A DNA stretch of 64,000 nucleotides from Runella sp. CRIBMP (GTDB lineage Bacteria > Bacteroidota > Bacteroidia > Cytophagales > Spirosomataceae), in the NCBI RefSeq assembly GCF_009905605.1, contig NZ_JAAAKZ010000006.1, positions 62,001 to 126,000 on the forward strand, given 5' to 3'. Below the pieces are notes generated by a model. It did no database searches. It was not told the origin of the DNA and saw only the letters and a program-made list of their open reading frames with translations. The position numbers were made by a program, and so were the translations under genes. Positions 1 through 64,000 of this stretch are shown in pieces; within the stretch, counting starts at the first letter, position 1, and each line of letters starts with the position of its first letter.

Positions 1-2
1 AG

Positions 3-374
3 GTTTATAGTTCTGACAATCAGGATGTTTCTGCCGTTCAAACGCGTACTTTTTCGGCCGTGCCTTTGGTAGTGACGGGGAGTTACCACGTTGGAAACGT
101 CAATGCCCGCGTGCGACCGTATGTGCAGGTAGGCCTTGGGGGAGCGTTTGCCGAATTGATAAATTACTGGGGAAACATTCCGACGGGAGATAATGGATTT
201 CGATTTGTGGCCCAAGCTGGAGCGGGAGTGCGTGTGCTGTTTAAAAAACAGGGGAAATTGGGCTTAGAAGCGGGAGCTACATACCAACACTTGCCGTTTG
301 AGTCTGTCGCCGAAGGAATCAAAGATGCTTCAACCCTCAACGCCCGCATAGGGCTGTTTTATCGTTGGTGGTAG
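3..374 (+). CDS. Outer-membrane beta-barrel protein, C-terminal part (cut by window start)
   Basis: The frame is open to the left window edge, so the 124 residues visible are the C-terminal part of a longer gene. A GTG at 60 lies inside this open frame and need not be the start. The protein has alternating hydrophobic and polar stretches with glycine-rich turns (VGLGGAFAEL, VAQAGAGVRV, LGLEAGATYQHL) and ends in an aromatic beta-signal-like tail, RIGLFYRWW. That is typical of small Bacteroidota outer-membrane barrels of the OmpW/OprF-like type. The substrate is unknown. The gene converges with the OsmC-like gene and the two share a terminator hairpin. Confidence 0.6.
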   Translation, partial: VYSSDNQDVSAVQTRTFSAVPLVVTGSYHVGNVNARVRPYVQVGLGGAFAELINYWGNIPTGDNGFRFVAQAGAGVRVLFKKQGKLGLEAGATYQHLPFESVAEGIKDASTLNARIGLFYRWW

Positions 375-392
375 AATCAGTAGGAAGTAAGC

Positions 393-424
393 AGTAGGCA
401 GTACTATTTTGTCTACTGCCTACT
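393..424. terminator. Bidirectional hairpin between convergent genes
   Basis: An 11-bp perfect stem (AGTAGGCAGTA pairing with TACTGCCTACT) and a 10-nt loop CTATTTTGTC lie exactly between the stop at 374 and the minus-strand stop at 427. U-runs are weak on both sides. Confidence 0.5.
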
Positions 425-426
425 AG

Positions 427-849
427 TTAAGCTTCAATCGTAATCTCGTGAAAAATTTCGGCCAATGGTTCAAATTGGGCCGTTGCCGAGCAATATTTCT
501 CCATTGAGAGTTTTACGGCCCGCTCTACTTTGGCGCGGTCGAGGTTTCCTTTGAAGAAATAGTGAATGGTTATTTTGCGGAAAGGCGAGCGCTCTGTGTC
601 GTCTTCTTTGATTCGGTCGCCTTCTACCGAAATTCGAAAATCCAATATCTCCTGACGCTGTTTTTTTAAGACCAACACGACGTCAATGGCCGTACAGCCA
701 CCGAGTCCCATCAGTAATAATTCCATTGGGCGAGCGCCCATATTTTTGCCGCCAATGTTTGGAGAGGCATCGGTGTGTACTTTTTGGTCCGATGAACCCG
801 TGGCCTCAAAATGAAAGCCGTCGTCTACGCGTACTAATTCTACTTTCAT
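427..849 (-). CDS. OsmC/Ohr-family protein (YhfA-like)
   Basis: This 140-residue protein covers the full OsmC fold. The two family cysteines are present: C52 in LGGCTAIDV and C120 in MEKYCSATA. OsmC/Ohr proteins reduce organic hydroperoxides with this cysteine pair. The RPMELLLMGLGGC and KYCS contexts match the YhfA-like OsmC branch rather than true Ohr, so the substrate is less certain. There is no signal peptide, so it should be cytoplasmic. It is transcribed leftwards, upstream of the shared terminator. The next minus-strand gene (start 1254, stop 889) lies about 40 nt upstream, so co-transcription is possible. Confidence 0.85.
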   Translation of the reverse strand: MKVELVRVDDGFHFEATGSSDQKVHTDASPNIGGKNMGARPMELLLMGLGGCTAIDVVLVLKKQRQEILDFRISVEGDRIKEDDTERSPFRKITIHYFFKGNLDRAKVERAVKLSMEKYCSATAQFEPLAEIFHEITIEA

Positions 850-888
850 GATTTTTGAAAAGTTAACCGTTATCTTTTGGCCAACACG

Positions 889-1254
889 CTATTGTTTGTC
901 TGCCAACATTTCTGTATCCTGAATCAAGAGCGAAAGCCCGACCACTTTCTTGGTTTCAGGATTACGTTTGAACGTGATGATTGAGCCGTATTGGCTGGTG
1001 GATTTGAATGTATCTGGTTTGTCTTGTTTCAGCAACTTATTGGCCCCGTTTTCATCGGCTTCTCCAAACAACGCACCTTCTTTGAGGGTGATTTTGTATG
1101 CACTAAAATACCCGTTGTCTTTCATTTTGTACGTTCCCACGTAGTCAGACAATGAATCGGCCGTGCTTGTTGAAAGCGCTACCGGGGAAGAATTGGTCAG
1201 GGACATCAACAAGACGCTGATTCCCAGAAAACAAATTGGAATCCACTTTTTCAT
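889..1254 (-). CDS. Small secreted protein, DUF3471-like
   Basis: A 121-residue protein with an N-terminal signal peptide (MKKWIPICFLGISVLLMSLTN) followed by a short beta-rich domain. The segment YVGTYKMKDN near residue 38 and the ending TFKRNPETKKVVGLSLLIQD resemble DUF3471-type beta domains, which are often found behind beta-lactamase-like serine hydrolases. Here the domain stands alone. I do not recognise a specific function. The location is probably periplasmic. It lies about 30 nt downstream of the cyclophilin gene on the same strand, so a ppi-this gene-osmC-like operon is possible. Confidence 0.6.
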   Translation of the reverse strand: MKKWIPICFLGISVLLMSLTNSSPVALSTSTADSLSDYVGTYKMKDNGYFSAYKITLKEGALFGEADENGANKLLKQDKPDTFKSTSQYGSIITFKRNPETKKVVGLSLLIQDTEMLADKQ

Positions 1255-1286
1255 CTTAATATGTTGGTTAAGGGTAAAGACGAAGC

Positions 1287-1730
1287 CTAAGCTTCGTCTT
1301 CGATGATGTTGATTTTGGTAATTTTATCTCCTTGACGGATGGCATCAATAACGTCCAACCCTTCTACTACTTTGCCAAAACACGTGTGATTACGGTCGAG
1401 GTGAGCGGTGTTGGTGCGATTGTGGCAGATAAAAAACTGTGAGCCACCCGTGTTGCGACCAGCGTGAGCCATCGAAAGAACACCACGGTCGTGGTACTGA
1501 TTGTTGCCTGTCAATTCACATTTGATGGTGTATCCTGGACCACCACGGCCAGTTCCTTGTGGGCAGCCTCCCTGAATCATGAAGTTAGGAATGACGCGGT
1601 GGAAAGTAAGGCCATCGTAAAATCCACTTTTCGATAATTTGATAAAATTGGCAACGGCAATAGGGGCATCCTGATCGTAAAAGTCAATCAACATTGTCCC
1701 TTTTTCGGTAATCATTTCAGCTTTAGGCAT
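1287..1730 (-). CDS. Cyclophilin-type peptidyl-prolyl cis-trans isomerase
   Basis: A 147-residue protein made of one cyclophilin domain with no signal peptide, so probably the cytoplasmic PpiB type. The catalytic core is visible: FHRVIPNFMIQGG (arginine, phenylalanine and glutamine of the active site), GSQFFI, and HLDRNHTCFGKV with the binding-pocket histidine. It catalyses cis-trans isomerisation of X-Pro bonds in protein folding. A Bacteroidota -7 element reading leftwards lies at 1791-1798, about 60 nt before the ATG. The next gene to the right is divergent. Confidence 0.92.
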   Translation of the reverse strand: MPKAEMITEKGTMLIDFYDQDAPIAVANFIKLSKSGFYDGLTFHRVIPNFMIQGGCPQGTGRGGPGYTIKCELTGNNQYHDRGVLSMAHAGRNTGGSQFFICHNRTNTAHLDRNHTCFGKVVEGLDVIDAIRQGDKITKINIIEDEA

Positions 1731-1790
1731 TTGTGTATATATTAACGGTTATTATTCGCTGGAGCGAGTGGTTTTATTTAATTTGGGACA

Positions 1791-1798
1791 CAAAGGTA
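1791..1798 (-). promoter_or_regulatory. -7 element (TACCTTTG, minus strand) of the cyclophilin gene
   Basis: The plus strand reads CAAAGGTA, that is TACCTTTG on the minus strand, matching the Bacteroidota consensus TAnnTTTG. No matching -33 TTTG is seen at 19-20 nt, so this is a partial match. Confidence 0.4.
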
Positions 1799-1926
1799 CG
1801 CAAACAGTTTTAGATTGAATTTGTTGATACCATAGATTTTAAGGAGCGGAGGGGTCGTTAAAAACAAAAAAAACGTTGGTTTGAACGAGGCTTCCGCTTT
1901 AATTTGTGCAAAACTCATTTACAATC

Positions 1927-3159
1927 ATGGCCAATCACGAAGTCATTATTATCGGAGCGGGTATCGCAGGTTTGTCTTGCGCCAATTATTTATTACATTT
2001 TGGCGTTACCCCCTTGGTATTGGAGGCCGCCGAGGCGGTTGGCGGACGGGTGCGAACCGATAAAGTCGATGGCTACCTGTTGGACCGTGGCTTCCAGATA
2101 TTATTGACGGCGTATCCGGAGGCACAACGATTGTTGAATTACAACACATTGGCGTTAAAATCGTTCCGTTCGGGCGCTTTGATTCGCAAAGACAATGCTT
2201 TTTCGGTCATCAGCGACCCCTTCAAAGAACCTGCTCAAGTGTTTAAAACCCTTTTTTCATCGGTCGGGACGCTGGTTGATAAGCTCAAGGTACTTCAATT
2301 GTCAAATAATGTAAGCAAGGAGCCGACCGAGGCTTTTTTTCACGAGCGCGCCACCGATACGCTTACTTATTTGCGCAATTATGGCTGGAGCGATGAGATG
2401 ATTGCCGATTTCTTTAAACCCTTTTTTGGGGGCGTATTTCTGGAAAATGAGTTGGAAACCTCCAGTAACTTTTTTCGGTTTATTTTCAAGCAATTTTATA
2501 CTGGTGACGCCGTCATTCCTGCGGGAGGAATGCAGGCCATTCCCGAGCAAATGGCGGCTAAATTACCGCCTCATACCTTGCGATTAAACACTAAAGTAGA
2601 AAAGATTGAAGGTAATAAAGTTCATCTTTCGGATGGTAAAACGCTAACTGCTAAAAATATAGTTGTGGCCACCGATGCCCGACAAGCTGATGGGCTGTTG
2701 GGGCGGAACCTAAAACGAGAATATAACGTAACGACCTGCACCTACTTTGCCACGGAGCGTTCGCCGTTGAAGGAAAAAATGCTGGCGCTCAATCCTAATC
2801 GGTTGTCCGTGGTGCATAATTTGTGCGTGCCTAGCGATATTGCTCCCTCGTATGCTCCCGAAGGCAAAGCGTTGGTATCAGTAAGTACGCAAGGGTTAGA
2901 ATTGTTTGACGAAAAAAAACTAACCGACCGCATCGTACAGGAGCTGACCAGTTGGTTTGGTGATGAAGTAAAAACGTGGAAGCACCTTCGTACGTATCAT
3001 ATTCCTGAATCGTTGGTCAAATACCCCGCCAATGTGCCCGCAACTAATTTGAAAATCAGCGAACATTTGTACGAATGCGGCGATCATACTTCTTATCCAT
3101 CGTTGAATGCCGCTATGGCCACTGGCCGAGCGGTGGCCGATATGATAGCGGGGATATGA
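1927..3159 (+). CDS. FAD-dependent amine oxidase/phytoene desaturase-like oxidoreductase
   Basis: A 410-residue flavoprotein. The N-terminus carries the Rossmann dinucleotide motif VIIIGAGIAGLSCANYLL and the second FAD motif EAAEAVGGRVRTD. The C-terminus carries the FAD-closing segment YECGDHTSYPSLNAAMATGRAVADM. This is the NAD(P)/FAD-dependent protoporphyrinogen oxidase/phytoene dehydrogenase superfamily. The substrate cannot be read from sequence. I chose ATG 1927 because the upstream GTG at 1906 adds residues before the usual start at the Rossmann strand. It converges with a second FAD oxidoreductase (3193-4158) of the renalase type, and the two may act in related chemistry. Confidence 0.85.
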   Translation: MANHEVIIIGAGIAGLSCANYLLHFGVTPLVLEAAEAVGGRVRTDKVDGYLLDRGFQILLTAYPEAQRLLNYNTLALKSFRSGALIRKDNAFSVISDPFKEPAQVFKTLFSSVGTLVDKLKVLQLSNNVSKEPTEAFFHERATDTLTYLRNYGWSDEMIADFFKPFFGGVFLENELETSSNFFRFIFKQFYTGDAVIPAGGMQAIPEQMAAKLPPHTLRLNTKVEKIEGNKVHLSDGKTLTAKNIVVATDARQADGLLGRNLKREYNVTTCTYFATERSPLKEKMLALNPNRLSVVHNLCVPSDIAPSYAPEGKALVSVSTQGLELFDEKKLTDRIVQELTSWFGDEVKTWKHLRTYHIPESLVKYPANVPATNLKISEHLYECGDHTSYPSLNAAMATGRAVADMIAGI

Positions 3160-3192
3160 GGTCCAAAATTTAGATTTTCAGGGTATTTCTAT

Positions 3193-4158
3193 CTAAATTT
3201 TAAGCAAAAAGTTGGCCATTTGCCGCCCTGATTGAAACGCTCCTTCCACATTTCCCTGTCCGAATCCGTCCCCACCCATCAATAGTGAAAATGGAGTTTT
3301 GCAGACGTAATAGGGCTTCGGATAAGATTTTTCGGCCAGACTGTACCGCCAACGATGTACTTGAAACGATTCAATCTGCGCTTTGGGAATCCACTCACTG
3401 AGCGAATCAATGAGCAATTCACCCGTTCTTGTAAGGTCTTCTTCTAAGTGCTGCTTGCTGAAGGCGGCGCTGGCATGAATGGTGATGGACGTTGTTTCTG
3501 AAATCCCTTTTTGGAAATTATCGGCCACCCAGGCCACATGGCCTTGCCCAAATTTGAGGATGCCTGGCGTTGGAATATGGCTATTCCCCTTCAAAAGTAC
3601 CATTACCGCAATGCAGGGGGCATATTCTATGCTTTCAAAAACACTGGACTCGGCCGCTGAAAGCAGATAACTGTCGTTTAAAAGTACTAAGGCTTGCGGG
3701 GCAGGAAGGGTAAGAATGAGCGTATCGGCCTCATAGGCGTTTCCTGATTCCGTCAGAACAATACACCCGTTTTCATCCCCTGAAATGTGTATTGCGCGCT
3801 GGCCAGTTTGTACATTGAGTGATTGAGCTATGTATTTGGCAATGCTGCTCATGCCCTCCACTCCCACAAAACGCGGATGATGAAAAGAAATATCACTAAC
3901 TTCGGTTTCTTGCAAGGCCCATTGTTTAACGATTCCTACTTCGGTTAGCGCTGAAACAAATTGCTGAAACTCGGCGGTACGGGCCGTAAAATATTGAGCA
4001 CCGTGGTCAGCGCGGGCATTGGCCAGACGTCGGGTTGCCATGCGCCCGCCTACACCACGCCCTTTGTCGAGAACCGTGACGTTCCAGCCGTTTTGTTGAA
4101 GTGTACGCGCGGCAGTCAGCCCCGTTATTCCCGCACCAATAATTATACAAGAAGGCAT
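3193..4158 (-). CDS. Renalase-like FAD-dependent oxidoreductase
   Basis: A 321-residue protein with CIIIGAGITGLTAARTLQ at the N-terminus, then the renalase-type signature LDKGRGVGGRMATRR and ADHGAQYFTAR, and at the C-terminus LLMGGDGFGQGNVEGAFQSGRQMANFLL that closes the FAD site. Bacterial renalase-like enzymes oxidise aberrant dihydro-NAD(P) isomers. That role is known for some family members and is only inferred here. There is no signal peptide. The upstream minus-strand gene ends at 4294, leaving 135 nt between them. Confidence 0.85.
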   Translation of the reverse strand: MPSCIIIGAGITGLTAARTLQQNGWNVTVLDKGRGVGGRMATRRLANARADHGAQYFTARTAEFQQFVSALTEVGIVKQWALQETEVSDISFHHPRFVGVEGMSSIAKYIAQSLNVQTGQRAIHISGDENGCIVLTESGNAYEADTLILTLPAPQALVLLNDSYLLSAAESSVFESIEYAPCIAVMVLLKGNSHIPTPGILKFGQGHVAWVADNFQKGISETTSITIHASAAFSKQHLEEDLTRTGELLIDSLSEWIPKAQIESFQVHRWRYSLAEKSYPKPYYVCKTPFSLLMGGDGFGQGNVEGAFQSGRQMANFLLKI

Positions 4159-4293
4159 TTTTTATGAAAAGTTGATTTATGGAGCACCCGCTTTGGCAGA
4201 TGTGTTTAATAAACTTGGCAGAGAGAAATAAGTTTTGAAAAAAGAGGAGGATGTGAGGGAACTGCTGAAAAATAACTGGGGATTTTCCATCAA

Positions 4294-5016
4294 TCACTTT
4301 TCCATGGCCTTCAAGGCTGCTCGTTTTAGGAGCTCCAAATTCTTTGCCGATATTTCATCCGACCAAGAAGGCTTTCCTGCCGCAAGGAAATCAAAGTTGG
4401 CTTTGTTGGTCAATGTTCCGTACACCGTGAAGGCCGCCAAAAGACTGCCCGTCATGCTCGGATGGAAGTTGTCGTTGCCATACAACGGCAAGCTTGGCGT
4501 TGATTGCCAGGCGTATTTCCAGGCTAAGCCCGCTGGGCAGAGCAGCGATTGGGTTTGTTTGGCCGCTTGGGTGTAGGAGTAAATGACGTTGTCTAAATCT
4601 AAAAAACGGGTAGAAGAGGGCCAAACCATGTAAATGGCCATTGAGGCATTGTTTTTTTTGCAAACTTCTGCCAGTCGCCGGGTGTATTCAAGTAATAAAA
4701 TCTGCGATTCGGGCAAGGCAGAAGGGCCTTGTTGGGCAACTACAAAATCATAACGACCCGTTTCGATTGCCTTTTGCACTTTGCCTTCATTCCAGTGGTC
4801 TTCCAACGAATAGTTGGGGAAAAGAAAGGTTGTATACTCAATGCTGACGCTGTCGTGTTTGCCCATTTCCTGCACCAATTGTGGCAGATCGTTGGTGTAC
4901 GTAAGGCTGTTTCCTACAAACAAAATCTTCAGCGTCGATTTTTTGGAAGCAACTTCATCTGCCTTTGTACAGCCAATGGAAAGGATAAAAAGAAGTAACA
5001 GGCTACGTAAAATCAT
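4294..5016 (-). CDS. SGNH/GDSL-family hydrolase lipoprotein
   Basis: A 240-residue protein starting with a lipoprotein signal (LLLLFILSIGC, with the lipidated cysteine after ILSIG). The SGNH fold is shown by the block I serine in LFVGNSLTY near residue 34-41 and the block V Asp-x-x-His in NDNFHPSMTGS near residue 191. VAQQGPS lies in the middle. It is an envelope-anchored esterase or acetylesterase of unknown substrate. The signal peptide places it in the periplasm or on a membrane surface. The next gene rightwards is divergent. Confidence 0.8.
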   Translation of the reverse strand: MILRSLLLLFILSIGCTKADEVASKKSTLKILFVGNSLTYTNDLPQLVQEMGKHDSVSIEYTTFLFPNYSLEDHWNEGKVQKAIETGRYDFVVAQQGPSALPESQILLLEYTRRLAEVCKKNNASMAIYMVWPSSTRFLDLDNVIYSYTQAAKQTQSLLCPAGLAWKYAWQSTPSLPLYGNDNFHPSMTGSLLAAFTVYGTLTNKANFDFLAAGKPSWSDEISAKNLELLKRAALKAMEK

Positions 5017-5129
5017 CGGTCAAAAAAGTACATTTGTTAAATCATTTGATGATGTAAAATACAAAATTTTCAGCTTATTGAAAAAACTGCCCTAAAAAGG
5101 GTATGTTTCTTTTTTTTCTATTCCTGCCA

Positions 5130-5666
5130 ATGAGAAATTTACTTTTTTCCCTTTTGCTGACGATTGTTTCAGCCGCCGTTTATGCCCAGTCCAAAGCTAC
5201 TTTTGTGAGCGATGCTCTCAGTAAATGGAAAGGTATGAAAAGCTATACGCTTGCAGTAGCCCAAGCGATGCCTGAAGAAAAGTATTTCTACAAGCCCACC
5301 CCCGACGAAATGACGTTTGTGCATCAGTTGGTACACATGGCGGGCAACATGTATTTTCTCTCGGCCAAACTGATTCGCGGCATTGATCCACCCGTGGATA
5401 TAAAAGCCCTTTTGGAAAAGGTTGATCAAAATATTACCAAAAAAGAAGCAATAGAAATCATCAGTAAAGCCTTTGATTATACCGAAGAGACGATCGCCCA
5501 AATGACTGAAAAAAACCTGGAAGAAGAGCTGGATTATTGGGGCGGGCATTCCACTAAACGTAAGATTGTTTTTTTGCTGAACGATCACCAAACCCATCAT
5601 CGCGGTCAGTTGATCGTTTATCTGCGCCTTAACGGAGTCAAACCACCGTCGTATATCGGGTGGTGA
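5130..5666 (+). CDS. DinB-like metal-binding protein with signal peptide
   Basis: A 178-residue protein from ATG 5130; a frame-matched ATG at 5103 would place an odd hydrophobic stretch before the signal peptide MRNLLFSLLLTIVSAAVYAQ. The mature part is a DinB/YfiT-like four-helix bundle, with the metal-binding histidines in FVHQLVHMAGN and NDHQTHHRGQLIVYLRLNGV. The end PPSYIGW is typical of this family. Many such proteins are thiol-dependent transferases or stress proteins, and the function here is unknown. Export is unusual for DinB proteins but common among their Bacteroidota versions. It converges with purA. Confidence 0.8.
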   Translation: MRNLLFSLLLTIVSAAVYAQSKATFVSDALSKWKGMKSYTLAVAQAMPEEKYFYKPTPDEMTFVHQLVHMAGNMYFLSAKLIRGIDPPVDIKALLEKVDQNITKKEAIEIISKAFDYTEETIAQMTEKNLEEELDYWGGHSTKRKIVFLLNDHQTHHRGQLIVYLRLNGVKPPSYIGW

Positions 5667-5677
5667 GGTGGCAATAA

Positions 5678-5705
5678 AAAAAGGTGCGAACCGAAGCCCG
5701 CACCT
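5678..5705 (-). terminator. Rho-independent terminator of purA
   Basis: Read leftwards, AGGTGCG and CGCACCT form a 7-bp GC-rich stem around GGCTTCGGTT, followed directly by a run of seven T residues. It lies 30 nt after the purA stop and ends the spoT-fur-purA operon. Confidence 0.75.
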
Positions 5706-5734
5706 GATAATAATGTTGAAAAATAGCTCTAGGA

Positions 5735-7024
5735 TTAAGCTATTTGTGCTTCGCGGTGAATGATGGCTTCGCGGTCGGGGCCCGTTGAAATAAAGCTGAT
5801 GGGCAAATTAAGTTCTGCTTCCAGAAACTCAATATAAGCGGCCAACTCAGCAGGAACTTCGTCGTAAGTATGAAGATTTTCGAGCGACTGCGCCCAGCCT
5901 TTCATGGTTTTGTACACGGGCGTGGCCTCATTGGTACACAAATCGTACGGGAAACGGTCGGTGAGGGTTCCGTCGGCCAATTGGTAGTGCGTACAGATGT
6001 TGATTTCTTCGAAAATATTCAAAACATCCACTTTCATCATCACCAATTGCGTCACGCCGTTAATCATGATGGCGTATTTAAGCGCTGGCAGGTCTAACCA
6101 ACCACAACGACGCGGGCGACCCGTAGTAGAACCAAATTCACGGCCCTCCTGACGCATCCGCTCACCCACTTCGTCCAACAATTCGGTAGGGAAAGGGCCA
6201 CTGCCTACGCGGGTGCAGTAGGCTTTGAAAATCCCGAATACTTCACCGATACGGCGCGGCGACAACCCTAGACCCGTGCAGGCACCGGCGGTCGTGGTGT
6301 TGGAACTCGTTACGAAAGGATACGAGCCAAAGTCAATATCAAGCAAAGAGCCTTGGGCGCCTTCGGCCAATACCGTTTGCCCCGCTTCTATCGCTTCATT
6401 GACGAGGTATTCGCTATCTACAAAATTATAGTCTTTCAAAAATTCCGTTGCTTCAAAGAAGGTTGCCTCGGCATCGGCGAGGGTTGAGGAATAATCGTAT
6501 TGGTAAAAATCAAGGATAACCTTGTGTTGGTCAACCAAACGATTGTATTTCTCCTTAAAATCAGGCGAAACAAGGTCGCCCATGCGTAATCCCTGACGGG
6601 CTACTTTGTCCTGATAGGCAGGCCCGATACCACGCAAGGTAGAGCCGATTTTGGAATCGCCTTTAGATTTCTCATAAGCGGCATCCAACAAACGGTGGGT
6701 CGGTACAATGACCGATGCTTTCTTGGAGATAAAGAGGTTTTGCTTGAGCGGGAGGTTGTATTTTGCGAGTCCGTCGATTTCTTTTTTCAAAACAATCGGG
6801 TCCAGAACCAAGCCATTGCCGATGATGTTTTTGATTTCAGGACGAAAAATTCCCGAAGGTATTTGGTGCAGTACGTGTTTGAAACCATCAAATTCGAGGG
6901 TGTGGCCTGCATTGGGTCCGCCCTGAAAACGTGCTACTACTTGGTATTGGGGCGCCAAAACGTCCACAATCTTTCCTTTCCCTTCGTCGCCCCATTGGAG
7001 GCCCAGTAATACGTCAACTTTCAT
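5735..7024 (-). CDS. purA: Adenylosuccinate synthetase
   Basis: A 429-residue enzyme of standard length. It joins IMP and aspartate with GTP in the first AMP-specific step of purine synthesis. Visible hallmarks are the P-loop-like GLQWGDEGKGKIVDVL at residues 6-20, QGGPNAGHTLEFDG with the catalytic histidine, the RGIGPAYQDK loop, GSTTGRPRRCGWLDL, and the C-terminal GTP-binding STGPDR. It follows fur with only 3 nt between stop and start and ends at a strong terminator, so it is the last gene of a spoT-fur-purA operon. Confidence 0.97.
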   Translation of the reverse strand: MKVDVLLGLQWGDEGKGKIVDVLAPQYQVVARFQGGPNAGHTLEFDGFKHVLHQIPSGIFRPEIKNIIGNGLVLDPIVLKKEIDGLAKYNLPLKQNLFISKKASVIVPTHRLLDAAYEKSKGDSKIGSTLRGIGPAYQDKVARQGLRMGDLVSPDFKEKYNRLVDQHKVILDFYQYDYSSTLADAEATFFEATEFLKDYNFVDSEYLVNEAIEAGQTVLAEGAQGSLLDIDFGSYPFVTSSNTTTAGACTGLGLSPRRIGEVFGIFKAYCTRVGSGPFPTELLDEVGERMRQEGREFGSTTGRPRRCGWLDLPALKYAIMINGVTQLVMMKVDVLNIFEEINICTHYQLADGTLTDRFPYDLCTNEATPVYKTMKGWAQSLENLHTYDEVPAELAAYIEFLEAELNLPISFISTGPDREAIIHREAQIA

Positions 7025-7027
7025 AAG

Positions 7028-7528
7028 TTATTCTATTTCAATTCTTTGGGGTCTTTCGTTTATTTTATTTTTATTTTCGCAGTTTAGGCGCTGGCAGTTG
7101 CCGTAGAAGATGAGCGAGTGGTGCAATACATTGAATTTGAGCAAATCACCGACCATGTTTTGGATATTCTGAACGCGTGGGTCGCAAAACTCCATCACGT
7201 GGTGGCAGTCCATGCAAATGATGTGGTCGTGTTGACGGTAGCCGTAGGCTTTTTCGTACTGCGCTAGGTTTTTGCCAAATTGATGTTTGGTCACTAAATC
7301 ACAATCAACCAGTACATCAAGCGTGTTATAGACGGTGGCGCGGCTCACCCGGTACTTTTTATTCTTCATTGATATGTACAGCTCATCCACGTCGAAGTGG
7401 TCTTCGCGGCTGTATATCTCCTCCAATATCGCAAAACGTTCGGGCGTTTTGCGCAGACCTTTACGTTCCAAATAAGCCGTCAGGATGCGTTTGGCCGCTT
7501 CTAAATTTTCGTGTTTGGCTTGGGGCAT
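7028..7528 (-). CDS. Fur-family transcriptional regulator
   Basis: A 167-residue protein from ATG 7528; longer upstream reading is possible but lies before the conserved helix. The N-terminal winged helix contains [15 protein letters not shown], the [15 protein letters not shown] recognition helix and the [18 protein letters not shown] metal-binding region with a CxxC pair. The second cysteine pair is C-x4-C ([10 protein letters not shown]) rather than the usual CxxC. It could be Fur, PerR or Zur, and the sequence alone does not decide. It sits between spoT and purA in one operon. A possible own -7 element lies about 100 nt upstream at 7631-7638. Confidence 0.9.
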
Positions 7529-7630
7529 TTTTTTCTTGGTTGACAGGTTAAGGTTAAAAGTCACTGGTGCGTACTCACTGCAATTAATAATTGACGCGTG
7601 GGCACCCGTACGATTAACAATTAACGGGGG

Positions 7631-7638
7631 CAAAAGTA
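7631..7638 (-). promoter_or_regulatory. -7 element (TACTTTTG, minus strand) before fur
   Basis: The plus strand reads CAAAAGTA, giving TACTTTTG leftwards. It overlaps the end region of spoT and could give fur-purA a separate transcript. No spaced -33 TTTG is evident. Confidence 0.35.
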
Positions 7639-7645
7639 CGAATTT

Positions 7646-9907
7646 TCAATCAAAACGTGCGACTTTAAATACACCTTCCACTTTTTCCAGTTTTTGTAGA
7701 AGCTGTTCTAAGTGGCGGGTATCGTATACGTACAATTTAATGATGGCTTCAAAAATCCCCTCGTCTGTTTCGACTGCAATAGACCGAATATTGATGTGGA
7801 GTTCGTTGGAAATAATCCGGGTCAGGTCATTGACCAAGCCCACGCGGTCGGTGCCTTCGATGCGGAGTCCCGCCAAAAATGCCAATTTTTGTTGCGAAGT
7901 CCACTTGGCTTTGATGACGCGGTTGCCGTGATTGGAGAGCAATTCGGGTGCATTGGGGCAGGTAGTACGGTGAATTTTAATGCCTTCGTTGACGGTCACG
8001 AACCCAAATACGTCGTCGCCGGGGATAGGATTACAGCATTTGGCCAAGATGTAGTCAATCTTGTCCATGTCTTCACCAATGAGCAGCGCGTCGGCGTCGG
8101 CACGTTCACCGTGCATCTTTTTGAGCTCTTTGGTAAACTGCTTACCGTCTTGCATTGTATCGGTGTTGATTTTGGCCAACACATTCAACTTTGCTTCTTT
8201 TTCATGCTTGAATTTCTTGATTTCGTCGGCATTGATGTAGCCTTTTCCAAAACGATAATACAGGTCATTGGGCGTTTTGCAGTTGAAATACGCCCGCAGC
8301 TGATTAATCAATTCGTTGGTTACTTCCAAGTGCAGAATCTTGCACTTGCGTTCAATAATGCTGCGCCCATCCGTAAGGTACTGCTTATTTTCTTCTTTGA
8401 TAAGCTCTTTGATACGCGCTTTGGCCTTCGACGTCACGACAAATTTTAACCAGTCTTCACTGGGTTTTTGTCGTTTGGCCGTGATGATTTCAACTTGGTC
8501 GCCGTTGTTGAGCGACTGGCTGATGGGCACAAGCGAGTTGTTTACTTTGGCTGCAATGCAGCGAGCGCCCACTTCAGAGTGGATGTCAAAAGCAAAATCT
8601 AGGGCCGTGGCGCCGCGCTGCAATACGCGCAGCTCGCCTTTTGGGGTAAACACAAATACTTCTTCGGCAAAAAGATTGCTCCTGAAATCATCCAAAAATT
8701 CCAACGCGGCGGCTTTGCTGTCTTTGGTGGCTTCGAGCATCTCGCGCACCTGATTGATCCATTGGTCGATGCCCTGACTGGTTTTGGTGTCGTTACCTTT
8801 GTATTTCCAGTGGGCTGCTACGCCTTTTTCGGCGATTTCGTCCATGCGTTTGGACCGAATCTGTACTTCCACCCACTGGGCTTTGTCGGTGCCTTCGGGG
8901 CGGTACATGACTGTAATGTGGAGCGATTCGTAGCCGTTGGCACGCGGAGTGGCCAGCCAGTCTTTGAGGCGGTCGATGTTGGGGGTATAATGGTCTGTGA
9001 CAATCGAGTATGCGTGCCAGCAGTCAGATTTCTCTTCTTTGGGGTCGTCTTTGGAATTCATAATGACGCGCACCGCAAACAAATCGTAGATTTCCTCAAA
9101 AGGCTTTTTCTGCTTCCGCATTTTATTCCAGATGGAATAAATAGATTTTGGACGCCCTTTGATGACAAAATCGTATCCCTGCTCCCGGAGGTCGTCCTCA
9201 ATCGGCTCAATAAATTTGGCAATAAAACGGTCGCGGGAGGCGCGGGTCGCCCTCAACTTGCTTCGTATTTCTTCAAAACCTTCGGGCTCGGTATATTTAA
9301 GGTACAGGTCTTCGAGTTCGGTCTTGATGGAATGTAATCCTAAACGGTGGGCGAGAGGCGCATAGATAAAGATGGTCTCGGAAGCAATCTTCAACTGCTT
9401 GTCGCGCGCCATGCTGTCGAGGGTGCGCATGTTGTGCAGACGGTCGGCGAGTTTAATCATGATGACACGAATGTCATCAGAGAGCGTCAGCAGCATTTTC
9501 CGAAAGTTTTCGGCTTGTTGCGACGTTCCAAACTCAAACTGGCCCGAAATTTTGGTGAGGCCATCAATGATTTGCGCTACCTTTTTCCCGAACTGGCGCT
9601 CAATGTCCTGAAGGGTATAGTCGGTGTCCTCAACAACGTCGTGCAAAAGGGCGCAGATAATAGAGGTGGTTCCTAAGCCGATTTCTTCAACACAAATCTG
9701 GGCAACGGCAATGGGATGATAAATGTAAGGCTCGCCAGACTTCCGGCGCATATCTTTGTGGGCTTCAACAGAAAGATTAAACGCTTTTTTGATGAGTTTG
9801 GCATCATTGTCTTTCAAAAAGGGCTTGGCGGCACGTAGAAGTCTGCGGTATCGTTTCAGAATCTCCAGACGCTCAAGATCCAAATCAATTTCTACTTCGA
9901 TGGGCAT
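7646..9907 (-). CDS. spoT: Bifunctional (p)ppGpp synthetase/hydrolase, RelA/SpoT family
   Basis: A 753-residue protein with full long-RSH architecture. The HD hydrolase domain has H64 (YHPIAVAQ) and H89-D90 (ALLHDVVEDT). The synthetase domain (about residues 240-370) carries GRPKSIYSIWNKM, DLFAVRV and TPRANGYESLHITV. The TGS domain (about 415-475) has VFTPKGELRVLQRGATALDF. A zinc-finger/CC region with CCNPIPGD follows, and a C-terminal ACT domain closes the protein. Because the HD motif is intact and long RSH proteins of Bacteroidota are bifunctional, it should both make and degrade (p)ppGpp. It is first gene of the spoT-fur-purA operon, linking the stringent response to purine synthesis. Confidence 0.96.
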   Translation of the reverse strand: MPIEVEIDLDLERLEILKRYRRLLRAAKPFLKDNDAKLIKKAFNLSVEAHKDMRRKSGEPYIYHPIAVAQICVEEIGLGTTSIICALLHDVVEDTDYTLQDIERQFGKKVAQIIDGLTKISGQFEFGTSQQAENFRKMLLTLSDDIRVIMIKLADRLHNMRTLDSMARDKQLKIASETIFIYAPLAHRLGLHSIKTELEDLYLKYTEPEGFEEIRSKLRATRASRDRFIAKFIEPIEDDLREQGYDFVIKGRPKSIYSIWNKMRKQKKPFEEIYDLFAVRVIMNSKDDPKEEKSDCWHAYSIVTDHYTPNIDRLKDWLATPRANGYESLHITVMYRPEGTDKAQWVEVQIRSKRMDEIAEKGVAAHWKYKGNDTKTSQGIDQWINQVREMLEATKDSKAAALEFLDDFRSNLFAEEVFVFTPKGELRVLQRGATALDFAFDIHSEVGARCIAAKVNNSLVPISQSLNNGDQVEIITAKRQKPSEDWLKFVVTSKAKARIKELIKEENKQYLTDGRSIIERKCKILHLEVTNELINQLRAYFNCKTPNDLYYRFGKGYINADEIKKFKHEKEAKLNVLAKINTDTMQDGKQFTKELKKMHGERADADALLIGEDMDKIDYILAKCCNPIPGDDVFGFVTVNEGIKIHRTTCPNAPELLSNHGNRVIKAKWTSQQKLAFLAGLRIEGTDRVGLVNDLTRIISNELHINIRSIAVETDEGIFEAIIKLYVYDTRHLEQLLQKLEKVEGVFKVARFD

Positions 9908-10105
9908 GTTTATGGATGGGTCGGTGGACCGAATTTGTTGTACTCAATACGACTAAAGTAGTCAGAATTATTTTTTTTTACAACTATTTTCTGATTTATG
10001 AGCAAAATACAAACGGATATATTTTTAGTAAATTGTTGATAAACAGTTAAGTAGTTTGGTTTGAAAAAAAAATCAAAAATAAAGACGTTAAAACTTATCT
10101 ATTTA

Positions 10106-10138
10106 TTTGCATTTATTACAAATCTATTCGTAATTTTG
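10106..10138 (+). promoter_or_regulatory. Bacteroidota-type promoter of tRNA-Leu
   Basis: A -33 element TTTG at 10106-10109 and a -7 element TAATTTTG at 10131-10138, spaced by 21 nt, match the Bacteroidota consensus TTTG-N(19-21)-TAnnTTTG. The predicted start is about 15 nt before the tRNA. Confidence 0.75.
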
Positions 10139-10158
10139 CAGCCCCAAACACACACGCT

Positions 10159-10240
10159 GCGGGCGTGGTGAAATTGGTAGACATACCAGACTTAGGATCT
10201 GGCGCCGCAAGGCATGGGGGTTCGAGTCCCTCCGCCCGCA
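10159..10240 (+). tRNA. tRNA-Leu, anticodon UAG
   Basis: An 82-nt cloverleaf without encoded CCA (genome continues CCT). The acceptor stem pairs GCGGGCG (10159-10165) with CGCCCGC (10233-10239), with discriminator A10240. The anticodon stem CCAGA/TCTGG encloses loop CTTAGGA, anticodon TAG at 10193-10195. A long variable arm (GGCGCCGCAAGGCATGGG region) is that of leucine tRNA, and GGTTCGAGTCCC forms the T arm. It decodes CUA/CUG codons. A promoter precedes it and a terminator follows it. Confidence 0.97.
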
Positions 10241-10295
10241 CCTTTAGTGGCCGTCGTCCGTGAACAAAAATACGTTTCGGAAACCGTCAAAAACT

Positions 10296-10329
10296 AAACC
10301 CTCAAGCTCGCAAAGTTTGAGGGTTTTTT
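10296..10329 (+). terminator. Terminator after tRNA-Leu
   Basis: AAACCCTCAA and TTGAGGGTTT form a 10-bp stem with an 11-nt loop, followed by three further T residues. It lies 55 nt after the tRNA and 66 nt before tig. Confidence 0.8.
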
Positions 10330-10395
10330 CAATGAGTAACCATTCAATCATCGTCCCGACTGACATCGGGATAACAGATAACTAATAACTGCAAA

Positions 10396-11736
10396 ATGGA
10401 GGTTCTGTTAGAAAAAAGTACACCCACCAACGCCACGTTGACCGTCAAGTTGGCAAAAGAGGATTACCAACCAAAAGTAGATAAGACCCTCAAAGATTAT
10501 AGCAAACGCGTTAATTTGAAGGGGTTCCGCCCGGGTAAAGTGCCCGCGCAGGTGATTCAGCGCATGTACGGTAAAAGCATCGTTATTGACGAGGTCAACC
10601 AATTATTGAGCGATACCGTCAGTGGCTATATCCGCGACAATAAACTGCCCGTTGTTGGTGATCCGCAGATTGACCGCGAAAAAACATCAACCATCGACTG
10701 GGACAAGCAAAGCGAATTTGAGTTTGCCTACGAATTGGGATTGGCTTCTGACTTTGAGGTGAACTTGAGCACTTTGCCGTCGGTTTCTAGTTATACCATC
10801 GAAGCGGGCGAAAAAGAATTGAATGATACTATCGAAAACCTGCGTACGCAATTTGCGGGTCAGATCAATCCGGAAGTTTCAGAAGCGGGTGATATGATCT
10901 ACGGCGAGTTGAAACAAGGTGACTTCTCAACCAAAACGGCCATTCCGTCGCGTCAGGTCAAAGAAGAAGCGCAGGCGCAATTTATCGGTTTGAGCAAAGG
11001 CAGCGAGATTACGTTTGATATTCGCAATACCTTCGTTGACGATAAAGCCGTAGCGCATTTGACAGGCTTGAAAGACGAAGATGCCGCTGCATTGGCGGGT
11101 GATTTTACCTTCACGGTAGAAGACATCACACGTCAGGCACCTGCTGAAATCAATCAGGAGTTTTTTGATAAAGTATTGGGCGTGGGTAAAGTAGATAACG
11201 AAGAAGCTTTCCGCGACCAAGTAGCCGAAATCATCAAAAACAACTACGCCCGCGAAGCAGATTCGTTGTTGCGTCGTGACATCGACCAAGCGTTGTTAGA
11301 CAATATCAGCATTGATTTACCAGAAGAATTTCTGAAAAAATGGTTGTTTAACGCCAACGAAGGAAAATTCACGCCTGAGCAAATCGACGCCGACTATCCG
11401 CAGTTTACGAAGTCGCTGAAACTGTCGCTGATCAAAAACAAGATGGCCGAGCAAGTCGACATCAAAGTAGAATCGGAAGAAGTGATTGCCCGCGCCGAAG
11501 ACATGGTACGTGAGCAGTTTGGTTTCTACGGCAACGAAATGGGCGAGCAGATGAACGACACCATCCGCAAGATTGCGATGAACTACCTGACGTCTGAAAA
11601 AGAAAACAATTACTCCAAAATGTTCAACCTCGTGTTTGACGATAAGGTGTTTTCAACCCTTAAGACGCAACTGCCTTTGGAGGCTAAAACCATTGATGTA
11701 GAGCAGTTTCAGGAGATTGTGAAGAGCCTGAGCTAA
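10396..11736 (+). CDS. tig: Trigger factor
   Basis: A 446-residue ribosome-associated chaperone. The N-terminal ribosome-binding domain shows the signature GFRPGKVPAQVI near residues 42-53. Next comes the peptidyl-prolyl isomerase-like region, with the chaperone C-terminal domain to the end. Many trigger factors are about 430-450 residues, so it is complete. It acts on nascent chains at the ribosome exit tunnel. In most bacteria tig is followed by clpP; here a strong terminator and a Crp-type regulator follow instead, so it is monocistronic. Confidence 0.93.
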   Translation: MEVLLEKSTPTNATLTVKLAKEDYQPKVDKTLKDYSKRVNLKGFRPGKVPAQVIQRMYGKSIVIDEVNQLLSDTVSGYIRDNKLPVVGDPQIDREKTSTIDWDKQSEFEFAYELGLASDFEVNLSTLPSVSSYTIEAGEKELNDTIENLRTQFAGQINPEVSEAGDMIYGELKQGDFSTKTAIPSRQVKEEAQAQFIGLSKGSEITFDIRNTFVDDKAVAHLTGLKDEDAAALAGDFTFTVEDITRQAPAEINQEFFDKVLGVGKVDNEEAFRDQVAEIIKNNYAREADSLLRRDIDQALLDNISIDLPEEFLKKWLFNANEGKFTPEQIDADYPQFTKSLKLSLIKNKMAEQVDIKVESEEVIARAEDMVREQFGFYGNEMGEQMNDTIRKIAMNYLTSEKENNYSKMFNLVFDDKVFSTLKTQLPLEAKTIDVEQFQEIVKSLS

Positions 11737-11768
11737 CCGCGTTTTTGGATAAATAACTTTTCAGTACT

Positions 11769-11800
11769 AAAATGGCTGCACATTTATGTGCGGCCATTTT
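11769..11800 (+). terminator. Strong hairpin after trigger factor
   Basis: A 14-bp stem (with one G-U pair) runs from AAAATGGCTGCACA to TGTGCGGCCATTTT around a TTTA loop, starting 32 nt after the tig stop. Confidence 0.8.
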
Positions 11801-11829
11801 GCGTTTAAAACCCTGAAACAACCCAAAAT

Positions 11830-12399
11830 ATGGAAAAGCTGATTGAACTCACCAAACAACTGTGGCCTTCGATGAGCCATGTGTTTGAGGAGGTATTGCG
11901 AAACTCCTTGGTGAAGGAAGTCGTGCCCAAAAAACAATTGATTCTGAAAGAGGGACAAACGGCGCATCGAATGCACTTTGTAGAGCAGGGATGCTTGCGG
12001 GGATATTATCTGAAAGAGGGAGAGGAAATCAATTCTTGGTTTATGAAAGAAGGCGATTTTGTGATCTCCATTGTCAGCTTTTATACCCAAACGCCTTCCG
12101 AAGAGATGATTGAGACGATTGAAGACTGTATTTTATGGTCAATCTCTTACCAACGCCTCCATCAATTGTATCTTCAATATCCCGAATTTAATCGGGTAGG
12201 ACGGCTTCTGACGGAGCATTATTATGTGTTGAGTGAGCAGCGCGCCCAAAATTTAAGAAAGAAAACGGCCGATGAACGCTACCGACAGTTGGTCACTTCT
12301 TTTCCAGATATCAGCAACCGCGTGCCGCTCAAATACCTTGCTTCTTACCTTGGTATTAGCTTTGAAACCCTCAGCCGATTGAGGGCTAAGAAATGGTAA
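11830..12399 (+). CDS. Crp/Fnr-family transcriptional regulator
   Basis: A 189-residue protein. The N-terminal cyclic-nucleotide-binding-type beta roll spans about residues 35-120 (LKEGQTAHRMHFVEQGCLRGYY, NSWFMKEGDFVISIVSF). The C-terminal helix-turn-helix is NRVPLKYLASYLGISFETLSRL. It lacks the Fnr iron-sulfur cysteines. The effector is unknown and may not be cAMP. A TTGA-N6-TCAA dyad, the half-site type of this family, lies just downstream at 12415, before the fatty acid hydroxylase gene. The regulator may control that neighbour. Confidence 0.88.
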   Translation: MEKLIELTKQLWPSMSHVFEEVLRNSLVKEVVPKKQLILKEGQTAHRMHFVEQGCLRGYYLKEGEEINSWFMKEGDFVISIVSFYTQTPSEEMIETIEDCILWSISYQRLHQLYLQYPEFNRVGRLLTEHYYVLSEQRAQNLRKKTADERYRQLVTSFPDISNRVPLKYLASYLGISFETLSRLRAKKW

Positions 12400-12414
12400 A
12401 GTCCGATTTTTGAA

Positions 12415-12428
12415 TTGATTTATGTCAA
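12415..12428. promoter_or_regulatory. FNR/CRP-type dyad before the hydroxylase gene
   Basis: TTGATTTATGTCAA fits TTGA-N6-TCAA, the Crp/Fnr-type half-site pattern. It lies 15 nt after the regulator stop and 60 nt before ATG 12488. Regulation by 11830-12399 is inferred. Confidence 0.45.
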
Positions 12429-12487
12429 TTTTTTGCGGTGAATTTGGGGTGAGTTTTGTAACCGAAACTTAAAAAGCTAACAAAGAT

Positions 12488-13207
12488 ATGCTTACCCTCA
12501 TTTTTATCGTTTTTGGATTTTGCTTTATCTTAGAACGACTCATTCCGGGTTGGAAACTTCCTGACGTGCCGACTTGGACCATTAGAGTTTTAGCGGTAAA
12601 TTTTGTTCAACTTGGCGTAGTGATACTGGCAGGATACACGTGGGAAAAGTGGTTTTCGGTCTATTCATTATTTCATCTTTCAGACCACGTAAACCCTTAT
12701 TTCGGGGGAGTGATTGCGTATTTTATCGCGACTTTTATTTTTTATTGGTGGCATCGTTGGCGACATACCGTTGATTTTTTATGGACCCATTTTCATCAAA
12801 TCCACCATAGTCCGCAACGAATCGAAGTCATCACTTCTTTTTATAAGCACCCATTGGAAATGACAGTCAACTCAATAATTGGCAGTTTGCTGGTGTATTT
12901 TTTACTTGGATTGAGCATGGAGGCAGGTGGAATTTATACGCTTTGTACCGCACTTGGGGAGTTTTTTTATCATACAAATGTTAAAAGCCCGCAATGGGTT
13001 GGTTATATTTTCCAACGTCCAGAAATGCACAGAATTCATCACGAATACAACAAACACACCAATAATTATGGTGATATTGTTTGGTGGGATATGCTTTTTG
13101 GAACGTATGAAAATCCGAAAGAATTTAAGACTTCATGCGGTTTTGACAACGAAAAAGAACAGCGACTTGTCGATATGTTGAAATTTAAAGATGTGCATAA
13201 AGAATGA
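12488..13207 (+). CDS. Sterol desaturase/fatty acid hydroxylase superfamily membrane enzyme
   Basis: A 239-residue integral membrane protein with hydrophobic helices at about residues 1-17, 30-45 and 78-95. It has the di-iron histidine clusters HRWRH and HFHQIHH in the middle and HRIHHEYNKHTNNYGD near the C-terminus. The superfamily includes lipid hydroxylases and desaturases that use O2 and a di-iron centre. The substrate is probably a lipid, but cannot be assigned. It lies 88 nt after a Crp-type regulator, with a regulator-type dyad between. The next gene (13254-13835) converges from the other strand. Confidence 0.88.
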   Translation: MLTLIFIVFGFCFILERLIPGWKLPDVPTWTIRVLAVNFVQLGVVILAGYTWEKWFSVYSLFHLSDHVNPYFGGVIAYFIATFIFYWWHRWRHTVDFLWTHFHQIHHSPQRIEVITSFYKHPLEMTVNSIIGSLLVYFLLGLSMEAGGIYTLCTALGEFFYHTNVKSPQWVGYIFQRPEMHRIHHEYNKHTNNYGDIVWWDMLFGTYENPKEFKTSCGFDNEKEQRLVDMLKFKDVHKE

Positions 13208-13253
13208 TTGTCAGCATCACGACTGCTTGGCTGCGAAACCTACCCGCAGAGTT

Positions 13254-13835
13254 TTATGCTTTTTTGACCAAAATAATCACGCCCGAGGCCCACGACATTT
13301 TAACCATTTCAAAACGGGTATCTTCTTCGAGGGTTTTGATGAGTGTGGCTACTTTTTCGGCGTGTCCTTTGGGCCAATTGGGTTGGGGGAGCATGTCGTC
13401 GATGATGTAAAAACCGCCCGGCTTAACCAAATTCAGGGTTTCGGCCAAATGATTGTATTTGCCAGGCCATGTATCGGCAAAAATCAAATCAAAGCTATCG
13501 GTGGGAAGCGTTAGGATGACTTCTTCGCCGGGAAGGCAAATCAACACCAATCGCGGGTCTTGACCAAGGTGTTTTTGGGCGATGGCAATCAGGTTTTTGT
13601 CAAATTCTACCGAAATGAGGCTAGAATCAGCGCTCATTCCTTCCAAAATCCAAGCCGTGGCGCGCCCCGCACCGGTTCCCAATTCCAGAAATTTTCCCGC
13701 AGGTTTGGAAGCAATAATGGTGCGGAGAAAGACGCCCGTCAAATCGTCGGAAGGTTGACCAAAGCTAATTTCTGCAGCATCCGCATCTATTTTTTCAATA
13801 ACAGAGGGTTTGTGGGTAATGGCTGTATCGTTCAT
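13254..13835 (-). CDS. Class I SAM-dependent O-methyltransferase
   Basis: A 193-residue protein with SAM motif I FLELGTGAGRATAWI near residues 52-66, acidic DSFDLIFADTWPGKY (motif II-like) near residue 110-125, and IIDDMLPQPNW near residue 149. This is the O-methyltransferase (caffeoyl-CoA-type) superfamily. The methyl acceptor is unknown. It converges with the hydroxylase gene, whose stop at 13207 lies 47 nt away. A possible -7 element lies just upstream (13856-13863). Confidence 0.85.
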   Translation of the reverse strand: MNDTAITHKPSVIEKIDADAAEISFGQPSDDLTGVFLRTIIASKPAGKFLELGTGAGRATAWILEGMSADSSLISVEFDKNLIAIAQKHLGQDPRLVLICLPGEEVILTLPTDSFDLIFADTWPGKYNHLAETLNLVKPGGFYIIDDMLPQPNWPKGHAEKVATLIKTLEEDTRFEMVKMSWASGVIILVKKA

Positions 13836-13855
13836 TGCGTTGTTTTAATATGGCA

Positions 13856-13863
13856 CAAAGGTA
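13856..13863 (-). promoter_or_regulatory. -7 element (TACCTTTG, minus strand) of the methyltransferase gene
   Basis: The plus strand reads CAAAGGTA. It lies 20 nt before ATG 13835, giving a very short leader. Confidence 0.4.
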
Positions 13864-13931
13864 TAATTCCGAACGAAATTTCTTCGCCGTAGCGGCGCAC
13901 CGCTCCTCAGCTACTCTGCGTGACAAAAAAA

Positions 13932-14723
13932 TCAAGGACAAAAACGACCAAAAAAGAGCAAAGAATCCACAATGTGCTCTTCCCAATAGGGCCATTCGTG
14001 TCCCCCCGAAAACTCATTGTATTGATGGTCAATGCCGTGTTGGATCAATGCCTCATGCAATTGTCGATTGTATTCAATGAGAATATCCTCCTTGCCACAA
14101 TCAAACCGAAAAGGTGGGAGCGTGGTTTTGTGTTGCAGGATCGTTTCTAGTACTGATTCTTGTGTTTGAACAACGGAGAGCAGTCTGTCAAAATCTTCCA
14201 CAAATTGGCTCAATTGGCCCAACTCCGTCACGGATGAATGTCCCGAAAAAGCCCTGAATCTATCAGAATATTTGGCGCCCAGCCGCATGGCACCATACCC
14301 GCCCATCGAAAGCCCCGTAAGGAAAAGCGGCAATGGACGCCCCGCGATTTGTTGGGTTACTACACTTACCACATCTTCCACAATCCATTTTTCATAGTCT
14401 TCCGACACATGAGGAACGTATCCGCTGCCATCAGCAAACAGCCCGTCGGAAGGCATGACCAGAAGCATGGGTGGCATTTTGTTTTCCTTCATAAGCCTAT
14501 GGGCGGTTTGATGAACACCGCCTTTGAGCGTCCACGCCCAATGACTTCCATACACACCATGCAGGAGAATGACCATGCCTTTGAGTTCAGAAACAGGAAC
14601 GTCGGGTACAAAGACGCTGATATCGGCGCGTTTGTTGAGGGCTGTGCTTTTTACCGTAATCAAGCGCAGATTGTCGGATTCAAAACGTGGGTCGGAGAGT
14701 TCGACGGTGAAGAATTGGGACAT
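13932..14723 (-). CDS. Alpha/beta-hydrolase esterase, S-formylglutathione hydrolase-like
   Basis: A 263-residue esterase-D-type protein. LLHGVYGSHWAW near residues 53-64 forms the oxyanion region, the nucleophile is the serine in GLSMGGYGAMR (around residue 138), the acid is the aspartate in CGKEDILIEYN, and the histidine is in GGHEWPYWEEH. The family includes S-formylglutathione hydrolases and tributyrin esterases. The next gene upstream on the same strand is a class III-like alcohol dehydrogenase, the pairing expected for formaldehyde oxidation. There is no signal peptide. Only 30 nt separate them, so they probably form an operon. Confidence 0.82.
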   Translation of the reverse strand: MSQFFTVELSDPRFESDNLRLITVKSTALNKRADISVFVPDVPVSELKGMVILLHGVYGSHWAWTLKGGVHQTAHRLMKENKMPPMLLVMPSDGLFADGSGYVPHVSEDYEKWIVEDVVSVVTQQIAGRPLPLFLTGLSMGGYGAMRLGAKYSDRFRAFSGHSSVTELGQLSQFVEDFDRLLSVVQTQESVLETILQHKTTLPPFRFDCGKEDILIEYNRQLHEALIQHGIDHQYNEFSGGHEWPYWEEHIVDSLLFFGRFCP

Positions 14724-14753
14724 ACATTATAAAATCAAAATGATGTGGTGGCA

Positions 14754-15860
14754 CTAAAACACAATCACGCCCTTCGCATTCCTGCCCGCGTGCATATCCG
14801 AAAAGGCTTCGGAGAGTTGGTCTAGGGCGTAGGTTTTAGTGACCATTTTATCCAAAATCAAATCGCCTTTGGCGTAGAGTTGTTGGAGAATCGGAAAGTC
14901 TATTTGGGGGCGGGCTTTGCCGTAAAGCGGGTTGATGTAGACCTTGTCCCACTCAAAAAGGTTCATGTCGATGCTGATTTCTTGCTCAATGCCGCTCACC
15001 TGACAGGCTACGCCCGCGTTGCGCACCATCGCGAGCGGCGCTGCACCGAGTTCGGGAATGGCGGTACACTCAAAGGCGTAATCAGCGCCGCGCCCGTTGG
15101 TCATGGATTTGACCGTTTGAGCGGCCTGCAACAATCCTTTATCGGCTTTGTCGGCCAAAACGGTGTCGGTAGCGCCGTATTCACGGGCCATTTCGAGGCG
15201 TAAGGGATTGATATCTACGGCGATGATTTTGGCCGCGCCCGCAATTCTCGCGCCTTGAATGACGTTCAGCCCCACGCCGCCCGTACCGAGCACTACCACA
15301 GAACTACCCGTTTTGACCTTGGCGGCGTTGACCACTGAGCCGTAGCCCGTCATGACGCCGCAACCCACAATAGCCGCCGACGAAAAAGGTATCTCGACTG
15401 TGATTTTGACGCAGGCAGCTTCTCGTACCAACGTGTATTCTGCCATCGTACCGAGGCTAAACGCGCGCTCAATGGGCTGACCTTCCAGAAGGGTAGAGGC
15501 GAGCGTAGCGTGCCCACCAGAGGCCTTATTTCCTGCCGTTACGGGCGAATTGACTTCGCAAATATGTTGGTTGCCTTCTTGGCACTGAAAGCATTTATGA
15601 CACGGAATGGCCCAGTTGAGCATCACCTTGTCGCCTACTTGAAGGTTTGTTACATCAGGGCCAATGTCGGTCACGATGCCCGCACCTTCGTGGCCCATTA
15701 CGATGGGTTTTCCCCACGATTGCGAATCCCAATCGGTATGGCAGATGCCCGCCGCTTTGATTTGAACCAGCACTTCATCGCCCTGCGGAGCGGCTATTTG
15801 GAGGGTTTGGATGGAAAAACTGCCCGTGCCGTTGGCAATGGCGGCTTTGGAGTGAATCAT
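14754..15860 (-). CDS. Class III-like zinc alcohol dehydrogenase (MDR superfamily)
   Basis: A 368-residue medium-chain dehydrogenase. It has the catalytic-zinc cysteine in GICHTDWD (about residue 40), HEGAGIV with the zinc-ligand region, the structural-zinc lobe CHKCFQCQEGNQHIC (four cysteines), and the NAD-binding VVLGTGGVGLNVIQGAR followed by an acidic residue after the third strand (AVDINPLRLEM). Its layout is that of AdhC/FrmA-type enzymes. It is directly followed by a formylglutathione-hydrolase-like esterase, supporting but not proving a formaldehyde-detoxification pair. Confidence 0.88.
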   Translation of the reverse strand: MIHSKAAIANGTGSFSIQTLQIAAPQGDEVLVQIKAAGICHTDWDSQSWGKPIVMGHEGAGIVTDIGPDVTNLQVGDKVMLNWAIPCHKCFQCQEGNQHICEVNSPVTAGNKASGGHATLASTLLEGQPIERAFSLGTMAEYTLVREAACVKITVEIPFSSAAIVGCGVMTGYGSVVNAAKVKTGSSVVVLGTGGVGLNVIQGARIAGAAKIIAVDINPLRLEMAREYGATDTVLADKADKGLLQAAQTVKSMTNGRGADYAFECTAIPELGAAPLAMVRNAGVACQVSGIEQEISIDMNLFEWDKVYINPLYGKARPQIDFPILQQLYAKGDLILDKMVTKTYALDQLSEAFSDMHAGRNAKGVIVF

Positions 15861-15879
15861 GTTGAAAGTGTTTTTTAAC

Positions 15880-15920
15880 CACTAAGGCACTAAGTCTTGG
15901 TAAAACTTAGTGCCTTAGTG
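15880..15920. repeat. Perfect 16-bp inverted repeat
   Basis: CACTAAGGCACTAAGT (15880-15895) and its exact reverse complement (15905-15920) flank a 9-nt loop CTTGGTAAA. It lies between two minus-strand genes, 15 nt after the stop at 15936. It lacks a clear U-tract, so it may be an intergenic REP-like element as much as a terminator. Confidence 0.75.
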
Positions 15921-15935
15921 ATTTTAACATTATTG

Positions 15936-16718
15936 CTACTTCGCCTGTGGGTACTGGCTTAAATCTGGTCGTTTGAAATCGGTAAAAATACTTTCGGGTA
16001 ATTTATCGAACACCATGATGTCGGTGAGGTCGCGGTCGCCACGCTCTCCGGAAATCAAGATTTTGCCGTGTTGCTTGTAGTCGGTCCACGGACGAATGAA
16101 GCCCGGCTTCTCAGCGTCAAACTTGGGATAATAAGCCCATTGCCACACCATTGGGTTTGTTTTCTTTACCCATACTTTGTATTTATTGTCGGGGGTGTTG
16201 CCTACCCCTTTAAAGGTCAATTGGAGTACATCGGCTTCTACGCCGTCCTGCGTTTTGTCTTCGCCGAGGTATTTGAGGGTTACGCCCGAATCCTTTAGTT
16301 TAAAAGGCATTAGGAGCCAATAACTGTCGTTTATCCAAGCACCTTTTCCGCTTTTTACATACTTGGCGGTCGAATCGGGAGCCGTTTGTTCTTGCCCGTA
16401 TTTAAACACGCGTCCTTTGTCGGTATTGATGTTTAAAAGAACGGTCTGGTCGTTATTGACATTGTCGATGCGCACGTTGCCAGTCCATTTGTCCCAAATC
16501 AGTTTTCGATTTCCGAAGAAATTCCAGGCGATGTAGCGCGTTTTATCCCAATTTTTGCGCCCTCCCATATTTTCCATCACTTGGTCGGCTATTTCGATGG
16601 CTTTGGCATCAGAGCCAGCGGCGTCGAAGCCAGCGGCGGGTGGGTTTTTCTGGGCAAAACACGCCGAAAATAATAGGAAAGCGAGCAAATTGAGCGTAAA
16701 TTGTTTCTTCATTGACAT
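15936..16718 (-). CDS. Secreted protein of unknown function, DUF6503/LolA-like
   Basis: A 260-residue protein with a signal peptide (FTLNLLAFLLFSACFAQ). The mature part opens with an IADQVMENMGGRKNWDKTRYIAWNF-type segment, then has many tryptophans and aromatic strands (LIWDKWTGNVRID, WVKKTNPMVWQWAYYPKF). This is reminiscent of the LolA-like half-barrel families seen as DUF6503 in Bacteroidota. I do not recognise a precise function. The location is periplasmic or outer membrane. It is divergent from the universal stress gene, and two FNR-type dyads lie in the shared promoter region. Confidence 0.6.
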   Translation of the reverse strand: MSMKKQFTLNLLAFLLFSACFAQKNPPAAGFDAAGSDAKAIEIADQVMENMGGRKNWDKTRYIAWNFFGNRKLIWDKWTGNVRIDNVNNDQTVLLNINTDKGRVFKYGQEQTAPDSTAKYVKSGKGAWINDSYWLLMPFKLKDSGVTLKYLGEDKTQDGVEADVLQLTFKGVGNTPDNKYKVWVKKTNPMVWQWAYYPKFDAEKPGFIRPWTDYKQHGKILISGERGDRDLTDIMVFDKLPESIFTDFKRPDLSQYPQAK

Positions 16719-16766
16719 ACATTTTTGACGTTAAAACGAGTTTTTTCAGTAGTTCTACCCAGAGGG

Positions 16767-16780
16767 GTGATTTTTATCAC
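16767..16780. promoter_or_regulatory. FNR-type dyad 1 in the usp divergent promoter
   Basis: GTGATTTTTATCAC fits TTGAT-N4-ATCAA in its core (TGA-N6-TCA). With flanks it is GGTGATttttATCACC. It is centred 22 bp from the second dyad, two helical turns. Confidence 0.5.
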
Positions 16781-16788
16781 CAAGGTAA

Positions 16789-16802
16789 CTGATTTTTGTC
16801 AT
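16789..16802. promoter_or_regulatory. FNR-type dyad 2 in the usp divergent promoter
   Basis: CTGATTTTTGTCAT keeps TGA-N6-TCA with one imperfect arm. It lies 57 nt before the chosen usp ATG at 16859. Confidence 0.4.
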
Positions 16803-16858
16803 ATAGTTTCACCTTTAAATAGCACAATTTTATGGCATCCAACCAACGTAGAAAAACA

Positions 16859-17701
16859 ATGAGAACAATTTTGGTACCCACGGACTTTTCTGACAACTCA
16901 CAAAAAGCGCTTGAATTTGCGCAAATAATTGCAGAAAGGTACGATGCGGGAATTTCATTGGTACATGCGTATCATCCGCCAATCATTGATCCTAACCTGC
17001 CGCCCGAAGCATTAGTTACGTTGGCGGAGCAGACGGAGAAAATTGACAGAGAAAAGCTAGAAGCGTGGGAAAAAGAATGTAGACAAGATGGATTTGCGTG
17101 TGAAAGTAAACTGGTATTTGGCTCGGCAGCAGATGTGATTTTGGACGAGGTCTTGGAGCAGAAGCCGATTTTGGTCGTCATGGGCCGCACGGGAAAAGGG
17201 GGCTGGCTCGATAAACTGATGGGCAGTGTAGCCACGAGTGTTTCGGCCAAGGCCGCGTGCCCGGTGTTGGTGTTGCCACCGCAGGCGCACACCAAAGACA
17301 TTAAGCGAATCGTGTACGCCACGGAGTTAGAGCGACCCGAAGAAAATGCCTTGGGTTTTGCCTTCAATTTAGCCGAACATTTTAATGCTGAATTGGACCT
17401 TGTAAAAGTAAATGCGTCTTTTGAAGTGAATGTGTTTGATGATGAGCAGTTTATCGGTGACATCAAAGCGGCATTTGGGGATAAAAAGTATACCCTCCAC
17501 GCCATCGACGAAGAGTCGGTTGTGGATGGATTGCAAAATTATGCCGACAAACACCATGCAGATTTGATTGTCATGGCTACCCGTAAGCGGGACTGGTTAT
17601 CGGGATTGATTAATCCAAGCCTCTCCAAAAAAATGGTGTTGGCGTCGCATATTCCGATTTTGATTTGTCATTTAGAACAAATGGAGACATTGGAGGCGTA
17701 A
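16859..17701 (+). CDS. Universal stress protein with two tandem Usp domains
   Basis: From ATG 16859 (MRTILVPTDFSDNSQKAL), 280 residues; the ATG at 16832 would add nine residues before the usual Usp start. The first Usp domain spans about residues 1-145 and has the nucleotide-binding glycines VMGRTGKGGWLDKLMGSVATSV. The second is shorter and more divergent (IVMATRKRDWLSGLINPSLSKKM). Such two-domain stress proteins bind ATP and are often induced by stress or low oxygen. The two FNR-type dyads upstream fit that. It ends at a hairpin shared with the sensor-half gene on the opposite strand. Confidence 0.9.
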   Translation: MRTILVPTDFSDNSQKALEFAQIIAERYDAGISLVHAYHPPIIDPNLPPEALVTLAEQTEKIDREKLEAWEKECRQDGFACESKLVFGSAADVILDEVLEQKPILVVMGRTGKGGWLDKLMGSVATSVSAKAACPVLVLPPQAHTKDIKRIVYATELERPEENALGFAFNLAEHFNAELDLVKVNASFEVNVFDDEQFIGDIKAAFGDKKYTLHAIDEESVVDGLQNYADKHHADLIVMATRKRDWLSGLINPSLSKKMVLASHIPILICHLEQMETLEA

Positions 17702-17755
17702 CAAATTTGCCTTATAAAAATATTAAAAATCTTGCGAGAATGGGTTGTTTAGAGT

Positions 17756-17783
17756 ACACCTGGGCCTGTTTTGGCCCAGGTGT
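17756..17783. terminator. Bidirectional terminator between usp and the sensor-half operon
   Basis: An 11-bp GC-rich perfect stem ACACCTGGGCC/GGCCCAGGTGT with loop TGTTTT, between the convergent stops at 17701 and 17802. Confidence 0.8.
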
Positions 17784-17801
17784 CTTTGTGTTTGGAGGAG
17801 G

Positions 17802-18578
17802 CTAAAAATCGCCCGAATAAAAAGGGCTGAATACATAATAGCTCGAATCGCGTTTCAGCCGGTTGGGTGCCCGATCAATCCAAATGACATAATCGGTTTC
17901 GTTGGGTTTGCGGGTGGAGGCTTGAATCATTTTTAATTCAGGAACTGACTTTTGATTATTCCGGTACTCCTCGGCAACACCATATAAATTTTCTTTTGAG
18001 GCGCGCTTGTGCGCATATACTTGGGCTACCTGCCTGATGTGCACGTTCTCTAGTTCTTCCAATGAGACTTGCTTGCCATCCACAAATACCGTCACGCTTT
18101 TCTTGTATTCATCGTAAAGAGCTAATTGATGATTAGCCCGAACGTAGAGCATAGTGTTTTTTCGTTTAAAAAAACTTGCTTCCATGAGTTGATTCATGTC
18201 GCCCGTCCAAGTGTAGGAGGTATGTTTATTCGAATTCTCAATTTTAACCCTACCCACCAGCTGGCCTTGTTTGTAGTTTTCAAAGATGACAGTATCCCCT
18301 GAGTGAGAGGTTGTGCTGACAGTCATTTGGTCAATGCTTGGCCTCTGGCTTTTATCATTTTTAATAACGGCTTCTTTCTCTGGCTCCGATTGCAGCAGTG
18401 GCTGACACATCGCCGTTAAAAACAACAATAAACTCAGGACAATATACCGCCAACTGCTTCGCCAAGTGGATTGACGGTTCATCATCTCAATACGACTATG
18501 TAACCTTGATTTATTTGAATGCACCTCGCCGAAGTGGTTGGTGAAGGTGAAATGTGTGGGATCAGTGAGGGTTTTCAT
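17802..18578 (-). CDS. Stand-alone M56-type juxtamembrane and sensor module, diverged copy
   Basis: A 258-residue protein, last gene of the BlaI-M56 operon. It begins MKTLTDPTHFTFTNHFGEV and reaches RIEMMNR by residue 35, the same block that follows the peptidase domain in the neighbouring M56 protein (19511-21406). One transmembrane helix (YIVLSLLLFLTAMC) comes next, then a periplasmic domain ending in a plug-like segment with FVDGKQVSLEELENVHIRQV and ENLYG. No HExxH is present, so it cannot be a peptidase. It starts 12 nt after the stop of its paralog. It may be a sensor, decoy or substrate of the protease; this is inference. Confidence 0.75.
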   Translation of the reverse strand: MKTLTDPTHFTFTNHFGEVHSNKSRLHSRIEMMNRQSTWRSSWRYIVLSLLLFLTAMCQPLLQSEPEKEAVIKNDKSQRPSIDQMTVSTTSHSGDTVIFENYKQGQLVGRVKIENSNKHTSYTWTGDMNQLMEASFFKRKNTMLYVRANHQLALYDEYKKSVTVFVDGKQVSLEELENVHIRQVAQVYAHKRASKENLYGVAEEYRNNQKSVPELKMIQASTRKPNETDYVIWIDRAPNRLKRDSSYYVFSPFYSGDF

Positions 18579-18590
18579 GGCTATTTGAAT

Positions 18591-19514
18591 TTAAAGATTA
18601 GTATGAACAAGTACATACGTCTTCTTGGCATAATCTTTCTTTTCATCATAGATGTCGAAGATGAATGCATCTTTTATCGTTTTTGGGTCTAATTGAGCTA
18701 AATCTTCATTGGCAATCGGGTGTCGGTTAACTCGTGTAATTGCACTGGGATGTTTTAATGCTTCTTTCAATATTTCTGCGCCTGAAAGTCTATCTTTCCA
18801 AACGGAGGTAGATTTTCCCAATAACACTCTAAAGAACGGCGATTGGTTTTCAGGAAAAGAAGTGACAGTTAGATATTGAATATTTTCCCAAAATGTCCCT
18901 ATTTGAATCTGCTTCTCCCTCAATTCATATTCAAGGGCATTTTCATTATAGGCTTTTTCTGCCTCTGCGCGGTCTTCCAGCACCACTTTCTGTAAGTCAG
19001 CCAAAGGGGATTTCCTGATATAATGAATGATTTTGTTTGTCTTGAGATCCAATTTTAGAAAATCACCCATTATAGGTCGAAGTGAATACGGGTTTCCGTA
19101 GTGCGAAGAACCTGCACTTTTCTCTGTACTTTGGCGAGTTTCCATTCGTTGGACATACAATTGCAAAGGGTCTAATTGATAAGATGTTACTTCAAACGTT
19201 CCACCATGCGCCTCGATAGCTTCCTGTATTTTCGTCAAATCTTTCATTGTAATTTTGGGCGTAATAACCCACTCAATGGCATCATCTGTTTGAATTAAAT
19301 ACTTTGTTTGGTTATTGGCGATAAGGTAAGGCTTTGAAAATGAGAATACTATAAAGAGTACAGGCACGAATAGGAAGTACTTGCCGACCGTCTTCCAAGT
19401 CTTATGTGGTTTATTCATCATCTCAATGCGCGTTTTCAACAGTGATTTATTGAAATGCGGTCCACCAAAGTGGTTGGTAAAGGTGAAATGGTCTGGATTA
19501 GTAAGGGTTTTCAT
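18591..19514 (-). CDS. Stand-alone M56-type juxtamembrane and sensor module
   Basis: A 307-residue protein that starts MKTLTNPDHFTFTNHFGGP, continues NKSLLKTRIEMMNK, and has a transmembrane segment (VGKYFLFVPVLFIVFSFSKPY). All of this closely repeats residues 263-310 of the M56 protein. The homology continues into the periplasm: TKYLIQTDDAIEWVITPKIT here against TKYVIYKDNKLHWVVTPTMT in M56, and QLDPLQLYV against DYDPISHYL. It has no peptidase domain. Its ATG overlaps the M56 stop by 4 nt (ATGA), showing translational coupling. It looks like a tandem partial duplication retained as a gene. Confidence 0.8.
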   Translation of the reverse strand: MKTLTNPDHFTFTNHFGGPHFNKSLLKTRIEMMNKPHKTWKTVGKYFLFVPVLFIVFSFSKPYLIANNQTKYLIQTDDAIEWVITPKITMKDLTKIQEAIEAHGGTFEVTSYQLDPLQLYVQRMETRQSTEKSAGSSHYGNPYSLRPIMGDFLKLDLKTNKIIHYIRKSPLADLQKVVLEDRAEAEKAYNENALEYELREKQIQIGTFWENIQYLTVTSFPENQSPFFRVLLGKSTSVWKDRLSGAEILKEALKHPSAITRVNRHPIANEDLAQLDPKTIKDAFIFDIYDEKKDYAKKTYVLVHTNL

Positions 19515-21406
19515 GGCTTATTAGATTCTTTTGTGAAAATTATCATCGTTCGATGGGCTGATTTGCGTGTGGAGTCTGTATAAAATGCGTAAGAAACTAC
19601 ATAACGAATTTCATCAATGATTAACTTTTCTGCTTCTTGATATGTACTTGGTTGATTATTAATGAAAAACTCGGAGGATTTATAGAGATTCTCAATGCGC
19701 AGTTGCCTTTCTTCAAAATAAATACGATTGCGAGCACCCATTTGGCAGAGATATTGGAGAGCGTTTGGGCTGAATTTGGCTATCCCATTTGGGGTTTTTA
19801 AAGGGCTGGAATAAAATTTATTGGTACTACCTCTCCATTGAGACTCATAGTTTCTCAATTCGAGTTCAATTTTACGACTTTCTGCTTCCAATTCGGCTTT
19901 ACGATATTCCCTAGAATGACTTGCAAGCCATTTATCCACTTTTTCTTTGTCCGCTGATACAACCGAACTGAATTGGTGATCAAATGAAGTTTTATTTATT
20001 TCAGCCCTACCACCTTCAATGGCTACCCAGCCCCCAAAAGCAGTAATGGGTTCTTGCTTTGCCCCCGAAACATTGGTATAACAATCTTCACCATCTTTCA
20101 AAAAAGAGGTTTTCAGGTGAATGCCTGATAAATAATGACTTATGGGGTCGTAATCGGTCTTTTTTACGTAAAATGTAGCACCTACTTTTTCAAATTCTTC
20201 ATGGATAGCAAGAAAATCTTCAAAGGTCATAGTGGGGGTAACGACCCAATGCAGTTTGTTATCCTTGTATATTACATACTTGGTTTGCGAGACTAAAGTG
20301 TCTTTTGATGATGAATTGACTGAGACAACGGTTTCCTTCTCAGGTTTGGGGGGGGCTTCAAGTACAAAGTCATTAAGCTGCGTCAAAGGAGGATTTTGTC
20401 TTTCAAAAACTACCTTCAATTCTGGCACTTCCTTCACAATCTTCGCCGCTATTTCAGCCCGATAGGGTTTTGTAAAAGCCGCACAAACCCACAACATTGC
20501 CACAAAAAGGAAATATTTCCCCACGCCCATCCACTTGGATTTTGACTTGTTCATCATCTCAATGCGCGTTTTCAACAGTGATTTATTGAAATGCGGTACG
20601 CCAAAGTGGTTGGTAAAAGTCTGTTTATCGGCCGAGAGTGTAGTGCGAAGCAAATGGTATTGATACGATTTCTTTTCAATACCGCTGTCCAACACCGCGC
20701 GGTCGGTGATGAATTCGAGCGTTTCCTGCACCAGTCGCTGATGCCACCATGCAAAGGGATTGAACCAAAACACAATCTTTAGCACCTCGGCCGTGAGCAT
20801 GTCGATGCTGTGGAGTTGGTGCGCGTGTACACATTCGTGCGCCCACACCTGCGCCCATTCGTCGTCGTTGTGGTGGGTAGGATTGTAAAAAATACGGTTG
20901 AAAAACGAAAAAGGTGACGTAATTTTATCATTCTCAATCAAGTATACACCGTCTTCGGTTTCGTATTGGGTACTGCCGTGTTGCAGTCGCCAGAGAGCTC
21001 CCAGCTGAATCAGTAATTTCAGCACTAACAAACCTGCCACTACGCCATACACAATGCCGATCCAATCCCATACCGAAAGCGATGAATCTTCCAAAACTGC
21101 GCTTGGCACCGTCGTTGCCTGAGGACTGGGAGCAATGAATGGCTCCGATTTTGTCACCTTTGGTACTGGACTAGCCGGCTTGGGTGGCAAAACGACGGCT
21201 ACGGCTTGGGCGGGGGCATTGGGCACCCATTCCAAATCGGGGAGGGGAATGATGGGCAACAACAAGGTGGCCGCCACATTGATCCATAACAACCACCGGT
21301 TGACCTGCAAAAAAGTCTCACGTTTTACCAGCCAAGCGTAGGCGGTGGTTAAAATGGCCAATACCAAACTGGCTTTCAGGAGATAGGAAAGGAGTTCGTA
21401 GTTCAT
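19511..21406 (-). CDS. BlaR1-like M56-family membrane zinc protease with sensor tail
   Basis: A 631-residue integral membrane protein. Transmembrane helices lie at about residues 5-22, 35-52 and 113-131. The cytoplasmic zinc-protease domain has HExxH as H190-E-C-V-H194 and the downstream FITDRAVLDSG region. Then come the juxtamembrane block TFTNHFGVPHFNKSLLKTR (from residue 263), a fourth helix (GKYFLFVAMLWVCAAF) and a long periplasmic domain to the end. In BlaR1/MecR1 systems such proteases cleave the BlaI-type repressor once the sensor binds its ligand. The sensor is not a penicillin-binding domain, so the signal is unknown. It follows blaI by 24 nt. Confidence 0.88.
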   Translation of the reverse strand: MNYELLSYLLKASLVLAILTTAYAWLVKRETFLQVNRWLLWINVAATLLLPIIPLPDLEWVPNAPAQAVAVVLPPKPASPVPKVTKSEPFIAPSPQATTVPSAVLEDSSLSVWDWIGIVYGVVAGLLVLKLLIQLGALWRLQHGSTQYETEDGVYLIENDKITSPFSFFNRIFYNPTHHNDDEWAQVWAHECVHAHQLHSIDMLTAEVLKIVFWFNPFAWWHQRLVQETLEFITDRAVLDSGIEKKSYQYHLLRTTLSADKQTFTNHFGVPHFNKSLLKTRIEMMNKSKSKWMGVGKYFLFVAMLWVCAAFTKPYRAEIAAKIVKEVPELKVVFERQNPPLTQLNDFVLEAPPKPEKETVVSVNSSSKDTLVSQTKYVIYKDNKLHWVVTPTMTFEDFLAIHEEFEKVGATFYVKKTDYDPISHYLSGIHLKTSFLKDGEDCYTNVSGAKQEPITAFGGWVAIEGGRAEINKTSFDHQFSSVVSADKEKVDKWLASHSREYRKAELEAESRKIELELRNYESQWRGSTNKFYSSPLKTPNGIAKFSPNALQYLCQMGARNRIYFEERQLRIENLYKSSEFFINNQPSTYQEAEKLIIDEIRYVVSYAFYTDSTRKSAHRTMIIFTKESNKP

Positions 21407-21430
21407 GGTGAAGCGTTAATAGGTTTTCTG

Positions 21431-21793
21431 TTATTCGTTTTGTTCAATCATACGCAGGATTTCCCGCAGTTCATCGGCACTTACTTTGTCGTTTTGGGCA
21501 AAATAAGACACCAGATTTTTGTAAGAGTTGTCAAAGTAGTCGCCAACCAATTTGTTGATAACGAACTGGTTCTGGTATTCTTCTTTGCTGATAAGCGGGA
21601 AATATTCATGCGTATTCCCGAACGAACGATGATGTACATACCCCTTTTCTTCGAGATTACGGATGATGGTCGAAACCGTGTTGTAATGCAGCGGCGGGTT
21701 GGTAAAATAAGGCAATAGGTCTTTCACAAAAGCACTTTCGGCTTTCCAGAGCGCCTGCATGATTTCCTCTTCTTTGTTGGTGAGCTTTTCCAT
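21431..21793 (-). CDS. BlaI/MecI/CopY-family transcriptional repressor
   Basis: A 120-residue winged-helix repressor with the canonical start MEKLTNKEEEIMQALWKAE, helix ending PLHYNTVSTIIRNLEEKGYVHH, and a C-terminal dimerisation region (LVGDYFDNSYKNLVSYFAQ). It represses its own operon until an M56 protease cleaves it. That role is established for the family and inferred here. Two BlaI-type dyads overlap its promoter. The start codon lies only 4 nt after the -7 element, so the transcript may be leaderless. First gene of the operon ending at 17802. Confidence 0.93.
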   Translation of the reverse strand: MEKLTNKEEEIMQALWKAESAFVKDLLPYFTNPPLHYNTVSTIIRNLEEKGYVHHRSFGNTHEYFPLISKEEYQNQFVINKLVGDYFDNSYKNLVSYFAQNDKVSADELREILRMIEQNE

Positions 21794-21797
21794 AAAA

Positions 21798-21828
21798 CAA
21801 ACATATAACTATATTTATAGTTTACAAA
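21798..21828 (-). promoter_or_regulatory. Bacteroidota-type promoter of the blaI operon
   Basis: On the minus strand, -33 TTTG (plus 21825-21828, CAAA) and -7 TATGTTTG (plus 21798-21805) are spaced by exactly 19 nt, a full match to the consensus. The predicted start point falls at about 21790-21794, at or beside the blaI ATG (21793). Confidence 0.75.
21807..21822. promoter_or_regulatory. BlaI-type operator 1
   Basis: AACTATATTTATAGTT is a palindrome (AACTATA/TATAGTT) filling the spacer between the -33 and -7 elements, so bound repressor would block RNA polymerase. Confidence 0.7.
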
Positions 21829-21842
21829 CTATTTTTATAGTT
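21827..21842. promoter_or_regulatory. BlaI-type operator 2
   Basis: AACTATTTTTATAGTT repeats the operator 20 bp upstream (centre to centre) and overlaps the -33 element. Confidence 0.65.
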
Positions 21843-21932
21843 TTATTTTCAAGTATTGTTTTCTGAACCATTTTTGTCAATTTTGGTTAGAATTACGTGT
21901 TACTACAGTTGTTCACCTTATCACATTCAAAA

Positions 21933-22775
21933 ATGAAAAAACTGATTCTCGTTGGGGCGATGTTTGCCATGCAAGCGTTTACCCCTCGTCCGCTGGAAGC
22001 GCCCATCCCATTGTGCCAAACCTCGGAGCACGACATGGCTATGCTGGGAGCTGATCCTGCTTTCCAGATGCTTCACGAAGCGCCGTTGCCTTTTCATTAC
22101 GCGGGTAAAGGTGAGATGATTACCTTCGCAACTTCTGACGGCAAACCTGCGTCGGCGTTTTTTATCAAATCAGCAAAGAAATCGGATAAGTGGCTTTTCG
22201 TTTATCAAGAATGGTGGGGCCTGAACGACCACATCAAAAAAGAAGCTGAAACCTTCTATAATGACCTCGGCGACGTAAACGTACTGGCCCTTGATATGTA
22301 CGACGGACAAGTGGGTACCACGCCGCAAGAAGCGGGTAAAATCATGCAATCAACGCCCAAAGAGCGCTTGGAGGCAATCATGAAGGGTGGTATTGCCTAC
22401 GCAGGAAAAGACGCAAAAATTGCGAGTGTGGGCTGGTGCTTTGGCGGAATGCTTTCGTTGCAATCGGCCTTGCTAGAAGGAAAGCAGGCGGTGGGTTGCG
22501 TGATGTACTACGGTCGTCCTGAGCAAGATGTGGAAAAACTTAAGACCTTGAACGTGGACGTATTGGGTATTTTTGGTAGCCAAGACCAAGGGATTCCACC
22601 GGCTACGGTTGCGAAATTTGAAGAAAATATGAAAACGGCGGGTAAGCAGGTCACGATCAAGATGTACGATGCTGTACACGGTTTTGCCAATCCAAGCAAT
22701 CCCAAGCACGACCCAACCGCTACCGCCGATGCGTACAAAAACGCTTTGGGGTATTTGAAAAAGAAATTGAGTTGA
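21933..22775 (+). CDS. Secreted dienelactone hydrolase-family protein
   Basis: A 280-residue protein from ATG 21933, whose signal peptide is MKKLILVGAMFAMQAF; an upstream in-frame ATT/TTG start is less likely. The dienelactone hydrolase fold shows the nucleophilic cysteine in GWCFGG (around residue 171), the aspartate in GSQDQG and the histidine in DAVHGF. The segment QEWWGLNDHIK is typical of the family. Family members hydrolyse dienelactone or other carboxylic esters. The natural substrate here is not known. It is divergent from blaI and may share its control region, but no regulated promoter of its own is clear. Confidence 0.82.
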   Translation: MKKLILVGAMFAMQAFTPRPLEAPIPLCQTSEHDMAMLGADPAFQMLHEAPLPFHYAGKGEMITFATSDGKPASAFFIKSAKKSDKWLFVYQEWWGLNDHIKKEAETFYNDLGDVNVLALDMYDGQVGTTPQEAGKIMQSTPKERLEAIMKGGIAYAGKDAKIASVGWCFGGMLSLQSALLEGKQAVGCVMYYGRPEQDVEKLKTLNVDVLGIFGSQDQGIPPATVAKFEENMKTAGKQVTIKMYDAVHGFANPSNPKHDPTATADAYKNALGYLKKKLS

Positions 22776-23166
22776 TTGACGTAGGGGCGGGCCTTGCGTC
22801 CGCCCATTTTTTGTCACCTTCGCTGTAACTGAGCAGACGCAAGCGGCCGCCGCTGCGGGCCTGCCCCTACGATATTCCGTTTTACATTTTTTATTTTTCT
22901 GTTTTGCGGTTCACAAAAAAGAAGCGCGCTGCGTGCCTGCCCCTACGGTATTCCTTTTTATATTTATCATTTTTGGGTTCTTCTGTTTTGCGGTTCGTAA
23001 AAAGGCCTGCCCCCACATTTTTATCAATTGTTCCCAACTTTTCCTTATTTAGAATTGTTATCAAATATCATAAGGGTTATTTGAACTCTTTGTTGTAATT
23101 TTGCAGACTTTTTCTGATATACTTCGGAGGTTTGCTCCGTCCTGAACAAGATAACATACACGTATT
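22776..23166. repeat. Intergenic cluster of GTAGGGGCAGGC-type repeats
   Basis: This 391-bp gap holds no gene. It contains arms GTAGGGGCGGGC (22781-22792) and GCCTGCCCCTAC (22859-22870), then two further copies of the latter at 22935 and 23005 (last one with a C-for-T change). Copies 1 and 2 are followed by TATTCC and later TCTGTTTTGCGGTTC, so about 76 bp is imperfectly tandemly repeated. Related arms occur at 37808 and near 56220. The sufC promoter region lies at the right end. Confidence 0.7.
23096..23103 (+). promoter_or_regulatory. -7 element TAATTTTG before sufC
   Basis: Matches TAnnTTTG and is followed by CAGAC, as at two other sites in the window. No -33 TTTG sits at the usual distance. 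ATG 23167 is 63 nt downstream. Confidence 0.45.
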
Positions 23167-23922
23167 ATGCTTACAATTACGGATTTACAAGCGTCGGTTG
23201 ACGATAAAGCGATTTTGAAAGGAATCAATTTGGAAATCAAACCTGGCGAAGTCCACGCAATAATGGGCCCCAACGGCTCGGGCAAAAGTACCCTCGCATC
23301 GGTATTGGCGGGGCGCGAAGAATATGAAGTAACGGGAGGAAGTGTTGAATTTGAAGGGCAGGATTTGCTCGAAATGTCGCCCGAAGAGCGCGCTGCGGCG
23401 GGAATCTTTTTGGCGTTTCAGTACCCTGTCGAAATTCCGGGCGTCACGACCATCAACTTCTTGAAGACCGCGCTCAACGAAATCCGCAAATCACGCGGGG
23501 AAGCGCCTTTGGACGCGGCGCAGTTTTTGAAACTCATGCGTGAAAAGGCCAAAATCGTTAACATCGACGATGCGTTGCTGAAACGCTCATTGAACGAAGG
23601 CTTTTCGGGTGGTGAGAAAAAACGCAACGAAATCTTCCAAATGGCCATGTTGGAGCCTAAATTGGCGATTCTCGACGAAACCGATTCGGGATTGGATATT
23701 GATGCTTTACGGATTGTAGCTGAGGGAGTTAATAAACTTCGTTCGCCTGAGCGTGCGGTCATCGTCGTAACCCACTACCAACGTTTGCTTGACTACATCG
23801 TTCCCGATTACGTACACGTATTGTACAAAGGTCGTATTGTAAAATCGGGCTCGAAAGAACTCGCCTTTGAACTCGAAGAAAAGGGTTACGATTGGATCAA
23901 AGCCGAAGTGGCAGCGTTGTAG
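23167..23922 (+). CDS. sufC: SufC, Fe-S cluster assembly ABC ATPase
   Basis: A 251-residue ABC ATPase. Walker A is GPNGSGKSTLAS (about residues 36-47), the SufC-typical signature is EGFSGGEKKRNEIFQM, and Walker B is PKLAILDETDSGLDIDAL, with the switch histidine in VVTHYQRLL. It powers the SufBCD scaffold for iron-sulfur cluster assembly in the cytoplasm. sufB, usually just upstream in this phylum, is not in the window. sufD follows after an inserted toxin-antitoxin pair. Confidence 0.97.
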   Translation: MLTITDLQASVDDKAILKGINLEIKPGEVHAIMGPNGSGKSTLASVLAGREEYEVTGGSVEFEGQDLLEMSPEERAAAGIFLAFQYPVEIPGVTTINFLKTALNEIRKSRGEAPLDAAQFLKLMREKAKIVNIDDALLKRSLNEGFSGGEKKRNEIFQMAMLEPKLAILDETDSGLDIDALRIVAEGVNKLRSPERAVIVVTHYQRLLDYIVPDYVHVLYKGRIVKSGSKELAFELEEKGYDWIKAEVAAL

Positions 23923-23946
23923 TTTACAAATAAAAAACTTTGACTC

Positions 23947-24174
23947 ATGACTACTACGATTGAATTGAATGCTGAAGAGCTTGACTACCAGCTTTTTCGT
24001 AGCCTGAAAGCAATGTATAAAAATCGTAAGATACGTTTGACTATTGATAGTGAAATGGATGAAACTGATTACTTGCTTTCAAGTCTAGCCAATAGAGAAG
24101 CTTTGGAGAAGTCAATGGAAGAAGCTAAGCGAGGAGAGAAGATAGTAGTAACGTTGAGTGATTTACGTAAATGA
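23947..24174 (+). CDS. Antitoxin of a YoeB-type toxin-antitoxin pair
   Basis: A 75-residue acidic protein whose end, EALEKSMEEAKRGEKIVVTLSDLRK, resembles the C-terminal toxin-wrapping arm of RelB/YefM-type antitoxins. Its stop overlaps the toxin start by 4 nt (ATGA), the usual arrangement. The N-terminal half should hold dimerisation and DNA binding, but no specific fold is evident. The pair lies between sufC and sufD and is read in the same direction, so read-through from suf expression is expected. Confidence 0.8.
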   Translation: MTTTIELNAEELDYQLFRSLKAMYKNRKIRLTIDSEMDETDYLLSSLANREALEKSMEEAKRGEKIVVTLSDLRK

Positions 24175-24428
24175 GAAATATTTCATTTACGCCTACGGCA
24201 TTTGGTCAATTTAATGAATGGAGAAGCATTAATAAGAAAATGCAAGACCGTATCATTAAACTGTTGGAAGAAATACAACGGACACCTTTTGAGGGAACAG
24301 GCAAACCGGAGCCTTTAAAGTATAATCTAAAAGGATGTTGGTCAAGAAGAATTGATGACGAACATCGTTTAGTGTATGAAGTTACCAACGACGAAATTGT
24401 CGTTATCAGTTGCAAATATCATTATTGA
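24171..24428 (+). CDS. YoeB-type mRNA interferase toxin
   Basis: An 85-residue RelE-superfamily toxin. The C-terminal half matches the Txe/YoeB pattern: GKPEPLKYNLKGCWSRR, DDEHRLVYEV and ISCKYHY. By alignment with known YoeB, E48, R60, R66, H84 and Y85 correspond to the catalytic set. YoeB cleaves ribosome-bound mRNA. The genuine antitoxin partner precedes it. The gene is 18 nt upstream of sufD's ATG. Confidence 0.93.
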   Translation: MRNISFTPTAFGQFNEWRSINKKMQDRIIKLLEEIQRTPFEGTGKPEPLKYNLKGCWSRRIDDEHRLVYEVTNDEIVVISCKYHY

Positions 24429-24445
24429 GTTGTAAAAATTCAGAC

Positions 24446-25765
24446 ATGGATTTATCAAAAAATATAGACTTAAAACAACAACTCGTCGCAGATTTTCAGG
24501 CTACGGAAAGCCGCCTTAATGGTGAAGCCAAAACCGAAGTCCACCAAAAACGCCGCGAAGCCATGCAGCGCTTTGAAGCGTTGGGTTTCCCGACCATCAA
24601 GCACGAGGAATGGAAATACAGCAACGTCAATAACCTAGTAAAACAGGCGTTTGATTTCAACGTAAAATCTGACTTTGGCACGAACGACGTAGAAACGCTC
24701 GAAATTCCAAATTTGCAAGGCAACGTACTGTATTTCGTCAACGGAATGTACAATGCCGAGCTTTCGAGTATTGTTTCTCCCGAAAGCCAGTTGCAGATTC
24801 TTAATTTTGGTCGGGCGGTAAAAGAGAAACCCGAACTGTTGGCTACTTATTTTGCCCATTACGCCAATTACCAAGACGAAGCATTTACGGCCCTCAATAC
24901 CGCTTTTGCGCACGACGGCGTGGTTGTCCACGTTCCTGCTGGCAAAGTCGTGGAAGAGCCTATCATTCTGCGTTTTATCACGGATGCCCGCACCGCCAAT
25001 GCCGCATCGCAGCCGCGCAATTTGATTGTGGTGGGCAAAAACGCAGAAGTGAAAATGGCCGAAGCATTCCGGACCATCGGCGACAACGGTTCGTTTACCA
25101 ACGTGGTGACCGAAATTGTGGTGGAAGAAAATGCCAACGTTCAGTATTACAAAGTACAAAACGAGACTGAAAAGGCCTACCACATTGGCACAACGCAGGT
25201 GATTCAGAAAGACAAGAGCCATTTTTATGCCGTAACTGTGACGGTAAACGGGGGTTTTGTGCGAAACAACCTCAACATCGTTTTGGACGGCCAACACTGC
25301 GAGTCTTTCATGTACGGGTTGTATTTTCCGAACGGAAAACAGCACGTCGACAACCATACGCTCGTTGACCACGCTCAGCCCAATTCGTACAGCAATGAGT
25401 TGTACAAAGGTATTTTGAAGGATAAATCGACGGGGGTTTTCAACGGCAAAATCTTTGTGCGCGAGTACGCCAGTAAGACCAACGCGTACCAATCATGCCG
25501 CAACGTAGTGTTGTCGGACGAAGCTTCGATGAATACCAAACCACAGTTGGAAATTTACAACGACGACGTAAAATGCTCGCACGGAACCACGACTGGAAAA
25601 CTCAACGACGAAGCCATTTTCTACATGCGCTCGCGCGGGATTCCCAAAGCCGAGGCCGTTACGCTGTTGATGTATGCTTTCTGCGAGGACGTGATTAGTC
25701 AAATCAAAATTGAATCAATTCGGGAATATTTATCGGGGCTGATTGTTGAAAAGTTGGCCCAATAA
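24446..25765 (+). CDS. sufD: SufD, Fe-S cluster assembly scaffold subunit
   Basis: A 439-residue SufB/SufD beta-helix protein from ATG 24446; the TTG at 24410 would start inside the toxin gene. The N-terminal helical part has HEEWKYSNVNNLV. The C-terminal half shows the family features: DNHTLVDHAQPNSYSNELYKGIL, NAYQSCRNVVLSDEASMNTKPQLEI and DVKCSHGTTTGKLNDEAIFYMRSRGI. It partners SufB and SufC. A strong terminator follows. Confidence 0.96.
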   Translation: MDLSKNIDLKQQLVADFQATESRLNGEAKTEVHQKRREAMQRFEALGFPTIKHEEWKYSNVNNLVKQAFDFNVKSDFGTNDVETLEIPNLQGNVLYFVNGMYNAELSSIVSPESQLQILNFGRAVKEKPELLATYFAHYANYQDEAFTALNTAFAHDGVVVHVPAGKVVEEPIILRFITDARTANAASQPRNLIVVGKNAEVKMAEAFRTIGDNGSFTNVVTEIVVEENANVQYYKVQNETEKAYHIGTTQVIQKDKSHFYAVTVTVNGGFVRNNLNIVLDGQHCESFMYGLYFPNGKQHVDNHTLVDHAQPNSYSNELYKGILKDKSTGVFNGKIFVREYASKTNAYQSCRNVVLSDEASMNTKPQLEIYNDDVKCSHGTTTGKLNDEAIFYMRSRGIPKAEAVTLLMYAFCEDVISQIKIESIREYLSGLIVEKLAQ

Positions 25766-25787
25766 ATGATTCTGAAAATTAATATTG

Positions 25788-25817
25788 AATCCCTGTCGTG
25801 AGACAGGGATTTTTTTA
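25788..25817 (+). terminator. Terminator of the suf operon
   Basis: AATCCCTGTC and GACAGGGATT form a 10-bp stem around a GTGA tetraloop, followed by a run of T residues. Confidence 0.9.
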
Positions 25818-25901
25818 TGGGCTTTTTTTGAGGGTAATTTTTCCTGTTTTATTGCTTTTGTGAATAGATAAAAAAGCTATTTACCAATTTCTTAATACAC
25901 C

Positions 25902-26837
25902 GTGAAAATCGTTTTCTTAGACGCCCGTACCCTCGGCGATGTGCCTAATTTGGGCGAATTGAACGCCTTGGGCCAAACCATCCTGCATCCTGATACGCAA
26001 CTTGAGCAAGTAGCGGAGCGCATTCAGGGCGCTGAAGTGGTGATTACCAACAAAGTAAAAGTGACGCGGGAGGCGATGGCCAGTACGCCAACGCTTAAAC
26101 TCATTTGTGTAGCGGCTACGGGCACAAACAACGTAGACTTGACGGCGGCGCATGAGTTGGGCATTCAGGTCAAAAACGTAAAAGGCTACTCGACCGACAG
26201 CGTGGCGCAGCAGACGTTTGCGTTGCTGTTGGCTTTGCTCAATTCTACGGCCTATTATGATGATTATGTAAAAACGGGAGAATATTCCAATGAGCGCATT
26301 TTTACGCACTTGGGGCGTCCTTATTGGGAGTTGAACGGAAAGCGTTTCGGGATATTGGGCTTGGGCGAAATCGGCCGACAGGTAGCGCGGATTGCCTTGG
26401 CTTTCGGCGCTGAGGTGGTGTATTTTTCGGCTTCGGGGCAGGAATATAACGTTATTTATGAGCGGTTGGAGTTGGATGAATTCCTCAAAACCTGCGATGT
26501 GATTTCCATTCACGCACCCTTAAGCGCGGAGACTGAAAACCTGCTCAATTATGCACGTATTTCTCAAATGAAACCTACGGCTTTGCTCCTCAATACCAGT
26601 CGTGGGGGCATTGTGAACGAAGCAGATTTGGCCAAAGCGCTTGACGATGAGTTGATTGCGGGGGCGGCCATCGATGTATTCACGCAGGAGCCGATTCCTG
26701 CCTCACACCCGTACATGCAATTGCAGAAAAAAGAAAAATTGCTGTTGGCACCGCACATTGCGTGGTCGAGCATCGAAGCCCGTACGCGATTGGTGCATAA
26801 GGTAGCGGAGAATATTCGGGGGTATTTGGCAGGATAA
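25902..26837 (+). CDS. D-2-hydroxyacid dehydrogenase (glycerate dehydrogenase-like)
   Basis: A 311-residue NAD-dependent D-2-hydroxyacid dehydrogenase, starting with GTG. The NAD fingerprint GILGLGEIGRQVARIA sits near residues 148-163. The signature block PTALLLNTSRGGIVNEADL and the catalytic arginine are present, as are the glutamate in AAIDVFTQEPIP and the histidine in LAPHIAWSS (the H-I-A-W-S-S motif of glycerate dehydrogenases). Glycerate or a related hydroxyacid is the probable substrate. The gene follows a terminator, so it has its own transcript. Confidence 0.88.
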   Translation: MKIVFLDARTLGDVPNLGELNALGQTILHPDTQLEQVAERIQGAEVVITNKVKVTREAMASTPTLKLICVAATGTNNVDLTAAHELGIQVKNVKGYSTDSVAQQTFALLLALLNSTAYYDDYVKTGEYSNERIFTHLGRPYWELNGKRFGILGLGEIGRQVARIALAFGAEVVYFSASGQEYNVIYERLELDEFLKTCDVISIHAPLSAETENLLNYARISQMKPTALLLNTSRGGIVNEADLAKALDDELIAGAAIDVFTQEPIPASHPYMQLQKKEKLLLAPHIAWSSIEARTRLVHKVAENIRGYLAG

Positions 26838-26886
26838 TTTTCATCGTTAGGGGCCGTTTTAGCAGCAGCTTGTAACAATGAATCTC

Positions 26887-27261
26887 TTAATGAATTAGTG
26901 TTTTAATCTTGAGTTTTCCTTTTTTGGAGCCTTTAGGCTCAAACTTGATCCAAATTTTATCGCCCACATAAAAATCATATTGGGAAAAAATATTCACGGC
27001 TCCTTTTTTCAATTCATATATATATCCTCCATAATTTTCTGGCAGGGAGGCATATGAAATAGTAGCGGCAGAATCTATTTCTCCTGTAATGCTTACTTCC
27101 ACATGGGCGTGACCGTCGTGGCGATCTGTAGAGACTGAATCTACAAAGTAATGCGCTTTGGAAACGTCATTGATTTCAAACTCACCAAAAGGTTGCTCGC
27201 GGGGGTAGAGCAAAAAAACAGTAATGCCAATTAGAGAAAGTAGAATAAGCGGTTTTTTCAT
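26887..27261 (-). CDS. Small membrane-anchored or secreted protein of unknown function
   Basis: A 124-residue protein from ATG 27261 (an upstream in-frame ATG at 27267 adds two residues). One N-terminal hydrophobic segment PLILLSLIGITVFLLYP may be a signal anchor. The rest is beta-rich (HAHVEVSITGEIDSAATISY, DFYVGDKIWIKFEPKG). No family recognised. It belongs to a minus-strand cluster with the 42-residue protein and the lipoprotein upstream, all small and envelope-directed. Confidence 0.55.
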   Translation of the reverse strand: MKKPLILLSLIGITVFLLYPREQPFGEFEINDVSKAHYFVDSVSTDRHDGHAHVEVSITGEIDSAATISYASLPENYGGYIYELKKGAVNIFSQYDFYVGDKIWIKFEPKGSKKGKLKIKTLIH

Positions 27262-27386
27262 CGGCAACTCTTGTTTTGGTACTTAGAAAACTATCTTTAT
27301 AAAACGAACATATTTGAAAGGTAATATCTCAACAAAGCAAAAGATATCTCAAAATAAATTTCAAGATGGCTTCTGCTTCGTAGTTA

Positions 27387-27515
27387 TTATGGTTGTGCTT
27401 TTTCTACAACTCGTTCAACAGTACCCGGTTTCATATAAAGGAAATCTGCCAGCGCAAATAGTGCTATTACAGCTAAGATAGCGGCAACAGTAATCCAAAA
27501 AAATTTCTTGTTCAT
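27387..27515 (-). CDS. Predicted 42-residue single-pass membrane protein
   Basis: An open frame ATG 27515 to TAA 27387 encodes MNKKFFWITVAAILAVIALF, then ALADFLYMKPGTVERVVEKAQP. One transmembrane helix fills residues 5-24, with a short charged C-terminal tail. It lies 18 nt after the ATG-distal end of the lipoprotein gene (stop 27533), on the same strand. Coding is suggested by position, start context and composition, not by homology. Too short for automatic callers. Confidence 0.5.
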   Translation of the reverse strand: MNKKFFWITVAAILAVIALFALADFLYMKPGTVERVVEKAQP

Positions 27516-27532
27516 AAAAGTACTTGTTTAAG

Positions 27533-28183
27533 TTAGCAATGTCCATATCCCCATGAAACTTGAGCTTGACAACTTTCAGGTCCATAAAGGTGTACTCGAA
27601 GATAAACTTGCGGCCGGGCAGCTAAGGGAAGACCAGCTATATCCAGCCCCCATACCATTGTACCATCAATACAAAAATCTTGTCTTTTATCTCCAAAAAT
27701 TGTAAAATTATCTTGACTATATCCATAAAATGGAATGCCATGTACCATGGATGTAACATTAAAAATCTTTCCTAATTCATCTCTTTGAAATGTTATATCA
27801 ATGGTACTCATTAAACCTTCTACTGCCCTATTTACATAATATGTACCTTGGTCATCACATGCCACAAAGGAGGAACGTAGATTTTTGTTTTGAATTTGGT
27901 TTAAATCAATTTTAATTGTACCTTCATTAAAGCTCTCAAAAATTTTAATAAAGTTTTTGGCATCTTCAAGGGTACGAATTTTCTTTCTTTCGGAAAATTC
28001 TCCCATTGTTGAAATTCTTCCTGCTCCAGAGAAAGGCTGCTCAGTAAAGCCATGAGATTTTAATAGTTTTAAAATCTGCTCTTTTTCATCCAGATTAATA
28101 CTTTCCTGCTTGTTTTCACAACTGGTAAATAAAAATAGGCAGAAAAATAGTGTAAATAAAGAGGACAATTGCATCTTTTTCAT
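27533..28183 (-). CDS. Lipoprotein of unknown function
   Basis: A 216-residue lipoprotein from ATG 28183; a longer reading from 28222 adds a hydrophilic extension before the signal peptide and is not likely. Signal MKKMQLSSLFTLFFCLFLF is followed by lipobox TSC. The mature protein has a DEKEQILKLLKSHGF segment near its start and ends WGYGHC with a second terminal cysteine. No family recognised. The location is the periplasmic side of a membrane or the cell surface. Confidence 0.65.
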   Translation of the reverse strand: MKKMQLSSLFTLFFCLFLFTSCENKQESINLDEKEQILKLLKSHGFTEQPFSGAGRISTMGEFSERKKIRTLEDAKNFIKIFESFNEGTIKIDLNQIQNKNLRSSFVACDDQGTYYVNRAVEGLMSTIDITFQRDELGKIFNVTSMVHGIPFYGYSQDNFTIFGDKRQDFCIDGTMVWGLDIAGLPLAARPQVYLRVHLYGPESCQAQVSWGYGHC

Positions 28184-28221
28184 ACTTTTGATTGGTTTAA
28201 TTAATAAAACGGTTAGACTCA

Positions 28222-28259
28222 TAAGCCTCCCACGTCCGCCAAGATGTTCGGGAGGCTTA
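28222..28259. repeat. 10-bp inverted repeat between lipoprotein and Crp-type gene
   Basis: TAAGCCTCCC (28222-28231) and GGGAGGCTTA (28250-28259) pair around an 18-nt loop. There is no strong U-run, so terminator or other RNA structure are both possible. Confidence 0.4.
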
Positions 28260-28332
28260 CTTGTTACAAATGAAATAACTATTTTTTTAACCCAAGGTAG
28301 TTTAAACTACCAAATGCAGGAAGGGTCAAAAA

Positions 28333-29016
28333 TTATGCCTTTTTGTGGGTGAGCTGCTTTCGTATTTTGCACAGCGTCACGCGGTGAATGCCGAGATAAG
28401 ATGCGATGTGCTTTACCTTCAGGCGATTGGGTAAATGTGGATGCTGTACCAAAAATGCTTCATATCGCTCATGGGGTGTACGATAACGAAGCAAAGTTGT
28501 ACGTGCGTGATGTAATTCTAACAAGTGACCGTACAAACCGCAAAAAGCGTGGCTTAGCTCTGGATACAGGCCAAAAAGCCGTTGCAAATCCTCAAATCCA
28601 ATCGAATACAAAACGCTAGGCTCTTCTGCACAGATAGATTCTGTGGAGGGTTTCTGTGAGAAAAAACTGCTGATTGCGCAGAAAAAATCGCCTTCGCTGC
28701 AAAATCCTGTGGTTATATCCGCATCCGCATCCGCATCCGCATCCGCATCCGCATCCGCATCCGCATCCGCATCCGCATCCGCAAAGAAGCGAACTAAGCC
28801 TGTTTCAATCCAATACAATCGGTCGCTGAGTTGTCCAGCTTCCAAAAGTATTTCCTGCGCTTCCAATGTCTGCGGTGTTACACATTCCTTGATGGCACAT
28901 TTGCAATCTGGCGAGAGCAAAAATGGTCGTTCAATGGTTTTCATTGAATCCTTTACAAAAGGATAGTCAAAAAGCGACGTTTCAATAAGGGCTGTTGTAG
29001 AAATAATAGGCAACAT
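28333..29016 (-). CDS. Crp/Fnr-family regulator with an internal Ala-Asp tandem repeat
   Basis: A 227-residue regulator. The beta-roll sensor domain (about residues 50-150) is interrupted by an 11-fold Ala-Asp dipeptide repeat at residues 79-100, between YWIETGLVRFF and ITTGFCSEGDFF. That is where relatives have a short hairpin turn. The C-terminal helix-turn-helix is KVKHIASYLGIHRVTLCKIRKQL. The repeat is in frame, so gains or losses of units would change length, not reading frame. It is divergent from the GH65 gene. A 16-bp palindrome lies 18 nt before its ATG. Confidence 0.85.
   Translation of the reverse strand: MLPIISTTALIETSLFDYPFVKDSMKTIERPFLLSPDCKCAIKECVTPQTLEAQEILLEAGQLSDRLYWIETGLVRFFADADADADADADADADADADADITTGFCSEGDFFCAISSFFSQKPSTESICAEEPSVLYSIGFEDLQRLFGLYPELSHAFCGLYGHLLELHHARTTLLRYRTPHERYEAFLVQHPHLPNRLKVKHIASYLGIHRVTLCKIRKQLTHKKA
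28717..28782 (-). repeat. Hexanucleotide tract GCGGAT x 11
   Basis: Eleven perfect tandem GCGGAT units on the minus strand (66 nt, no interruption) inside the Crp-type gene. They encode (Ala-Asp)11. Such short perfect repeats change copy number by slippage. Confidence 0.95.
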
Positions 29017-29033
29017 GGCATGACGGCTTTTTC

Positions 29034-29049
29034 ATTGAAAAAATTCAAT
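29034..29049. promoter_or_regulatory. 16-bp palindrome before the repeat-bearing Crp-type gene
   Basis: ATTGAAAAAATTCAAT is a perfect palindrome (TTGA-N6-TCAA half sites). Its centre is 25 bp upstream of ATG 29016. Autoregulation is inferred. Confidence 0.5.
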
Positions 29050-29386
29050 TTTAAGCGCTTTTCATACAGAAGAGTAAGTCTGATAAAATTATAAAAAAAT
29101 AGACGGTTTAAAAAAATGTGCATGGTGTTTAAGGGTTATAATCTCGGTGAAACCTACTTATTTGCCGGTGAAATGATTATTTTAATGCATGATGAATGAA
29201 AAAGAGTATGTTAAATAATGAGAAAAATTGAGTTGTAATCGCAAAAAGAAGGGATTTTTGAAGAGGAGGGCTAAGTAAAAAAGTACAATTGTTTAAGTTC
29301 AAATCAGTAATCTGTTTTTGTCCCAAAGAGTCAACATACCGTTAATTATTGACAAAATAGATACAAAAACCTTCGTGGTAAATTTC

Positions 29387-29394
29387 TACTTTTG
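29387..29394 (+). promoter_or_regulatory. -7 element TACTTTTG before the GH65 gene
   Basis: A full match to TAnnTTTG, 23 nt before ATG 29418. No -33 TTTG at the expected spacing. Confidence 0.45.
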
Positions 29395-29417
29395 GGGCTT
29401 CAACTGACCTTGTCCCG

Positions 29418-31739
29418 ATGAAAAATTATATAAAGCACGATCCGTGGTGTATTATTGAAGAGGACTTTTATGCCGAATACAACGAAATCACCGAAAGCCT
29501 CACGAGCCTTGGCAACGGCCGCATGGGGCAACGTGGTAATTTTGAAGAAAAATTTACGGGAAAAACCCTGCTCGGAAACTACGTAGCGGGGGTTTTTTAT
29601 CCCGATAAGACCCGCGTAGGCTGGTGGAAAAACGGCTATCCGCGCTACTTCGCCAAAGTCCTCAATGCCTGCAATTGGATTGGAATTGACGTGCAAATCG
29701 ACGGTGAAATGCTTGATTTGGGTCTGTGCCCCGTCTCCGAATATTCGCGGGTACTCAACATGAAAGAGGGGATATTGGAGCGTACCTTCGTGGCCTCCCT
29801 GTCGGACGGGAAGCAGGTACGTGTTCATTCTCAGCGGTTTTGTAGCATTGTCGACGACGAAGCGGGGGCGATTCGCTATGCCATTACACCGATTAATTTT
29901 GACGGAAAAATCACCCTCACGCCTTATTTAGACGGTGATATAAGCAACAAAGACTCCAATTACGGCGAAAAATTCTGGGACGAAATCCGTAAGGAAACCG
30001 CCTTTGGAGAAGCGTATCTCGAAATGCGAACCAAGGATACACCGTTTAAGACGGAGCTTTTCAACGTTTGTACGGGAATGAAAATAGACCTTACGCTTAA
30101 TGGCGAACGCGTTGATTTTCAATCTAAACCCGTTAAGGCGGAGAAGTTTGTGGCCTGCAAGTTAGAAATAGAAGCCAAAGCGGGTGAAGAAGTGGCTTTG
30201 TATAAATACGCCGTAAATCTGGCGTCATTAAATCATCCGACCGACCGGTTACTCGCTAACGCTAAGGCCTATGTTGAGCGAATTGCCGACAAAGGTTTTG
30301 CGAAAATGAAGGCCGAGCAGATAGAAGCCTGGGCGGAGCGTTGGGACAAAAACGATATTGTCATTGAAGGCGACGATGCCGCGCAGCAGGGCATTCGTTT
30401 TAATATTTTCCAACTCGAACAAACGTACACCGGCGAGGACGACCGCCTCAACATAGGCCCTAAGGGCTTTACGGGTGAGAAATACGGCGGCAGTACCTAT
30501 TGGGATACGGAAGCCTACTGTTTGCCTTTTTATTTGGCGACTGCCGACCAAAAAGTAGCGCGTAATTTGCTCATTTACCGCCATAAACACTTGCAAAAAG
30601 CCATCGAAAATGCGGCTAATTTGGGCTTTAAAGACGGCGCTGCCCTGTACCCGATGGTGACCATGACGGGCGAAGAATGCCACAACGAATGGGAGATTAC
30701 TTTTGAGGAAATCCACCGCAACGGTGCCATTGCGTATGCCATTCATGATTACATTCGGCACACAGGCGATGAGGGCTATCTGGCCGAATACGGTTTGGAA
30801 GTATTGATTGGCATTGCGCGTTTCTGGGCGCAGCGGGTCAATTGGTCGAGCGATAAGCAAAAATACGTGATGCTCGGGGTGACGGGCCCCAATGAATACG
30901 AAAACAACGTCAATAATAACTTCTACACCAACTATCTGGCGGTCTGGTGTTTGCGGTTTACGTTGGAAGGCGTCAGTCGCTATAAGTTAGAAGTGAATGA
31001 ACTGTTGCAAAAAATCAATTTTGATTTTGAAGCGGAAACCGCTAAATGGCAGCATATCATTGACAATATGCATTACCCTTATGACGCCCAGCGGCAGGTG
31101 TATTTGCAGCAAGACGGTTTTCTGGATAAAGAATTACTCACCGTCGACGACATTGCTGAGCACCGGCCCATCAACCAAAAATGGTCGTGGGATCGGATTT
31201 TGCGTAGTTGTTTTATTAAACAGGCCGATGTGCTTCAGGGGTTGTACTTCTTTGAAGAGGATTTTGACCTTGATACCATCCGCCGCAACTTTGATTTCTA
31301 CGAACCCATGACCGTTCATGAGTCGTCGCTGTCGCCGTGCGTACATGTGATTTTGGCGGCGATGTTGGGTTACAAAGAAAAAGCCTACGAAATGTACCTG
31401 CGTACCTCGCGCCTCGACCTCGACGATTACAACAACGATACTGAAGATGGCCTGCACATTACGAGTATGGCGGGAACGTGGATGTCGGTTATCAAAGGTT
31501 TTGCGGGAATGCGCATTCGAAACGGCGTGCTTTCGTTTGCGCCTTATTTGCCCGACCAATGGCAAGGATATTCGTTTAGGATTACTTTCAAAGGGCAGAT
31601 AATTCGGGTTTCGGTCAAGCCCGAAGCCATCGAAGTGGAGAATTTTTCGAACCAGCCCGTGTCATTTGTCGTTGACGGAAACTTGGTTGAACTAGAAGCC
31701 AATGGCCAGAAAATGCTTGAAATTGCGGTGAAGAAGTAG
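29418..31739 (+). CDS. GH65-family disaccharide phosphorylase, maltose phosphorylase type
   Basis: A 773-residue enzyme of standard GH65 length. The N-terminal beta domain opens SLTSLGNGRMGQRGNFEE. The (alpha/alpha)6 barrel carries KYGGSTYWDTEAYCLPFYL, EEIHRNGAIAYAI and GVTGPNEYENNVNNNFYTN. The glutamate in GPNEY near residue 493 is the likely general acid. The C-terminal part repeats SSLSPCVHVILAAM and TEDGLHITSMAGTW. GH65 phosphorylases split maltose, trehalose or kojibiose with phosphate to glucose 1-phosphate. The maltose type is the best guess from the GPNEYENN pattern. A beta-phosphoglucomutase, often its neighbour, is absent. A terminator follows. Confidence 0.88.
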   Translation: MKNYIKHDPWCIIEEDFYAEYNEITESLTSLGNGRMGQRGNFEEKFTGKTLLGNYVAGVFYPDKTRVGWWKNGYPRYFAKVLNACNWIGIDVQIDGEMLDLGLCPVSEYSRVLNMKEGILERTFVASLSDGKQVRVHSQRFCSIVDDEAGAIRYAITPINFDGKITLTPYLDGDISNKDSNYGEKFWDEIRKETAFGEAYLEMRTKDTPFKTELFNVCTGMKIDLTLNGERVDFQSKPVKAEKFVACKLEIEAKAGEEVALYKYAVNLASLNHPTDRLLANAKAYVERIADKGFAKMKAEQIEAWAERWDKNDIVIEGDDAAQQGIRFNIFQLEQTYTGEDDRLNIGPKGFTGEKYGGSTYWDTEAYCLPFYLATADQKVARNLLIYRHKHLQKAIENAANLGFKDGAALYPMVTMTGEECHNEWEITFEEIHRNGAIAYAIHDYIRHTGDEGYLAEYGLEVLIGIARFWAQRVNWSSDKQKYVMLGVTGPNEYENNVNNNFYTNYLAVWCLRFTLEGVSRYKLEVNELLQKINFDFEAETAKWQHIIDNMHYPYDAQRQVYLQQDGFLDKELLTVDDIAEHRPINQKWSWDRILRSCFIKQADVLQGLYFFEEDFDLDTIRRNFDFYEPMTVHESSLSPCVHVILAAMLGYKEKAYEMYLRTSRLDLDDYNNDTEDGLHITSMAGTWMSVIKGFAGMRIRNGVLSFAPYLPDQWQGYSFRITFKGQIIRVSVKPEAIEVENFSNQPVSFVVDGNLVELEANGQKMLEIAVKK

Positions 31740-31757
31740 ATATAAAAAGTTTTTTTT

Positions 31758-31798
31758 GGACGCCGGCAGGGTTAATCTTGTCGGCGTTCCTTTTTTTT
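31758..31798 (+). terminator. Terminator of the GH65 gene
   Basis: ACGCCGGCA and TGTCGGCGT form a 9-bp stem (one G-U pair) followed by CC and eight T residues. Confidence 0.8.
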
Positions 31799-31923
31799 GC
31801 TAATGGGAGGTTCGCGTACTGATTTTTTGTAAAAAAAACGGTGGGTTTGCGCAACAAATTGAAGTTGTTGTGCGTAGGGGCTTATAGATTGTATGTTACA
31901 CCACCACCATTATTACTTCTGTC

Positions 31924-32823
31924 ATGATCGAATATGTAAAAAGTTCAAAGGCATCCCCCTCGCCTTTGTTTTCCATCATCATTCCTACGTGGAATAATCT
32001 GTCTTATTTACAAACCTGCATCAGAAGCATCCGCCAAAACTCTGCGTATCCACATCAAATTGTTTTGCACATCAATGAAGGAAAAGATGGTACGCCCGAG
32101 TGGGCACAAAAAGAAGGGATAGATTACAGTATTTCAGCTGAAAATGTAGGAATATGTATGGGCTGTAACGCCGCTTTTTCGTTAACCCAAGCGGATTATG
32201 TGCTCTACATGAACGACGACATGTATGCCTGCCCCGACTGGGACACCCATCTGTATCAGGCCATTAAAGACTACGGAAAAGACGATTTTTATTTTTCTGG
32301 CACGCAGATTGAGCGGCATCCCAACCCCTACGGTTATGTAATCGGAGGGCGTGATTATGGCGATTCACTGCAAAATTTTCAGGAAAATAAACTGTTGAAA
32401 GAATATAAAAACTTAGCAGTGGCTGATTGGCAGGGGGCTTCATTTCCGCCCAGCGTGATGCACCGCCATACGTGGAACCTGATTGGCGGATTCAGCATTG
32501 AATTCAGTCCGGGTATGTATTCTGACCCCGACATTAGCCGTAAAATGTGGGAAGTGGGCATCCGGAATTTTAAAGGAATCGGCAAGAGTTTGGTCTATCA
32601 TTTTGGTTCTAAGTCTGTTAGCCGTATTTCCCACAACCCTGGTAGGAAGCAATTTTTACGAAAATGGGGAGTGACCGCCCGTACTTTCTACGACTTTTAC
32701 CTCAATTTTTACAGTAAAAACCGTACAAGTTTTGCCTTGTCAAATTCATTTACTTCCAATTCAGATCTATTTCGGTTTAAATTTAAAGTACTTTTAGACC
32801 GAATACGATTGTACTTTTGGTAA
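31924..32823 (+). CDS. GT2-family glycosyltransferase
   Basis: A 299-residue GT-A protein. FSIIIPTWNNLSYLQTCIRS at residues 17-36 is the nucleotide-sugar-binding start, and YMNDDMYACPDW near residue 98 holds the metal-binding acidic residues. No transmembrane segment is evident, so it probably acts at the cytoplasmic face. Donor and acceptor are unknown. The gene stands alone between two terminators and converges with the esterase gene. Confidence 0.85.
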   Translation: MIEYVKSSKASPSPLFSIIIPTWNNLSYLQTCIRSIRQNSAYPHQIVLHINEGKDGTPEWAQKEGIDYSISAENVGICMGCNAAFSLTQADYVLYMNDDMYACPDWDTHLYQAIKDYGKDDFYFSGTQIERHPNPYGYVIGGRDYGDSLQNFQENKLLKEYKNLAVADWQGASFPPSVMHRHTWNLIGGFSIEFSPGMYSDPDISRKMWEVGIRNFKGIGKSLVYHFGSKSVSRISHNPGRKQFLRKWGVTARTFYDFYLNFYSKNRTSFALSNSFTSNSDLFRFKFKVLLDRIRLYFW

Positions 32824-32829
32824 AATGAG

Positions 32830-32868
32830 GCGCGGCCTTTGATGAACATAATACATCAAAGGCCGCGC
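32830..32868. terminator. Strong bidirectional terminator
   Basis: A perfect 15-bp stem GCGCGGCCTTTGATG/CATCAAAGGCCGCGC around AACATAATA lies between stops at 32823 and 32890. Confidence 0.9.
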
Positions 32869-32889
32869 TGCGTTTTTATTCTTTTCGTT

Positions 32890-33840
32890 TTACTGAATAT
32901 ATCCCATTCCAACCAGCCATTGATGGCAGCTTTCGGGCCAGCTGTGCACCGAGCCTTTGAGCTTTTTTGCCAGTCCAAACCCATGCCCGCCGTTTTCGTA
33001 AAGCAGCATGGACGCAGGAATCCGAAGTTTACGAAGGGCGTCATAATACAACATGCTGTTTTCTACGGGTACGCCTTTATCGTCGGTGGCGTGGACGAGT
33101 AGGGTAGGAGGAGTTTGGGCAGATACCTGTTTTTCGGCCGAATAATGCTCTAATTGTTCCTGTGAAGGCGTTTTTCCAAATAGTCTTTCAAATGACCCTG
33201 CGTGCTTAAATGGTCCAGAAGTAATGACGGGATACATCAAAATGGAGAAATTCGGCTTACATACTTGCACGTCAGATAGATTTTCGAAGCCTTTTAATTC
33301 TTTGGCCTGATGCCAAAGCGTGCTGACCGTGGCAGCCAAATGCCCCCCTGCCGAGAAACCCATAATGCCAATACGATTGGGGTCAATGTTGTATTTATCG
33401 GCACTTTCTCGAATTATTTTAATGCCCTGAAGGGCATCCTGAAGTGCCACTTCGTGTTTGTTAGACCAAAGTTTATCGTCGGGTAATCGATATTTCAATA
33501 CAAATGCCGTCACACCGATGCTATTGAACCACTTTGCCACATCTACACCCTCATGGCCCGATGCTTCGATGGCGTAGCCTCCGCCGGGGCAAATCATCAC
33601 CGCCGCTCCATTGGGAGTGGTAGGAACATAGACCGAAAGCGTGGGAAAAACAATGTTGCTGATTCGTAAAATACCGTCGTTGCCTACTTCGATTTTTTCT
33701 TGAATTGAACGATTTTGTAAATCATTGGGCATCTGTCCATTGGACCAAAGAGAAATGACGGTTTGGGAACGCGACATGGTAGAATGCAGGCTAAAAAATA
33801 ATAATGGTAAAACGAAAACTAAACGATAACAGCGCGGCAT
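32890..33840 (-). CDS. Secreted alpha/beta-hydrolase esterase
   Basis: A 316-residue protein with a signal peptide (LVFVLPLLFFSLHSTMS). The fold is that of the carbohydrate/lipid esterase group: VMICPGGGYAIEASGHEG (oxyanion glycines), serine in MGFSAGGHLAATVS, aspartate in HATDDKGVP and histidine in ENGGHGFGLA. The gene context of glycosidases suggests deacetylation of sugars, but the substrate is not defined. It ends at a shared terminator with the glycosyltransferase gene. The gap behind it (33841-34033) holds an unexplained plus-strand promoter and short frame. Confidence 0.85.
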   Translation of the reverse strand: MPRCYRLVFVLPLLFFSLHSTMSRSQTVISLWSNGQMPNDLQNRSIQEKIEVGNDGILRISNIVFPTLSVYVPTTPNGAAVMICPGGGYAIEASGHEGVDVAKWFNSIGVTAFVLKYRLPDDKLWSNKHEVALQDALQGIKIIRESADKYNIDPNRIGIMGFSAGGHLAATVSTLWHQAKELKGFENLSDVQVCKPNFSILMYPVITSGPFKHAGSFERLFGKTPSQEQLEHYSAEKQVSAQTPPTLLVHATDDKGVPVENSMLYYDALRKLRIPASMLLYENGGHGFGLAKKLKGSVHSWPESCHQWLVGMGYIQ

Positions 33841-34033
33841 AACGGTTTGGAAGTTGAAAAATAAAGGAATTTACTTTTGTATTTCATAAAAAGCACTTGA
33901 TTTATAAAAGCTAACCTATTTTGTAAATATTGGTTCATGGTTGCTGTAAAAACAGAGACAATGAGTTTATTAGAAATCACTTTTTATCTTTGATTATCAG
34001 TTGTTTATGAAGGCGTTTTGGAGTTTGCTTTTA

Positions 34034-34627
34034 TTAATAAGTTTTGAGCCAGCCCGTCAGACTGAGGCGCTCGTGCGTAGCGGGAAGAACTTCGTGCTCC
34101 AATACATCGGCTTCAAAACAAACTAATCTTCCACCAACGGGAGAGATTTTGACGGGTGGTTTGTTGGGCAAGTAAATCACCAACTCGCCGCCATCAGTGG
34201 CCTGCCAATCTTCATTCAAATAACAAATGACTGATATTTTGCGGTGCGAATCGGTTTTGAAACGGTCGAGGTGGCGCTTGTAAAAAGTCCCGATTGGGTA
34301 TAAGGCATAGTGAAACTCAAAATCTTTCAGTCCCAAATAACAGCTTTGGTTGAGGGATTGAATCAGCGCGTTGATTTTTTTAAAGTATACCTGCTCTATT
34401 TCAACGACCGAAGATTCTTCCAACCATAAAATTTGGTCGCCTCTAACCAAGACTTGGATGTGCTGGGCGCTGCCTTGCCCGATGCTTGCTTCCTTAAAAC
34501 TGCCCGCCGCGTGGCGTTTTCTGAGATTGATGACCAAGTCGTTTATTTCTTCGGTGGTCAGAAAAGAATCAATTACTCCGTAGCTTTGCTCGGAAAGGCT
34601 ATCTATCAGATTATCAAACAATTCCAT
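34034..34627 (-). CDS. 2-oxoglutarate/Fe(II)-dependent oxygenase (PKHD/prolyl hydroxylase-like)
   Basis: A 197-residue protein from ATG 34627; TTG at 34672 would add 15 residues. The double-stranded beta-helix carries the iron ligands in HLDRFKTDSHRKISVICYL and the histidine in DVLEHEVLPATHERLSLTGWL; the arginine in the last segment should bind 2-oxoglutarate. Members hydroxylate proteins or small molecules. It is divergent from the GNAT gene, and overlapping promoters lie between them. Confidence 0.85.
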   Translation of the reverse strand: MELFDNLIDSLSEQSYGVIDSFLTTEEINDLVINLRKRHAAGSFKEASIGQGSAQHIQVLVRGDQILWLEESSVVEIEQVYFKKINALIQSLNQSCYLGLKDFEFHYALYPIGTFYKRHLDRFKTDSHRKISVICYLNEDWQATDGGELVIYLPNKPPVKISPVGGRLVCFEADVLEHEVLPATHERLSLTGWLKTY

Positions 34628-34701
34628 AGTTTGTATTGATAACCAAGTTGTCTTCCAACAAATGACTCTCAACGGTTAGGGGAGAAGCATTGTTGCTATC
34701 C

Positions 34702-34732
34702 TTGCTCAAAAGTAGACATTTTTTTACCTTTG
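34702..34732 (+). promoter_or_regulatory. Promoter of the GNAT gene
   Basis: TTG at 34702-34704 and TACCTTTG at 34725-34732, 20 nt apart. The leader to ATG 34884 would be about 145 nt and contains a 7-bp inverted repeat CTTTGTG/CACAAAG (34824-34846). Confidence 0.45.
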
Positions 34733-34740
34733 TTACGCAA
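34707..34740 (-). promoter_or_regulatory. Promoter of the oxygenase gene
   Basis: The minus strand has -7 TACTTTTG (plus 34707-34714) and a TTG at plus 34738-34740, 23 nt upstream. The ATG is 80 nt downstream. Overlaps the divergent promoter of the GNAT gene. Confidence 0.4.
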
Positions 34741-34883
34741 TTTAACTTTATTGCCTCTGCAACTCACAACTTTCATCTCATTGCCTGATAGGGTGGCGTA
34801 ACGGCGCTGAGCCGCTTTGATTACTTTGTGGATACATTTCACAAAGCATAACTGTATTGTTTACGTCCAACTAATTTTTTCCC

Positions 34884-35411
34884 ATGTTTCAGTTAGAATC
34901 AACTCGTTTGCGGTTAATTCCGCTCAATACAACCCAATTGCAACTACACGCGGCTGATTACGACGCGCTTCAACGCTCGTTGGGGCTGGTTCCGCGCCCC
35001 ATGCAGATGGAAGAATATTTTCAGAATGAATTTGATGATGCATTGGCCAATTATTGGCTACCCGAAACCGCCGCCAACGCCTCGCGGTATGAATGGTTTA
35101 CCAACTGGCTCATCGTGTACAAATCAGAGAATTGCGTCGCTGGTGGAATCGGCGTGGCAGGCTTGCCCAATGACCAAGGCGAAACAGAAATTGGCTACGG
35201 AATCGACCAGTCTTTTCGGGGGCAGGGAGTTGCCACCGAAGCGCTCGAATGTCTGGCCGAATGGGTGTTTAAAAACCGTGCCTTAAAGGCGCTGATTGCG
35301 CATACCCCCGTGGCATTGGTCAATTCACAACGGGTTTTGATGAAAGCAGGTTTTGAGCAAATAAGTGAAAATGAAGGGCTTATTTTGTGGCGAAAATTAA
35401 ACGCAAATTAG
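34884..35411 (+). CDS. GNAT-family N-acetyltransferase (RimJ/RimL-like)
   Basis: A 175-residue protein of the acetyltransferase_3 type. QLESTRLRLIPL opens the fold. The acetyl-CoA pyrophosphate loop is in YGIDQSFRGQGVATEALECLAEWVF, and the C-terminal strand is VLMKAGFEQI. It acetylates an amine of a protein or metabolite; the target is unknown. It is followed 44 nt later by the FKBP gene, so co-transcription is possible. Confidence 0.9.
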   Translation: MFQLESTRLRLIPLNTTQLQLHAADYDALQRSLGLVPRPMQMEEYFQNEFDDALANYWLPETAANASRYEWFTNWLIVYKSENCVAGGIGVAGLPNDQGETEIGYGIDQSFRGQGVATEALECLAEWVFKNRALKALIAHTPVALVNSQRVLMKAGFEQISENEGLILWRKLNAN

Positions 35412-35455
35412 GTATCACTCCCGAAAAACCGTAGGTTTGCTAAAAATTTGTATCA

Positions 35456-35968
35456 ATGAAAATAGCACCTAATCAAGTCGTAGCGGTAACCTACGAACTG
35501 AGTCTTTTGAACGACGGCGACGAATGGCAAATGGTCGAAACCGTTGGTGATGACCAACCTATGTATTTTATTCAAGGCATGAGTGGCCTTCCCGAAGCAT
35601 TTGAAGACCGATTGAATGGTCTTGCCGAAGGCGATACTTTTGACTTTAAATTAGACCCAGAACAGGGTTACGGAGATTATGACACCGAAGCCGTTGCGGA
35701 GATTCCTTTGGAAGTATTCAAAGTGGATGGCAAACTTCAGGAAGACATCCTTCAAGTAGGCAATATGGTTCCGATGACCAACGAAGAAGGACATCGTTTG
35801 ATGGGCCAAATCGTTGAAATTGACGAAGAGTTTGTTTTGATGGATTTTAACCATCCATTGGCTGGACGTGAAATGCATTTTGTGGGAAAAGTACAAAAAG
35901 TGCGCGCTGCTACGGCCGAAGAACTGGAGCACGGACACGTCCACGGCGACGGCGGAGTGCATCACTAA
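35456..35968 (+). CDS. SlyD-like FKBP-type peptidyl-prolyl isomerase
   Basis: A 170-residue protein with the split FKBP (SlyD) layout: FKBP strands around MKIAPNQVVAVTYELSL, FIQGMSGLPEAFEDRLNGL, then the insert-in-flap domain (about 70-120), closing with VLMDFNHPLAGREMHFVGKV. The tail HGHVHGDGGVHH is rich in histidine and may bind nickel or other metals as in SlyD. It acts in folding and metal handling in the cytoplasm. A hairpin terminator follows. Confidence 0.9.
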   Translation: MKIAPNQVVAVTYELSLLNDGDEWQMVETVGDDQPMYFIQGMSGLPEAFEDRLNGLAEGDTFDFKLDPEQGYGDYDTEAVAEIPLEVFKVDGKLQEDILQVGNMVPMTNEEGHRLMGQIVEIDEEFVLMDFNHPLAGREMHFVGKVQKVRAATAEELEHGHVHGDGGVHH

Positions 35969-35972
35969 AACT

Positions 35973-36019
35973 AACGTCGGCGAGGGCTGGGCGCTCCCGT
36001 TTAAATCCTCGCCGATGTT
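35973..36019. terminator. Bidirectional terminator
   Basis: A 13-bp stem (one G-U pair) between AACGTCGGCGAGG and CCTCGCCGATGTT separates the convergent FKBP and agmatine deiminase genes. Confidence 0.8.
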
Positions 36020-36056
36020 GTTTTGTAGGTTGTTGTATAAACCTTGCTGACGTTGA

Positions 36057-37106
36057 TTATACAATAGGTTCCTGCTGACTCAGGCAGTGAAAACTTCCCA
36101 AGCCCCACACGATTTCGGTCGAATCAATTCCCACCACCTTTCGGTCGGTAAAACACTGACTCAGAATGTCTAGCGCCCTTTGGTCATTATCGCAACGAAA
36201 CGTAGGTACAATGACGGCGGCATTGCTGATATAAAAGTTGGCGTAGGAGGCCGGTAATCGCAACTCATCACTGTATACAGGCGTTGGCATAGGCAACTCT
36301 ACGATATTGAGTTGTTTGCCGTTGAGCAACCGCATTTGCTTCAATTCGTGCAGGTTTTCCTGTAAGATGTCGTAGTTGGCGTCCGATTTATTTTCTTCAA
36401 TAATGGTCACCACGGTATCTTCGTTTACAAACCGAACGGTATCATCAATGTGTCCGTCGGTATCGTCACCCACGATGCCATCGCCCACCCAAAGAACCTG
36501 CTCAACCCCGTAATAATCGTACAAATACTGCTCAATTTGTCCTTGATTGAGGTGCGGATTGCGGTTTTCGTTCAACAAACACGCCCGGCTCGTCATCACA
36601 GTCCCTTTACCATTGAACTCTACCGAGCCGCCTTCCATGATGATGCCCGGTGTGACGTATTCTAACCCTAAATAATGGGCGATGGCCACGGGAATCAGGT
36701 CATCGTTGTCGAAAGGAGGATATTTTCCACCCCATGCATTGTAGCCCCAATTCACTACCAAACGCTCGTTGGTGTCAGGGTTGATGAGAATGCCCGGCCC
36801 GTGGTCGCGGCACCATGAGTCGTTGGTGGCGTGTAGCGGCAATTCAATCTGGTTCATGTCCACCCCTGCGTTGAGTAGGTGAAGCTGTATGGTTTGTTTT
36901 ACGATTTCGTTGTGGGCATTGATGCACACCTTTTCGCCTTCGCTGATGTTTTTGATAAATTCAAGGTATGCAGGAAGCATTTTCGGCTGACGTTCGTATG
37001 TCCAAGAAGCCTCCGTGTGCGGAAAACTCAACCAAGTGGCGCGGTGTGGGTGCCATTCGGCGGGGAAAAAAAAGCCCCGTTGTTTGGGCGTGGATTGATT
37101 TGACAT
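36057..37106 (-). CDS. Agmatine deiminase/peptidyl-arginine deiminase family protein
   Basis: A 349-residue enzyme from ATG 37106 (MSNQSTPKQRGFFFPAEWHP); a -7 element 33 nt upstream argues against the starts at 37127 and 37187. The pentein-fold catalytic features are in GIVGDDTDGHIDDTVRF (Asp and His), NDSWCRDHGPG and the nucleophilic cysteine in GSFHCLSQQEP at the C-terminus. It converts agmatine to N-carbamoylputrescine in polyamine synthesis, or is the closely related PAD type. There is no signal peptide, favouring agmatine. Confidence 0.9.
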   Translation of the reverse strand: MSNQSTPKQRGFFFPAEWHPHRATWLSFPHTEASWTYERQPKMLPAYLEFIKNISEGEKVCINAHNEIVKQTIQLHLLNAGVDMNQIELPLHATNDSWCRDHGPGILINPDTNERLVVNWGYNAWGGKYPPFDNDDLIPVAIAHYLGLEYVTPGIIMEGGSVEFNGKGTVMTSRACLLNENRNPHLNQGQIEQYLYDYYGVEQVLWVGDGIVGDDTDGHIDDTVRFVNEDTVVTIIEENKSDANYDILQENLHELKQMRLLNGKQLNIVELPMPTPVYSDELRLPASYANFYISNAAVIVPTFRCDNDQRALDILSQCFTDRKVVGIDSTEIVWGLGSFHCLSQQEPIV

Positions 37107-37138
37107 ATTGCTAATACGCTGTTTCATGTTTTGTGGCG

Positions 37139-37146
37139 CAAAAATA
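37139..37146 (-). promoter_or_regulatory. -7 element (TATTTTTG, minus strand) of the agmatine deiminase gene
   Basis: The plus strand reads CAAAAATA. It predicts a start point about 26 nt before ATG 37106. Confidence 0.45.
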
Positions 37147-37248
37147 GGCAGAATTGTAGATTGTTTTATGCGTAAGTTGCCACCCACTTTCCCAAAATAC
37201 CCTTATATTTAATGAAAAATCACGTTCATTTATAAACCTTTCTACTCC

Positions 37249-37785
37249 ATGCGTACCAGCTTTTACTCTCTTTTAGCCCTTTTCTTTTTCATTAGTTTGG
37301 CCAGTCAGGCGCAGAAAAAATTTCCTTTTATCAAGAGTGGTGGCAGCATGTTTGAAGTGCCAGAGGCGGAGCCTATTGCCGATAAAAAGATGAAATACAA
37401 GGTGTTGTATGAAATCTCCAAAGGCGCTGATAAGCCTGATTCTGTCAATGCCACGCTCGACAAATTGGCCCGCTTGGTCAATCTGCATCTTTCGGCGGGC
37501 ATTCCTAGAGAGAATTTAGACGTGGTAGCGGTGGTGCATTTTTTGGGTACACCCCTGATTTTGAACGACGAAGCCTACAAGAAAAAATACGGGATGCCCA
37601 ATCCCAATACCACCCTTATCAACGAGTTGACCGCCAACGGCGTCAAAATATACATCTGTGGACAATCGCTCTACATGCGCAAAATGGAGCAGGAGCCCCG
37701 CAATCCCAACATTAAAGTGACACTCTCGGCCATGCTGCTGATGACTACGCTGCAATCGAAGGGGTATGTGATGGTGATACCGTAA
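37249..37785 (+). CDS. Secreted DsrE/DsrF-like protein
   Basis: A 178-residue protein with a signal peptide (FYSLLALFFFISLASQAQ). The mature part is DsrE-like: LYEISKGADKPDSVNATLDKLARLVNLH, VAVVHFLGTPLI and KIYICGQSLYMRKM, the latter with the single cysteine usual in this family. DsrE proteins relay sulfur, but the exported versions are not characterised. It ends at a dispersed hairpin repeat. Confidence 0.75.
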   Translation: MRTSFYSLLALFFFISLASQAQKKFPFIKSGGSMFEVPEAEPIADKKMKYKVLYEISKGADKPDSVNATLDKLARLVNLHLSAGIPRENLDVVAVVHFLGTPLILNDEAYKKKYGMPNPNTTLINELTANGVKIYICGQSLYMRKMEQEPRNPNIKVTLSAMLLMTTLQSKGYVMVIP

Positions 37786-37807
37786 ATTTTTTTAAGCAAG
37801 ACGAAAG

Positions 37808-37854
37808 GTAGGGGCAGGCCCGCTGGTCGGCGGACCGTTCACGTCTGCCCCTAC
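37808..37854. repeat. Dispersed repeat of the GTAGGGGCAG type
   Basis: GTAGGGGCAG (37808-37817) pairs with CTGCCCCTAC (37845-37854), with an inner GGTC/GACC. Arms match those at 22781-22870 and near 56220. No gene in this gap. Confidence 0.75.
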
Positions 37855-37907
37855 GCGTTTAAATTATAATTTGGCGCACTTTTCGCCCAAAGCAAGCCGA
37901 CATTCTT

Positions 37908-37915
37908 TAATTTTG
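37908..37915 (+). promoter_or_regulatory. -7 element TAATTTTG before holB
   Basis: TAATTTTGCAGAC at 37908 repeats the sequence before sufC. Predicted start about 20 nt before TTG 37941. Confidence 0.45.
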
Positions 37916-37940
37916 CAGACAACATCCAATCGCTTCTATT

Positions 37941-39059
37941 TTGCTTTTTAAGAATATACTCGGTCACGACGATACCAAGCGCGCACTGATTCGCTCCGTA
38001 CAGAATAACCACGTTGCGCATGCCCAGCTTTTTGACGGGCCCGTGGGCGGGGCGGGCATTGCGTTGGCGTGGGCGTTTGCTACGTTTGTCAATTGCGAAG
38101 ACCGTCAGCCCGACGATGCCTGCGGGCGTTGTGCTTCTTGTTCCAAGATGCGTAAGTTGGTCCACCCCGATGTGTATCATATCTTTCCGTTGCCTCGCAC
38201 CCCCAAAGAAGGGGAGGATTTGTTGGGTGAACTAACGCCTAAATGGCGTGCTTTTTTAGAAGAACATCCTTACCGAACGCTCCCCGAATGGTTGGCGTAT
38301 ATTAACGCCACCGGCAATCAACAGGGAATTATTCCCATCAAAGAATCAAGGAATATTGTTAGTAAGCTGTCACTCAAGGCGTTTGAGGGGGAGTTTAAAA
38401 TCATGCTGTTTTGGCAACCTGAATTGCTCAATGTACAAGCGGCCAATGCCCTGTTGAAGATTCTGGAAGAACCGCCCGAAAAGACACTGTTTTTGATTGT
38501 TTCCAGTCAGTCGGATAAATTATTGACTACCATCATTTCCCGCACGCAACGTGTAGCCATTCGTGCCTTTACGGATGAAGAAGTGACGCAGTTTTTGGCC
38601 CAAAAAAGGATTGATGAGCGACGGGCGCGGCAGATTGCGTATCTCTGTGAAGGGAATCTGGCCGAGGCCATGCGCCTGACCAACGAGACGGAAGACGACC
38701 GCCACGCGTGGTTTGCGCAATGGATGCGTAAATGCTACTCGCGAGACTTTGTGTCTTTGGTCAAACTTGCGGATGAATTTGATACGTTGGGCAAAGAGAA
38801 ACAAAAAGGGATTTTCGACTATACCCTCAATCTGTTTCGGGATTTGTTTTTGTGGCAAAACGGCGTGGAGGAATTGCTACGGTTGCAGGACGAAGAACTG
38901 AGTTTTGTGCAAAAATTTGGCAAAGCCGTCAACCCAGGAGCCATTGAGTTACTGATTCAGGAAATCACCGACGGCTACTATCACCTCGAACGTAACGCCC
39001 GCGCCAAAGTGTTGTTTCTGGATATTTCGTTGACGGCAGCTCGGACGATGCGCGTTTAA
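37941..39059 (+). CDS. holB: DNA polymerase III delta-prime subunit (HolB)
   Basis: A 372-residue clamp-loader subunit. A TTG start gives MLFKNILGHDDTKRALIRSV, the usual delta-prime opening. The zinc module CEDRQPDDACGRCASC follows, then FKIMLFWQPELLNVQAANALLKILEEPPEKTLFLI and the SRTQRV region. Walker A is replaced (GPVGGAGIALAW), typical of the inactive delta-prime ATPase. It acts in the clamp loader at replication forks. A strong terminator follows. Confidence 0.93.
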   Translation: MLFKNILGHDDTKRALIRSVQNNHVAHAQLFDGPVGGAGIALAWAFATFVNCEDRQPDDACGRCASCSKMRKLVHPDVYHIFPLPRTPKEGEDLLGELTPKWRAFLEEHPYRTLPEWLAYINATGNQQGIIPIKESRNIVSKLSLKAFEGEFKIMLFWQPELLNVQAANALLKILEEPPEKTLFLIVSSQSDKLLTTIISRTQRVAIRAFTDEEVTQFLAQKRIDERRARQIAYLCEGNLAEAMRLTNETEDDRHAWFAQWMRKCYSRDFVSLVKLADEFDTLGKEKQKGIFDYTLNLFRDLFLWQNGVEELLRLQDEELSFVQKFGKAVNPGAIELLIQEITDGYYHLERNARAKVLFLDISLTAARTMRV

Positions 39060-39062
39060 TCA

Positions 39063-39107
39063 AACCCCATCAGATGATTTGGTAAAGCTGGCTCATCTGA
39101 TGGGGTT
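39063..39107. terminator. Bidirectional terminator after holB
   Basis: AACCCCATCAGATGA pairs perfectly (15 bp) with TCATCTGATGGGGTT around a 15-nt loop, between convergent stops at 39059 and 39120. Confidence 0.9.
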
Positions 39108-39119
39108 GTAGGTATATCT

Positions 39120-42100
39120 CTATTTCATTCCATACGCCACTACCTTCTGTTGGTTGATGCCAAAGTAAAGGGTATTATTTAATGACAAAATGCTTCTTAC
39201 TTCGCCATTAATGTAAAAACCAGAGGCATTCTGAGGAACATAACTAAACGTTCCGTTGCCGTTGTTGTGGAGCAGCGTACCGAAATTGGCGTCGTACTGC
39301 CCAAGACGCAGGCGGGTGCGGAGTTGATTGCCGCAAAGGAGCAAATCCTTTTTGCCGTCTTTGTCATAATCCAATGCAATCAGGGCGTGAATGGGCGAGG
39401 TCTGGACTTCGATGGGTAATTTTTTGACCGTAAATTTACCAGCAGGGCCTTGCTCAAACCAAGTGGTAGCCAAGTGGTTGGCTTCCAGTCGTGTGGCGCC
39501 TTCAAGCTCCGATGCTGTAAATACATCTTTGAGCGTAGCATCAGCATAGGTTTTGTAATCAGGATACCGCTTGCCCATGATGGGTAATTGCCCAATCAAT
39601 TCGTCGCGGGTGATGTAAGGGTAGCTTTTTCCTTGGATGTACGTACACAAAATGGGGTCAATGCGGCCGTTTTGGTCAAAATCCTTGAAATATACCTCGG
39701 CGGGTTGTTCGGGAGATGCTTTCACTTGGCTGTTAAGACCCAAATTGCCGACGATTAAGTCCATTTTTCCGTCGCCGTTGAAGTCGTCCACTAGCAGTTT
39801 ATTCCACCAACCGCTGTAGTTTTGGTCAAAGTATTTATCGGTTGTGTTCGCCAGTTTACCATTATTGTTTTCAAAAACCGTCAGAGGCATCCATTCCCCA
39901 ACTACAATCAACTCGGATTTTTTATCTCCGTTGAGGTCGAGCCAAGCGGCATCGGTCACCATGCCAATTTTTTGAAGCTCAGGGGCCACAGAAGAGGTGG
40001 CATCTTTAAAGTTGCCTTTGCCGTCGTTGAGTAAAATAAAACTGGGGGGAATTTCGGGGTAACTACCGGGCACCACGCGCCCACCCACAAATAAATCGGG
40101 CTTTTTATCCCCGTTTATATCGGCCACCCGCACACAACTCGTACTGACGGGCATGGACGGAAGCGCGGTCGTATTTTTGCTGAAGTTACCCTTTCCGTCA
40201 TTGAAATAAAGCGCATCCTGCAAAACAGGGTCATTCGGCTCAAAATTGGCATACCCTCCATGACAAACGTACAAATCTAGGGTACCGTCGCCGTTAGCAT
40301 CAAAAAAGACGGCGTCGTCCGCATCGCTTTTGGCGTCGATTTCAAAAGCTGCTTGTGGTTTTTTGAGGAAGCGTGGCGTAGACCCTTTTTGTTGCAAAAA
40401 CAAGGCCCCTGCCTGTCCGTTACCGCCGCCCACAAATACATCATCTAAGCCATCGCCATTGACATCGGCCTTGGCCAGTGCTGGACCCACGTACGATTGC
40501 GGATTGACCATCAGAATCTGCCTTTTAAAATCATTGTAGGCTAAAGCAGGCTGGGCATAATCTATGCCAGAGGGAGTTTCTTTAAATAGAGGTTGTTTGG
40601 AAGCGGGCGCACTGATGGCTTCATTGGCGTCCTTTTCGTTCAGGGTTAGCCATTGATCTCCTTTAACGTTGGAAAGGCGCTGTTGTTTGCCATTAGGCCA
40701 TTGTACTTTTAGCGAATCAATCGTTGTGGCGTTGCCCAATCCAAAATGCAGGACGTTAGAAACACTCGACTGATACCCACGCATGGGCATTTGCTCTAGG
40801 TACTGGGTTTGACCTTTTTGGTACAGAATGACCTTTGCCCCAATGCCCGAACGGTTGGGTGAATTGCCCGCCAATGTCACTTTTAGGTAGTGATTTTTGA
40901 GCAACTGTTGGGCTTCGTTTTGGTAGATAAATGCGGGCTGATTTACGTTGTTGACAACCAAATCCAAGTCACCGTCGTTGTCTAAATCGGCATAAACGGC
41001 TCCGTTGCTGTTGGAGTTTTGTCCCAATCCCCATTGCATTCCCACATTTTTGAACGTCAGGTCTTTGTTGTTTTTATAGAGGTAATTCACCACGTTGGAT
41101 GCGGGCATCTGCTGCACCAGATTCAGCACATCCTGTCGCCCGATGTTGGGTTGGTTCTGCTGAAAATCGTTCATGTATTTCAGAAAGTCGAGGTTGGTGT
41201 AGTCGCGTAGGTAGCCATTGGTAATGTAGAGGTCTTTCCATCCGTCGTTGTCATAATCGGCAAAAAGCGCGGCCCAACTCCAATCGGTGTTGGAGATGCC
41301 CGCGAGTTGACCAATTTCGGAGAATGCTACTCCTAACTTGGGGGAGGCTGGGAGAGGGGTATTCAATTGCAGCATGTTCCGCATGTACTGCTTATGAAAA
41401 CCCGACCGAACCACCATATCAAATTTCTCGTAGTTGTCGGGGGCCATGAGAAGTTTTTGTCGGCGATTTTCTTCAGGCAGCATATCAAGCGTGAAAATAT
41501 CAGGCGTGGCGTCGTTGTTTACATCGGCCACGTCGTTGCCCATGGAGAAATGAGAGGTATGCCCTATCGAGGTAGTGAGTTTGTCCACAAAACCACCTTT
41601 TTTATTATTAATGTAAAGATGGTCGGGGATGGTATAATCATTGCTGACGTAAATATCTGGCCAGCCGTCTTGGTTAAAATCAGCGATGCCTGCCCCCAGA
41701 CCGTAGGAGAGGGGAGAGCTGTTAATACCCGCTTTGGTGGTCACGTCAACGAAACGTTTGCCCTCATTTCGAAAAAGCCGAGAGCCACTTACTGGGTCGT
41801 CTTGTTTGTTGAATTCGGCGCTGTTGGATTCATTGAGTACAGGCAGAGACTTTATGTTGTGATTAAGTAAAAACAGGTCTAAATCGCCGTCGTGGTCGTA
41901 GTCGAAAAAGTAAGCATTGGTGCTCGACGAAGGGTCGTTTAAGCCATACTCAGCGGTTTGGTCCAGAAATGTTGGAATTCCTTGGGCGTTGTTTCCCTGA
42001 TTGATAAACAACTCATTGGCTTTTTTTTCGGGGGGGAGATTGCCCGAATGACAAACGAAAATATCCAATTTTCCGTCGCCATTGACATCTGCCATGGTCA

Positions 42101-42476
42101 CTCCAGTCTTCCAGGGGCCTTCGCGTCCGGCGGCTCCTGAGGCGGCAGTGATGTCTTCAAACTGCATTTTTCCTTTGTTGAGGTAGAGTTTGTTGGCGCT
42201 GAGATTGGCAGTAAAGTAGAGGTCTTCCAGTTTATCACCGTTCAAATCACCCACAGCAACGCCGCCACCGTTGTAAAAATACTCATACATCAACACGTTT
42301 GTATTAAGGCCTTCATTGATGATATTCTGAAAATCGACATTGGTTTTTTCAGGAGTAAGCAGGGTAAAAAGCGTAGGCTCGGTTACTTCCGTTGGGGTAT
42401 CTTTTTGTTCTTGGCAGCTTGTCGATAGGAATAGTACAATGATGCACCCTGCGAGCAGTGTAAGATGTTTCATCAA
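39120..42476 (-). CDS. FG-GAP/VCBS-repeat and ASPIC/UnbV-domain lipoprotein (CRTAC1-like)
   Basis: An 1118-residue lipoprotein (lipobox in LFLSTSC). It consists of many calcium-binding FG-GAP/VCBS units with the pattern D-x-N-x-D-G-x-x-D, for example VGDLNGDKLEDLYF, DVNGDGKLDIF, FDYDHDGDLDLF, DFNQDGWPDIY. A middle ASPIC/UnbV domain (about residues 535-615) has KVILYQKGQTQYLEQMPMRGYQSS and LKVQWPNGK. Such proteins are surface beta-propellers, often encoded beside SusC/SusD in Bacteroidota, and may bind or tether polysaccharide. The role is inferred. A tandem hairpin separates it from SusD. Confidence 0.9.
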   Translation of the reverse strand: MMKHLTLLAGCIIVLFLSTSCQEQKDTPTEVTEPTLFTLLTPEKTNVDFQNIINEGLNTNVLMYEYFYNGGGVAVGDLNGDKLEDLYFTANLSANKLYLNKGKMQFEDITAASGAAGREGPWKTGVTMADVNGDGKLDIFVCHSGNLPPEKKANELFINQGNNAQGIPTFLDQTAEYGLNDPSSSTNAYFFDYDHDGDLDLFLLNHNIKSLPVLNESNSAEFNKQDDPVSGSRLFRNEGKRFVDVTTKAGINSSPLSYGLGAGIADFNQDGWPDIYVSNDYTIPDHLYINNKKGGFVDKLTTSIGHTSHFSMGNDVADVNNDATPDIFTLDMLPEENRRQKLLMAPDNYEKFDMVVRSGFHKQYMRNMLQLNTPLPASPKLGVAFSEIGQLAGISNTDWSWAALFADYDNDGWKDLYITNGYLRDYTNLDFLKYMNDFQQNQPNIGRQDVLNLVQQMPASNVVNYLYKNNKDLTFKNVGMQWGLGQNSNSNGAVYADLDNDGDLDLVVNNVNQPAFIYQNEAQQLLKNHYLKVTLAGNSPNRSGIGAKVILYQKGQTQYLEQMPMRGYQSSVSNVLHFGLGNATTIDSLKVQWPNGKQQRLSNVKGDQWLTLNEKDANEAISAPASKQPLFKETPSGIDYAQPALAYNDFKRQILMVNPQSYVGPALAKADVNGDGLDDVFVGGGNGQAGALFLQQKGSTPRFLKKPQAAFEIDAKSDADDAVFFDANGDGTLDLYVCHGGYANFEPNDPVLQDALYFNDGKGNFSKNTTALPSMPVSTSCVRVADINGDKKPDLFVGGRVVPGSYPEIPPSFILLNDGKGNFKDATSSVAPELQKIGMVTDAAWLDLNGDKKSELIVVGEWMPLTVFENNNGKLANTTDKYFDQNYSGWWNKLLVDDFNGDGKMDLIVGNLGLNSQVKASPEQPAEVYFKDFDQNGRIDPILCTYIQGKSYPYITRDELIGQLPIMGKRYPDYKTYADATLKDVFTASELEGATRLEANHLATTWFEQGPAGKFTVKKLPIEVQTSPIHALIALDYDKDGKKDLLLCGNQLRTRLRLGQYDANFGTLLHNNGNGTFSYVPQNASGFYINGEVRSILSLNNTLYFGINQQKVVAYGMK

Positions 42477-42589
42477 TAGAAGATAAAGTAAAGCTAAAAA
42501 AATTAATGAAGCCCTGAAGCGCTTTTAGCGCTCAAAGCAGATACAAATTGAGTAAAAATGAATGGTTATTGCAAATGGCATCAATTCAT

Positions 42590-43300
42590 TTACTGGGGTA
42601 ACTCACTACAAAATTGAAGGATTTTTTTGAGATGATCTTCATTTTCTAGGTCAAGACTTTCGGCTTTGAAATAGGCTTCAATGGCCTTTTTATGGGTTGG
42701 GAAAAGCTTTAAAAATCCTCCTTTGGTTGTTTTGTAAAAACGATGGTTTAAGTCCATTAGAAAATACATTTTTTCTTTGGAAAAAACGATGTCACCTTTT
42801 GAGGCAAGTTTTTGGACCGAACTATTGCCCGTAGAAAGCATATTGACTTCTCTTATGGACGATGTAGCGGAGGATTTGCCCATCGCGGCCATTTTTTCGA
42901 CCGCAGCTACTTTAAACATGGTTTTGACTACTAAATAAGCTTTCGGATAAGTAGCAATACGTTCTACATATCCGTGGGCCACGTCATAGTAGAAGGTATT
43001 CTCGCCAATTTGAATCTGTTTAATACTTTGTTCGTTGGCCAAGGATAAGGTGTCTTTGGTTAGACTAAGAAATTGTACTTCTCCCAATTGAAAATTGTAA
43101 TTGAGTTTTGCCGTTGCGGGAGCAGCGTTGAAAAAAGATACAGTCCCCTCTTTGAATTGGGGATATCGATACCGCTCAGCTACTGGAATGGCGTATTTGA
43201 GGTCGGTATCGGCTTTTACTCTGATTGTTTTGGTATCTTGTGCCCGTAGCGTCAAGGAAAAAACTCCAAAAATGACCGATATAATAATGCCTGTTTTCAT
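42590..43300 (-). CDS. Secreted protein of unknown function
   Basis: A 236-residue protein from ATG 43300 with signal peptide MKTGIIISVIFGVFSLTLRA. The body contains FQLGEVQFLSLTKDTLSL, GENTFYYDVAHGYVERIATYPKAYLVV and a basic C-terminal part KGGFLKLFPTHKKAIEAYFKAE. I do not recognise a family. The location is the periplasm. It lies between SusD (43464) and the FG-GAP lipoprotein (42476). TTG at 43339 is an alternative but weaker start. Confidence 0.6.
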   Translation of the reverse strand: MKTGIIISVIFGVFSLTLRAQDTKTIRVKADTDLKYAIPVAERYRYPQFKEGTVSFFNAAPATAKLNYNFQLGEVQFLSLTKDTLSLANEQSIKQIQIGENTFYYDVAHGYVERIATYPKAYLVVKTMFKVAAVEKMAAMGKSSATSSIREVNMLSTGNSSVQKLASKGDIVFSKEKMYFLMDLNHRFYKTTKGGFLKLFPTHKKAIEAYFKAESLDLENEDHLKKILQFCSELPQ

Positions 43301-43375
43301 GATTTCTGTTTTTTGGGAATAACATTTCTTAATAAACAAATCTACACAAAGTTCTCTGTATGAGGGTATAAATTA

Positions 43376-43448
43376 AAAAAATCTATGCCCCGCATTTTTT
43401 GAGAGCATAGATTTTTAGAAGTCTTGGAGAGCTATAAGGCTCTCCAAG
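43376..43448 (-). terminator. Tandem hairpins after SusD
   Basis: Read leftwards from the SusD stop: a 10-bp stem CTTGGAGAGC/GCTCTCCAAG, then a 12-bp stem AAAAATCTATGC/GCATAGATTTTT with following T residues. Confidence 0.75.
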
Positions 43449-43463
43449 TGCTTATAATTCTAA

Positions 43464-45323
43464 TTAATAACCTGGGTTTTGAACCAATTTGGTGTTCCGG
43501 TTCATTTCGTTCCGGTCAATTGGTAAATAGTACAGTTTGTCAGCCCAGCTGCGGTTTTCCTTACCTGGATCAATTTCAAATACCGTGTAAGAGTAGTTGT
43601 AGTTTTCTTTATCGTATTTATAAAGACTAACCGTTTTGCCAGGCTTAAGTGTACCTACGATGCTGATACCGTTGGCTTTGCGACCTAAGGTAGTAGGAGC
43701 AATCATCCAGCGGCGGGCATCGTGGAAACGCTGCTCTTCCAAGTACATTTCAATGCGTTTTTCGTTGCGGAAACGTTGTCTCAGCGCATCTCCTGACTCG
43801 GTAATGGCAGGCATACCAGCACGGAAACGAATCTTGTTCAACCAAGTACGGGCTTCTTCGTCCTGACCTAGCTCAATACAAGCTTCGGCGTAGTTGAAGA
43901 TCATCTCAGTATAGCGCAAGATAGGCCAAGGTACTTCTTGCCATGTATTTTGGTCAACGATGGCAGGGTTTGGATCGGTAAATTTACGGATATAATAACC
44001 AGTATAGCTTCCGTTCCAGTCTTCGATTGGGCTTTGGCGTGTATCCAAACCAAAGTGGGTTACTTTAGCCCCTGAAGCGTTTACGATTTCGTAGCGGCCT
44101 GTTTGGATTTGGCTTGCTGGGTCACGGGGTAAGTTAGCATTGCTACGCACTTTCCAAGGTGAACCTTCGGTCAAGATAGAAGCGTAGAAACGAGGGTCGC
44201 GGTTTACGTAAGGATCTGAAGCATGAGCAGGGTTTTTCCAGTCAAACTTAGTTCCGTCCATCATTTCGTAGTCATCTACCATGACTTGGATTGGTGTATT
44301 ACCTGCCCAGTTGTTGTATCCGTTAGGACCATTGAAAAGTCCTTGACGGCCACCGTTTTCTTGTTTTGCGTTGATAAAATAACGCGCCATCAGCAACTCA
44401 TTTTGACCGCCATTGCGCGACAATGAGTTGTTCATATAGTTGGTTGTACCCTGTTGAGCAGAGACGGGAGCCGTAAGGTTGAGCAAGTTGCCGTATCCTG
44501 GCAAATCCAAAACTGCTTTAGCGGCAGCTTTTGCTTTTTGCCAACGGTCGGCTTGTGAGCCTGTTACGTTTGCTACTAATTCAGGTTTTGAGAAAGAAGA
44601 AAGTACCGTAGATTTTGCTTTCATCTTGGTAGCATCGTGCAAATCGCTGGCATCGTAAGTTAAAATACGGGCTTTCAGCGCCAAAGCTGCAGCCTCGTTA
44701 GCCCGACCTGCAGCCATGCTTCTACCCTTCAACAAAGTAGCGGCGTCGTCCAAATCTTTGACAATAAAAGCGACTGTTTCGGCCCACGTGTTACGAGTAG
44801 CCATGTAATCGGCTTCTCCTAAATCATACGGACGATCCACCAAAGGTACGCCGCCGTAGTAGCGGGCCAACTGATGGTAAAAATAAGCACGCATGAATTT
44901 GGTCTCACCCGTTAAACGCTCTACGATGTTGCCCGTGTTTGTAAACTTAGGGCTTGCGAGATTTTTGAGGGCAAGGTTACATGCGCGAATACGCAGGTAC
45001 ATTTGCTGCCAGCTGATGGTGTTGTTTACCCAACCGATGTCGGCGGGGTTTGAACGGCCTTCAGTGATGGTCGTAATTCCGCGACCTGGGTGAGTAAAGA
45101 TGGTTTCGTCGGTCAATGAAGCCAACATTTGCTCATCAAAACCACCGTTGCCGAAGCCAGCGTAAATTTCAGAAACAAACGCTTCTGCAAGCGCAGCATC
45201 CGTCCAAACGGCATTTTCTGAAAGTTCGTTTAGGGGTTGTGTGTTTACGAAACTATCGTCGCAACTGGTAACAACTACCGTCGAAGCAATGAGTGACGCG
45301 ATTAGAAATTTGTATTTTTTCAT
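43464..45323 (-). CDS. SusD/RagB-family outer-membrane nutrient-binding lipoprotein
   Basis: A 619-residue lipoprotein (signal ends VVVTSC). The SusD fold is shown by TPR-like helices, SENAVWTDAALAEAFVSEIY, FMRAYFYHQLARYYGGVPLVDRPYDLGEAD (TPR helix block), and the C-terminal ILRYTEMIFNYAEACIELG and KRIEMYLEEQRFHDARRW. SusD binds glycans or peptides and delivers them to its SusC channel. It is 121 nt after susC and shares its promoter. Confidence 0.96.
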   Translation of the reverse strand: MKKYKFLIASLIASTVVVTSCDDSFVNTQPLNELSENAVWTDAALAEAFVSEIYAGFGNGGFDEQMLASLTDETIFTHPGRGITTITEGRSNPADIGWVNNTISWQQMYLRIRACNLALKNLASPKFTNTGNIVERLTGETKFMRAYFYHQLARYYGGVPLVDRPYDLGEADYMATRNTWAETVAFIVKDLDDAATLLKGRSMAAGRANEAAALALKARILTYDASDLHDATKMKAKSTVLSSFSKPELVANVTGSQADRWQKAKAAAKAVLDLPGYGNLLNLTAPVSAQQGTTNYMNNSLSRNGGQNELLMARYFINAKQENGGRQGLFNGPNGYNNWAGNTPIQVMVDDYEMMDGTKFDWKNPAHASDPYVNRDPRFYASILTEGSPWKVRSNANLPRDPASQIQTGRYEIVNASGAKVTHFGLDTRQSPIEDWNGSYTGYYIRKFTDPNPAIVDQNTWQEVPWPILRYTEMIFNYAEACIELGQDEEARTWLNKIRFRAGMPAITESGDALRQRFRNEKRIEMYLEEQRFHDARRWMIAPTTLGRKANGISIVGTLKPGKTVSLYKYDKENYNYSYTVFEIDPGKENRSWADKLYYLPIDRNEMNRNTKLVQNPGY

Positions 45324-45444
45324 CTCTATTTTTTAGTTGTGTAATTTGTGATTAAACAAAGTGAGATTTTGCCAACATAATCAACTGTCTGTTTATGATT
45401 AGTGTTTTCAAATTGACTCATTTTTAAATCAAATTACGATGTTG

Positions 45445-48400
45445 TTAGAATGCGGCAACAAGACCTACGTTCAGGATTTTTTGCTGAGGATAATACTGTC
45501 CAGTAGAGTTATCTGTTTCGGGGTCAAATACCTTCAACTTATCAACTGTAAACAGGTTTAAACCATTGAAATATACGCGAAGCGTGTTCATTCCGATTTT
45601 CTTCACCAAAGTAGAAGGAATATTGTATCCAATTTCCAAGTTTTTCAGGCGGAGGTAGTCGGCATCTCTGAGCCAATAGTCGTTACCAGTAGAGAAATAC
45701 TGGTCGTTACGGTTAGCGATACGTGGATGAACATCGCTTGGATTGTCAATGGTCCAACGATTTTCGTACATATCCAACAAGTAGTTACCGATGTTACCCA
45801 TTTCTGCTGCACTCACAAACTGCTTCGCACCTGCTGCTCCTTGGATAAGGACGGTCAAGTCAAAGTTGCGGTAGCTGGCCGATAGGTTAACCCCACCCGT
45901 AAACAAAGGAATGTTGGTGAAGTTGTTACGTACTTGGTCATCGGGAGTGATTTTGCCGTCGCCGTTGTAGTCTTTGTACTTCATGTCGCCAGGGCGGAGG
46001 GTGTTTACGATTGCCTTGTAGTCGATGGTGTTGGCATCAATGGAGGCTTGGTCTTTAAACACACCGTCGTAGAGGTAAGTCTGATACGTAAACATCGGCT
46101 TGCCCGTTGTTTGCTGCCATGCAGGGGCTCCTGGAGCTTCATCCCAGAACAAAATTTTGTTTTGAGCATAGCCACCGTTCACGCTTACGTTGTACTTGAA
46201 GCCATCTTTTTGGTTACGGTAACCGATGTTAAATTCCCATCCCTTGTTTAGCACTTCTCCCAAGTTTTGACGTGGAAGCGTCAAACCTGTACTTTGAGGT
46301 ACTGAAGCGTTTTTGGTCCAAAGAATGTTGGTACGCTTGTTAGAGAATACATCAAATTCAAAGAAAACGTTACCGTTAAACATCTGTCCTTCCAAACCTA
46401 AGTTAGAGTTGGTCGCTACTTCCCAAGTAATTTGGGTGTTAGGGATACGTGCTTCAAACAACGTTTTTGTTTCAGCATTTCCTAAGATATAACTTCTGAA
46501 TCCGTAGGTAGAAAGGTACTGATACGAAGGGATTTGGTCGTTACCCAATTGGCCGATTGACCCGCGCAATTTTAAGAAATTAACCGAAGGGAGTGCTTTT
46601 TTGAAGAATTCTTCTTCTGATACAACCCAACCTGCCATAATTCCTGGGAAGAAGCCGTAACGGGTTTCTTCAGGGAAGATGTCAGAACCATCATAACGCC
46701 ACAAGAACTCGGCGAGGTACTTCTCCTTGAAGTTATAACCTACACGACCGAAGTAGTTGATACGAGCTGTTTCAAACGCACCACCGTTGTTGTTACGTTG
46801 TAAGTCACCTCCCGCAAACATCTGGTCGAGAGCAGTTGAAAGGAAGAAACGACGGAAAGCCGAGAAGTTATCGCCTTTGATGGTTTCGCGGTTTGTACCA
46901 GCCAACAAGTTGAAGGTATGATTGCCGATGGTTTTGTCATAAGAAAGCACCGTACCCAACAAGATGTTAAGCTGATTAATATTTACTTGGTTTAAGCTTG
47001 GATCAGCAGGTCCTCTACGGGCAGGAACAAGGTTTGGATTGCCGTTGGCATCTACTCCCGAGCCTTTTTGGTAAAGTGTCCACGGAATCAACCATGTTTT
47101 GTTGTTCTGGGCCAAGTTGTCAATGGCAGCATTCATGCTCAATTTCAAGCCTTCTACGCCTGGAATTTTGATGTCAAGCTGACCATTAGATTGGAAATAA
47201 TTGCGGGTGTCGCGGTCATAACCAGCCAAGTCAGTTGTGATTACCACGGGGTTCTGCCCGTTTTCGATGTCTGGGCCAGGACGGCCATCAGGCCAGAAAG
47301 CAGGCTCTTGGGGTTTTCCGCGCATCAACATCCGGAAAATAGCACCGGGAGATTGTGTAGAATAACGACGCGCCTCCTGACGACCTACTACGCCCAAAGT
47401 CATGGTTACGTACTTGTTGATTTTTGCGTCAAAGTTCAAACGCATATCGTACTGCTTATAACCCGTAGACGACTGGATGTAGTTGGCATCTTGGTTTTGG
47501 TAACCCAATGAAGCCAAATAAGAGAAGTTTTCTGTTCCACCGTTAAGTTGGAGGTTGTGACGTACCTGTGGCGACCAGTTTTTAAGGGTAGAACCGTACC
47601 AGTCAGTGTTGGGGTAGTTCCATGGGTCGGAGCCGTCAGCGTATTTCTGAATAGCTTGCGGAGAAAAAGGAGCGTTACGTACGGTACCGTTGGGGCGGGT
47701 AAATGAGCCCGTTGTTTTGTAAGCTTGGTTGGCAGCGGCCCATTCTGAAGTTGGCAAAGCGTAAATATCCAAGTCGTTTAGCATACTTGTATATTGAGCA
47801 GCATTTGTCAACTTAGGAATAACGGTTGGGTTTGACCAACCTTGGTTGAGCGAGTACGACAACTCAGGCTTACCAGTCTTACCACGCTTGGTCGTAATCA
47901 AAATAACACCGTTTGCTGCCCGTGAACCGTAGATAGCTGCCGCTGCATCTTTCAATACAGAGATGCTTTCGATGTCGGCAGGGTTGAGGCGGTCAAGACC
48001 ACCAGCCCGGTTAGGGATACCGTCGATTACGATAAGTGCGCCGTTGTTGTTCAATGTATTTGAACCCCGGATTCTGATGGCAGAGCCATCACCACCTGGC
48101 AAACCACTGCGGTTTACGGCAGTAACACCTGGTAAGCGTCCAGCCAGAGAGTTGGAGAGGTTGGCTGCTGGAGATTTTACCAAGTCAGTTCCTTTTACCG
48201 ATACCACAGAACCCGTAACGGTTTCTTTCTTTTGGGTACCATAACCTACCACAACTACCTCACTCAGGGCGGCAACATCTTGCTGCATGGTAACATTTAC
48301 GGTAATGCCCGAAGGAGTAATTTCCTGTTTGGCAAAGCCGATGGCACTGAGAACGAGCGTACTTCCAGGAGCCATTCCAATTTTAAAGTTCCCATCTGCG

Positions 48401-48561
48401 TCAGAGTTGGTACCTTTGGTCGTACCTTTGACCAAAATACTTACCCCGGGTAGTGGTGCACCGGTAGGGTCTTTAATCTGACCCGACACTGTTCGTTCTT
48501 GAGCGAACAAGCTCAAATTCGCCCACAAACAGACGAATAGCAGTAGTAATTTCTGCTTCAT
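45445..48561 (-). CDS. SusC/RagA-family TonB-dependent transporter
   Basis: A 1038-residue outer-membrane transporter. The signal peptide ends FAQERTVSG, followed by the carboxypeptidase-like CNA-type domain (VSGQIKDPTGAPLPGVSILVKGTTKG), the TonB box region VVVVGYGTQKKETVTGSV, the plug with LPGVTAVNRSGLPGGDGSAIRIRGSNTL, and a beta barrel ending GLVAAF. It imports substrate handed over by the SusD partner using TonB energy. The sequence does not reveal the glycan. No sigma/anti-sigma genes lie beside it. Confidence 0.96.
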   Translation of the reverse strand: MKQKLLLLFVCLWANLSLFAQERTVSGQIKDPTGAPLPGVSILVKGTTKGTNSDADGNFKIGMAPGSTLVLSAIGFAKQEITPSGITVNVTMQQDVAALSEVVVVGYGTQKKETVTGSVVSVKGTDLVKSPAANLSNSLAGRLPGVTAVNRSGLPGGDGSAIRIRGSNTLNNNGALIVIDGIPNRAGGLDRLNPADIESISVLKDAAAAIYGSRAANGVILITTKRGKTGKPELSYSLNQGWSNPTVIPKLTNAAQYTSMLNDLDIYALPTSEWAAANQAYKTTGSFTRPNGTVRNAPFSPQAIQKYADGSDPWNYPNTDWYGSTLKNWSPQVRHNLQLNGGTENFSYLASLGYQNQDANYIQSSTGYKQYDMRLNFDAKINKYVTMTLGVVGRQEARRYSTQSPGAIFRMLMRGKPQEPAFWPDGRPGPDIENGQNPVVITTDLAGYDRDTRNYFQSNGQLDIKIPGVEGLKLSMNAAIDNLAQNNKTWLIPWTLYQKGSGVDANGNPNLVPARRGPADPSLNQVNINQLNILLGTVLSYDKTIGNHTFNLLAGTNRETIKGDNFSAFRRFFLSTALDQMFAGGDLQRNNNGGAFETARINYFGRVGYNFKEKYLAEFLWRYDGSDIFPEETRYGFFPGIMAGWVVSEEEFFKKALPSVNFLKLRGSIGQLGNDQIPSYQYLSTYGFRSYILGNAETKTLFEARIPNTQITWEVATNSNLGLEGQMFNGNVFFEFDVFSNKRTNILWTKNASVPQSTGLTLPRQNLGEVLNKGWEFNIGYRNQKDGFKYNVSVNGGYAQNKILFWDEAPGAPAWQQTTGKPMFTYQTYLYDGVFKDQASIDANTIDYKAIVNTLRPGDMKYKDYNGDGKITPDDQVRNNFTNIPLFTGGVNLSASYRNFDLTVLIQGAAGAKQFVSAAEMGNIGNYLLDMYENRWTIDNPSDVHPRIANRNDQYFSTGNDYWLRDADYLRLKNLEIGYNIPSTLVKKIGMNTLRVYFNGLNLFTVDKLKVFDPETDNSTGQYYPQQKILNVGLVAAF

Positions 48562-48679
48562 AGAGTAATTGTTTAGTGTAAAATAGATAAATGAACTTTA
48601 AAAACGTACAAATGAACTTTAAAATAAGGAAGAGAATATCATTTTATATCGAATAAATATTGATATTTTTTTCCAACAA

Positions 48680-48687
48680 CAAAGGTA
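48680..48687 (-). promoter_or_regulatory. -7 element (TACCTTTG, minus strand) of susC
   Basis: The plus strand reads CAAAGGTA. It predicts a leader of about 115 nt before the SusC ATG. No -33 at the usual spacing. Confidence 0.4.
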
Positions 48688-48769
48688 CAATGCAAAATGT
48701 TGTCTGATTGACTCTCTTTTTGCATAAAATCATACTATTTTAACAGAAAATATTGTTTTTTTGGGATAA

Positions 48770-49252
48770 ATGAGATCTGTAAGAACAGCCAACAGAATGG
48801 CATCCCCCAAGGTTGAAATGCGGCTAATCGGTCGTACTGACAGTGTAGATTTCCCTGATTTGGGCTTAACGGACGTTCGTGCCAAAATAGACACGGGGGC
48901 TTATACTTCTTCCATCCACTGTTATAATATAAAATTGGTGAAAGAGAAGCTCGTTTTTTATTTGCCAGCGCACAAGGGAGAAAAACGAAAACGGTTTGTG
49001 GCTAAAGCATTTGAGCTGAAATCCATCAAGAATTCATTTGGGCAAACTGAAATGCGTTATGTAATCAAAACGCGCATTGTGATTTTTGGCAAAGCTTTTC
49101 AGGCCGAATTTTCCTTGGCCGACCGCGAAAAAATGCGCTACCCCGTATTGTTGGGGCGAAAACTTCTTCGAAATCGTTTTTTAGTGGATGTCTCATTAGA
49201 AGACCTTTCTCTATCCCAAAAAAGAACCGCTGCTGAGTCGGTACTGCATTAA
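48770..49252 (+). CDS. RimB/ATP-dependent zinc protease-like retropepsin-fold protein (COG4067)
   Basis: A 160-residue protein (or shorter, if ATG 48797 or 48818 is used). The conserved core is LIGRTDSVDFPDLGLTDVRAKIDTGAYTSSIHC, whose D-T-G-A-x-T-S is the aspartic-protease-like motif of this family. The end is LGRKLLRNRFLVDVSL. This family is typically encoded beside rimK, as here, with an intergenic gap of about 110 nt. The function is thought to link to S6 modification, but exact activity is uncertain. Confidence 0.8.
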   Translation: MRSVRTANRMASPKVEMRLIGRTDSVDFPDLGLTDVRAKIDTGAYTSSIHCYNIKLVKEKLVFYLPAHKGEKRKRFVAKAFELKSIKNSFGQTEMRYVIKTRIVIFGKAFQAEFSLADREKMRYPVLLGRKLLRNRFLVDVSLEDLSLSQKRTAAESVLH

Positions 49253-49361
49253 CAAAAAGATAACCTTGATTCAATCAACTTCCCATTAATTTTACCCCAC
49301 CGTTACGGCTCTGTTATGCTGCAAATAACAATGCTAATCGGCTGATTATGTAATTATTATA

Positions 49362-50264
49362 ATGAAAATTGCTGTTCTTTCTACCAACCCCAAATTATAC
49401 TCTACCAAACGCCTGGTAGAAGCCATTCGCACGCATGGGCATGAAGCGCTTGTCATTAATCATGCGTTGTGTCATGTGATGATTGAAGAAGAAAAACCCG
49501 TCATTTTATACAAAAATAAACCCGTTGAGGGCATCGACGCGATTATTCCGCGCATTGGAGCTTCAGTAACCGACTATGGGTGCGCGGTAGTGCGGCAGTT
49601 TGAAATGATGAAAGTATTTACGACTGTCAAATCTCAGGCCATCATGCGTTCGCGCAATAAGTTGAGAAGCTTGCAAATCCTTTCAAAAGCGGGTGTACAG
49701 ATTCCTAAAACGGTTTTTGCCAATCAGACTAAAGACATCGAAAGCCTCATTCACTTGGTGGGTGGGCCGCCCGTTATTATTAAATTATTGGAAGGAACTC
49801 AGGGCGTAGGGGTGGTTTTGGCGGAATCAGAAACTGCCGCAAAATCAACCATTGAAGCTTTTTATGGACTGAAAACCAACGTCTTGATTCAAGAATACAT
49901 TGCAGAGTCAAAAGGGGCTGACATTAGGGCTTTTGTGGTTGGTAACAAAATTGTTGCTGCCATGAAGCGCCAAGGCAAAGCAGGGGATTTTCGCTCCAAT
50001 CTCCATCGAGGGGGCAAAGCAACCCCGATTTTATTGACGCCACAGGAAGAAAAAGCCGCTCTTCAAGCCGCAAAAGCCTTGGGAGTGCGCGTGGCAGGGG
50101 TAGATATGATACTGTCGAATCGGGGGCCGATGATTATGGAAGTCAATTCTTCGCCTGGTTTGGAAGGAATCGAAAATTGTACGGGTGTCAATGTCGCTGA
50201 CTTGATTGTGTCGTTTATTGAAGAGAAAATTCCCGCCGACGAAAACGATACCATCGGCGTATAG
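49362..50264 (+). CDS. rimK: RimK-like ATP-grasp ligase
   Basis: A 300-residue RimK-type ATP-grasp enzyme. The N-terminal part (AVLSTNPKLYSTKRLVEA) is followed by the ATP-grasp loop GTQGVGVVLAESE, LIQEYIAESKGADIRAFVVGNKIVAAM and the metal-binding MIMEVNSSPGLEGIENCTG. RimK adds glutamate to the C-terminus of ribosomal protein S6. The rimB-like gene precedes it, supporting the assignment. Confidence 0.92.
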   Translation: MKIAVLSTNPKLYSTKRLVEAIRTHGHEALVINHALCHVMIEEEKPVILYKNKPVEGIDAIIPRIGASVTDYGCAVVRQFEMMKVFTTVKSQAIMRSRNKLRSLQILSKAGVQIPKTVFANQTKDIESLIHLVGGPPVIIKLLEGTQGVGVVLAESETAAKSTIEAFYGLKTNVLIQEYIAESKGADIRAFVVGNKIVAAMKRQGKAGDFRSNLHRGGKATPILLTPQEEKAALQAAKALGVRVAGVDMILSNRGPMIMEVNSSPGLEGIENCTGVNVADLIVSFIEEKIPADENDTIGV

Positions 50265-50377
50265 GGTAAAAATGAGGGTCTCTTATCTTTAACCTAACAT
50301 TAAACAGGGAATGATTTTATACTTTTTTCTTGTTAATGGTACGCTAGCACTTAACCTTTGATTAATTCTCTTCCTGT

Positions 50378-51085
50378 ATGCTGGATAAAGCATCTTATGA
50401 CACCCAACCGAAATGCCTTGTTGCGCTGGATTCCATCATTTTCGGTTTTGACGGTGACCTCCTGAAAATTTTATTGGTAAAACGCGGTCCGAATCTGCAC
50501 GCCGATACGTGGTCGTTGATGGGTGGATGGTTGAATCCCAACGAAAATTTGGAACAATCAGCGGAGCGGATATTGTTTGAACTGACTGGACTTAAAGGTG
50601 TCTATTTGGAGCAACTTTACACGTTTGGTGATATCAACCGCGACCCCATTGACCGCACCGTTTCGGTGGCTTATTTTGCCTTGATAAACATTGAACACTA
50701 CGATTCCAAAATTTCGCAGGTTCACTTTGCGCATTGGTTTCCCGTCAGCGAAATGCCCAGTGAACTTTTGTTTGACCACCGTCAAATGATTGATTTAGCC
50801 ATTCAAAAACTTCGCTACAAGGCGGCGTTGCACCCGCTTGGTTTTGAACTTTTGCCCGAAAAATTTACGATTCCGCAACTGCAAAAACTCTACGAAGCCA
50901 TCTTCCAAACGACTTTTGACAAGCGAAATTTTAGCCGTAAAATCCTTTCAACGCACCTGCTTGTAAAGCTCAAAGAAAAGCAAAAGTCCTCAAAGAAAGG
51001 TGCTTATCTTTATGAAGTCAACAAAGAGAAGTACAATTCCTTCAGTAATTCGTTCTTGAATTTTGTTTCAAATCCTGAGTTTTAG
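50378..51085 (+). CDS. NUDIX-domain transcriptional regulator with a degenerate Nudix box
   Basis: A 235-residue protein: N-terminal NUDIX fold (about 10-145), then a winged-helix part (GFELLPEKFTIPQLQKLYEAI, KRNFSRKILSTHL). The Nudix box spans residues 50-72: G50 and E56 are kept, but the REUxEExGU core reads R64-I65-L66-F67-E68-L69. Two key acidic residues are lost, so hydrolysis is unlikely. This layout fits the NrtR/AraR-type sugar or NAD regulators of Bacteroidota. A role over the nearby glycosidase genes is an inference. Confidence 0.82.
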   Translation: MLDKASYDTQPKCLVALDSIIFGFDGDLLKILLVKRGPNLHADTWSLMGGWLNPNENLEQSAERILFELTGLKGVYLEQLYTFGDINRDPIDRTVSVAYFALINIEHYDSKISQVHFAHWFPVSEMPSELLFDHRQMIDLAIQKLRYKAALHPLGFELLPEKFTIPQLQKLYEAIFQTTFDKRNFSRKILSTHLLVKLKEKQKSSKKGAYLYEVNKEKYNSFSNSFLNFVSNPEF

Positions 51086-51804
51086 GGCTGACGCTTAATC
51101 AGGAAATAAGCAACCATCGAAAGAATGAGGGTCATGGTCATTTGGGTAAAGAGAATGACCAAAAAAGCTTTGAGAATCGTAAGCCATTTAGGCCCACCAA
51201 AAAACTGAACTTTTGCCCAAGCCGTAAAAATAAACCAGGCAAGCATGTAGATGCTAAGCACGTAAAAATAATACTGACGAAATAAAAGCACCAACGGCGT
51301 GAAGATCAGAATAAAGAAAACCACGCGAAAGCCCCCTATAAAGGCTTGAAAGGTGAGATTTTCCGCATAGTTGTACCCCTTTTTGCGAAACAGCAGCCAC
51401 ATGTAAAAGGACGAAATAGGGACGCCAATAAATAAAATAAGGTTAAAATACTTCGAAGAAAGCTCCGTAACGGGGTTGACACTTTGGCTGTTGTTTTCCA
51501 TCAAATGGAAATAATGGGTCAGAAACGCCGAGATGGCTACGGTAAGTACCAGATAACTAAATGGGTTGTAGTATTTTTTTCGTTTGCCTGTTACATATTC
51601 TTTTACCACAATCCCGGGTTTAAGCGCCAATTCTTTGGTCAAATGAATGACTCCTTTGTCGGCATGGACAAAGGCGTGCACTACATCGTGCCAAATGTGG
51701 TGCATATCAATACGGTGTATGTGGGCTGATTGGCCGCATTTAGCGCAGAAATCATCATTTTTTCCCAAAGGGTTTTGGCAGTTTTTGCAAATCGCAGCGT
51801 TCAT
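51082..51804 (-). CDS. DUF3667-family zinc-ribbon membrane protein
   Basis: A 240-residue protein from ATG 51804. An N-terminal zinc ribbon, CKNCQNPLGKNDDFCAKCGQ, carries two CxxC pairs. A segment with KGVIHLTKELALKPGIVVKEYVTGKR follows, then about four transmembrane helices. This matches DUF3667, whose function is unknown. It is convergent with the NUDIX regulator, and the two stop codons overlap by 4 nt (51082-51085). Confidence 0.85.
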   Translation of the reverse strand: MNAAICKNCQNPLGKNDDFCAKCGQSAHIHRIDMHHIWHDVVHAFVHADKGVIHLTKELALKPGIVVKEYVTGKRKKYYNPFSYLVLTVAISAFLTHYFHLMENNSQSVNPVTELSSKYFNLILFIGVPISSFYMWLLFRKKGYNYAENLTFQAFIGGFRVVFFILIFTPLVLLFRQYYFYVLSIYMLAWFIFTAWAKVQFFGGPKWLTILKAFLVILFTQMTMTLILSMVAYFLIKRQP

Positions 51805-52076
51805 AAAAGGTTTGTAAAGGAATGGTAGGGCAAGATACAAATTTGGCCGAATTGTATTCTTTGAAAATGGCAAAATAGTCTTAGAAACAACCTTGAAATA
51901 CTTTCTTCTGATAAAAAAAGTAGCTGTTTAATACCCAGAGCCACTTGAAAACGAAAATTTGAACCACCTGCATCGCTCACCTTCTCCCGCAAATAGTTAG
52001 GTAACGGCGGAGGGTATGGTTGGGTGTTTTGGTGCTTTTTAAGTGAGTAGCGATGCGCGATTAATGTACAAACCCC

Positions 52077-53090
52077 ATGGTAAAATTACAAACACATCTA
52101 TTACTCCTGACTTTTAGCGTCCTGTTAAGTTCGGCTTTTGCCCAAACCGCCCTTAAAAAAATAAAAGTAGAGGGGAATCAGTTTGTGACCCAAGACGGTA
52201 AAGCGATGGTATTCAGGGGGCTAAACGTAGCCGACCCCGACAACCTGCATACCAAAGGACATTGGGAAAAAGCATTTTTTCAGGAAATCAAAAACTGGGG
52301 AGCCAATATTGTACGTTTTCCTGTTCATCCTTCTGCGTGGCGGAAACGGGGGAAAGCAGAGTATCTAAAATTACTGGACGACGGCGTAAAATGGGCAACG
52401 GAATTGGGCTTGTACGTCATCATTGACTGGCATTCGATTGGTAATCTACGGACCGAAATGTACCAATCTGATAATTATGAAACGACCCAAAAAGAAACTT
52501 TTGAGTTTTGGCGGACCATGGCCAAACATTTTAAAGGGAACAACACCGTTGCTTTCTTTGAATTGTTTAACGAACCCACCGTTGCGGGTGGGCAGTTGGG
52601 AACGTGTTCGTGGGAGCAATGGAAAACCTTGAATGAAGAAATGATTGGAATCATTCGTGCCCACGGCAACGATGCTATACCATTGGTCGCTGGTTTCAAT
52701 TGGGCCTATGACCTGACTCCCGTCAAAGAAAACCCAATCAACGCTGTTGGTATTGCCTACGTAAGTCACCCGTATCCCATGAAAAGATCAAAGCCTTGGG
52801 AAGACAAATGGACGGTGGACTGGGGATTTGTGGCTAAAAAATACCCATTGATACTGACCGAAATAGGTTTTTCAGGAACCGAGGAAGTAGGGGCGCACGT
52901 TCCGGTCATCAGCGATGAATCGTACGGTGAGGCCATCACCAAATATACCGCTGAACAGGGCATCAGTTGGGTGGGCTGGGTCTTTGACGACCGCTGGGCA
53001 CCCCGTATGTTTTCTGATTGGAATTTTACACCCACAAGGCAAGGAAAATACTTTAAAAAAGCACTTTTGGAATATAATTCCAACAAATGA
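52077..53090 (+). CDS. Secreted GH5-family glycoside hydrolase (cellulase-like)
   Basis: A 337-residue protein with a signal peptide (LQTHLLLLTFSVLLSSAFAQ). The TIM barrel shows the usual GH5 landmarks: WGANIVRFPVHPSAWR, VIIDWHSIG, acid/base glutamate in VAFFELFNEPT, the VSHPYPM strand and nucleophile glutamate in LILTEIGFS. GH5 enzymes act on beta-glucans, mannans and other polysaccharides. The exact substrate is not visible. It begins a plus-strand cluster with the esterase and the aldo/keto reductase. Confidence 0.92.
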   Translation: MVKLQTHLLLLTFSVLLSSAFAQTALKKIKVEGNQFVTQDGKAMVFRGLNVADPDNLHTKGHWEKAFFQEIKNWGANIVRFPVHPSAWRKRGKAEYLKLLDDGVKWATELGLYVIIDWHSIGNLRTEMYQSDNYETTQKETFEFWRTMAKHFKGNNTVAFFELFNEPTVAGGQLGTCSWEQWKTLNEEMIGIIRAHGNDAIPLVAGFNWAYDLTPVKENPINAVGIAYVSHPYPMKRSKPWEDKWTVDWGFVAKKYPLILTEIGFSGTEEVGAHVPVISDESYGEAITKYTAEQGISWVGWVFDDRWAPRMFSDWNFTPTRQGKYFKKALLEYNSNK

Positions 53091-53222
53091 AAGTGAGCAA
53101 TTCTAGCCTTTAGACTGGTGAGGAAGGGGTATGAATGATGAGCTTTAGCCCTGACAAAAGAAAAACCTTTACTCAAACTTAGTAATATTTTATTGCACCA
53201 ACGTTACTAATCCTAATCCATG

Positions 53223-55175
53223 ATGAAACGATTTTTACTCCTTTTCTTTCTTCTCGTTCAGATTCAAAGCTTTGCCCAACTCAAACTCGCCCGTTTATTT
53301 TCTGACCACGTAGTGCTGCAACGTCAAAAGCCCATTCCCGTATGGGGTTGGGCCAAGCCTAAAGAAAAGGTAACGGTGACGCTGGCGGGACAAAAACAAA
53401 TTGCCACAGCCGATGTCTCTGGAAAATGGTCAGTAAAATTCACATCGCTAGAAGCGGGCGGTCCGTATAAAATGACGGTTATGGCTAAATCAGAAAAACT
53501 AGAAGTAAACGATATTCTGATGGGCGAAGTGTGGCTTTGCTCCGGGCAGTCAAATATGGAATGGCCTGTTAGACAAGCTGATAACTTTAAAGTAGAGAAG
53601 AAAAATGCTGATTTCCCGCAAATACGCCACTTTTTTGTGGCGCACGATGTAACTATGCAGCCACAAAATGATTTGACGTCGGGGGAGTGGAAAATTTGCA
53701 ATGAAGAAAATGTGGGGAATTTTACGGCCGTTGGTTTTTTCTTCGCCCGTGAACTTTACCAAAAACTCAAGATTCCCGTTGGGCTTTTGCATTCGTCGTG
53801 GGGTGGTTCGCAATTGGAAGGCTGGCTAAGCAAAGAAGCCATGCTGACCCATGAGGAACTAAAACCCGTTGCTCAAAATTTACCGAAAACCTGGGAAGAA
53901 GCCGACGCGATTCTGGACCTGAAAACGCGGAAACAATTGCTGAAAACGGAGGTAAATCCTACCGTGGCCGACGAGAAAAAATACACCGAAGCAGGCTACG
54001 ATTTTTCTAAGTGGCACAACGCAGGCAGTCCGATTGGTCAGTGGGACTGGAAAGGAATCTGGATGTTTCGGGGCAAAGGATTCATGGCCCGGACGGTGGA
54101 TATTCCCGAAGAGATGGTAGGACAAGCCACTACCTTGGGTTTGGGAATCCAAGATAGTTTTAACGAGATTTACATCAACGGACAATTGGTGTCGCAGGGA
54201 ATTGTGGAAGGAACGCGCAAAATCACCTTACCAGCCAACACGTGGAAAAGCGGTAACAATCAATTGGTTATCAAATTTGGCAATATGGTGCAATTTCCGT
54301 GGTATGGGCTGGGCATCAATGGTACACCTGAAGACTTGTTTGTCAGCGCAAAAGACAGCAAAGTTAGCTTGGCTACGGGTTGGTATCTGATGCCTTCTTT
54401 TGCCGAAACTCACACCTACAATCACAGTTGTAACAACGTAGCAACCACGATTTATAACGGGATGATTGCCCCGTTGGTGCCGTTTGCCATTCGGGGGGCA
54501 TTGTGGTATCAGGGTGAGTCCAACGCGGGGCGAGCCTATCAGTACCGCCAAACTTTTCCGTTGATGATTAATGATTGGCGGCAAACATGGAAAGATGAAT
54601 TTTCTTTTTATTTTGTGCAGCTTTCAAGCTACGGGGCGTATCAAAACAGCAATGACGGCAGCGATTGGGCCGAACTTCGCGAAGCGCAAACCATGACTCT
54701 AAGCCTCCCTAAAACGGGAATGGCCGTGACGACCGATGTCGGCAATCCCAAAGATATTCACCCTACCAACAAGCAGGATGTGGGCCACCGCCTAGCCCTC
54801 AACGCCCTTAAATCCAATTATGGATTGGAAGTCTTGCATTCGGGGCCAATGTATGAATCGGTTCATTTTGAGGAAGATAGAGCCGTTGTTACATTTGATT
54901 ATACGGGAGAAGGTTTAACCGTTAAAGATAAATTTGGTTACGTAAAAGGTTTTGAAATTGCGGGGGAAGATAAAGTATTTTACTACGCCAAAGCCGAAAT
55001 CATTGGCGACAAAGTAGAAGTGTATCACCCCAAAGGACAAAAGCCGATTGCGGTGCGCTATGGTTGGGCGAATGCACCGGAAGATGCCAATTTGTTCAAC
55101 AGTGAAGGTTTGCCCGCAAGCCCTTTCAGAACCGATAGTTGGAAAGCAAAAACAGAAGGGAAGAAATTTGAGTAA
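53223..55175 (+). CDS. Sialate O-acetylesterase-like SGNH hydrolase
   Basis: A 650-residue secreted protein from ATG 53223 (another ATG at 53220). After the signal FLLLFFLLVQIQSFAQ comes a jelly-roll part (LKLARLFSDHVVLQRQKPIPVWG). The catalytic serine is in WLCSGQSNMEWPV, followed by the extra domain with the IRGALWYQGESNAG motif. The histidine is near DIHPTNKQDVGHR. It matches the 9-O-acetylesterase family that removes acetyl groups from sialic acids or other sugars. It abuts the next gene with no gap. Confidence 0.9.
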   Translation: MKRFLLLFFLLVQIQSFAQLKLARLFSDHVVLQRQKPIPVWGWAKPKEKVTVTLAGQKQIATADVSGKWSVKFTSLEAGGPYKMTVMAKSEKLEVNDILMGEVWLCSGQSNMEWPVRQADNFKVEKKNADFPQIRHFFVAHDVTMQPQNDLTSGEWKICNEENVGNFTAVGFFFARELYQKLKIPVGLLHSSWGGSQLEGWLSKEAMLTHEELKPVAQNLPKTWEEADAILDLKTRKQLLKTEVNPTVADEKKYTEAGYDFSKWHNAGSPIGQWDWKGIWMFRGKGFMARTVDIPEEMVGQATTLGLGIQDSFNEIYINGQLVSQGIVEGTRKITLPANTWKSGNNQLVIKFGNMVQFPWYGLGINGTPEDLFVSAKDSKVSLATGWYLMPSFAETHTYNHSCNNVATTIYNGMIAPLVPFAIRGALWYQGESNAGRAYQYRQTFPLMINDWRQTWKDEFSFYFVQLSSYGAYQNSNDGSDWAELREAQTMTLSLPKTGMAVTTDVGNPKDIHPTNKQDVGHRLALNALKSNYGLEVLHSGPMYESVHFEEDRAVVTFDYTGEGLTVKDKFGYVKGFEIAGEDKVFYYAKAEIIGDKVEVYHPKGQKPIAVRYGWANAPEDANLFNSEGLPASPFRTDSWKAKTEGKKFE

Positions 55176-56189
55176 ATGCAAAAAACAAAAATTAATCTAA
55201 TGACTTACGTACCTAATCACGCCCGTTACGAACACATGTCGTACCGCCGCTGCGGAAAAAGCGGCCTTAAATTACCCGCGATTTCACTGGGCTTGTGGCA
55301 TAATTTTGGAGGTGTCGATGTGTTTGAAAACTACCGCGCCATCCTTCGTACCGCTTTTGATGCAGGAATTACCCATTTTGATTTAGCCAACAATTACGGT
55401 CCGCCGCCTGGCTCGGCCGAAGAAAACTTTGGGGTATTGCTCAAAAAAGACTTTGCTGCTCATCGCGACGAACTCATTATTTCGTCGAAAGCGGGACACT
55501 TGATGTGGCCCGGGCCGTATGGCGAATGGGGTTCACGCAAATACTTGATTGCGAGCTGTGACCAAAGCCTCAAGCGCATGGGCTTAGATTATGTGGATAT
55601 TTTCTACTCGCACCGTTTTGACCCCAACACCCCGCTTGAAGAAACAATGGGCGCGCTGGACAGCATTGTTCGTCAAGGAAAGGCATTGTATGTAGGAATC
55701 TCCAGTTATACGGCCGAAAATTCAGCCAAAGCCATTCAGATTTTGAAAGATTTGGGTACACCCTGTCTTATTCACCAACCCAAATACTCGATGTTTGAGC
55801 GGTGGGTCGAAGGGGGCTTGATGGATGTTTTGGAAGAATCGGGCGTGGGCTGTATTCCGTTCTCTCCCTTGGCGCAGGGGCTTTTAACCGATAAATACCT
55901 AAAGGGGATTCCATCAGATTCGCGGGCCGCGAAGGAACATGGCTTTTTGAAAACAAGTCAAATCACTCCCGAAACGCTTCAAAAAATCGAAAAACTCAAC
56001 GCTTTGGCACTGGAACGTGGTCAAACCTTGGCGCAAATGGCGTTGGCGTGGCTGTTGAAAGACCCTCGGATTACGTCGGTTTTAATCGGGGCGAGTCGTG
56101 TATCTCAACTGAAAGATTCCCTAAAATGCCTTGAAAATCAGCATTTCAGCGCCGAAGAATTATCGAAAATTGAGGGAATTTTGTCGTAG
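55176..56189 (+). CDS. Aldo/keto reductase (YghZ-like)
   Basis: A 337-residue AKR. The catalytic tetrad is visible: aspartate in THFDLANNYG, tyrosine in that segment, lysine in IISSKAGHL and histidine in IFYSHRFD. It belongs to the glyceraldehyde-3-phosphate reductase-like group (YghZ), with the GGVDVFENYRAILRTAFDAGI opening. The ATG lies directly after the preceding stop (TAAATG), so the two genes are translated together. An internal ATG at 55200 is a possible alternative start. Confidence 0.92.
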   Translation: MQKTKINLMTYVPNHARYEHMSYRRCGKSGLKLPAISLGLWHNFGGVDVFENYRAILRTAFDAGITHFDLANNYGPPPGSAEENFGVLLKKDFAAHRDELIISSKAGHLMWPGPYGEWGSRKYLIASCDQSLKRMGLDYVDIFYSHRFDPNTPLEETMGALDSIVRQGKALYVGISSYTAENSAKAIQILKDLGTPCLIHQPKYSMFERWVEGGLMDVLEESGVGCIPFSPLAQGLLTDKYLKGIPSDSRAAKEHGFLKTSQITPETLQKIEKLNALALERGQTLAQMALAWLLKDPRITSVLIGASRVSQLKDSLKCLENQHFSAEELSKIEGILS

Positions 56190-56245
56190 TGGCGGGGTTT
56201 ACCTCCGCCCACCTAAACGGGGCAGACGCAAGGCCTGCCCCTACA
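56187..56245. repeat. Dispersed repeat of the GGCAGACGCAAGGCCTGCCCCTAC type
   Basis: GTGGCGGGG/CTCCGCCCAC and GGGGCAG/CTGCCCC hairpins lie side by side. The core GCAGACGCAAGGCCTGCCCC also occurs, in part, near 22834-22870. It follows the AKR stop. Confidence 0.7.
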
Positions 56246-56347
56246 ATATAAATTGGGGAGAAATGCTACTCAAATCAGCAATTTGTTATTTTTTTATGTA
56301 AAATGGCTGGAAAATTCGTTATTACAATGTAACCAACGTCATCTTTC

Positions 56348-57541
56348 ATGCCTCATTTTCGCTTTATCTACACCACCCTTTCTGGATTATTTCTTACGTT
56401 TTTTCTTGTCTTAAACGCTCAAAGTCAAACATTTCCGACAATTTCGCCCGCACAATTGTTTGGCGATACGACCTCTGCGGAGTCTTTTCGGGGGATGTAC
56501 ACGCAATTGGGAGGGTATCCTACGTTGAGCGATTGCCGGACGGGGAAAATCGTACGAATATTGCCGAAGGGAGCGTATCAGGAGCTTAAAGATATTTATA
56601 AAAAAGCCCGTCGGGAGAAATTGAGCCGTGTTTATGTAGAAATAGACGGATATTACGCCGATAAAACCAAAGACCAGGTGGTGGCCCAAGAGATTGTGCT
56701 GTTTCAGAATATTCAGGTGTGCCCTTCCCAAACCAAAACATTTCTGGTCAGGCTGAAAACCCAATTCATTGAATATTCGGAAACGCTGGTTGAATGGGGG
56801 ATAAAATTCGGGACGGCATTGGCGATTTTATTGTTGGGATTTGGACTAATTAACTGGTTTGACCGTCCACTAAAATCATTTATTGATAATCGTCGGCGCG
56901 TAGATCCTTCCGTTAAAAGTTTTATTAAAAGCTTGATTTCTATTGGTTTGCGCCTAAGTGTTATTATGTTTTCAGGTGCATTTTTAGGACTAAAAGTAAC
57001 GGGTTTTGTGGCGTTGTTTAGTGCTGCTACCTTGGCCATTGGCTTTGCGTTGCAAGGCAGCTTGTCCAATTTTGCGGGTGGTTTTATCATTTTATTGATG
57101 AAGCAATTTAAAGTGGGCGAAAAAATCACTTCTCAAAATTATACCGGTGTTGTGCGCGATATTTTGATGTTTAATACCGTATTGGACACGGGCGACGGCC
57201 GCCGTGTCATGATTCCTAATGGGCCTTTGCTCAACAACACCATTATCAACCATACCCGCGCTGGTTTTGAAAAAAGGGGATTGAAAATTTATACCGCGTC
57301 TGATGTGGATACCGAGCATCTTAAATCAATGATTGTCGAGCAAATGGCAGACATTGAGACGCTGGTGCAGCTTGCCCTTACCCCCGATGTTAAAATTACG
57401 GACTGGAACGGAGAGCGGTTGGAAATTACGATTTCGTACCAAACGCCAACCCTACAAAGCGAGGAAATATTTGAAAAGGTAGTACAACGCCTTAACAATC
57501 GCCTTCATCAAGAGAATTTAACCTTTTATACTTCCATGTAG
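56348..57541 (+). CDS. MscS-family mechanosensitive channel
   Basis: A 397-residue protein with a signal peptide (TTLSGLFLTFFLVLNAQSQ), a periplasmic N-terminal part of about 110 residues, three transmembrane helices and the MscS pore helix in VALFSAATLAIGFALQGSLSNFAGGFIILLMKQFKVGE. The cytoplasmic beta and alpha/beta domains follow, with DTGDGRRVMIPNGPLLNNTIINHTR. It relieves turgor on osmotic downshock. The N-terminal extension is longer than in E. coli MscS. Confidence 0.92.
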   Translation: MPHFRFIYTTLSGLFLTFFLVLNAQSQTFPTISPAQLFGDTTSAESFRGMYTQLGGYPTLSDCRTGKIVRILPKGAYQELKDIYKKARREKLSRVYVEIDGYYADKTKDQVVAQEIVLFQNIQVCPSQTKTFLVRLKTQFIEYSETLVEWGIKFGTALAILLLGFGLINWFDRPLKSFIDNRRRVDPSVKSFIKSLISIGLRLSVIMFSGAFLGLKVTGFVALFSAATLAIGFALQGSLSNFAGGFIILLMKQFKVGEKITSQNYTGVVRDILMFNTVLDTGDGRRVMIPNGPLLNNTIINHTRAGFEKRGLKIYTASDVDTEHLKSMIVEQMADIETLVQLALTPDVKITDWNGERLEITISYQTPTLQSEEIFEKVVQRLNNRLHQENLTFYTSM

Positions 57542-57574
57542 GCCCTTGAGCAGGCGCATTTTTGAGAAATTCTG

Positions 57575-57582
57575 TACCTTTG
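57575..57582 (+). promoter_or_regulatory. -7 element TACCTTTG of the FAH-family gene
   Basis: It lies 21 nt before ATG 57604, supporting that start and separate transcription from mscS. Confidence 0.45.
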
Positions 57583-57603
57583 AGGCTTAAAAAATGCCTT
57601 ATC

Positions 57604-58215
57604 ATGAAAATCATTTGTATTGGCCGCAATTACGTTGATCACATTCACGAACTTCAAAACGCTGTTCCCGAAGACCCCGTTATTTTTCAAAAGCCCGACA
57701 CGGCGCTACTCAAAGACAATGCGCCGTTTTATTATCCCGATTTTACCCAGGATCTTCATCATGAAGTAGAAATCGTGGTAAAAATCAGTAAGATGGGTAA
57801 AAATATTGACGAAAAATTTGCCCACAAATACTACGAAGAAGTCGGTATCGGTATTGATTTTACCGCCCGCGATTTGCAATCCAAACTTAAGTCAAAAGGC
57901 TTGCCCTGGGAACTAGCCAAAGCATTTGATGGTTCTGCACCCGTTTCGTCGTTTGTTCCTAAATCACAATTTGCTGATTTGCAGAATCTTAATTTTCATT
58001 TGGATGTCAACGGTGAAACCCGCCAACAGGGCAATACTTCGTTGATGTTGTTTAAAATTGACTATATTATTTCGTTTATTTCTCGCTATTTTACCCTAAA
58101 AACGGGCGACTTGCTCTTTACGGGCACCCCAAAAGGCGTTAGTGCGGTCAAAGTAGGGGATACGCTTACGGCTTACATTGAAGGTAATAAAATGCTTGAG
58201 TTTGAGGTAAAATAA
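57604..58215 (+). CDS. Fumarylacetoacetate hydrolase-family protein
   Basis: A 203-residue protein from ATG 57604. It covers the FAH fold in its short form: IICIGRNYVDHI at the N-terminus, PVIFQKPDTAL, the metal-binding acidic residues in DLHHEVEIVVKI and GIDFTARDLQSKLKSKGLPWELAKAFDGSAPV, and FTGTPKGVSAVKVGD near the end. Members include acylpyruvases and oxaloacetate decarboxylases, and the substrate cannot be told apart here. Confidence 0.92.
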   Translation: MKIICIGRNYVDHIHELQNAVPEDPVIFQKPDTALLKDNAPFYYPDFTQDLHHEVEIVVKISKMGKNIDEKFAHKYYEEVGIGIDFTARDLQSKLKSKGLPWELAKAFDGSAPVSSFVPKSQFADLQNLNFHLDVNGETRQQGNTSLMLFKIDYIISFISRYFTLKTGDLLFTGTPKGVSAVKVGDTLTAYIEGNKMLEFEVK

Positions 58216-58301
58216 AAATGACAGGAGGACGTAAAATGGACTGATTTGTGCATCTGCGAGCCTTGTTTGTGATTTTGTGATAAAAAAATGATGCTTGCAG
58301 C

Positions 58302-60308
58302 ATGACTAAAGGACGATTTATATACTTTTTTTGCTTTTTTCTCGGCATTCTTCAATCGGTTATTGCCCAACGGGAATCCTTTCCGAAAGGGTATTTTCAG
58401 TTTCCGATTCATCCTGGTCAGAAAAACACTCTGGCGGGGGTTTTGGGAGATTTGCGCACCAATCATTTTCACGCAGGGATTGATATTCGTACCCAGCAAC
58501 GGGAAGGATTGCAGGTCTTGGCGGCGGCCGAAGGGTATATTTCGCGCATTAAAGTGCAAACGTCGGGTTATGGAAACGTGATTTTTATCAAACACCCCAA
58601 CGGCATGACAACGGTGTATGGCCATTTGCTTTCGTTTGCGGAGCCGATGGGAAGTTATTTACGCCAAAAACAGTACGAACGTAAATCGTTTGAAATAGAA
58701 CTCAATCCCTCACCCGACCAGTTTCCAGTGAGCAAAGGACAACTGATTGGCCTTTCGGGAAACACCGGCGGCTCGGCGGGGCCGCATTTACATTTTGAGA
58801 TTCGGGACTCCAAAGACAATTATCTTAATCCTTTGTTCTTTGATTTTACCGAAATTGAAGACAATACGCCGCCTTATTTTACGTCAATGGCCATCCGCCC
58901 CATGTCGCTATTGAGTCGCGTCAACGGGGAATTTGAAAGAATTACCTTTCGGCCAGTGCGTCAAAAAGAAGGCCTTTATTCCGTGGCGCAGCCCATAAAA
59001 GCTTGGGGGGAAATCGGTCTTGAACTGATTGCTTTTGATGCCATGACGGGGGTGAATTTCAGAAACGGCGTGAATTGCGTTGAAATTAAGCTCGACGGGC
59101 AGGAAGTATTTGCTTACAACATGACTTCGTTTCCATCATGGTCTACCCGCGATTATAACAACCTTATCGACTACGCCACCGAACAAAAAACGGGCGCTCG
59201 CTACCTGAAATGCTATAATCCAGACGGCAATCAATTTAATGTGCACAAAACCGACGGCTATCGCGGCAAGCTGCAAATAAGGGACACGCTCATGCACGAT
59301 GTGGAGGTGACGCTCTTTGATTCTTACGAAAATTCGGCGGTGTTGCGATTGAAAATAAAGGGCGAAGCGCCCGAGGTGCTGTTGCCTCTCTTGGAGGAGC
59401 CAGAGGCACTGCCAACGGTGGCTTATCTCAAAACAGATGCGGTAGAAAATGTGCTTAAAATCACTGCATTTGGGCTTTCTCAGTTGACGCAGGCTGATAT
59501 TTACGTAAAAAATAAAAGTATAAAATTGGCGCCAGCGTATCAGAGCAGCGGTGAAACGGTCTATTTGCTTGATTTGCGCGACTACTTGCCCGATTCGATT
59601 CAAATTGGCAACAAACAACTGAAAACAAACTTTCGGGAACGGATTCGCCCCAATATCATTGAGACCTACAACGGCGACCGCTACACGCTGCGCTTTGGCA
59701 ACCAAAGCATTTTTGATACACTTTATCTGGCCGTGCAGTCGCGCGCGAATGGGCTTGCCATCAATGAAGAAAATATCCCGCTTCGGGATGCCATCGGGGT
59801 TAATTTTCGGCCAGACCAAATGCCAGCTAATCCTGAAAGAACACACGCTTACCGCTTTGACGGTGAGCGACTGCGTTTTGTGGGCGGAAAATGGCAAGGC
59901 GAAACGCTTGATTTTACCACCCGCGAGTTGGGCGATTTTTCCATCGCTACCGATGAAACGCCGCCGTCTGTAAAGTTGATTCAATCTTCCAAAAAAAGTA
60001 TTTCGGCGCGTATTTCCGATGGAATGTCGGGAATCAGTTCGTTCAATGCGTTTGTAAATGGAGAGTGGGTTTTGATGAATTATGACTACAAACGCAACTA
60101 TATTTGGTCTGATAAACTGGTTGACACCCTTGATTTTGAGGGGGAATTACGGCTCGAAGTGACCGACCGCGCAGGAAATATCGCTATCTTGCAGGCCGAA
60201 ATCAAAGAACCTGTTGTCAAACCCGCTACCCGTAAAAAACATGGCACTGCAAGTAGGCGAAAAAGCTCCCCTGTTCGAAGCAAAGGATCAAAACGGAAAC
60301 GTCGTTAA
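58302..60308 (+). CDS. M23-family (LytM) peptidoglycan endopeptidase
   Basis: A 668-residue secreted protein (signal FIYFFCFFLGILQSVIAQ). The LytM domain (about residues 30-185) is complete: GDLRTNHFHAGIDI (zinc histidine and aspartate), TTVYGHL and SAGPHLHFEIRD. A long beta-rich C-terminal region follows. The last 22 residues (arginine and lysine rich, HGTASRRKSS onward) are read from DNA that also encodes the start of bcp in another frame. It probably trims peptidoglycan in the envelope. Confidence 0.9.
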   Translation: MTKGRFIYFFCFFLGILQSVIAQRESFPKGYFQFPIHPGQKNTLAGVLGDLRTNHFHAGIDIRTQQREGLQVLAAAEGYISRIKVQTSGYGNVIFIKHPNGMTTVYGHLLSFAEPMGSYLRQKQYERKSFEIELNPSPDQFPVSKGQLIGLSGNTGGSAGPHLHFEIRDSKDNYLNPLFFDFTEIEDNTPPYFTSMAIRPMSLLSRVNGEFERITFRPVRQKEGLYSVAQPIKAWGEIGLELIAFDAMTGVNFRNGVNCVEIKLDGQEVFAYNMTSFPSWSTRDYNNLIDYATEQKTGARYLKCYNPDGNQFNVHKTDGYRGKLQIRDTLMHDVEVTLFDSYENSAVLRLKIKGEAPEVLLPLLEEPEALPTVAYLKTDAVENVLKITAFGLSQLTQADIYVKNKSIKLAPAYQSSGETVYLLDLRDYLPDSIQIGNKQLKTNFRERIRPNIIETYNGDRYTLRFGNQSIFDTLYLAVQSRANGLAINEENIPLRDAIGVNFRPDQMPANPERTHAYRFDGERLRFVGGKWQGETLDFTTRELGDFSIATDETPPSVKLIQSSKKSISARISDGMSGISSFNAFVNGEWVLMNYDYKRNYIWSDKLVDTLDFEGELRLEVTDRAGNIAILQAEIKEPVVKPATRKKHGTASRRKSSPVRSKGSKRKRR

Positions 60309-60690
60309 ACTGACTGATTTTCAGGGCAAAAAAATTGTCCTCTATTTTTATCCCAAAGATGATACACCCGGCTGTACTGCCCAGGCGTGCAGTCTGCGCG
60401 ATAGCTACGATGCTATGCTAGCCAGAGGCTACGTAGTGCTCGGCGCAAGCGTCGATAACGAAAAATCGCATAAGAAATTTGCCGAAAAATATCAGCTTCC
60501 CTTTCCTTTACTGGCCGATACCGAGCACCAAATCGTAGAAGCCTATGGTGTTTGGGCCGAAAAATCCATGTACGGCAAAACTTATATGGGCACAGTACGT
60601 ACTACTTTTATTATTGACGAAAATGGTGTAATTCAGGAGATTATCTCTAAAATTGACACCAAAAACCACGCAGAGCAGGTGCTTTCGTAA
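60241..60690 (+). CDS. bcp: Thioredoxin-dependent thiol peroxidase (BCP/peroxiredoxin Q)
   Basis: A 149-residue peroxiredoxin from ATG 60241 (MALQVGEKAPLFEAKDQNGN), the normal family start. The peroxidatic and resolving cysteines lie in TPGCTAQACSLRD, five residues apart as in E. coli BCP. It reduces hydroperoxides using thioredoxin. Its first 68 nt overlap the end of the M23 peptidase gene in another frame. The next gene starts 90 nt on. Confidence 0.95.
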   Translation: MALQVGEKAPLFEAKDQNGNVVKLTDFQGKKIVLYFYPKDDTPGCTAQACSLRDSYDAMLARGYVVLGASVDNEKSHKKFAEKYQLPFPLLADTEHQIVEAYGVWAEKSMYGKTYMGTVRTTFIIDENGVIQEIISKIDTKNHAEQVLS

Positions 60691-60706
60691 ATTAAGTTTT
60701 CGTTAG

Positions 60707-60742
60707 TTTGTGCTAAAAGTGTCATTCTGACATTTATATTTG
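60707..60742 (+). promoter_or_regulatory. Candidate promoter of the transketolase genes
   Basis: TTTG at 60707-60710 and TATATTTG at 60735-60742, with 24 nt between, slightly longer than usual. ATG 60780 lies 38 nt downstream. Confidence 0.4.
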
Positions 60743-60779
60743 TAACAATTTAAAAACTACGCATATTTCCATTATCCAA

Positions 60780-61637
60780 ATGACTGAACTTCAAAGCATT
60801 GCTTCGCAGGTAAGACGCGATATTTTACGCATGGTCCACGGCTGTCAATCAGGTCACCCGGGCGGGTCGCTAGGTTGCACCGATTTATTGGTTGCCTTGT
60901 ACTTTCAACAAATGAAAATCAACAACCGCAAAGGTAAAGGCGGTTATTTGTCATTCAATTTGGATGGCAAAGGTGAAGATTTGTTCTTTTTGTCAAATGG
61001 CCATATTTCGCCCGTGTTTTATAGCGTATTGGCGCGTCGCGGGTACTTTGACGTCAAAGAATTGGCCACCTTCCGTAAGATAAACACCCGTTTGCAAGGT
61101 CACCCCACCACCCACGAAGGACTGCCGGGCATTCGTATTGCATCGGGTTCTTTGGGCCAAGGGCTTTCGGTAGCGATAGGGGCGGCGTTGGCGAAAAAAC
61201 TCAACGGCGAAAAAAACATCGTGTATTGCCTCATGGGCGATGGCGAGCAGCAGGAAGGCCAAGTGTGGGAAGCCGTACAGTTTGCGCCCAACAACAACGT
61301 CGATAACCTCGTTGCGTTTGTGGACGTAAACGGTCAGCAGATCGACGGTTCGACCAATAAAGTAAATAACAACCGCGATTTAGGCGCAAAATACAAAGCT
61401 TTCGGCTGGCGTGTAGTGACCGTCGACGGCAACAACATGGACGAACTGACGACCCTGTTGCGCAAAATCAAGCGCCTTGTGGGTAAAGGTCAGCCCATCG
61501 CCGTGATGATGAAAACCGAAATGGGCCAAGGTGTAGACTTCATGATGCACAGCCACAAATGGCACGGCGTAGCGCCTAACGACGCCCAATTGGAGCAAGC
61601 TTTGGCGCAATTGCCCGAGACGCTGGGAGATTATTAA
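60780..61637 (+). CDS. Transketolase, N-terminal subunit
   Basis: A 285-residue thiamine-diphosphate-binding half. RRDILRMVHGCQSGHPGGSLGCTDLL (with the substrate-binding histidines), GSLGQGLSVAIGAALA, the TPP motif CLMGDGEQQEGQVWEA ending near DVNGQQIDG, and MMHSHKWHGVAPN are all present. It supplies the cofactor half of a two-subunit transketolase of the pentose phosphate pathway. Its partner should be adjacent but is moved to 63877 by three inserted genes. Confidence 0.95.
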   Translation: MTELQSIASQVRRDILRMVHGCQSGHPGGSLGCTDLLVALYFQQMKINNRKGKGGYLSFNLDGKGEDLFFLSNGHISPVFYSVLARRGYFDVKELATFRKINTRLQGHPTTHEGLPGIRIASGSLGQGLSVAIGAALAKKLNGEKNIVYCLMGDGEQQEGQVWEAVQFAPNNNVDNLVAFVDVNGQQIDGSTNKVNNNRDLGAKYKAFGWRVVTVDGNNMDELTTLLRKIKRLVGKGQPIAVMMKTEMGQGVDFMMHSHKWHGVAPNDAQLEQALAQLPETLGDY

Positions 61638-61648
61638 ACAATCAGGAG

Positions 61649-62239
61649 ATGGTAACAAGTCTTGACCAACTGGATTTATCAAAACAATACAGCTACGCAG
61701 ACTATCTTAAATGGAAGTTTGAAGAGCGGGTAGAGCTGATAAAAGGGCGCATTTTTAAAATGTCGCCTGCTCCTGCGCGTAAACATCAGACTATTTCAAG
61801 GTATTTTATCTCACAAATGGTAAAGTATTTTGATGAACACCCTTGCGAATGGTATCATGCGCCGTTTGATGTGCGTTTGGCGCGTAAATCTGAAAATACC
61901 GACAAACAGGTGTATACAGTGGTGCAGCCTGATCTTTGCGTGATTTGCGATAAATCGAAGTTGGATAAGCGAGGCTGTGTTGGTGCACCTGATTTGATTA
62001 TTGAAATTCTCTCACCCGGCAATAGTAAGAAGGAAATGAAGGATAAGTTTGAGGTGTATGAAGAAGCTGGGGTGCGCGAGTATTGGATTGTACAATCGAC
62101 CGATAAGAATGTACTGGTTTACACACTCAACGAACAGGGCGTTTTTATCGGACATCGGCCTTTCATTGAAGACGAAATCATGCACTCGTTTATTTTTCCT
62201 GAACTGAAAATCAATTTGTTAGAAGTCTTTAAAGATTGA
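61649..62239 (+). CDS. Uma2-family (DUF820) PD-(D/E)XK-type endonuclease
   Basis: A 196-residue protein. It carries the Uma2 pattern VQPDLCVICD and PDLIIEILSPGNSKKEMKDKFEVYEEAGVREYWIV, in which the D, E and K of the restriction-like active site fall. Uma2 proteins are abundant in Bacteroidota and cyanobacteria, and their role is poorly known; some associate with mobile or defence loci. It begins 11 nt after the transketolase N stop and is followed 18 nt later by the ATPase gene. Confidence 0.88.
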   Translation: MVTSLDQLDLSKQYSYADYLKWKFEERVELIKGRIFKMSPAPARKHQTISRYFISQMVKYFDEHPCEWYHAPFDVRLARKSENTDKQVYTVVQPDLCVICDKSKLDKRGCVGAPDLIIEILSPGNSKKEMKDKFEVYEEAGVREYWIVQSTDKNVLVYTLNEQGVFIGHRPFIEDEIMHSFIFPELKINLLEVFKD

Positions 62240-62257
62240 CGCCCCCTCCGTTGCTGA

Positions 62258-63289
62258 ATGAAACTCCAAAGTCTCCATATCAAAAATTTCAAGTCTATTG
62301 CAAAAATAGACATCATCGAACCCAACCCATTTACGGTCTTTGTCGGCCCCAACGGGTCGGGCAAGTCGAATATTTTTGAGGCATTGGAGTTTTTAAACTA
62401 TGGATTGCGTTTCGATTTTAATAGGGAAGAAGAGGTTAATTTTTCAGAAGCAGATACCGTTGTATCTTTATTTGGAGGGAATTCGTCAATTGTTCCTTTT
62501 AATAAACAAACATCAAAATCTGAAATACAGTTAAAACTAAATGACTATAGCTTATCGTCAACTAGTACGCTTAACGAATCCCGAAAATATTACTTTGGAT
62601 TTGGAGCTGATGAACGTATCAATTGGATTGATTGGGTAAATAATTCTCAAGAATTTCGTTTTTTAGTTAAAAATTTCTTCAGAATTTTTGTGAAAAATGA
62701 AGAAATTATGCGGCGCCGTTTACCTGTTGGAGGTAATTCAAAATTGAATTTTTCTGCTTCAAACCTTGCAAAGGTGCTAAAAATTATTTTGGAGGATGCC
62801 TTAAAACGAGATGAAATTTTAGATTGGTTACGATTACTAATTCCTGAATTTGACAACTTAGAAATAAGTACTGACGCTTTTGACGGAGAATCAAAATTAA
62901 AAATCAAAGAAAAACACACGAAACATCCTTTTCCTAAACACCTCATTTCCGACGGTACTTACAACATCCTAGCGCTTTTAACCGCCGTTTATCAATCGGA
63001 TGAGCCGCAGTTTTTGTGCATTGAAGAGCCGGAGAACGGATTGCATCCGAAAGTGATAAAAGAGTTGGTTCATTTCTTTCGGGATGCCTGCCAAGAAAAA
63101 GGGCATTATATCTGGCTCAATACGCATTCACAAACATTGGTTGCTCAGTTACAAACCGAAGAAATTATTCTTGTCAATAAAAAGCAGGGAGAAACAATAA
63201 CCAAACAACTAAAAAACCACAATTTACATGGTTTACGCATGGACGAGGCGTGGTTGACGGCAGCTTTAGGAGGAGGCTTACCTTGGTAA
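62258..63289 (+). CDS. AAA family ATPase of the OLD/RecF-like type
   Basis: A 343-residue SMC/RecF-type ATPase. It starts MKLQSLHIKNFKSIAKIDI; Walker A is FVGPNGSGKSNIFEAL (residues 28-43). Walker B is FLCIEEPENGLHP, preceded by the DGTYNILALLTA signature-like helix, and the H-loop is LNTHSQTLVAQ. Middle residues 50-200 are of a diverged, AT-rich sequence. No TOPRIM is fused; the next gene supplies it. The pair resembles split OLD/PARIS-like defence ATPases. The last codons contain the ribosome-binding site of the TOPRIM gene. Confidence 0.9.
   Translation: MKLQSLHIKNFKSIAKIDIIEPNPFTVFVGPNGSGKSNIFEALEFLNYGLRFDFNREEEVNFSEADTVVSLFGGNSSIVPFNKQTSKSEIQLKLNDYSLSSTSTLNESRKYYFGFGADERINWIDWVNNSQEFRFLVKNFFRIFVKNEEIMRRRLPVGGNSKLNFSASNLAKVLKIILEDALKRDEILDWLRLLIPEFDNLEISTDAFDGESKLKIKEKHTKHPFPKHLISDGTYNILALLTAVYQSDEPQFLCIEEPENGLHPKVIKELVHFFRDACQEKGHYIWLNTHSQTLVAQLQTEEIILVNKKQGETITKQLKNHNLHGLRMDEAWLTAALGGGLPW
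63268..63276 (+). promoter_or_regulatory. Strong Shine-Dalgarno before the TOPRIM-like gene
   Basis: AGGAGGAGG lies 6 nt before TTG 63283, inside the ATPase coding end. It decides the start of the next gene. Confidence 0.7.
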
Positions 63290-63855
63290 AAGTTGGGTTT
63301 ATCGTAGAAGGTGAAACCGAAAAGCTGATCATTGATTCTGACGGTTTTCAAAAATTGTTAGTTGAATTGAATTTAGAATGTGTCAGCGAAGCCATTGATG
63401 CTGGAGGAAATGGAAATTTATTACCTCATAACATCATCCCGTTTAGAGAAACCTTAAAAGATTTAGGAGCAGAATACATTATAATTCTTACCGACAAAGA
63501 CGATGCCGTTTGTATTACGCAGACGCGTCAACGAATAACCGAGCAGGAAAACCAAATTATCATTGTAGCAGTGCATCAAATTGAATCTTGGTTTTTGGCA
63601 GATACAGAGACATTATCGCTTTGCACAAAAAGTAATTGTTATTTTGAACAACCTGAACGAGAAATTGTCCCTTTTGAAACATTGGGAGCTTTGATGATAG
63701 AAAAAACGAAACGTGGTATCGGCAATAGAAAAACACGATTTGCGCTGAACTATTTGCGGAATGGTTTCTCCCTCCGACGCGCGGCGCAGCATCCCAATTG
63801 CCCCAGTGCCGCTTACTTTTTGAATAAACTTTCAGTACTTAATACCCAATACTAA
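63283..63855 (+). CDS. TOPRIM-like DUF4276-type protein (candidate effector nuclease)
   Basis: A 190-residue protein from TTG 63283 (MVKVGFIVEGETEKLIID), chosen because of the Shine-Dalgarno and the 7-nt overlap with the ATPase. TOPRIM-type acidic motifs are visible: E in VEGETEK (residues about 9-15) and D-x-D-D in ILTDKDDA (about residue 71-78). VAVHQIESWFLADTE and the C-terminal SLRRAAQHPNC also match DUF4276, which is usually encoded next to an AAA ATPase. A nuclease or RNA-cleaving effector role is inferred. Confidence 0.75.
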   Translation: MVKVGFIVEGETEKLIIDSDGFQKLLVELNLECVSEAIDAGGNGNLLPHNIIPFRETLKDLGAEYIIILTDKDDAVCITQTRQRITEQENQIIIVAVHQIESWFLADTETLSLCTKSNCYFEQPEREIVPFETLGALMIEKTKRGIGNRKTRFALNYLRNGFSLRRAAQHPNCPSAAYFLNKLSVLNTQY

Positions 63856-63876
63856 TTACGCAATACAACACAAAGA

Positions 63877-64000
63877 ATGAAAAAATATACGTTCACCGAA
63901 AAGAAAGATACCCGCAGCGGATTCGGCGCGGGAATGCAAGTTTTAGGTCAAACCAACCCCAACGTCGTGGCAATGTGTGCCGACTTGGTGGGCTCTTTAA
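63877..64000 (+). CDS. Transketolase, C-terminal subunit (start only, cut by window end)
   Basis: ATG 63877 opens MKKYTFTEKKDTRSGFGAGM followed by QVLGQTNPNVVAMCADLVGSL, the normal N-terminus of the C-terminal subunit of split transketolases. The frame runs off the window. It should pair with 60780-61637 but is separated by about 2.2 kb. Confidence 0.9.
   Translation, partial: MKKYTFTEKKDTRSGFGAGMQVLGQTNPNVVAMCADLVGSL

Follow-up and report, generated by a model that had tools for sequence, protein, structure and literature searches.

In the described BlaR1/BlaI and MecR1/MecI systems of Staphylococcus and Bacillus, one receptor carries one attached sensor resembling class D β-lactamases (PMC7593790). 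BlaR1 of Staphylococcus aureus, whose parts follow the same order as those of the M56 protein studied here, cleaves itself in a loop at S283/F284, which yields a C-terminal product of residues 284-585, and its helix α9 is domain-swapped together with the terminal membrane helix between two chains, with Arg294' docking against Asp246 (PMC9834060). The autocleavage is reported to occur in cis, and BlaI cannot be cleaved while the loop occupies the active site (PMC9834060). Autocleavage was also reported to be spontaneous, the wild type holding both cleaved and uncleaved forms, and wild-type BlaR1 cleaves BlaI better than an autocleavage-deficient mutant. How the sensor of a BlaR1-type receptor controls the protease, and the reason for the arm swap, have been argued from few structures.

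Here we describe a locus which, unlike BlaR1 and MecR1, has extra separate genes for arm and sensor; some related loci are split, and the sensors resemble, weakly, the plug domains of TonB receptors, with no match to a β-lactam sensor seen. Three further systems invite comparison. MecR2 likewise supplements a repressor/M56 system and aids removal of the repressor, and is described as an anti-repressor in MRSA (PMC3406092); compared with this description, the two short proteins reported here duplicate one half of the receptor itself. In polymorphic toxins, variable C-terminal domains swap by recombination with stand-alone cassettes (PMC3482391), whereas here a regulatory protease exchanges its periplasmic sensor, and each cassette is a complete gene under constraint. 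Some membrane proteins are naturally split and made from two separately encoded parts (PMC3464245), whereas here fission and fusion recur within one family and there are several alternative second parts. BlaI/M56 systems are already known; the split receptor and the arrays of alternative sensors which exchange with the protease appear to be new. In the open-licence literature searched, we found no description of a receptor split at the autocleavage loop with arrays of protease-exchanging sensors, in agreement with the original prediction, which had proposed the arrangement as undescribed.

The operon and its two short genes

The locus is located in a window of 64,000 nucleotides (the whole stretch of DNA analysed) from a 7.1 Mb genome, whose near relatives are Runella species; the genes flanking it are 95-96% identical in DNA to those of the Runella genome G012. 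Four genes on the minus strand follow one another in the predicted order blaI, M56 gene, short copy, short copy, at the predicted positions (Table 1). The M56 gene and the first short gene indeed overlap by ATGA (19511-19514), and the second short gene starts 12 bases past the end of the first. A motif scan bore out that HExxH is absent from both short proteins, so that neither qualifies as an M56 peptidase, and neither gave a Pfam match above the cut-off. The letters HExxH do appear in the sensor part of G001_c1 and G010_c2, both from other Runella genomes, with no peptidase domain nearby. The gene divergent from blaI (21897-22775) is one that we take to resemble a dienelactone hydrolase in Runella, and the candidate palindromes sit between both genes. 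Its place opposite blaI is taken in Larkinella and the genus g5 by a small lipoprotein-like gene.

Table 1 Features of the BlaI/M56 locus, with positions in the window.
Feature	Position	Strand	Basis
BlaI-type repressor P0004, 120 aa	21431..21793	-	Pfam Penicillinase_R 97.4 bits, cut-off 22.6
M56 protein P0001, 631 aa	19511..21406	-	Pfam Peptidase_M56 60 bits, cut-off 31
Protease half of P0001, residues 1-262 (membrane helices, HECVH 190-194, E231, D235)	20621..21406	-	
Loop, α9, last membrane helix and sensor half of P0001, residues 263-631	19511..20620	-	AlphaFold2 model
Shared block in P0001 (autocleavage-loop segment, α9, membrane helix)	20462..20620	-	DNA direct repeat, invariant residues
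Putative stand-alone sensor subunit 1, P0002, 307 aa	18591..19514	-	Homology to P0001; orthologues in G010 and G012
Shared block in P0002	19326..19484	-	DNA direct repeat, invariant residues
Putative stand-alone sensor subunit 2, P0003, 258 aa, class E, C-terminus SPFYSGDF	17802..18578	-	Class matches in the family
Shared block in P0003	18393..18548	-	Class E alignment, DNA direct repeat
Candidate operator, palindrome AACTATATTTATAGTT	21807..21822		Genome and window pattern counts
Second candidate operator, palindrome AACTATTTTTATAGTT	21827..21842		Genome and window pattern counts

P0001 has the HExxH with downstream Glu and Asp that characterizes BlaR1-type proteases; an HExxH with E-x3-D 25-50 residues further on was present in all 55 proteases checked. 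It also shares the membrane-protease fold of BlaR1 as well as the autocleavage loop, the α9 docking arginine and the last membrane helix, as judged from the model, a Macrococcoides M56 alignment and the residues reported for BlaR1 (PMC9834060). In its AlphaFold2 model, a monomer like all of our structure models, a low-confidence loop (263-273) is followed by helices 273-285 and 292-311 and by sensor strands from residue 378, and the short copies start in the loop that helices 245-261 and 273-285 enclose. The BlaI-type repressor P0004, which is encoded in the same operon as expected for a cognate repressor, is presumably the target of P0001.

As had been proposed, the block common to the three proteins starts near residue 263 in P0001; in the DNA it represents a direct repeat (114-120 nt, 76-81% identity). 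The pairwise E-values, each of which refers to a single comparison, lie far beyond chance: P0001 and P0002 are 34% identical over 194 columns (E 2e-29), P0001 and P0003 31% over 113 columns (E 4e-11), and P0002 and P0003 44% over 79 columns (E 6e-19). The match of P0002 extends, as claimed, via the membrane helix into the sensor. P0003 had likewise been regarded as a copy of the M56 sensor half and does contain the shared block, but the similarity stops soon past the membrane helix, and its sensor belongs to a class distinct from that of P0001 and present across the family (class E; the model of this class is weak, with a mean pLDDT of 60.8). In class E, the membrane helix ends in an invariant cysteine (28 of 28 proteins; residue 58 of P0003, window 18405-18407) and the C-terminus SPFY[S/T]GDF is near-invariant among the same number of aligned proteins; the cysteine is possibly a lipid or disulfide site and the C-terminus possibly a binding tail.

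N274, L278, R281, the residues MMN and Y298 are invariant in all of the 36 Runella M56 and stand-alone proteins, and all 28 class E proteins aligned keep the arginine equivalent to R281. In each of the 27 Runella copies scored, the most hydrophobic early segment lies at residues 36-47 and its N-terminal side is net positive. P0002 and P0003 are predicted to span the membrane with a single helix, the N-terminus inside, followed by a periplasmic domain. A loop remnant, the α9 arginine, the membrane helix and a predicted periplasmic domain, i.e. the features of the C-terminal BlaR1 fragment, are found in both, and they correspond to the C-terminal autocleavage product of BlaR1, the domain-swapped arm, including the docking arginine.

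Two adjacent candidate palindromes precede blaI (Table 1). Their exact pattern occurs at 2 sites in the 7.1 Mb genome, both of which are located here, and at 17 sites for the backward control; with one mismatch, 2 palindromes were found in the window versus 0.50 expected, a number reached in 5 of 100 shuffles. By eye, similar boxes can be recognized ahead of blaI in other Runella genomes as well as in several relatives, in some of them further upstream. Autoregulation of the blaI operon is likely.

Sensor arrays, fusions and split receptors in related genomes

Stand-alone genes accompany the BlaI/M56 locus in 11 of 13 Runella genomes, with one to four genes each and a count of 29 if G002, which continues on a second contig, is entered with its minimum (one gene in G003; two each in G000, G004, G009 and G012; three each in G001, G006 and G011; at least three in G002; four each in G007 and G010). 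No array was seen in the fragmented assembly of G005. In G008, neither a blaI nor an M56 frame was among those listed for the locus, and only a 147-aa relic with membrane helix and sensor was found between the flanking genes (L215:2439-2882), which are conserved in most Runella loci. With the attached sensor included, up to five sensors belong to one protease. All of the stand-alone Runella genes have a start codon, 24 of the 26 junctions between successive genes show an overlap or a gap of no more than 19 bases, and the class E gene stands last in those arrays that possess one.

The stand-alone genes are under purifying selection in the 13 pairs tested (dN/dS 0.14-0.35), with values of 0.14-0.26 for P0002 versus its orthologues in G010 and G012. 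The highest value, 0.35, comes from a pair including Runella sp. MFBS21 (G006), whose M56 gene is broken into three pieces (L041:5554-7364) and whose three stand-alone copies are still open. Damage was also found in single copies, i.e. a stop in G007_c3, a last copy of 109 aa in G009, and a shortened G006_c3 with its end lost. The original prediction had named relaxed or frameshifted evolution, or the lack of any link to BlaI/M56, as signs of decaying duplications; apart from some damaged copies, the analysis found neither overall, and the BlaI/M56 operon with stand-alone sensor halves is mostly not decaying.

A count of other genomes with such short paralogs, which had been suggested, led beyond Runella. 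The block profile matches at least 178 of 222 family genomes, the matches listed being mostly M56 genes, and the loci read showed stand-alone genes in Larkinella (eight named loci, with the first copy of Larkinella humicola split over two frames) and in the genera g5, g19 and g57. The arrangement is spread over the family and extends beyond the Runella locus. Among the matches listed for 390 genomes of the order, there was no further convincing stand-alone case, and five short-frame matches that were checked proved to be M56 genes. Class E, the type of P0003, matches 58 of the 222 family genomes at E 1e-10; a sample of 395 genomes from the phylum gave 46 class E matches at E 1e-5, and only family members matched beyond the block. 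In some Larkinella, the two stand-alone sensor genes are separated by a gene for about 980-1020 aa (L063:12839-15910, L065:12946-15891, L066:6023-8968), which presumably resembles M16-type peptidases.

Class E allows a direct comparison of attached and separate sensors. Judged from the frames and stretches read, the sensor is fused in 20 of the 58 genomes and separate in 37 (10 Runella, 8 Larkinella, 16 g5, 2 g19 and 1 g57), while one genome (G186) has a block-only match; among the 37 separate genes, that of G210 is broken and those of G006 and G009 are partial. In all of the 20 fused, long-frame cases, class E forms the C-terminus of an M56 protein of 568-595 aa, and the junction is located at the same block. 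Where the separate class E gene has no other copy before it (18 genomes, including G211 and G225), the preceding gene encodes an M56 protease, and in six of these (G168, G030, G212, G219, G234 and G028) this protease is sensorless, with 257-316 aa and an intact HExxH. Four of them (G168, G030, G212 and G219; 257-264 aa) end cleanly directly before the loop. The other two, in G234 and G028, retain a damaged or truncated block and look as if the sensor was lost. G210 (L221, C39:604500-610500), where the class E gene has an internal stop and no M56 protease is present in the 6 kb read, is a decayed locus.

Where tested, sensor and protease of split loci are constrained, with dN/dS values of 0.07-0.11 at dS above 1 (0.11 at dS 1.29 for the G168/G030 protease); G205, which bears a sensor, versus the split G219 gave 0.08 over the shared part. 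By its sequence, a sensorless protease with a neighbouring separate sensor is a naturally split receptor. That the separate sensor and the protease work together is suggested most strongly by the fact that the same two parts form one polypeptide in many species. A quick tree built from 45 class E sensors needs at least ten changes between fused and separate forms, which is a raw minimum from a tree with long-branch warnings; mixed pairs reach SH-aLRT values of 98-100, e.g. G223 (fused) with G238 (separate) and G215 (fused) with G234 (split).

Exchange of sensors between Runella species

Comparison of the 10 intact Runella M56 proteins, each from a species representative, revealed proteases and attached sensors with different histories. 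The protease of G000 is 95% identical to that of G010 and the attached sensor only 32%; the corresponding values are 95% and 36% for G000-G002 and 93% and 31% for G001-G004, and the relation is reversed in G004-G009, with 59% for the protease and 90% for the sensor. The DNA identities of blaI and the flanking genes track the protease, not the sensor. In six exchanged pairs, the best single change-points fall at residues 317-333, soon past the membrane helix of the block, with lnL gains of 133-265; in G000-G010, identity dips inside the block already from about residue 250. Of the two control pairs, G000-G012 showed no change-point (gain 2.6); that of G001-G011 was weaker and lay in another part of the protein (residue 117, gain 16.8).

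The sensor attached to P0001 shares 92% identity with a G002 sensor whose contig begins inside the gene. This G002 sensor is most likely stand-alone, since the M56 gene of G002 is complete and carries a different sensor. For the 29 Runella rows, a tree that comprises 33 sensors requires at least six fused/separate changes, again a raw minimum with long-branch warnings. The shared block and the exchange with the protease-attached sensor are what characterizes recombination cassettes. These results suggest that sensors shift between separate and protease-attached forms in evolution and that one protease can be fitted with different sensors.

A trans-acting sensor model and its alternatives

We consider it fairly probable that the locus encodes a BlaR1-like receptor with one BlaI/M56 protease and exchangeable, trans-acting sensor subunits, which are reshuffled by recombination. 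P0001 would provide the protease with one attached sensor, and P0002 and P0003 would be extra subunits, each with a short cytoplasmic piece comprising autocleavage site and α9, one membrane helix and a periplasmic sensor. The protease domain of BlaR1 is completed by the arm of another chain, and the stand-alone proteins might supply this arm in trans; one protease and one BlaI could therefore read several periplasmic inputs. Upon a signal, the protease would cleave BlaI, and its own operon would be de-repressed. The block common to all copies would serve as a stretch of homology, where recombination changes which sensor the protease carries. We infer complex formation, docking of α9 and its arginine in trans, signal transfer, autoregulation, any cleavage and any ligand. 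A receptor of two chains is plausible because wild-type BlaR1, which includes cleaved forms, cleaves BlaI better than the autocleavage-deficient mutant.

Several observations count against a trans-acting role. Autocleavage of BlaR1 is reported in cis, and extra loops could inhibit the protease. Class E genes lie about 4 kb from the M56 gene in G180, G183 and G185 and about 16 kb in G182, sensor-bearing proteases also occur in many of the genomes whose class E gene is separate, and the proteases of G234 and G028 have the appearance of sensor loss. The broken M56 gene of G006 and the damaged copies weigh in the same direction.

More tentatively, and with slightly less than even confidence, we propose in addition that a single repressor-cleaving protease docks by domain swap with any of several separate sensors, and that the sensor array diversifies and re-attaches to the protease by recombination through the docking module, which would thus both make the subunits compatible and shuffle them. 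Receptors cut into two genes at the autocleavage loop, with sensors shifting between attached and separate, represent a natural experiment on how such receptors work. If the separate subunits act in trans, they would offer an easy test of arm docking and sensor specificity and a way to rewire repressor-protease switches. These systems also add a class of periplasmic sensors.

Decoys, extra sensors and substrates had all been offered as roles in the original prediction, and the fused forms and sensorless proteases favour extra or interchangeable sensors. As decoys or brakes, the stand-alone arms would occupy the arm-binding or active site of the protease, or titrate the ligand, without productive sensing. 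The loop and α9 are kept in proteins without a protease, and extra loops could inhibit the protease, given that the loop of BlaR1 blocks cleavage of BlaI from within the active site (PMC9834060). We nevertheless regard this role as unlikely: the same sensors form the productive-looking C-terminal half of M56 proteins elsewhere, and at split loci the separate sensor adjoins a protease that lacks one.

The stand-alone genes might also be mainly donors for recombination onto the protease, as in polymorphic toxins, which would fit the repeat block common to the copies, the exchanged sensors with breakpoints at the block end, and the nesting of sensor types across fused and separate forms. However, start codons in all and close coupling in nearly all of these genes speak against silence, the tested pairs are under purifying selection as proteins, and class E is kept in last place in the Runella arrays having one and retained in other genera. 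A reservoir of this kind, quite improbable as the main role, could be an addition to a role of the proteins rather than a replacement.

Cleavage of the stand-alone proteins by the M56 protease at TN-x-F, the released or shed product being the signal, would be compatible with trans-acting sensors. The F, T, N and F of F-T-N-x-F, which all 28 class E proteins aligned retain, fall at the P4-P1' residues of BlaR1 (PMC9834060). Such conservation is equally expected if the loop merely binds, however, and the pattern is present in only 23 of the 27 Runella copies scored, with F-T-H in two and no match in two, and a substrate role appears very unlikely to us. That the genes are functionless, decaying tandem duplications is barely conceivable: the damaged copies in G007, G009, G006, Larkinella humicola and G210, the broken M56 gene of G006 and the relic of G008 would fit, but the constraint on the 13 stand-alone pairs contradicts decay for the pairs tested, and that on split sensors and proteases and the spread over the family argue against it as well.

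Elsewhere in Bacteroidota, two or three full-length M56 genes stand in a row (L052, L054, L074, L076 and L080), which is another route to several sensors. In G014 and G196, a different BlaI/M56 locus has an M56 gene of 512 aa overlapped by a 221-aa frame (L211:931-3043 and L212:2340-4452); this frame, which has a block of its own (TNSF, LKQRVQML) and a hydrophobic stretch, is perhaps an independent stand-alone arm.
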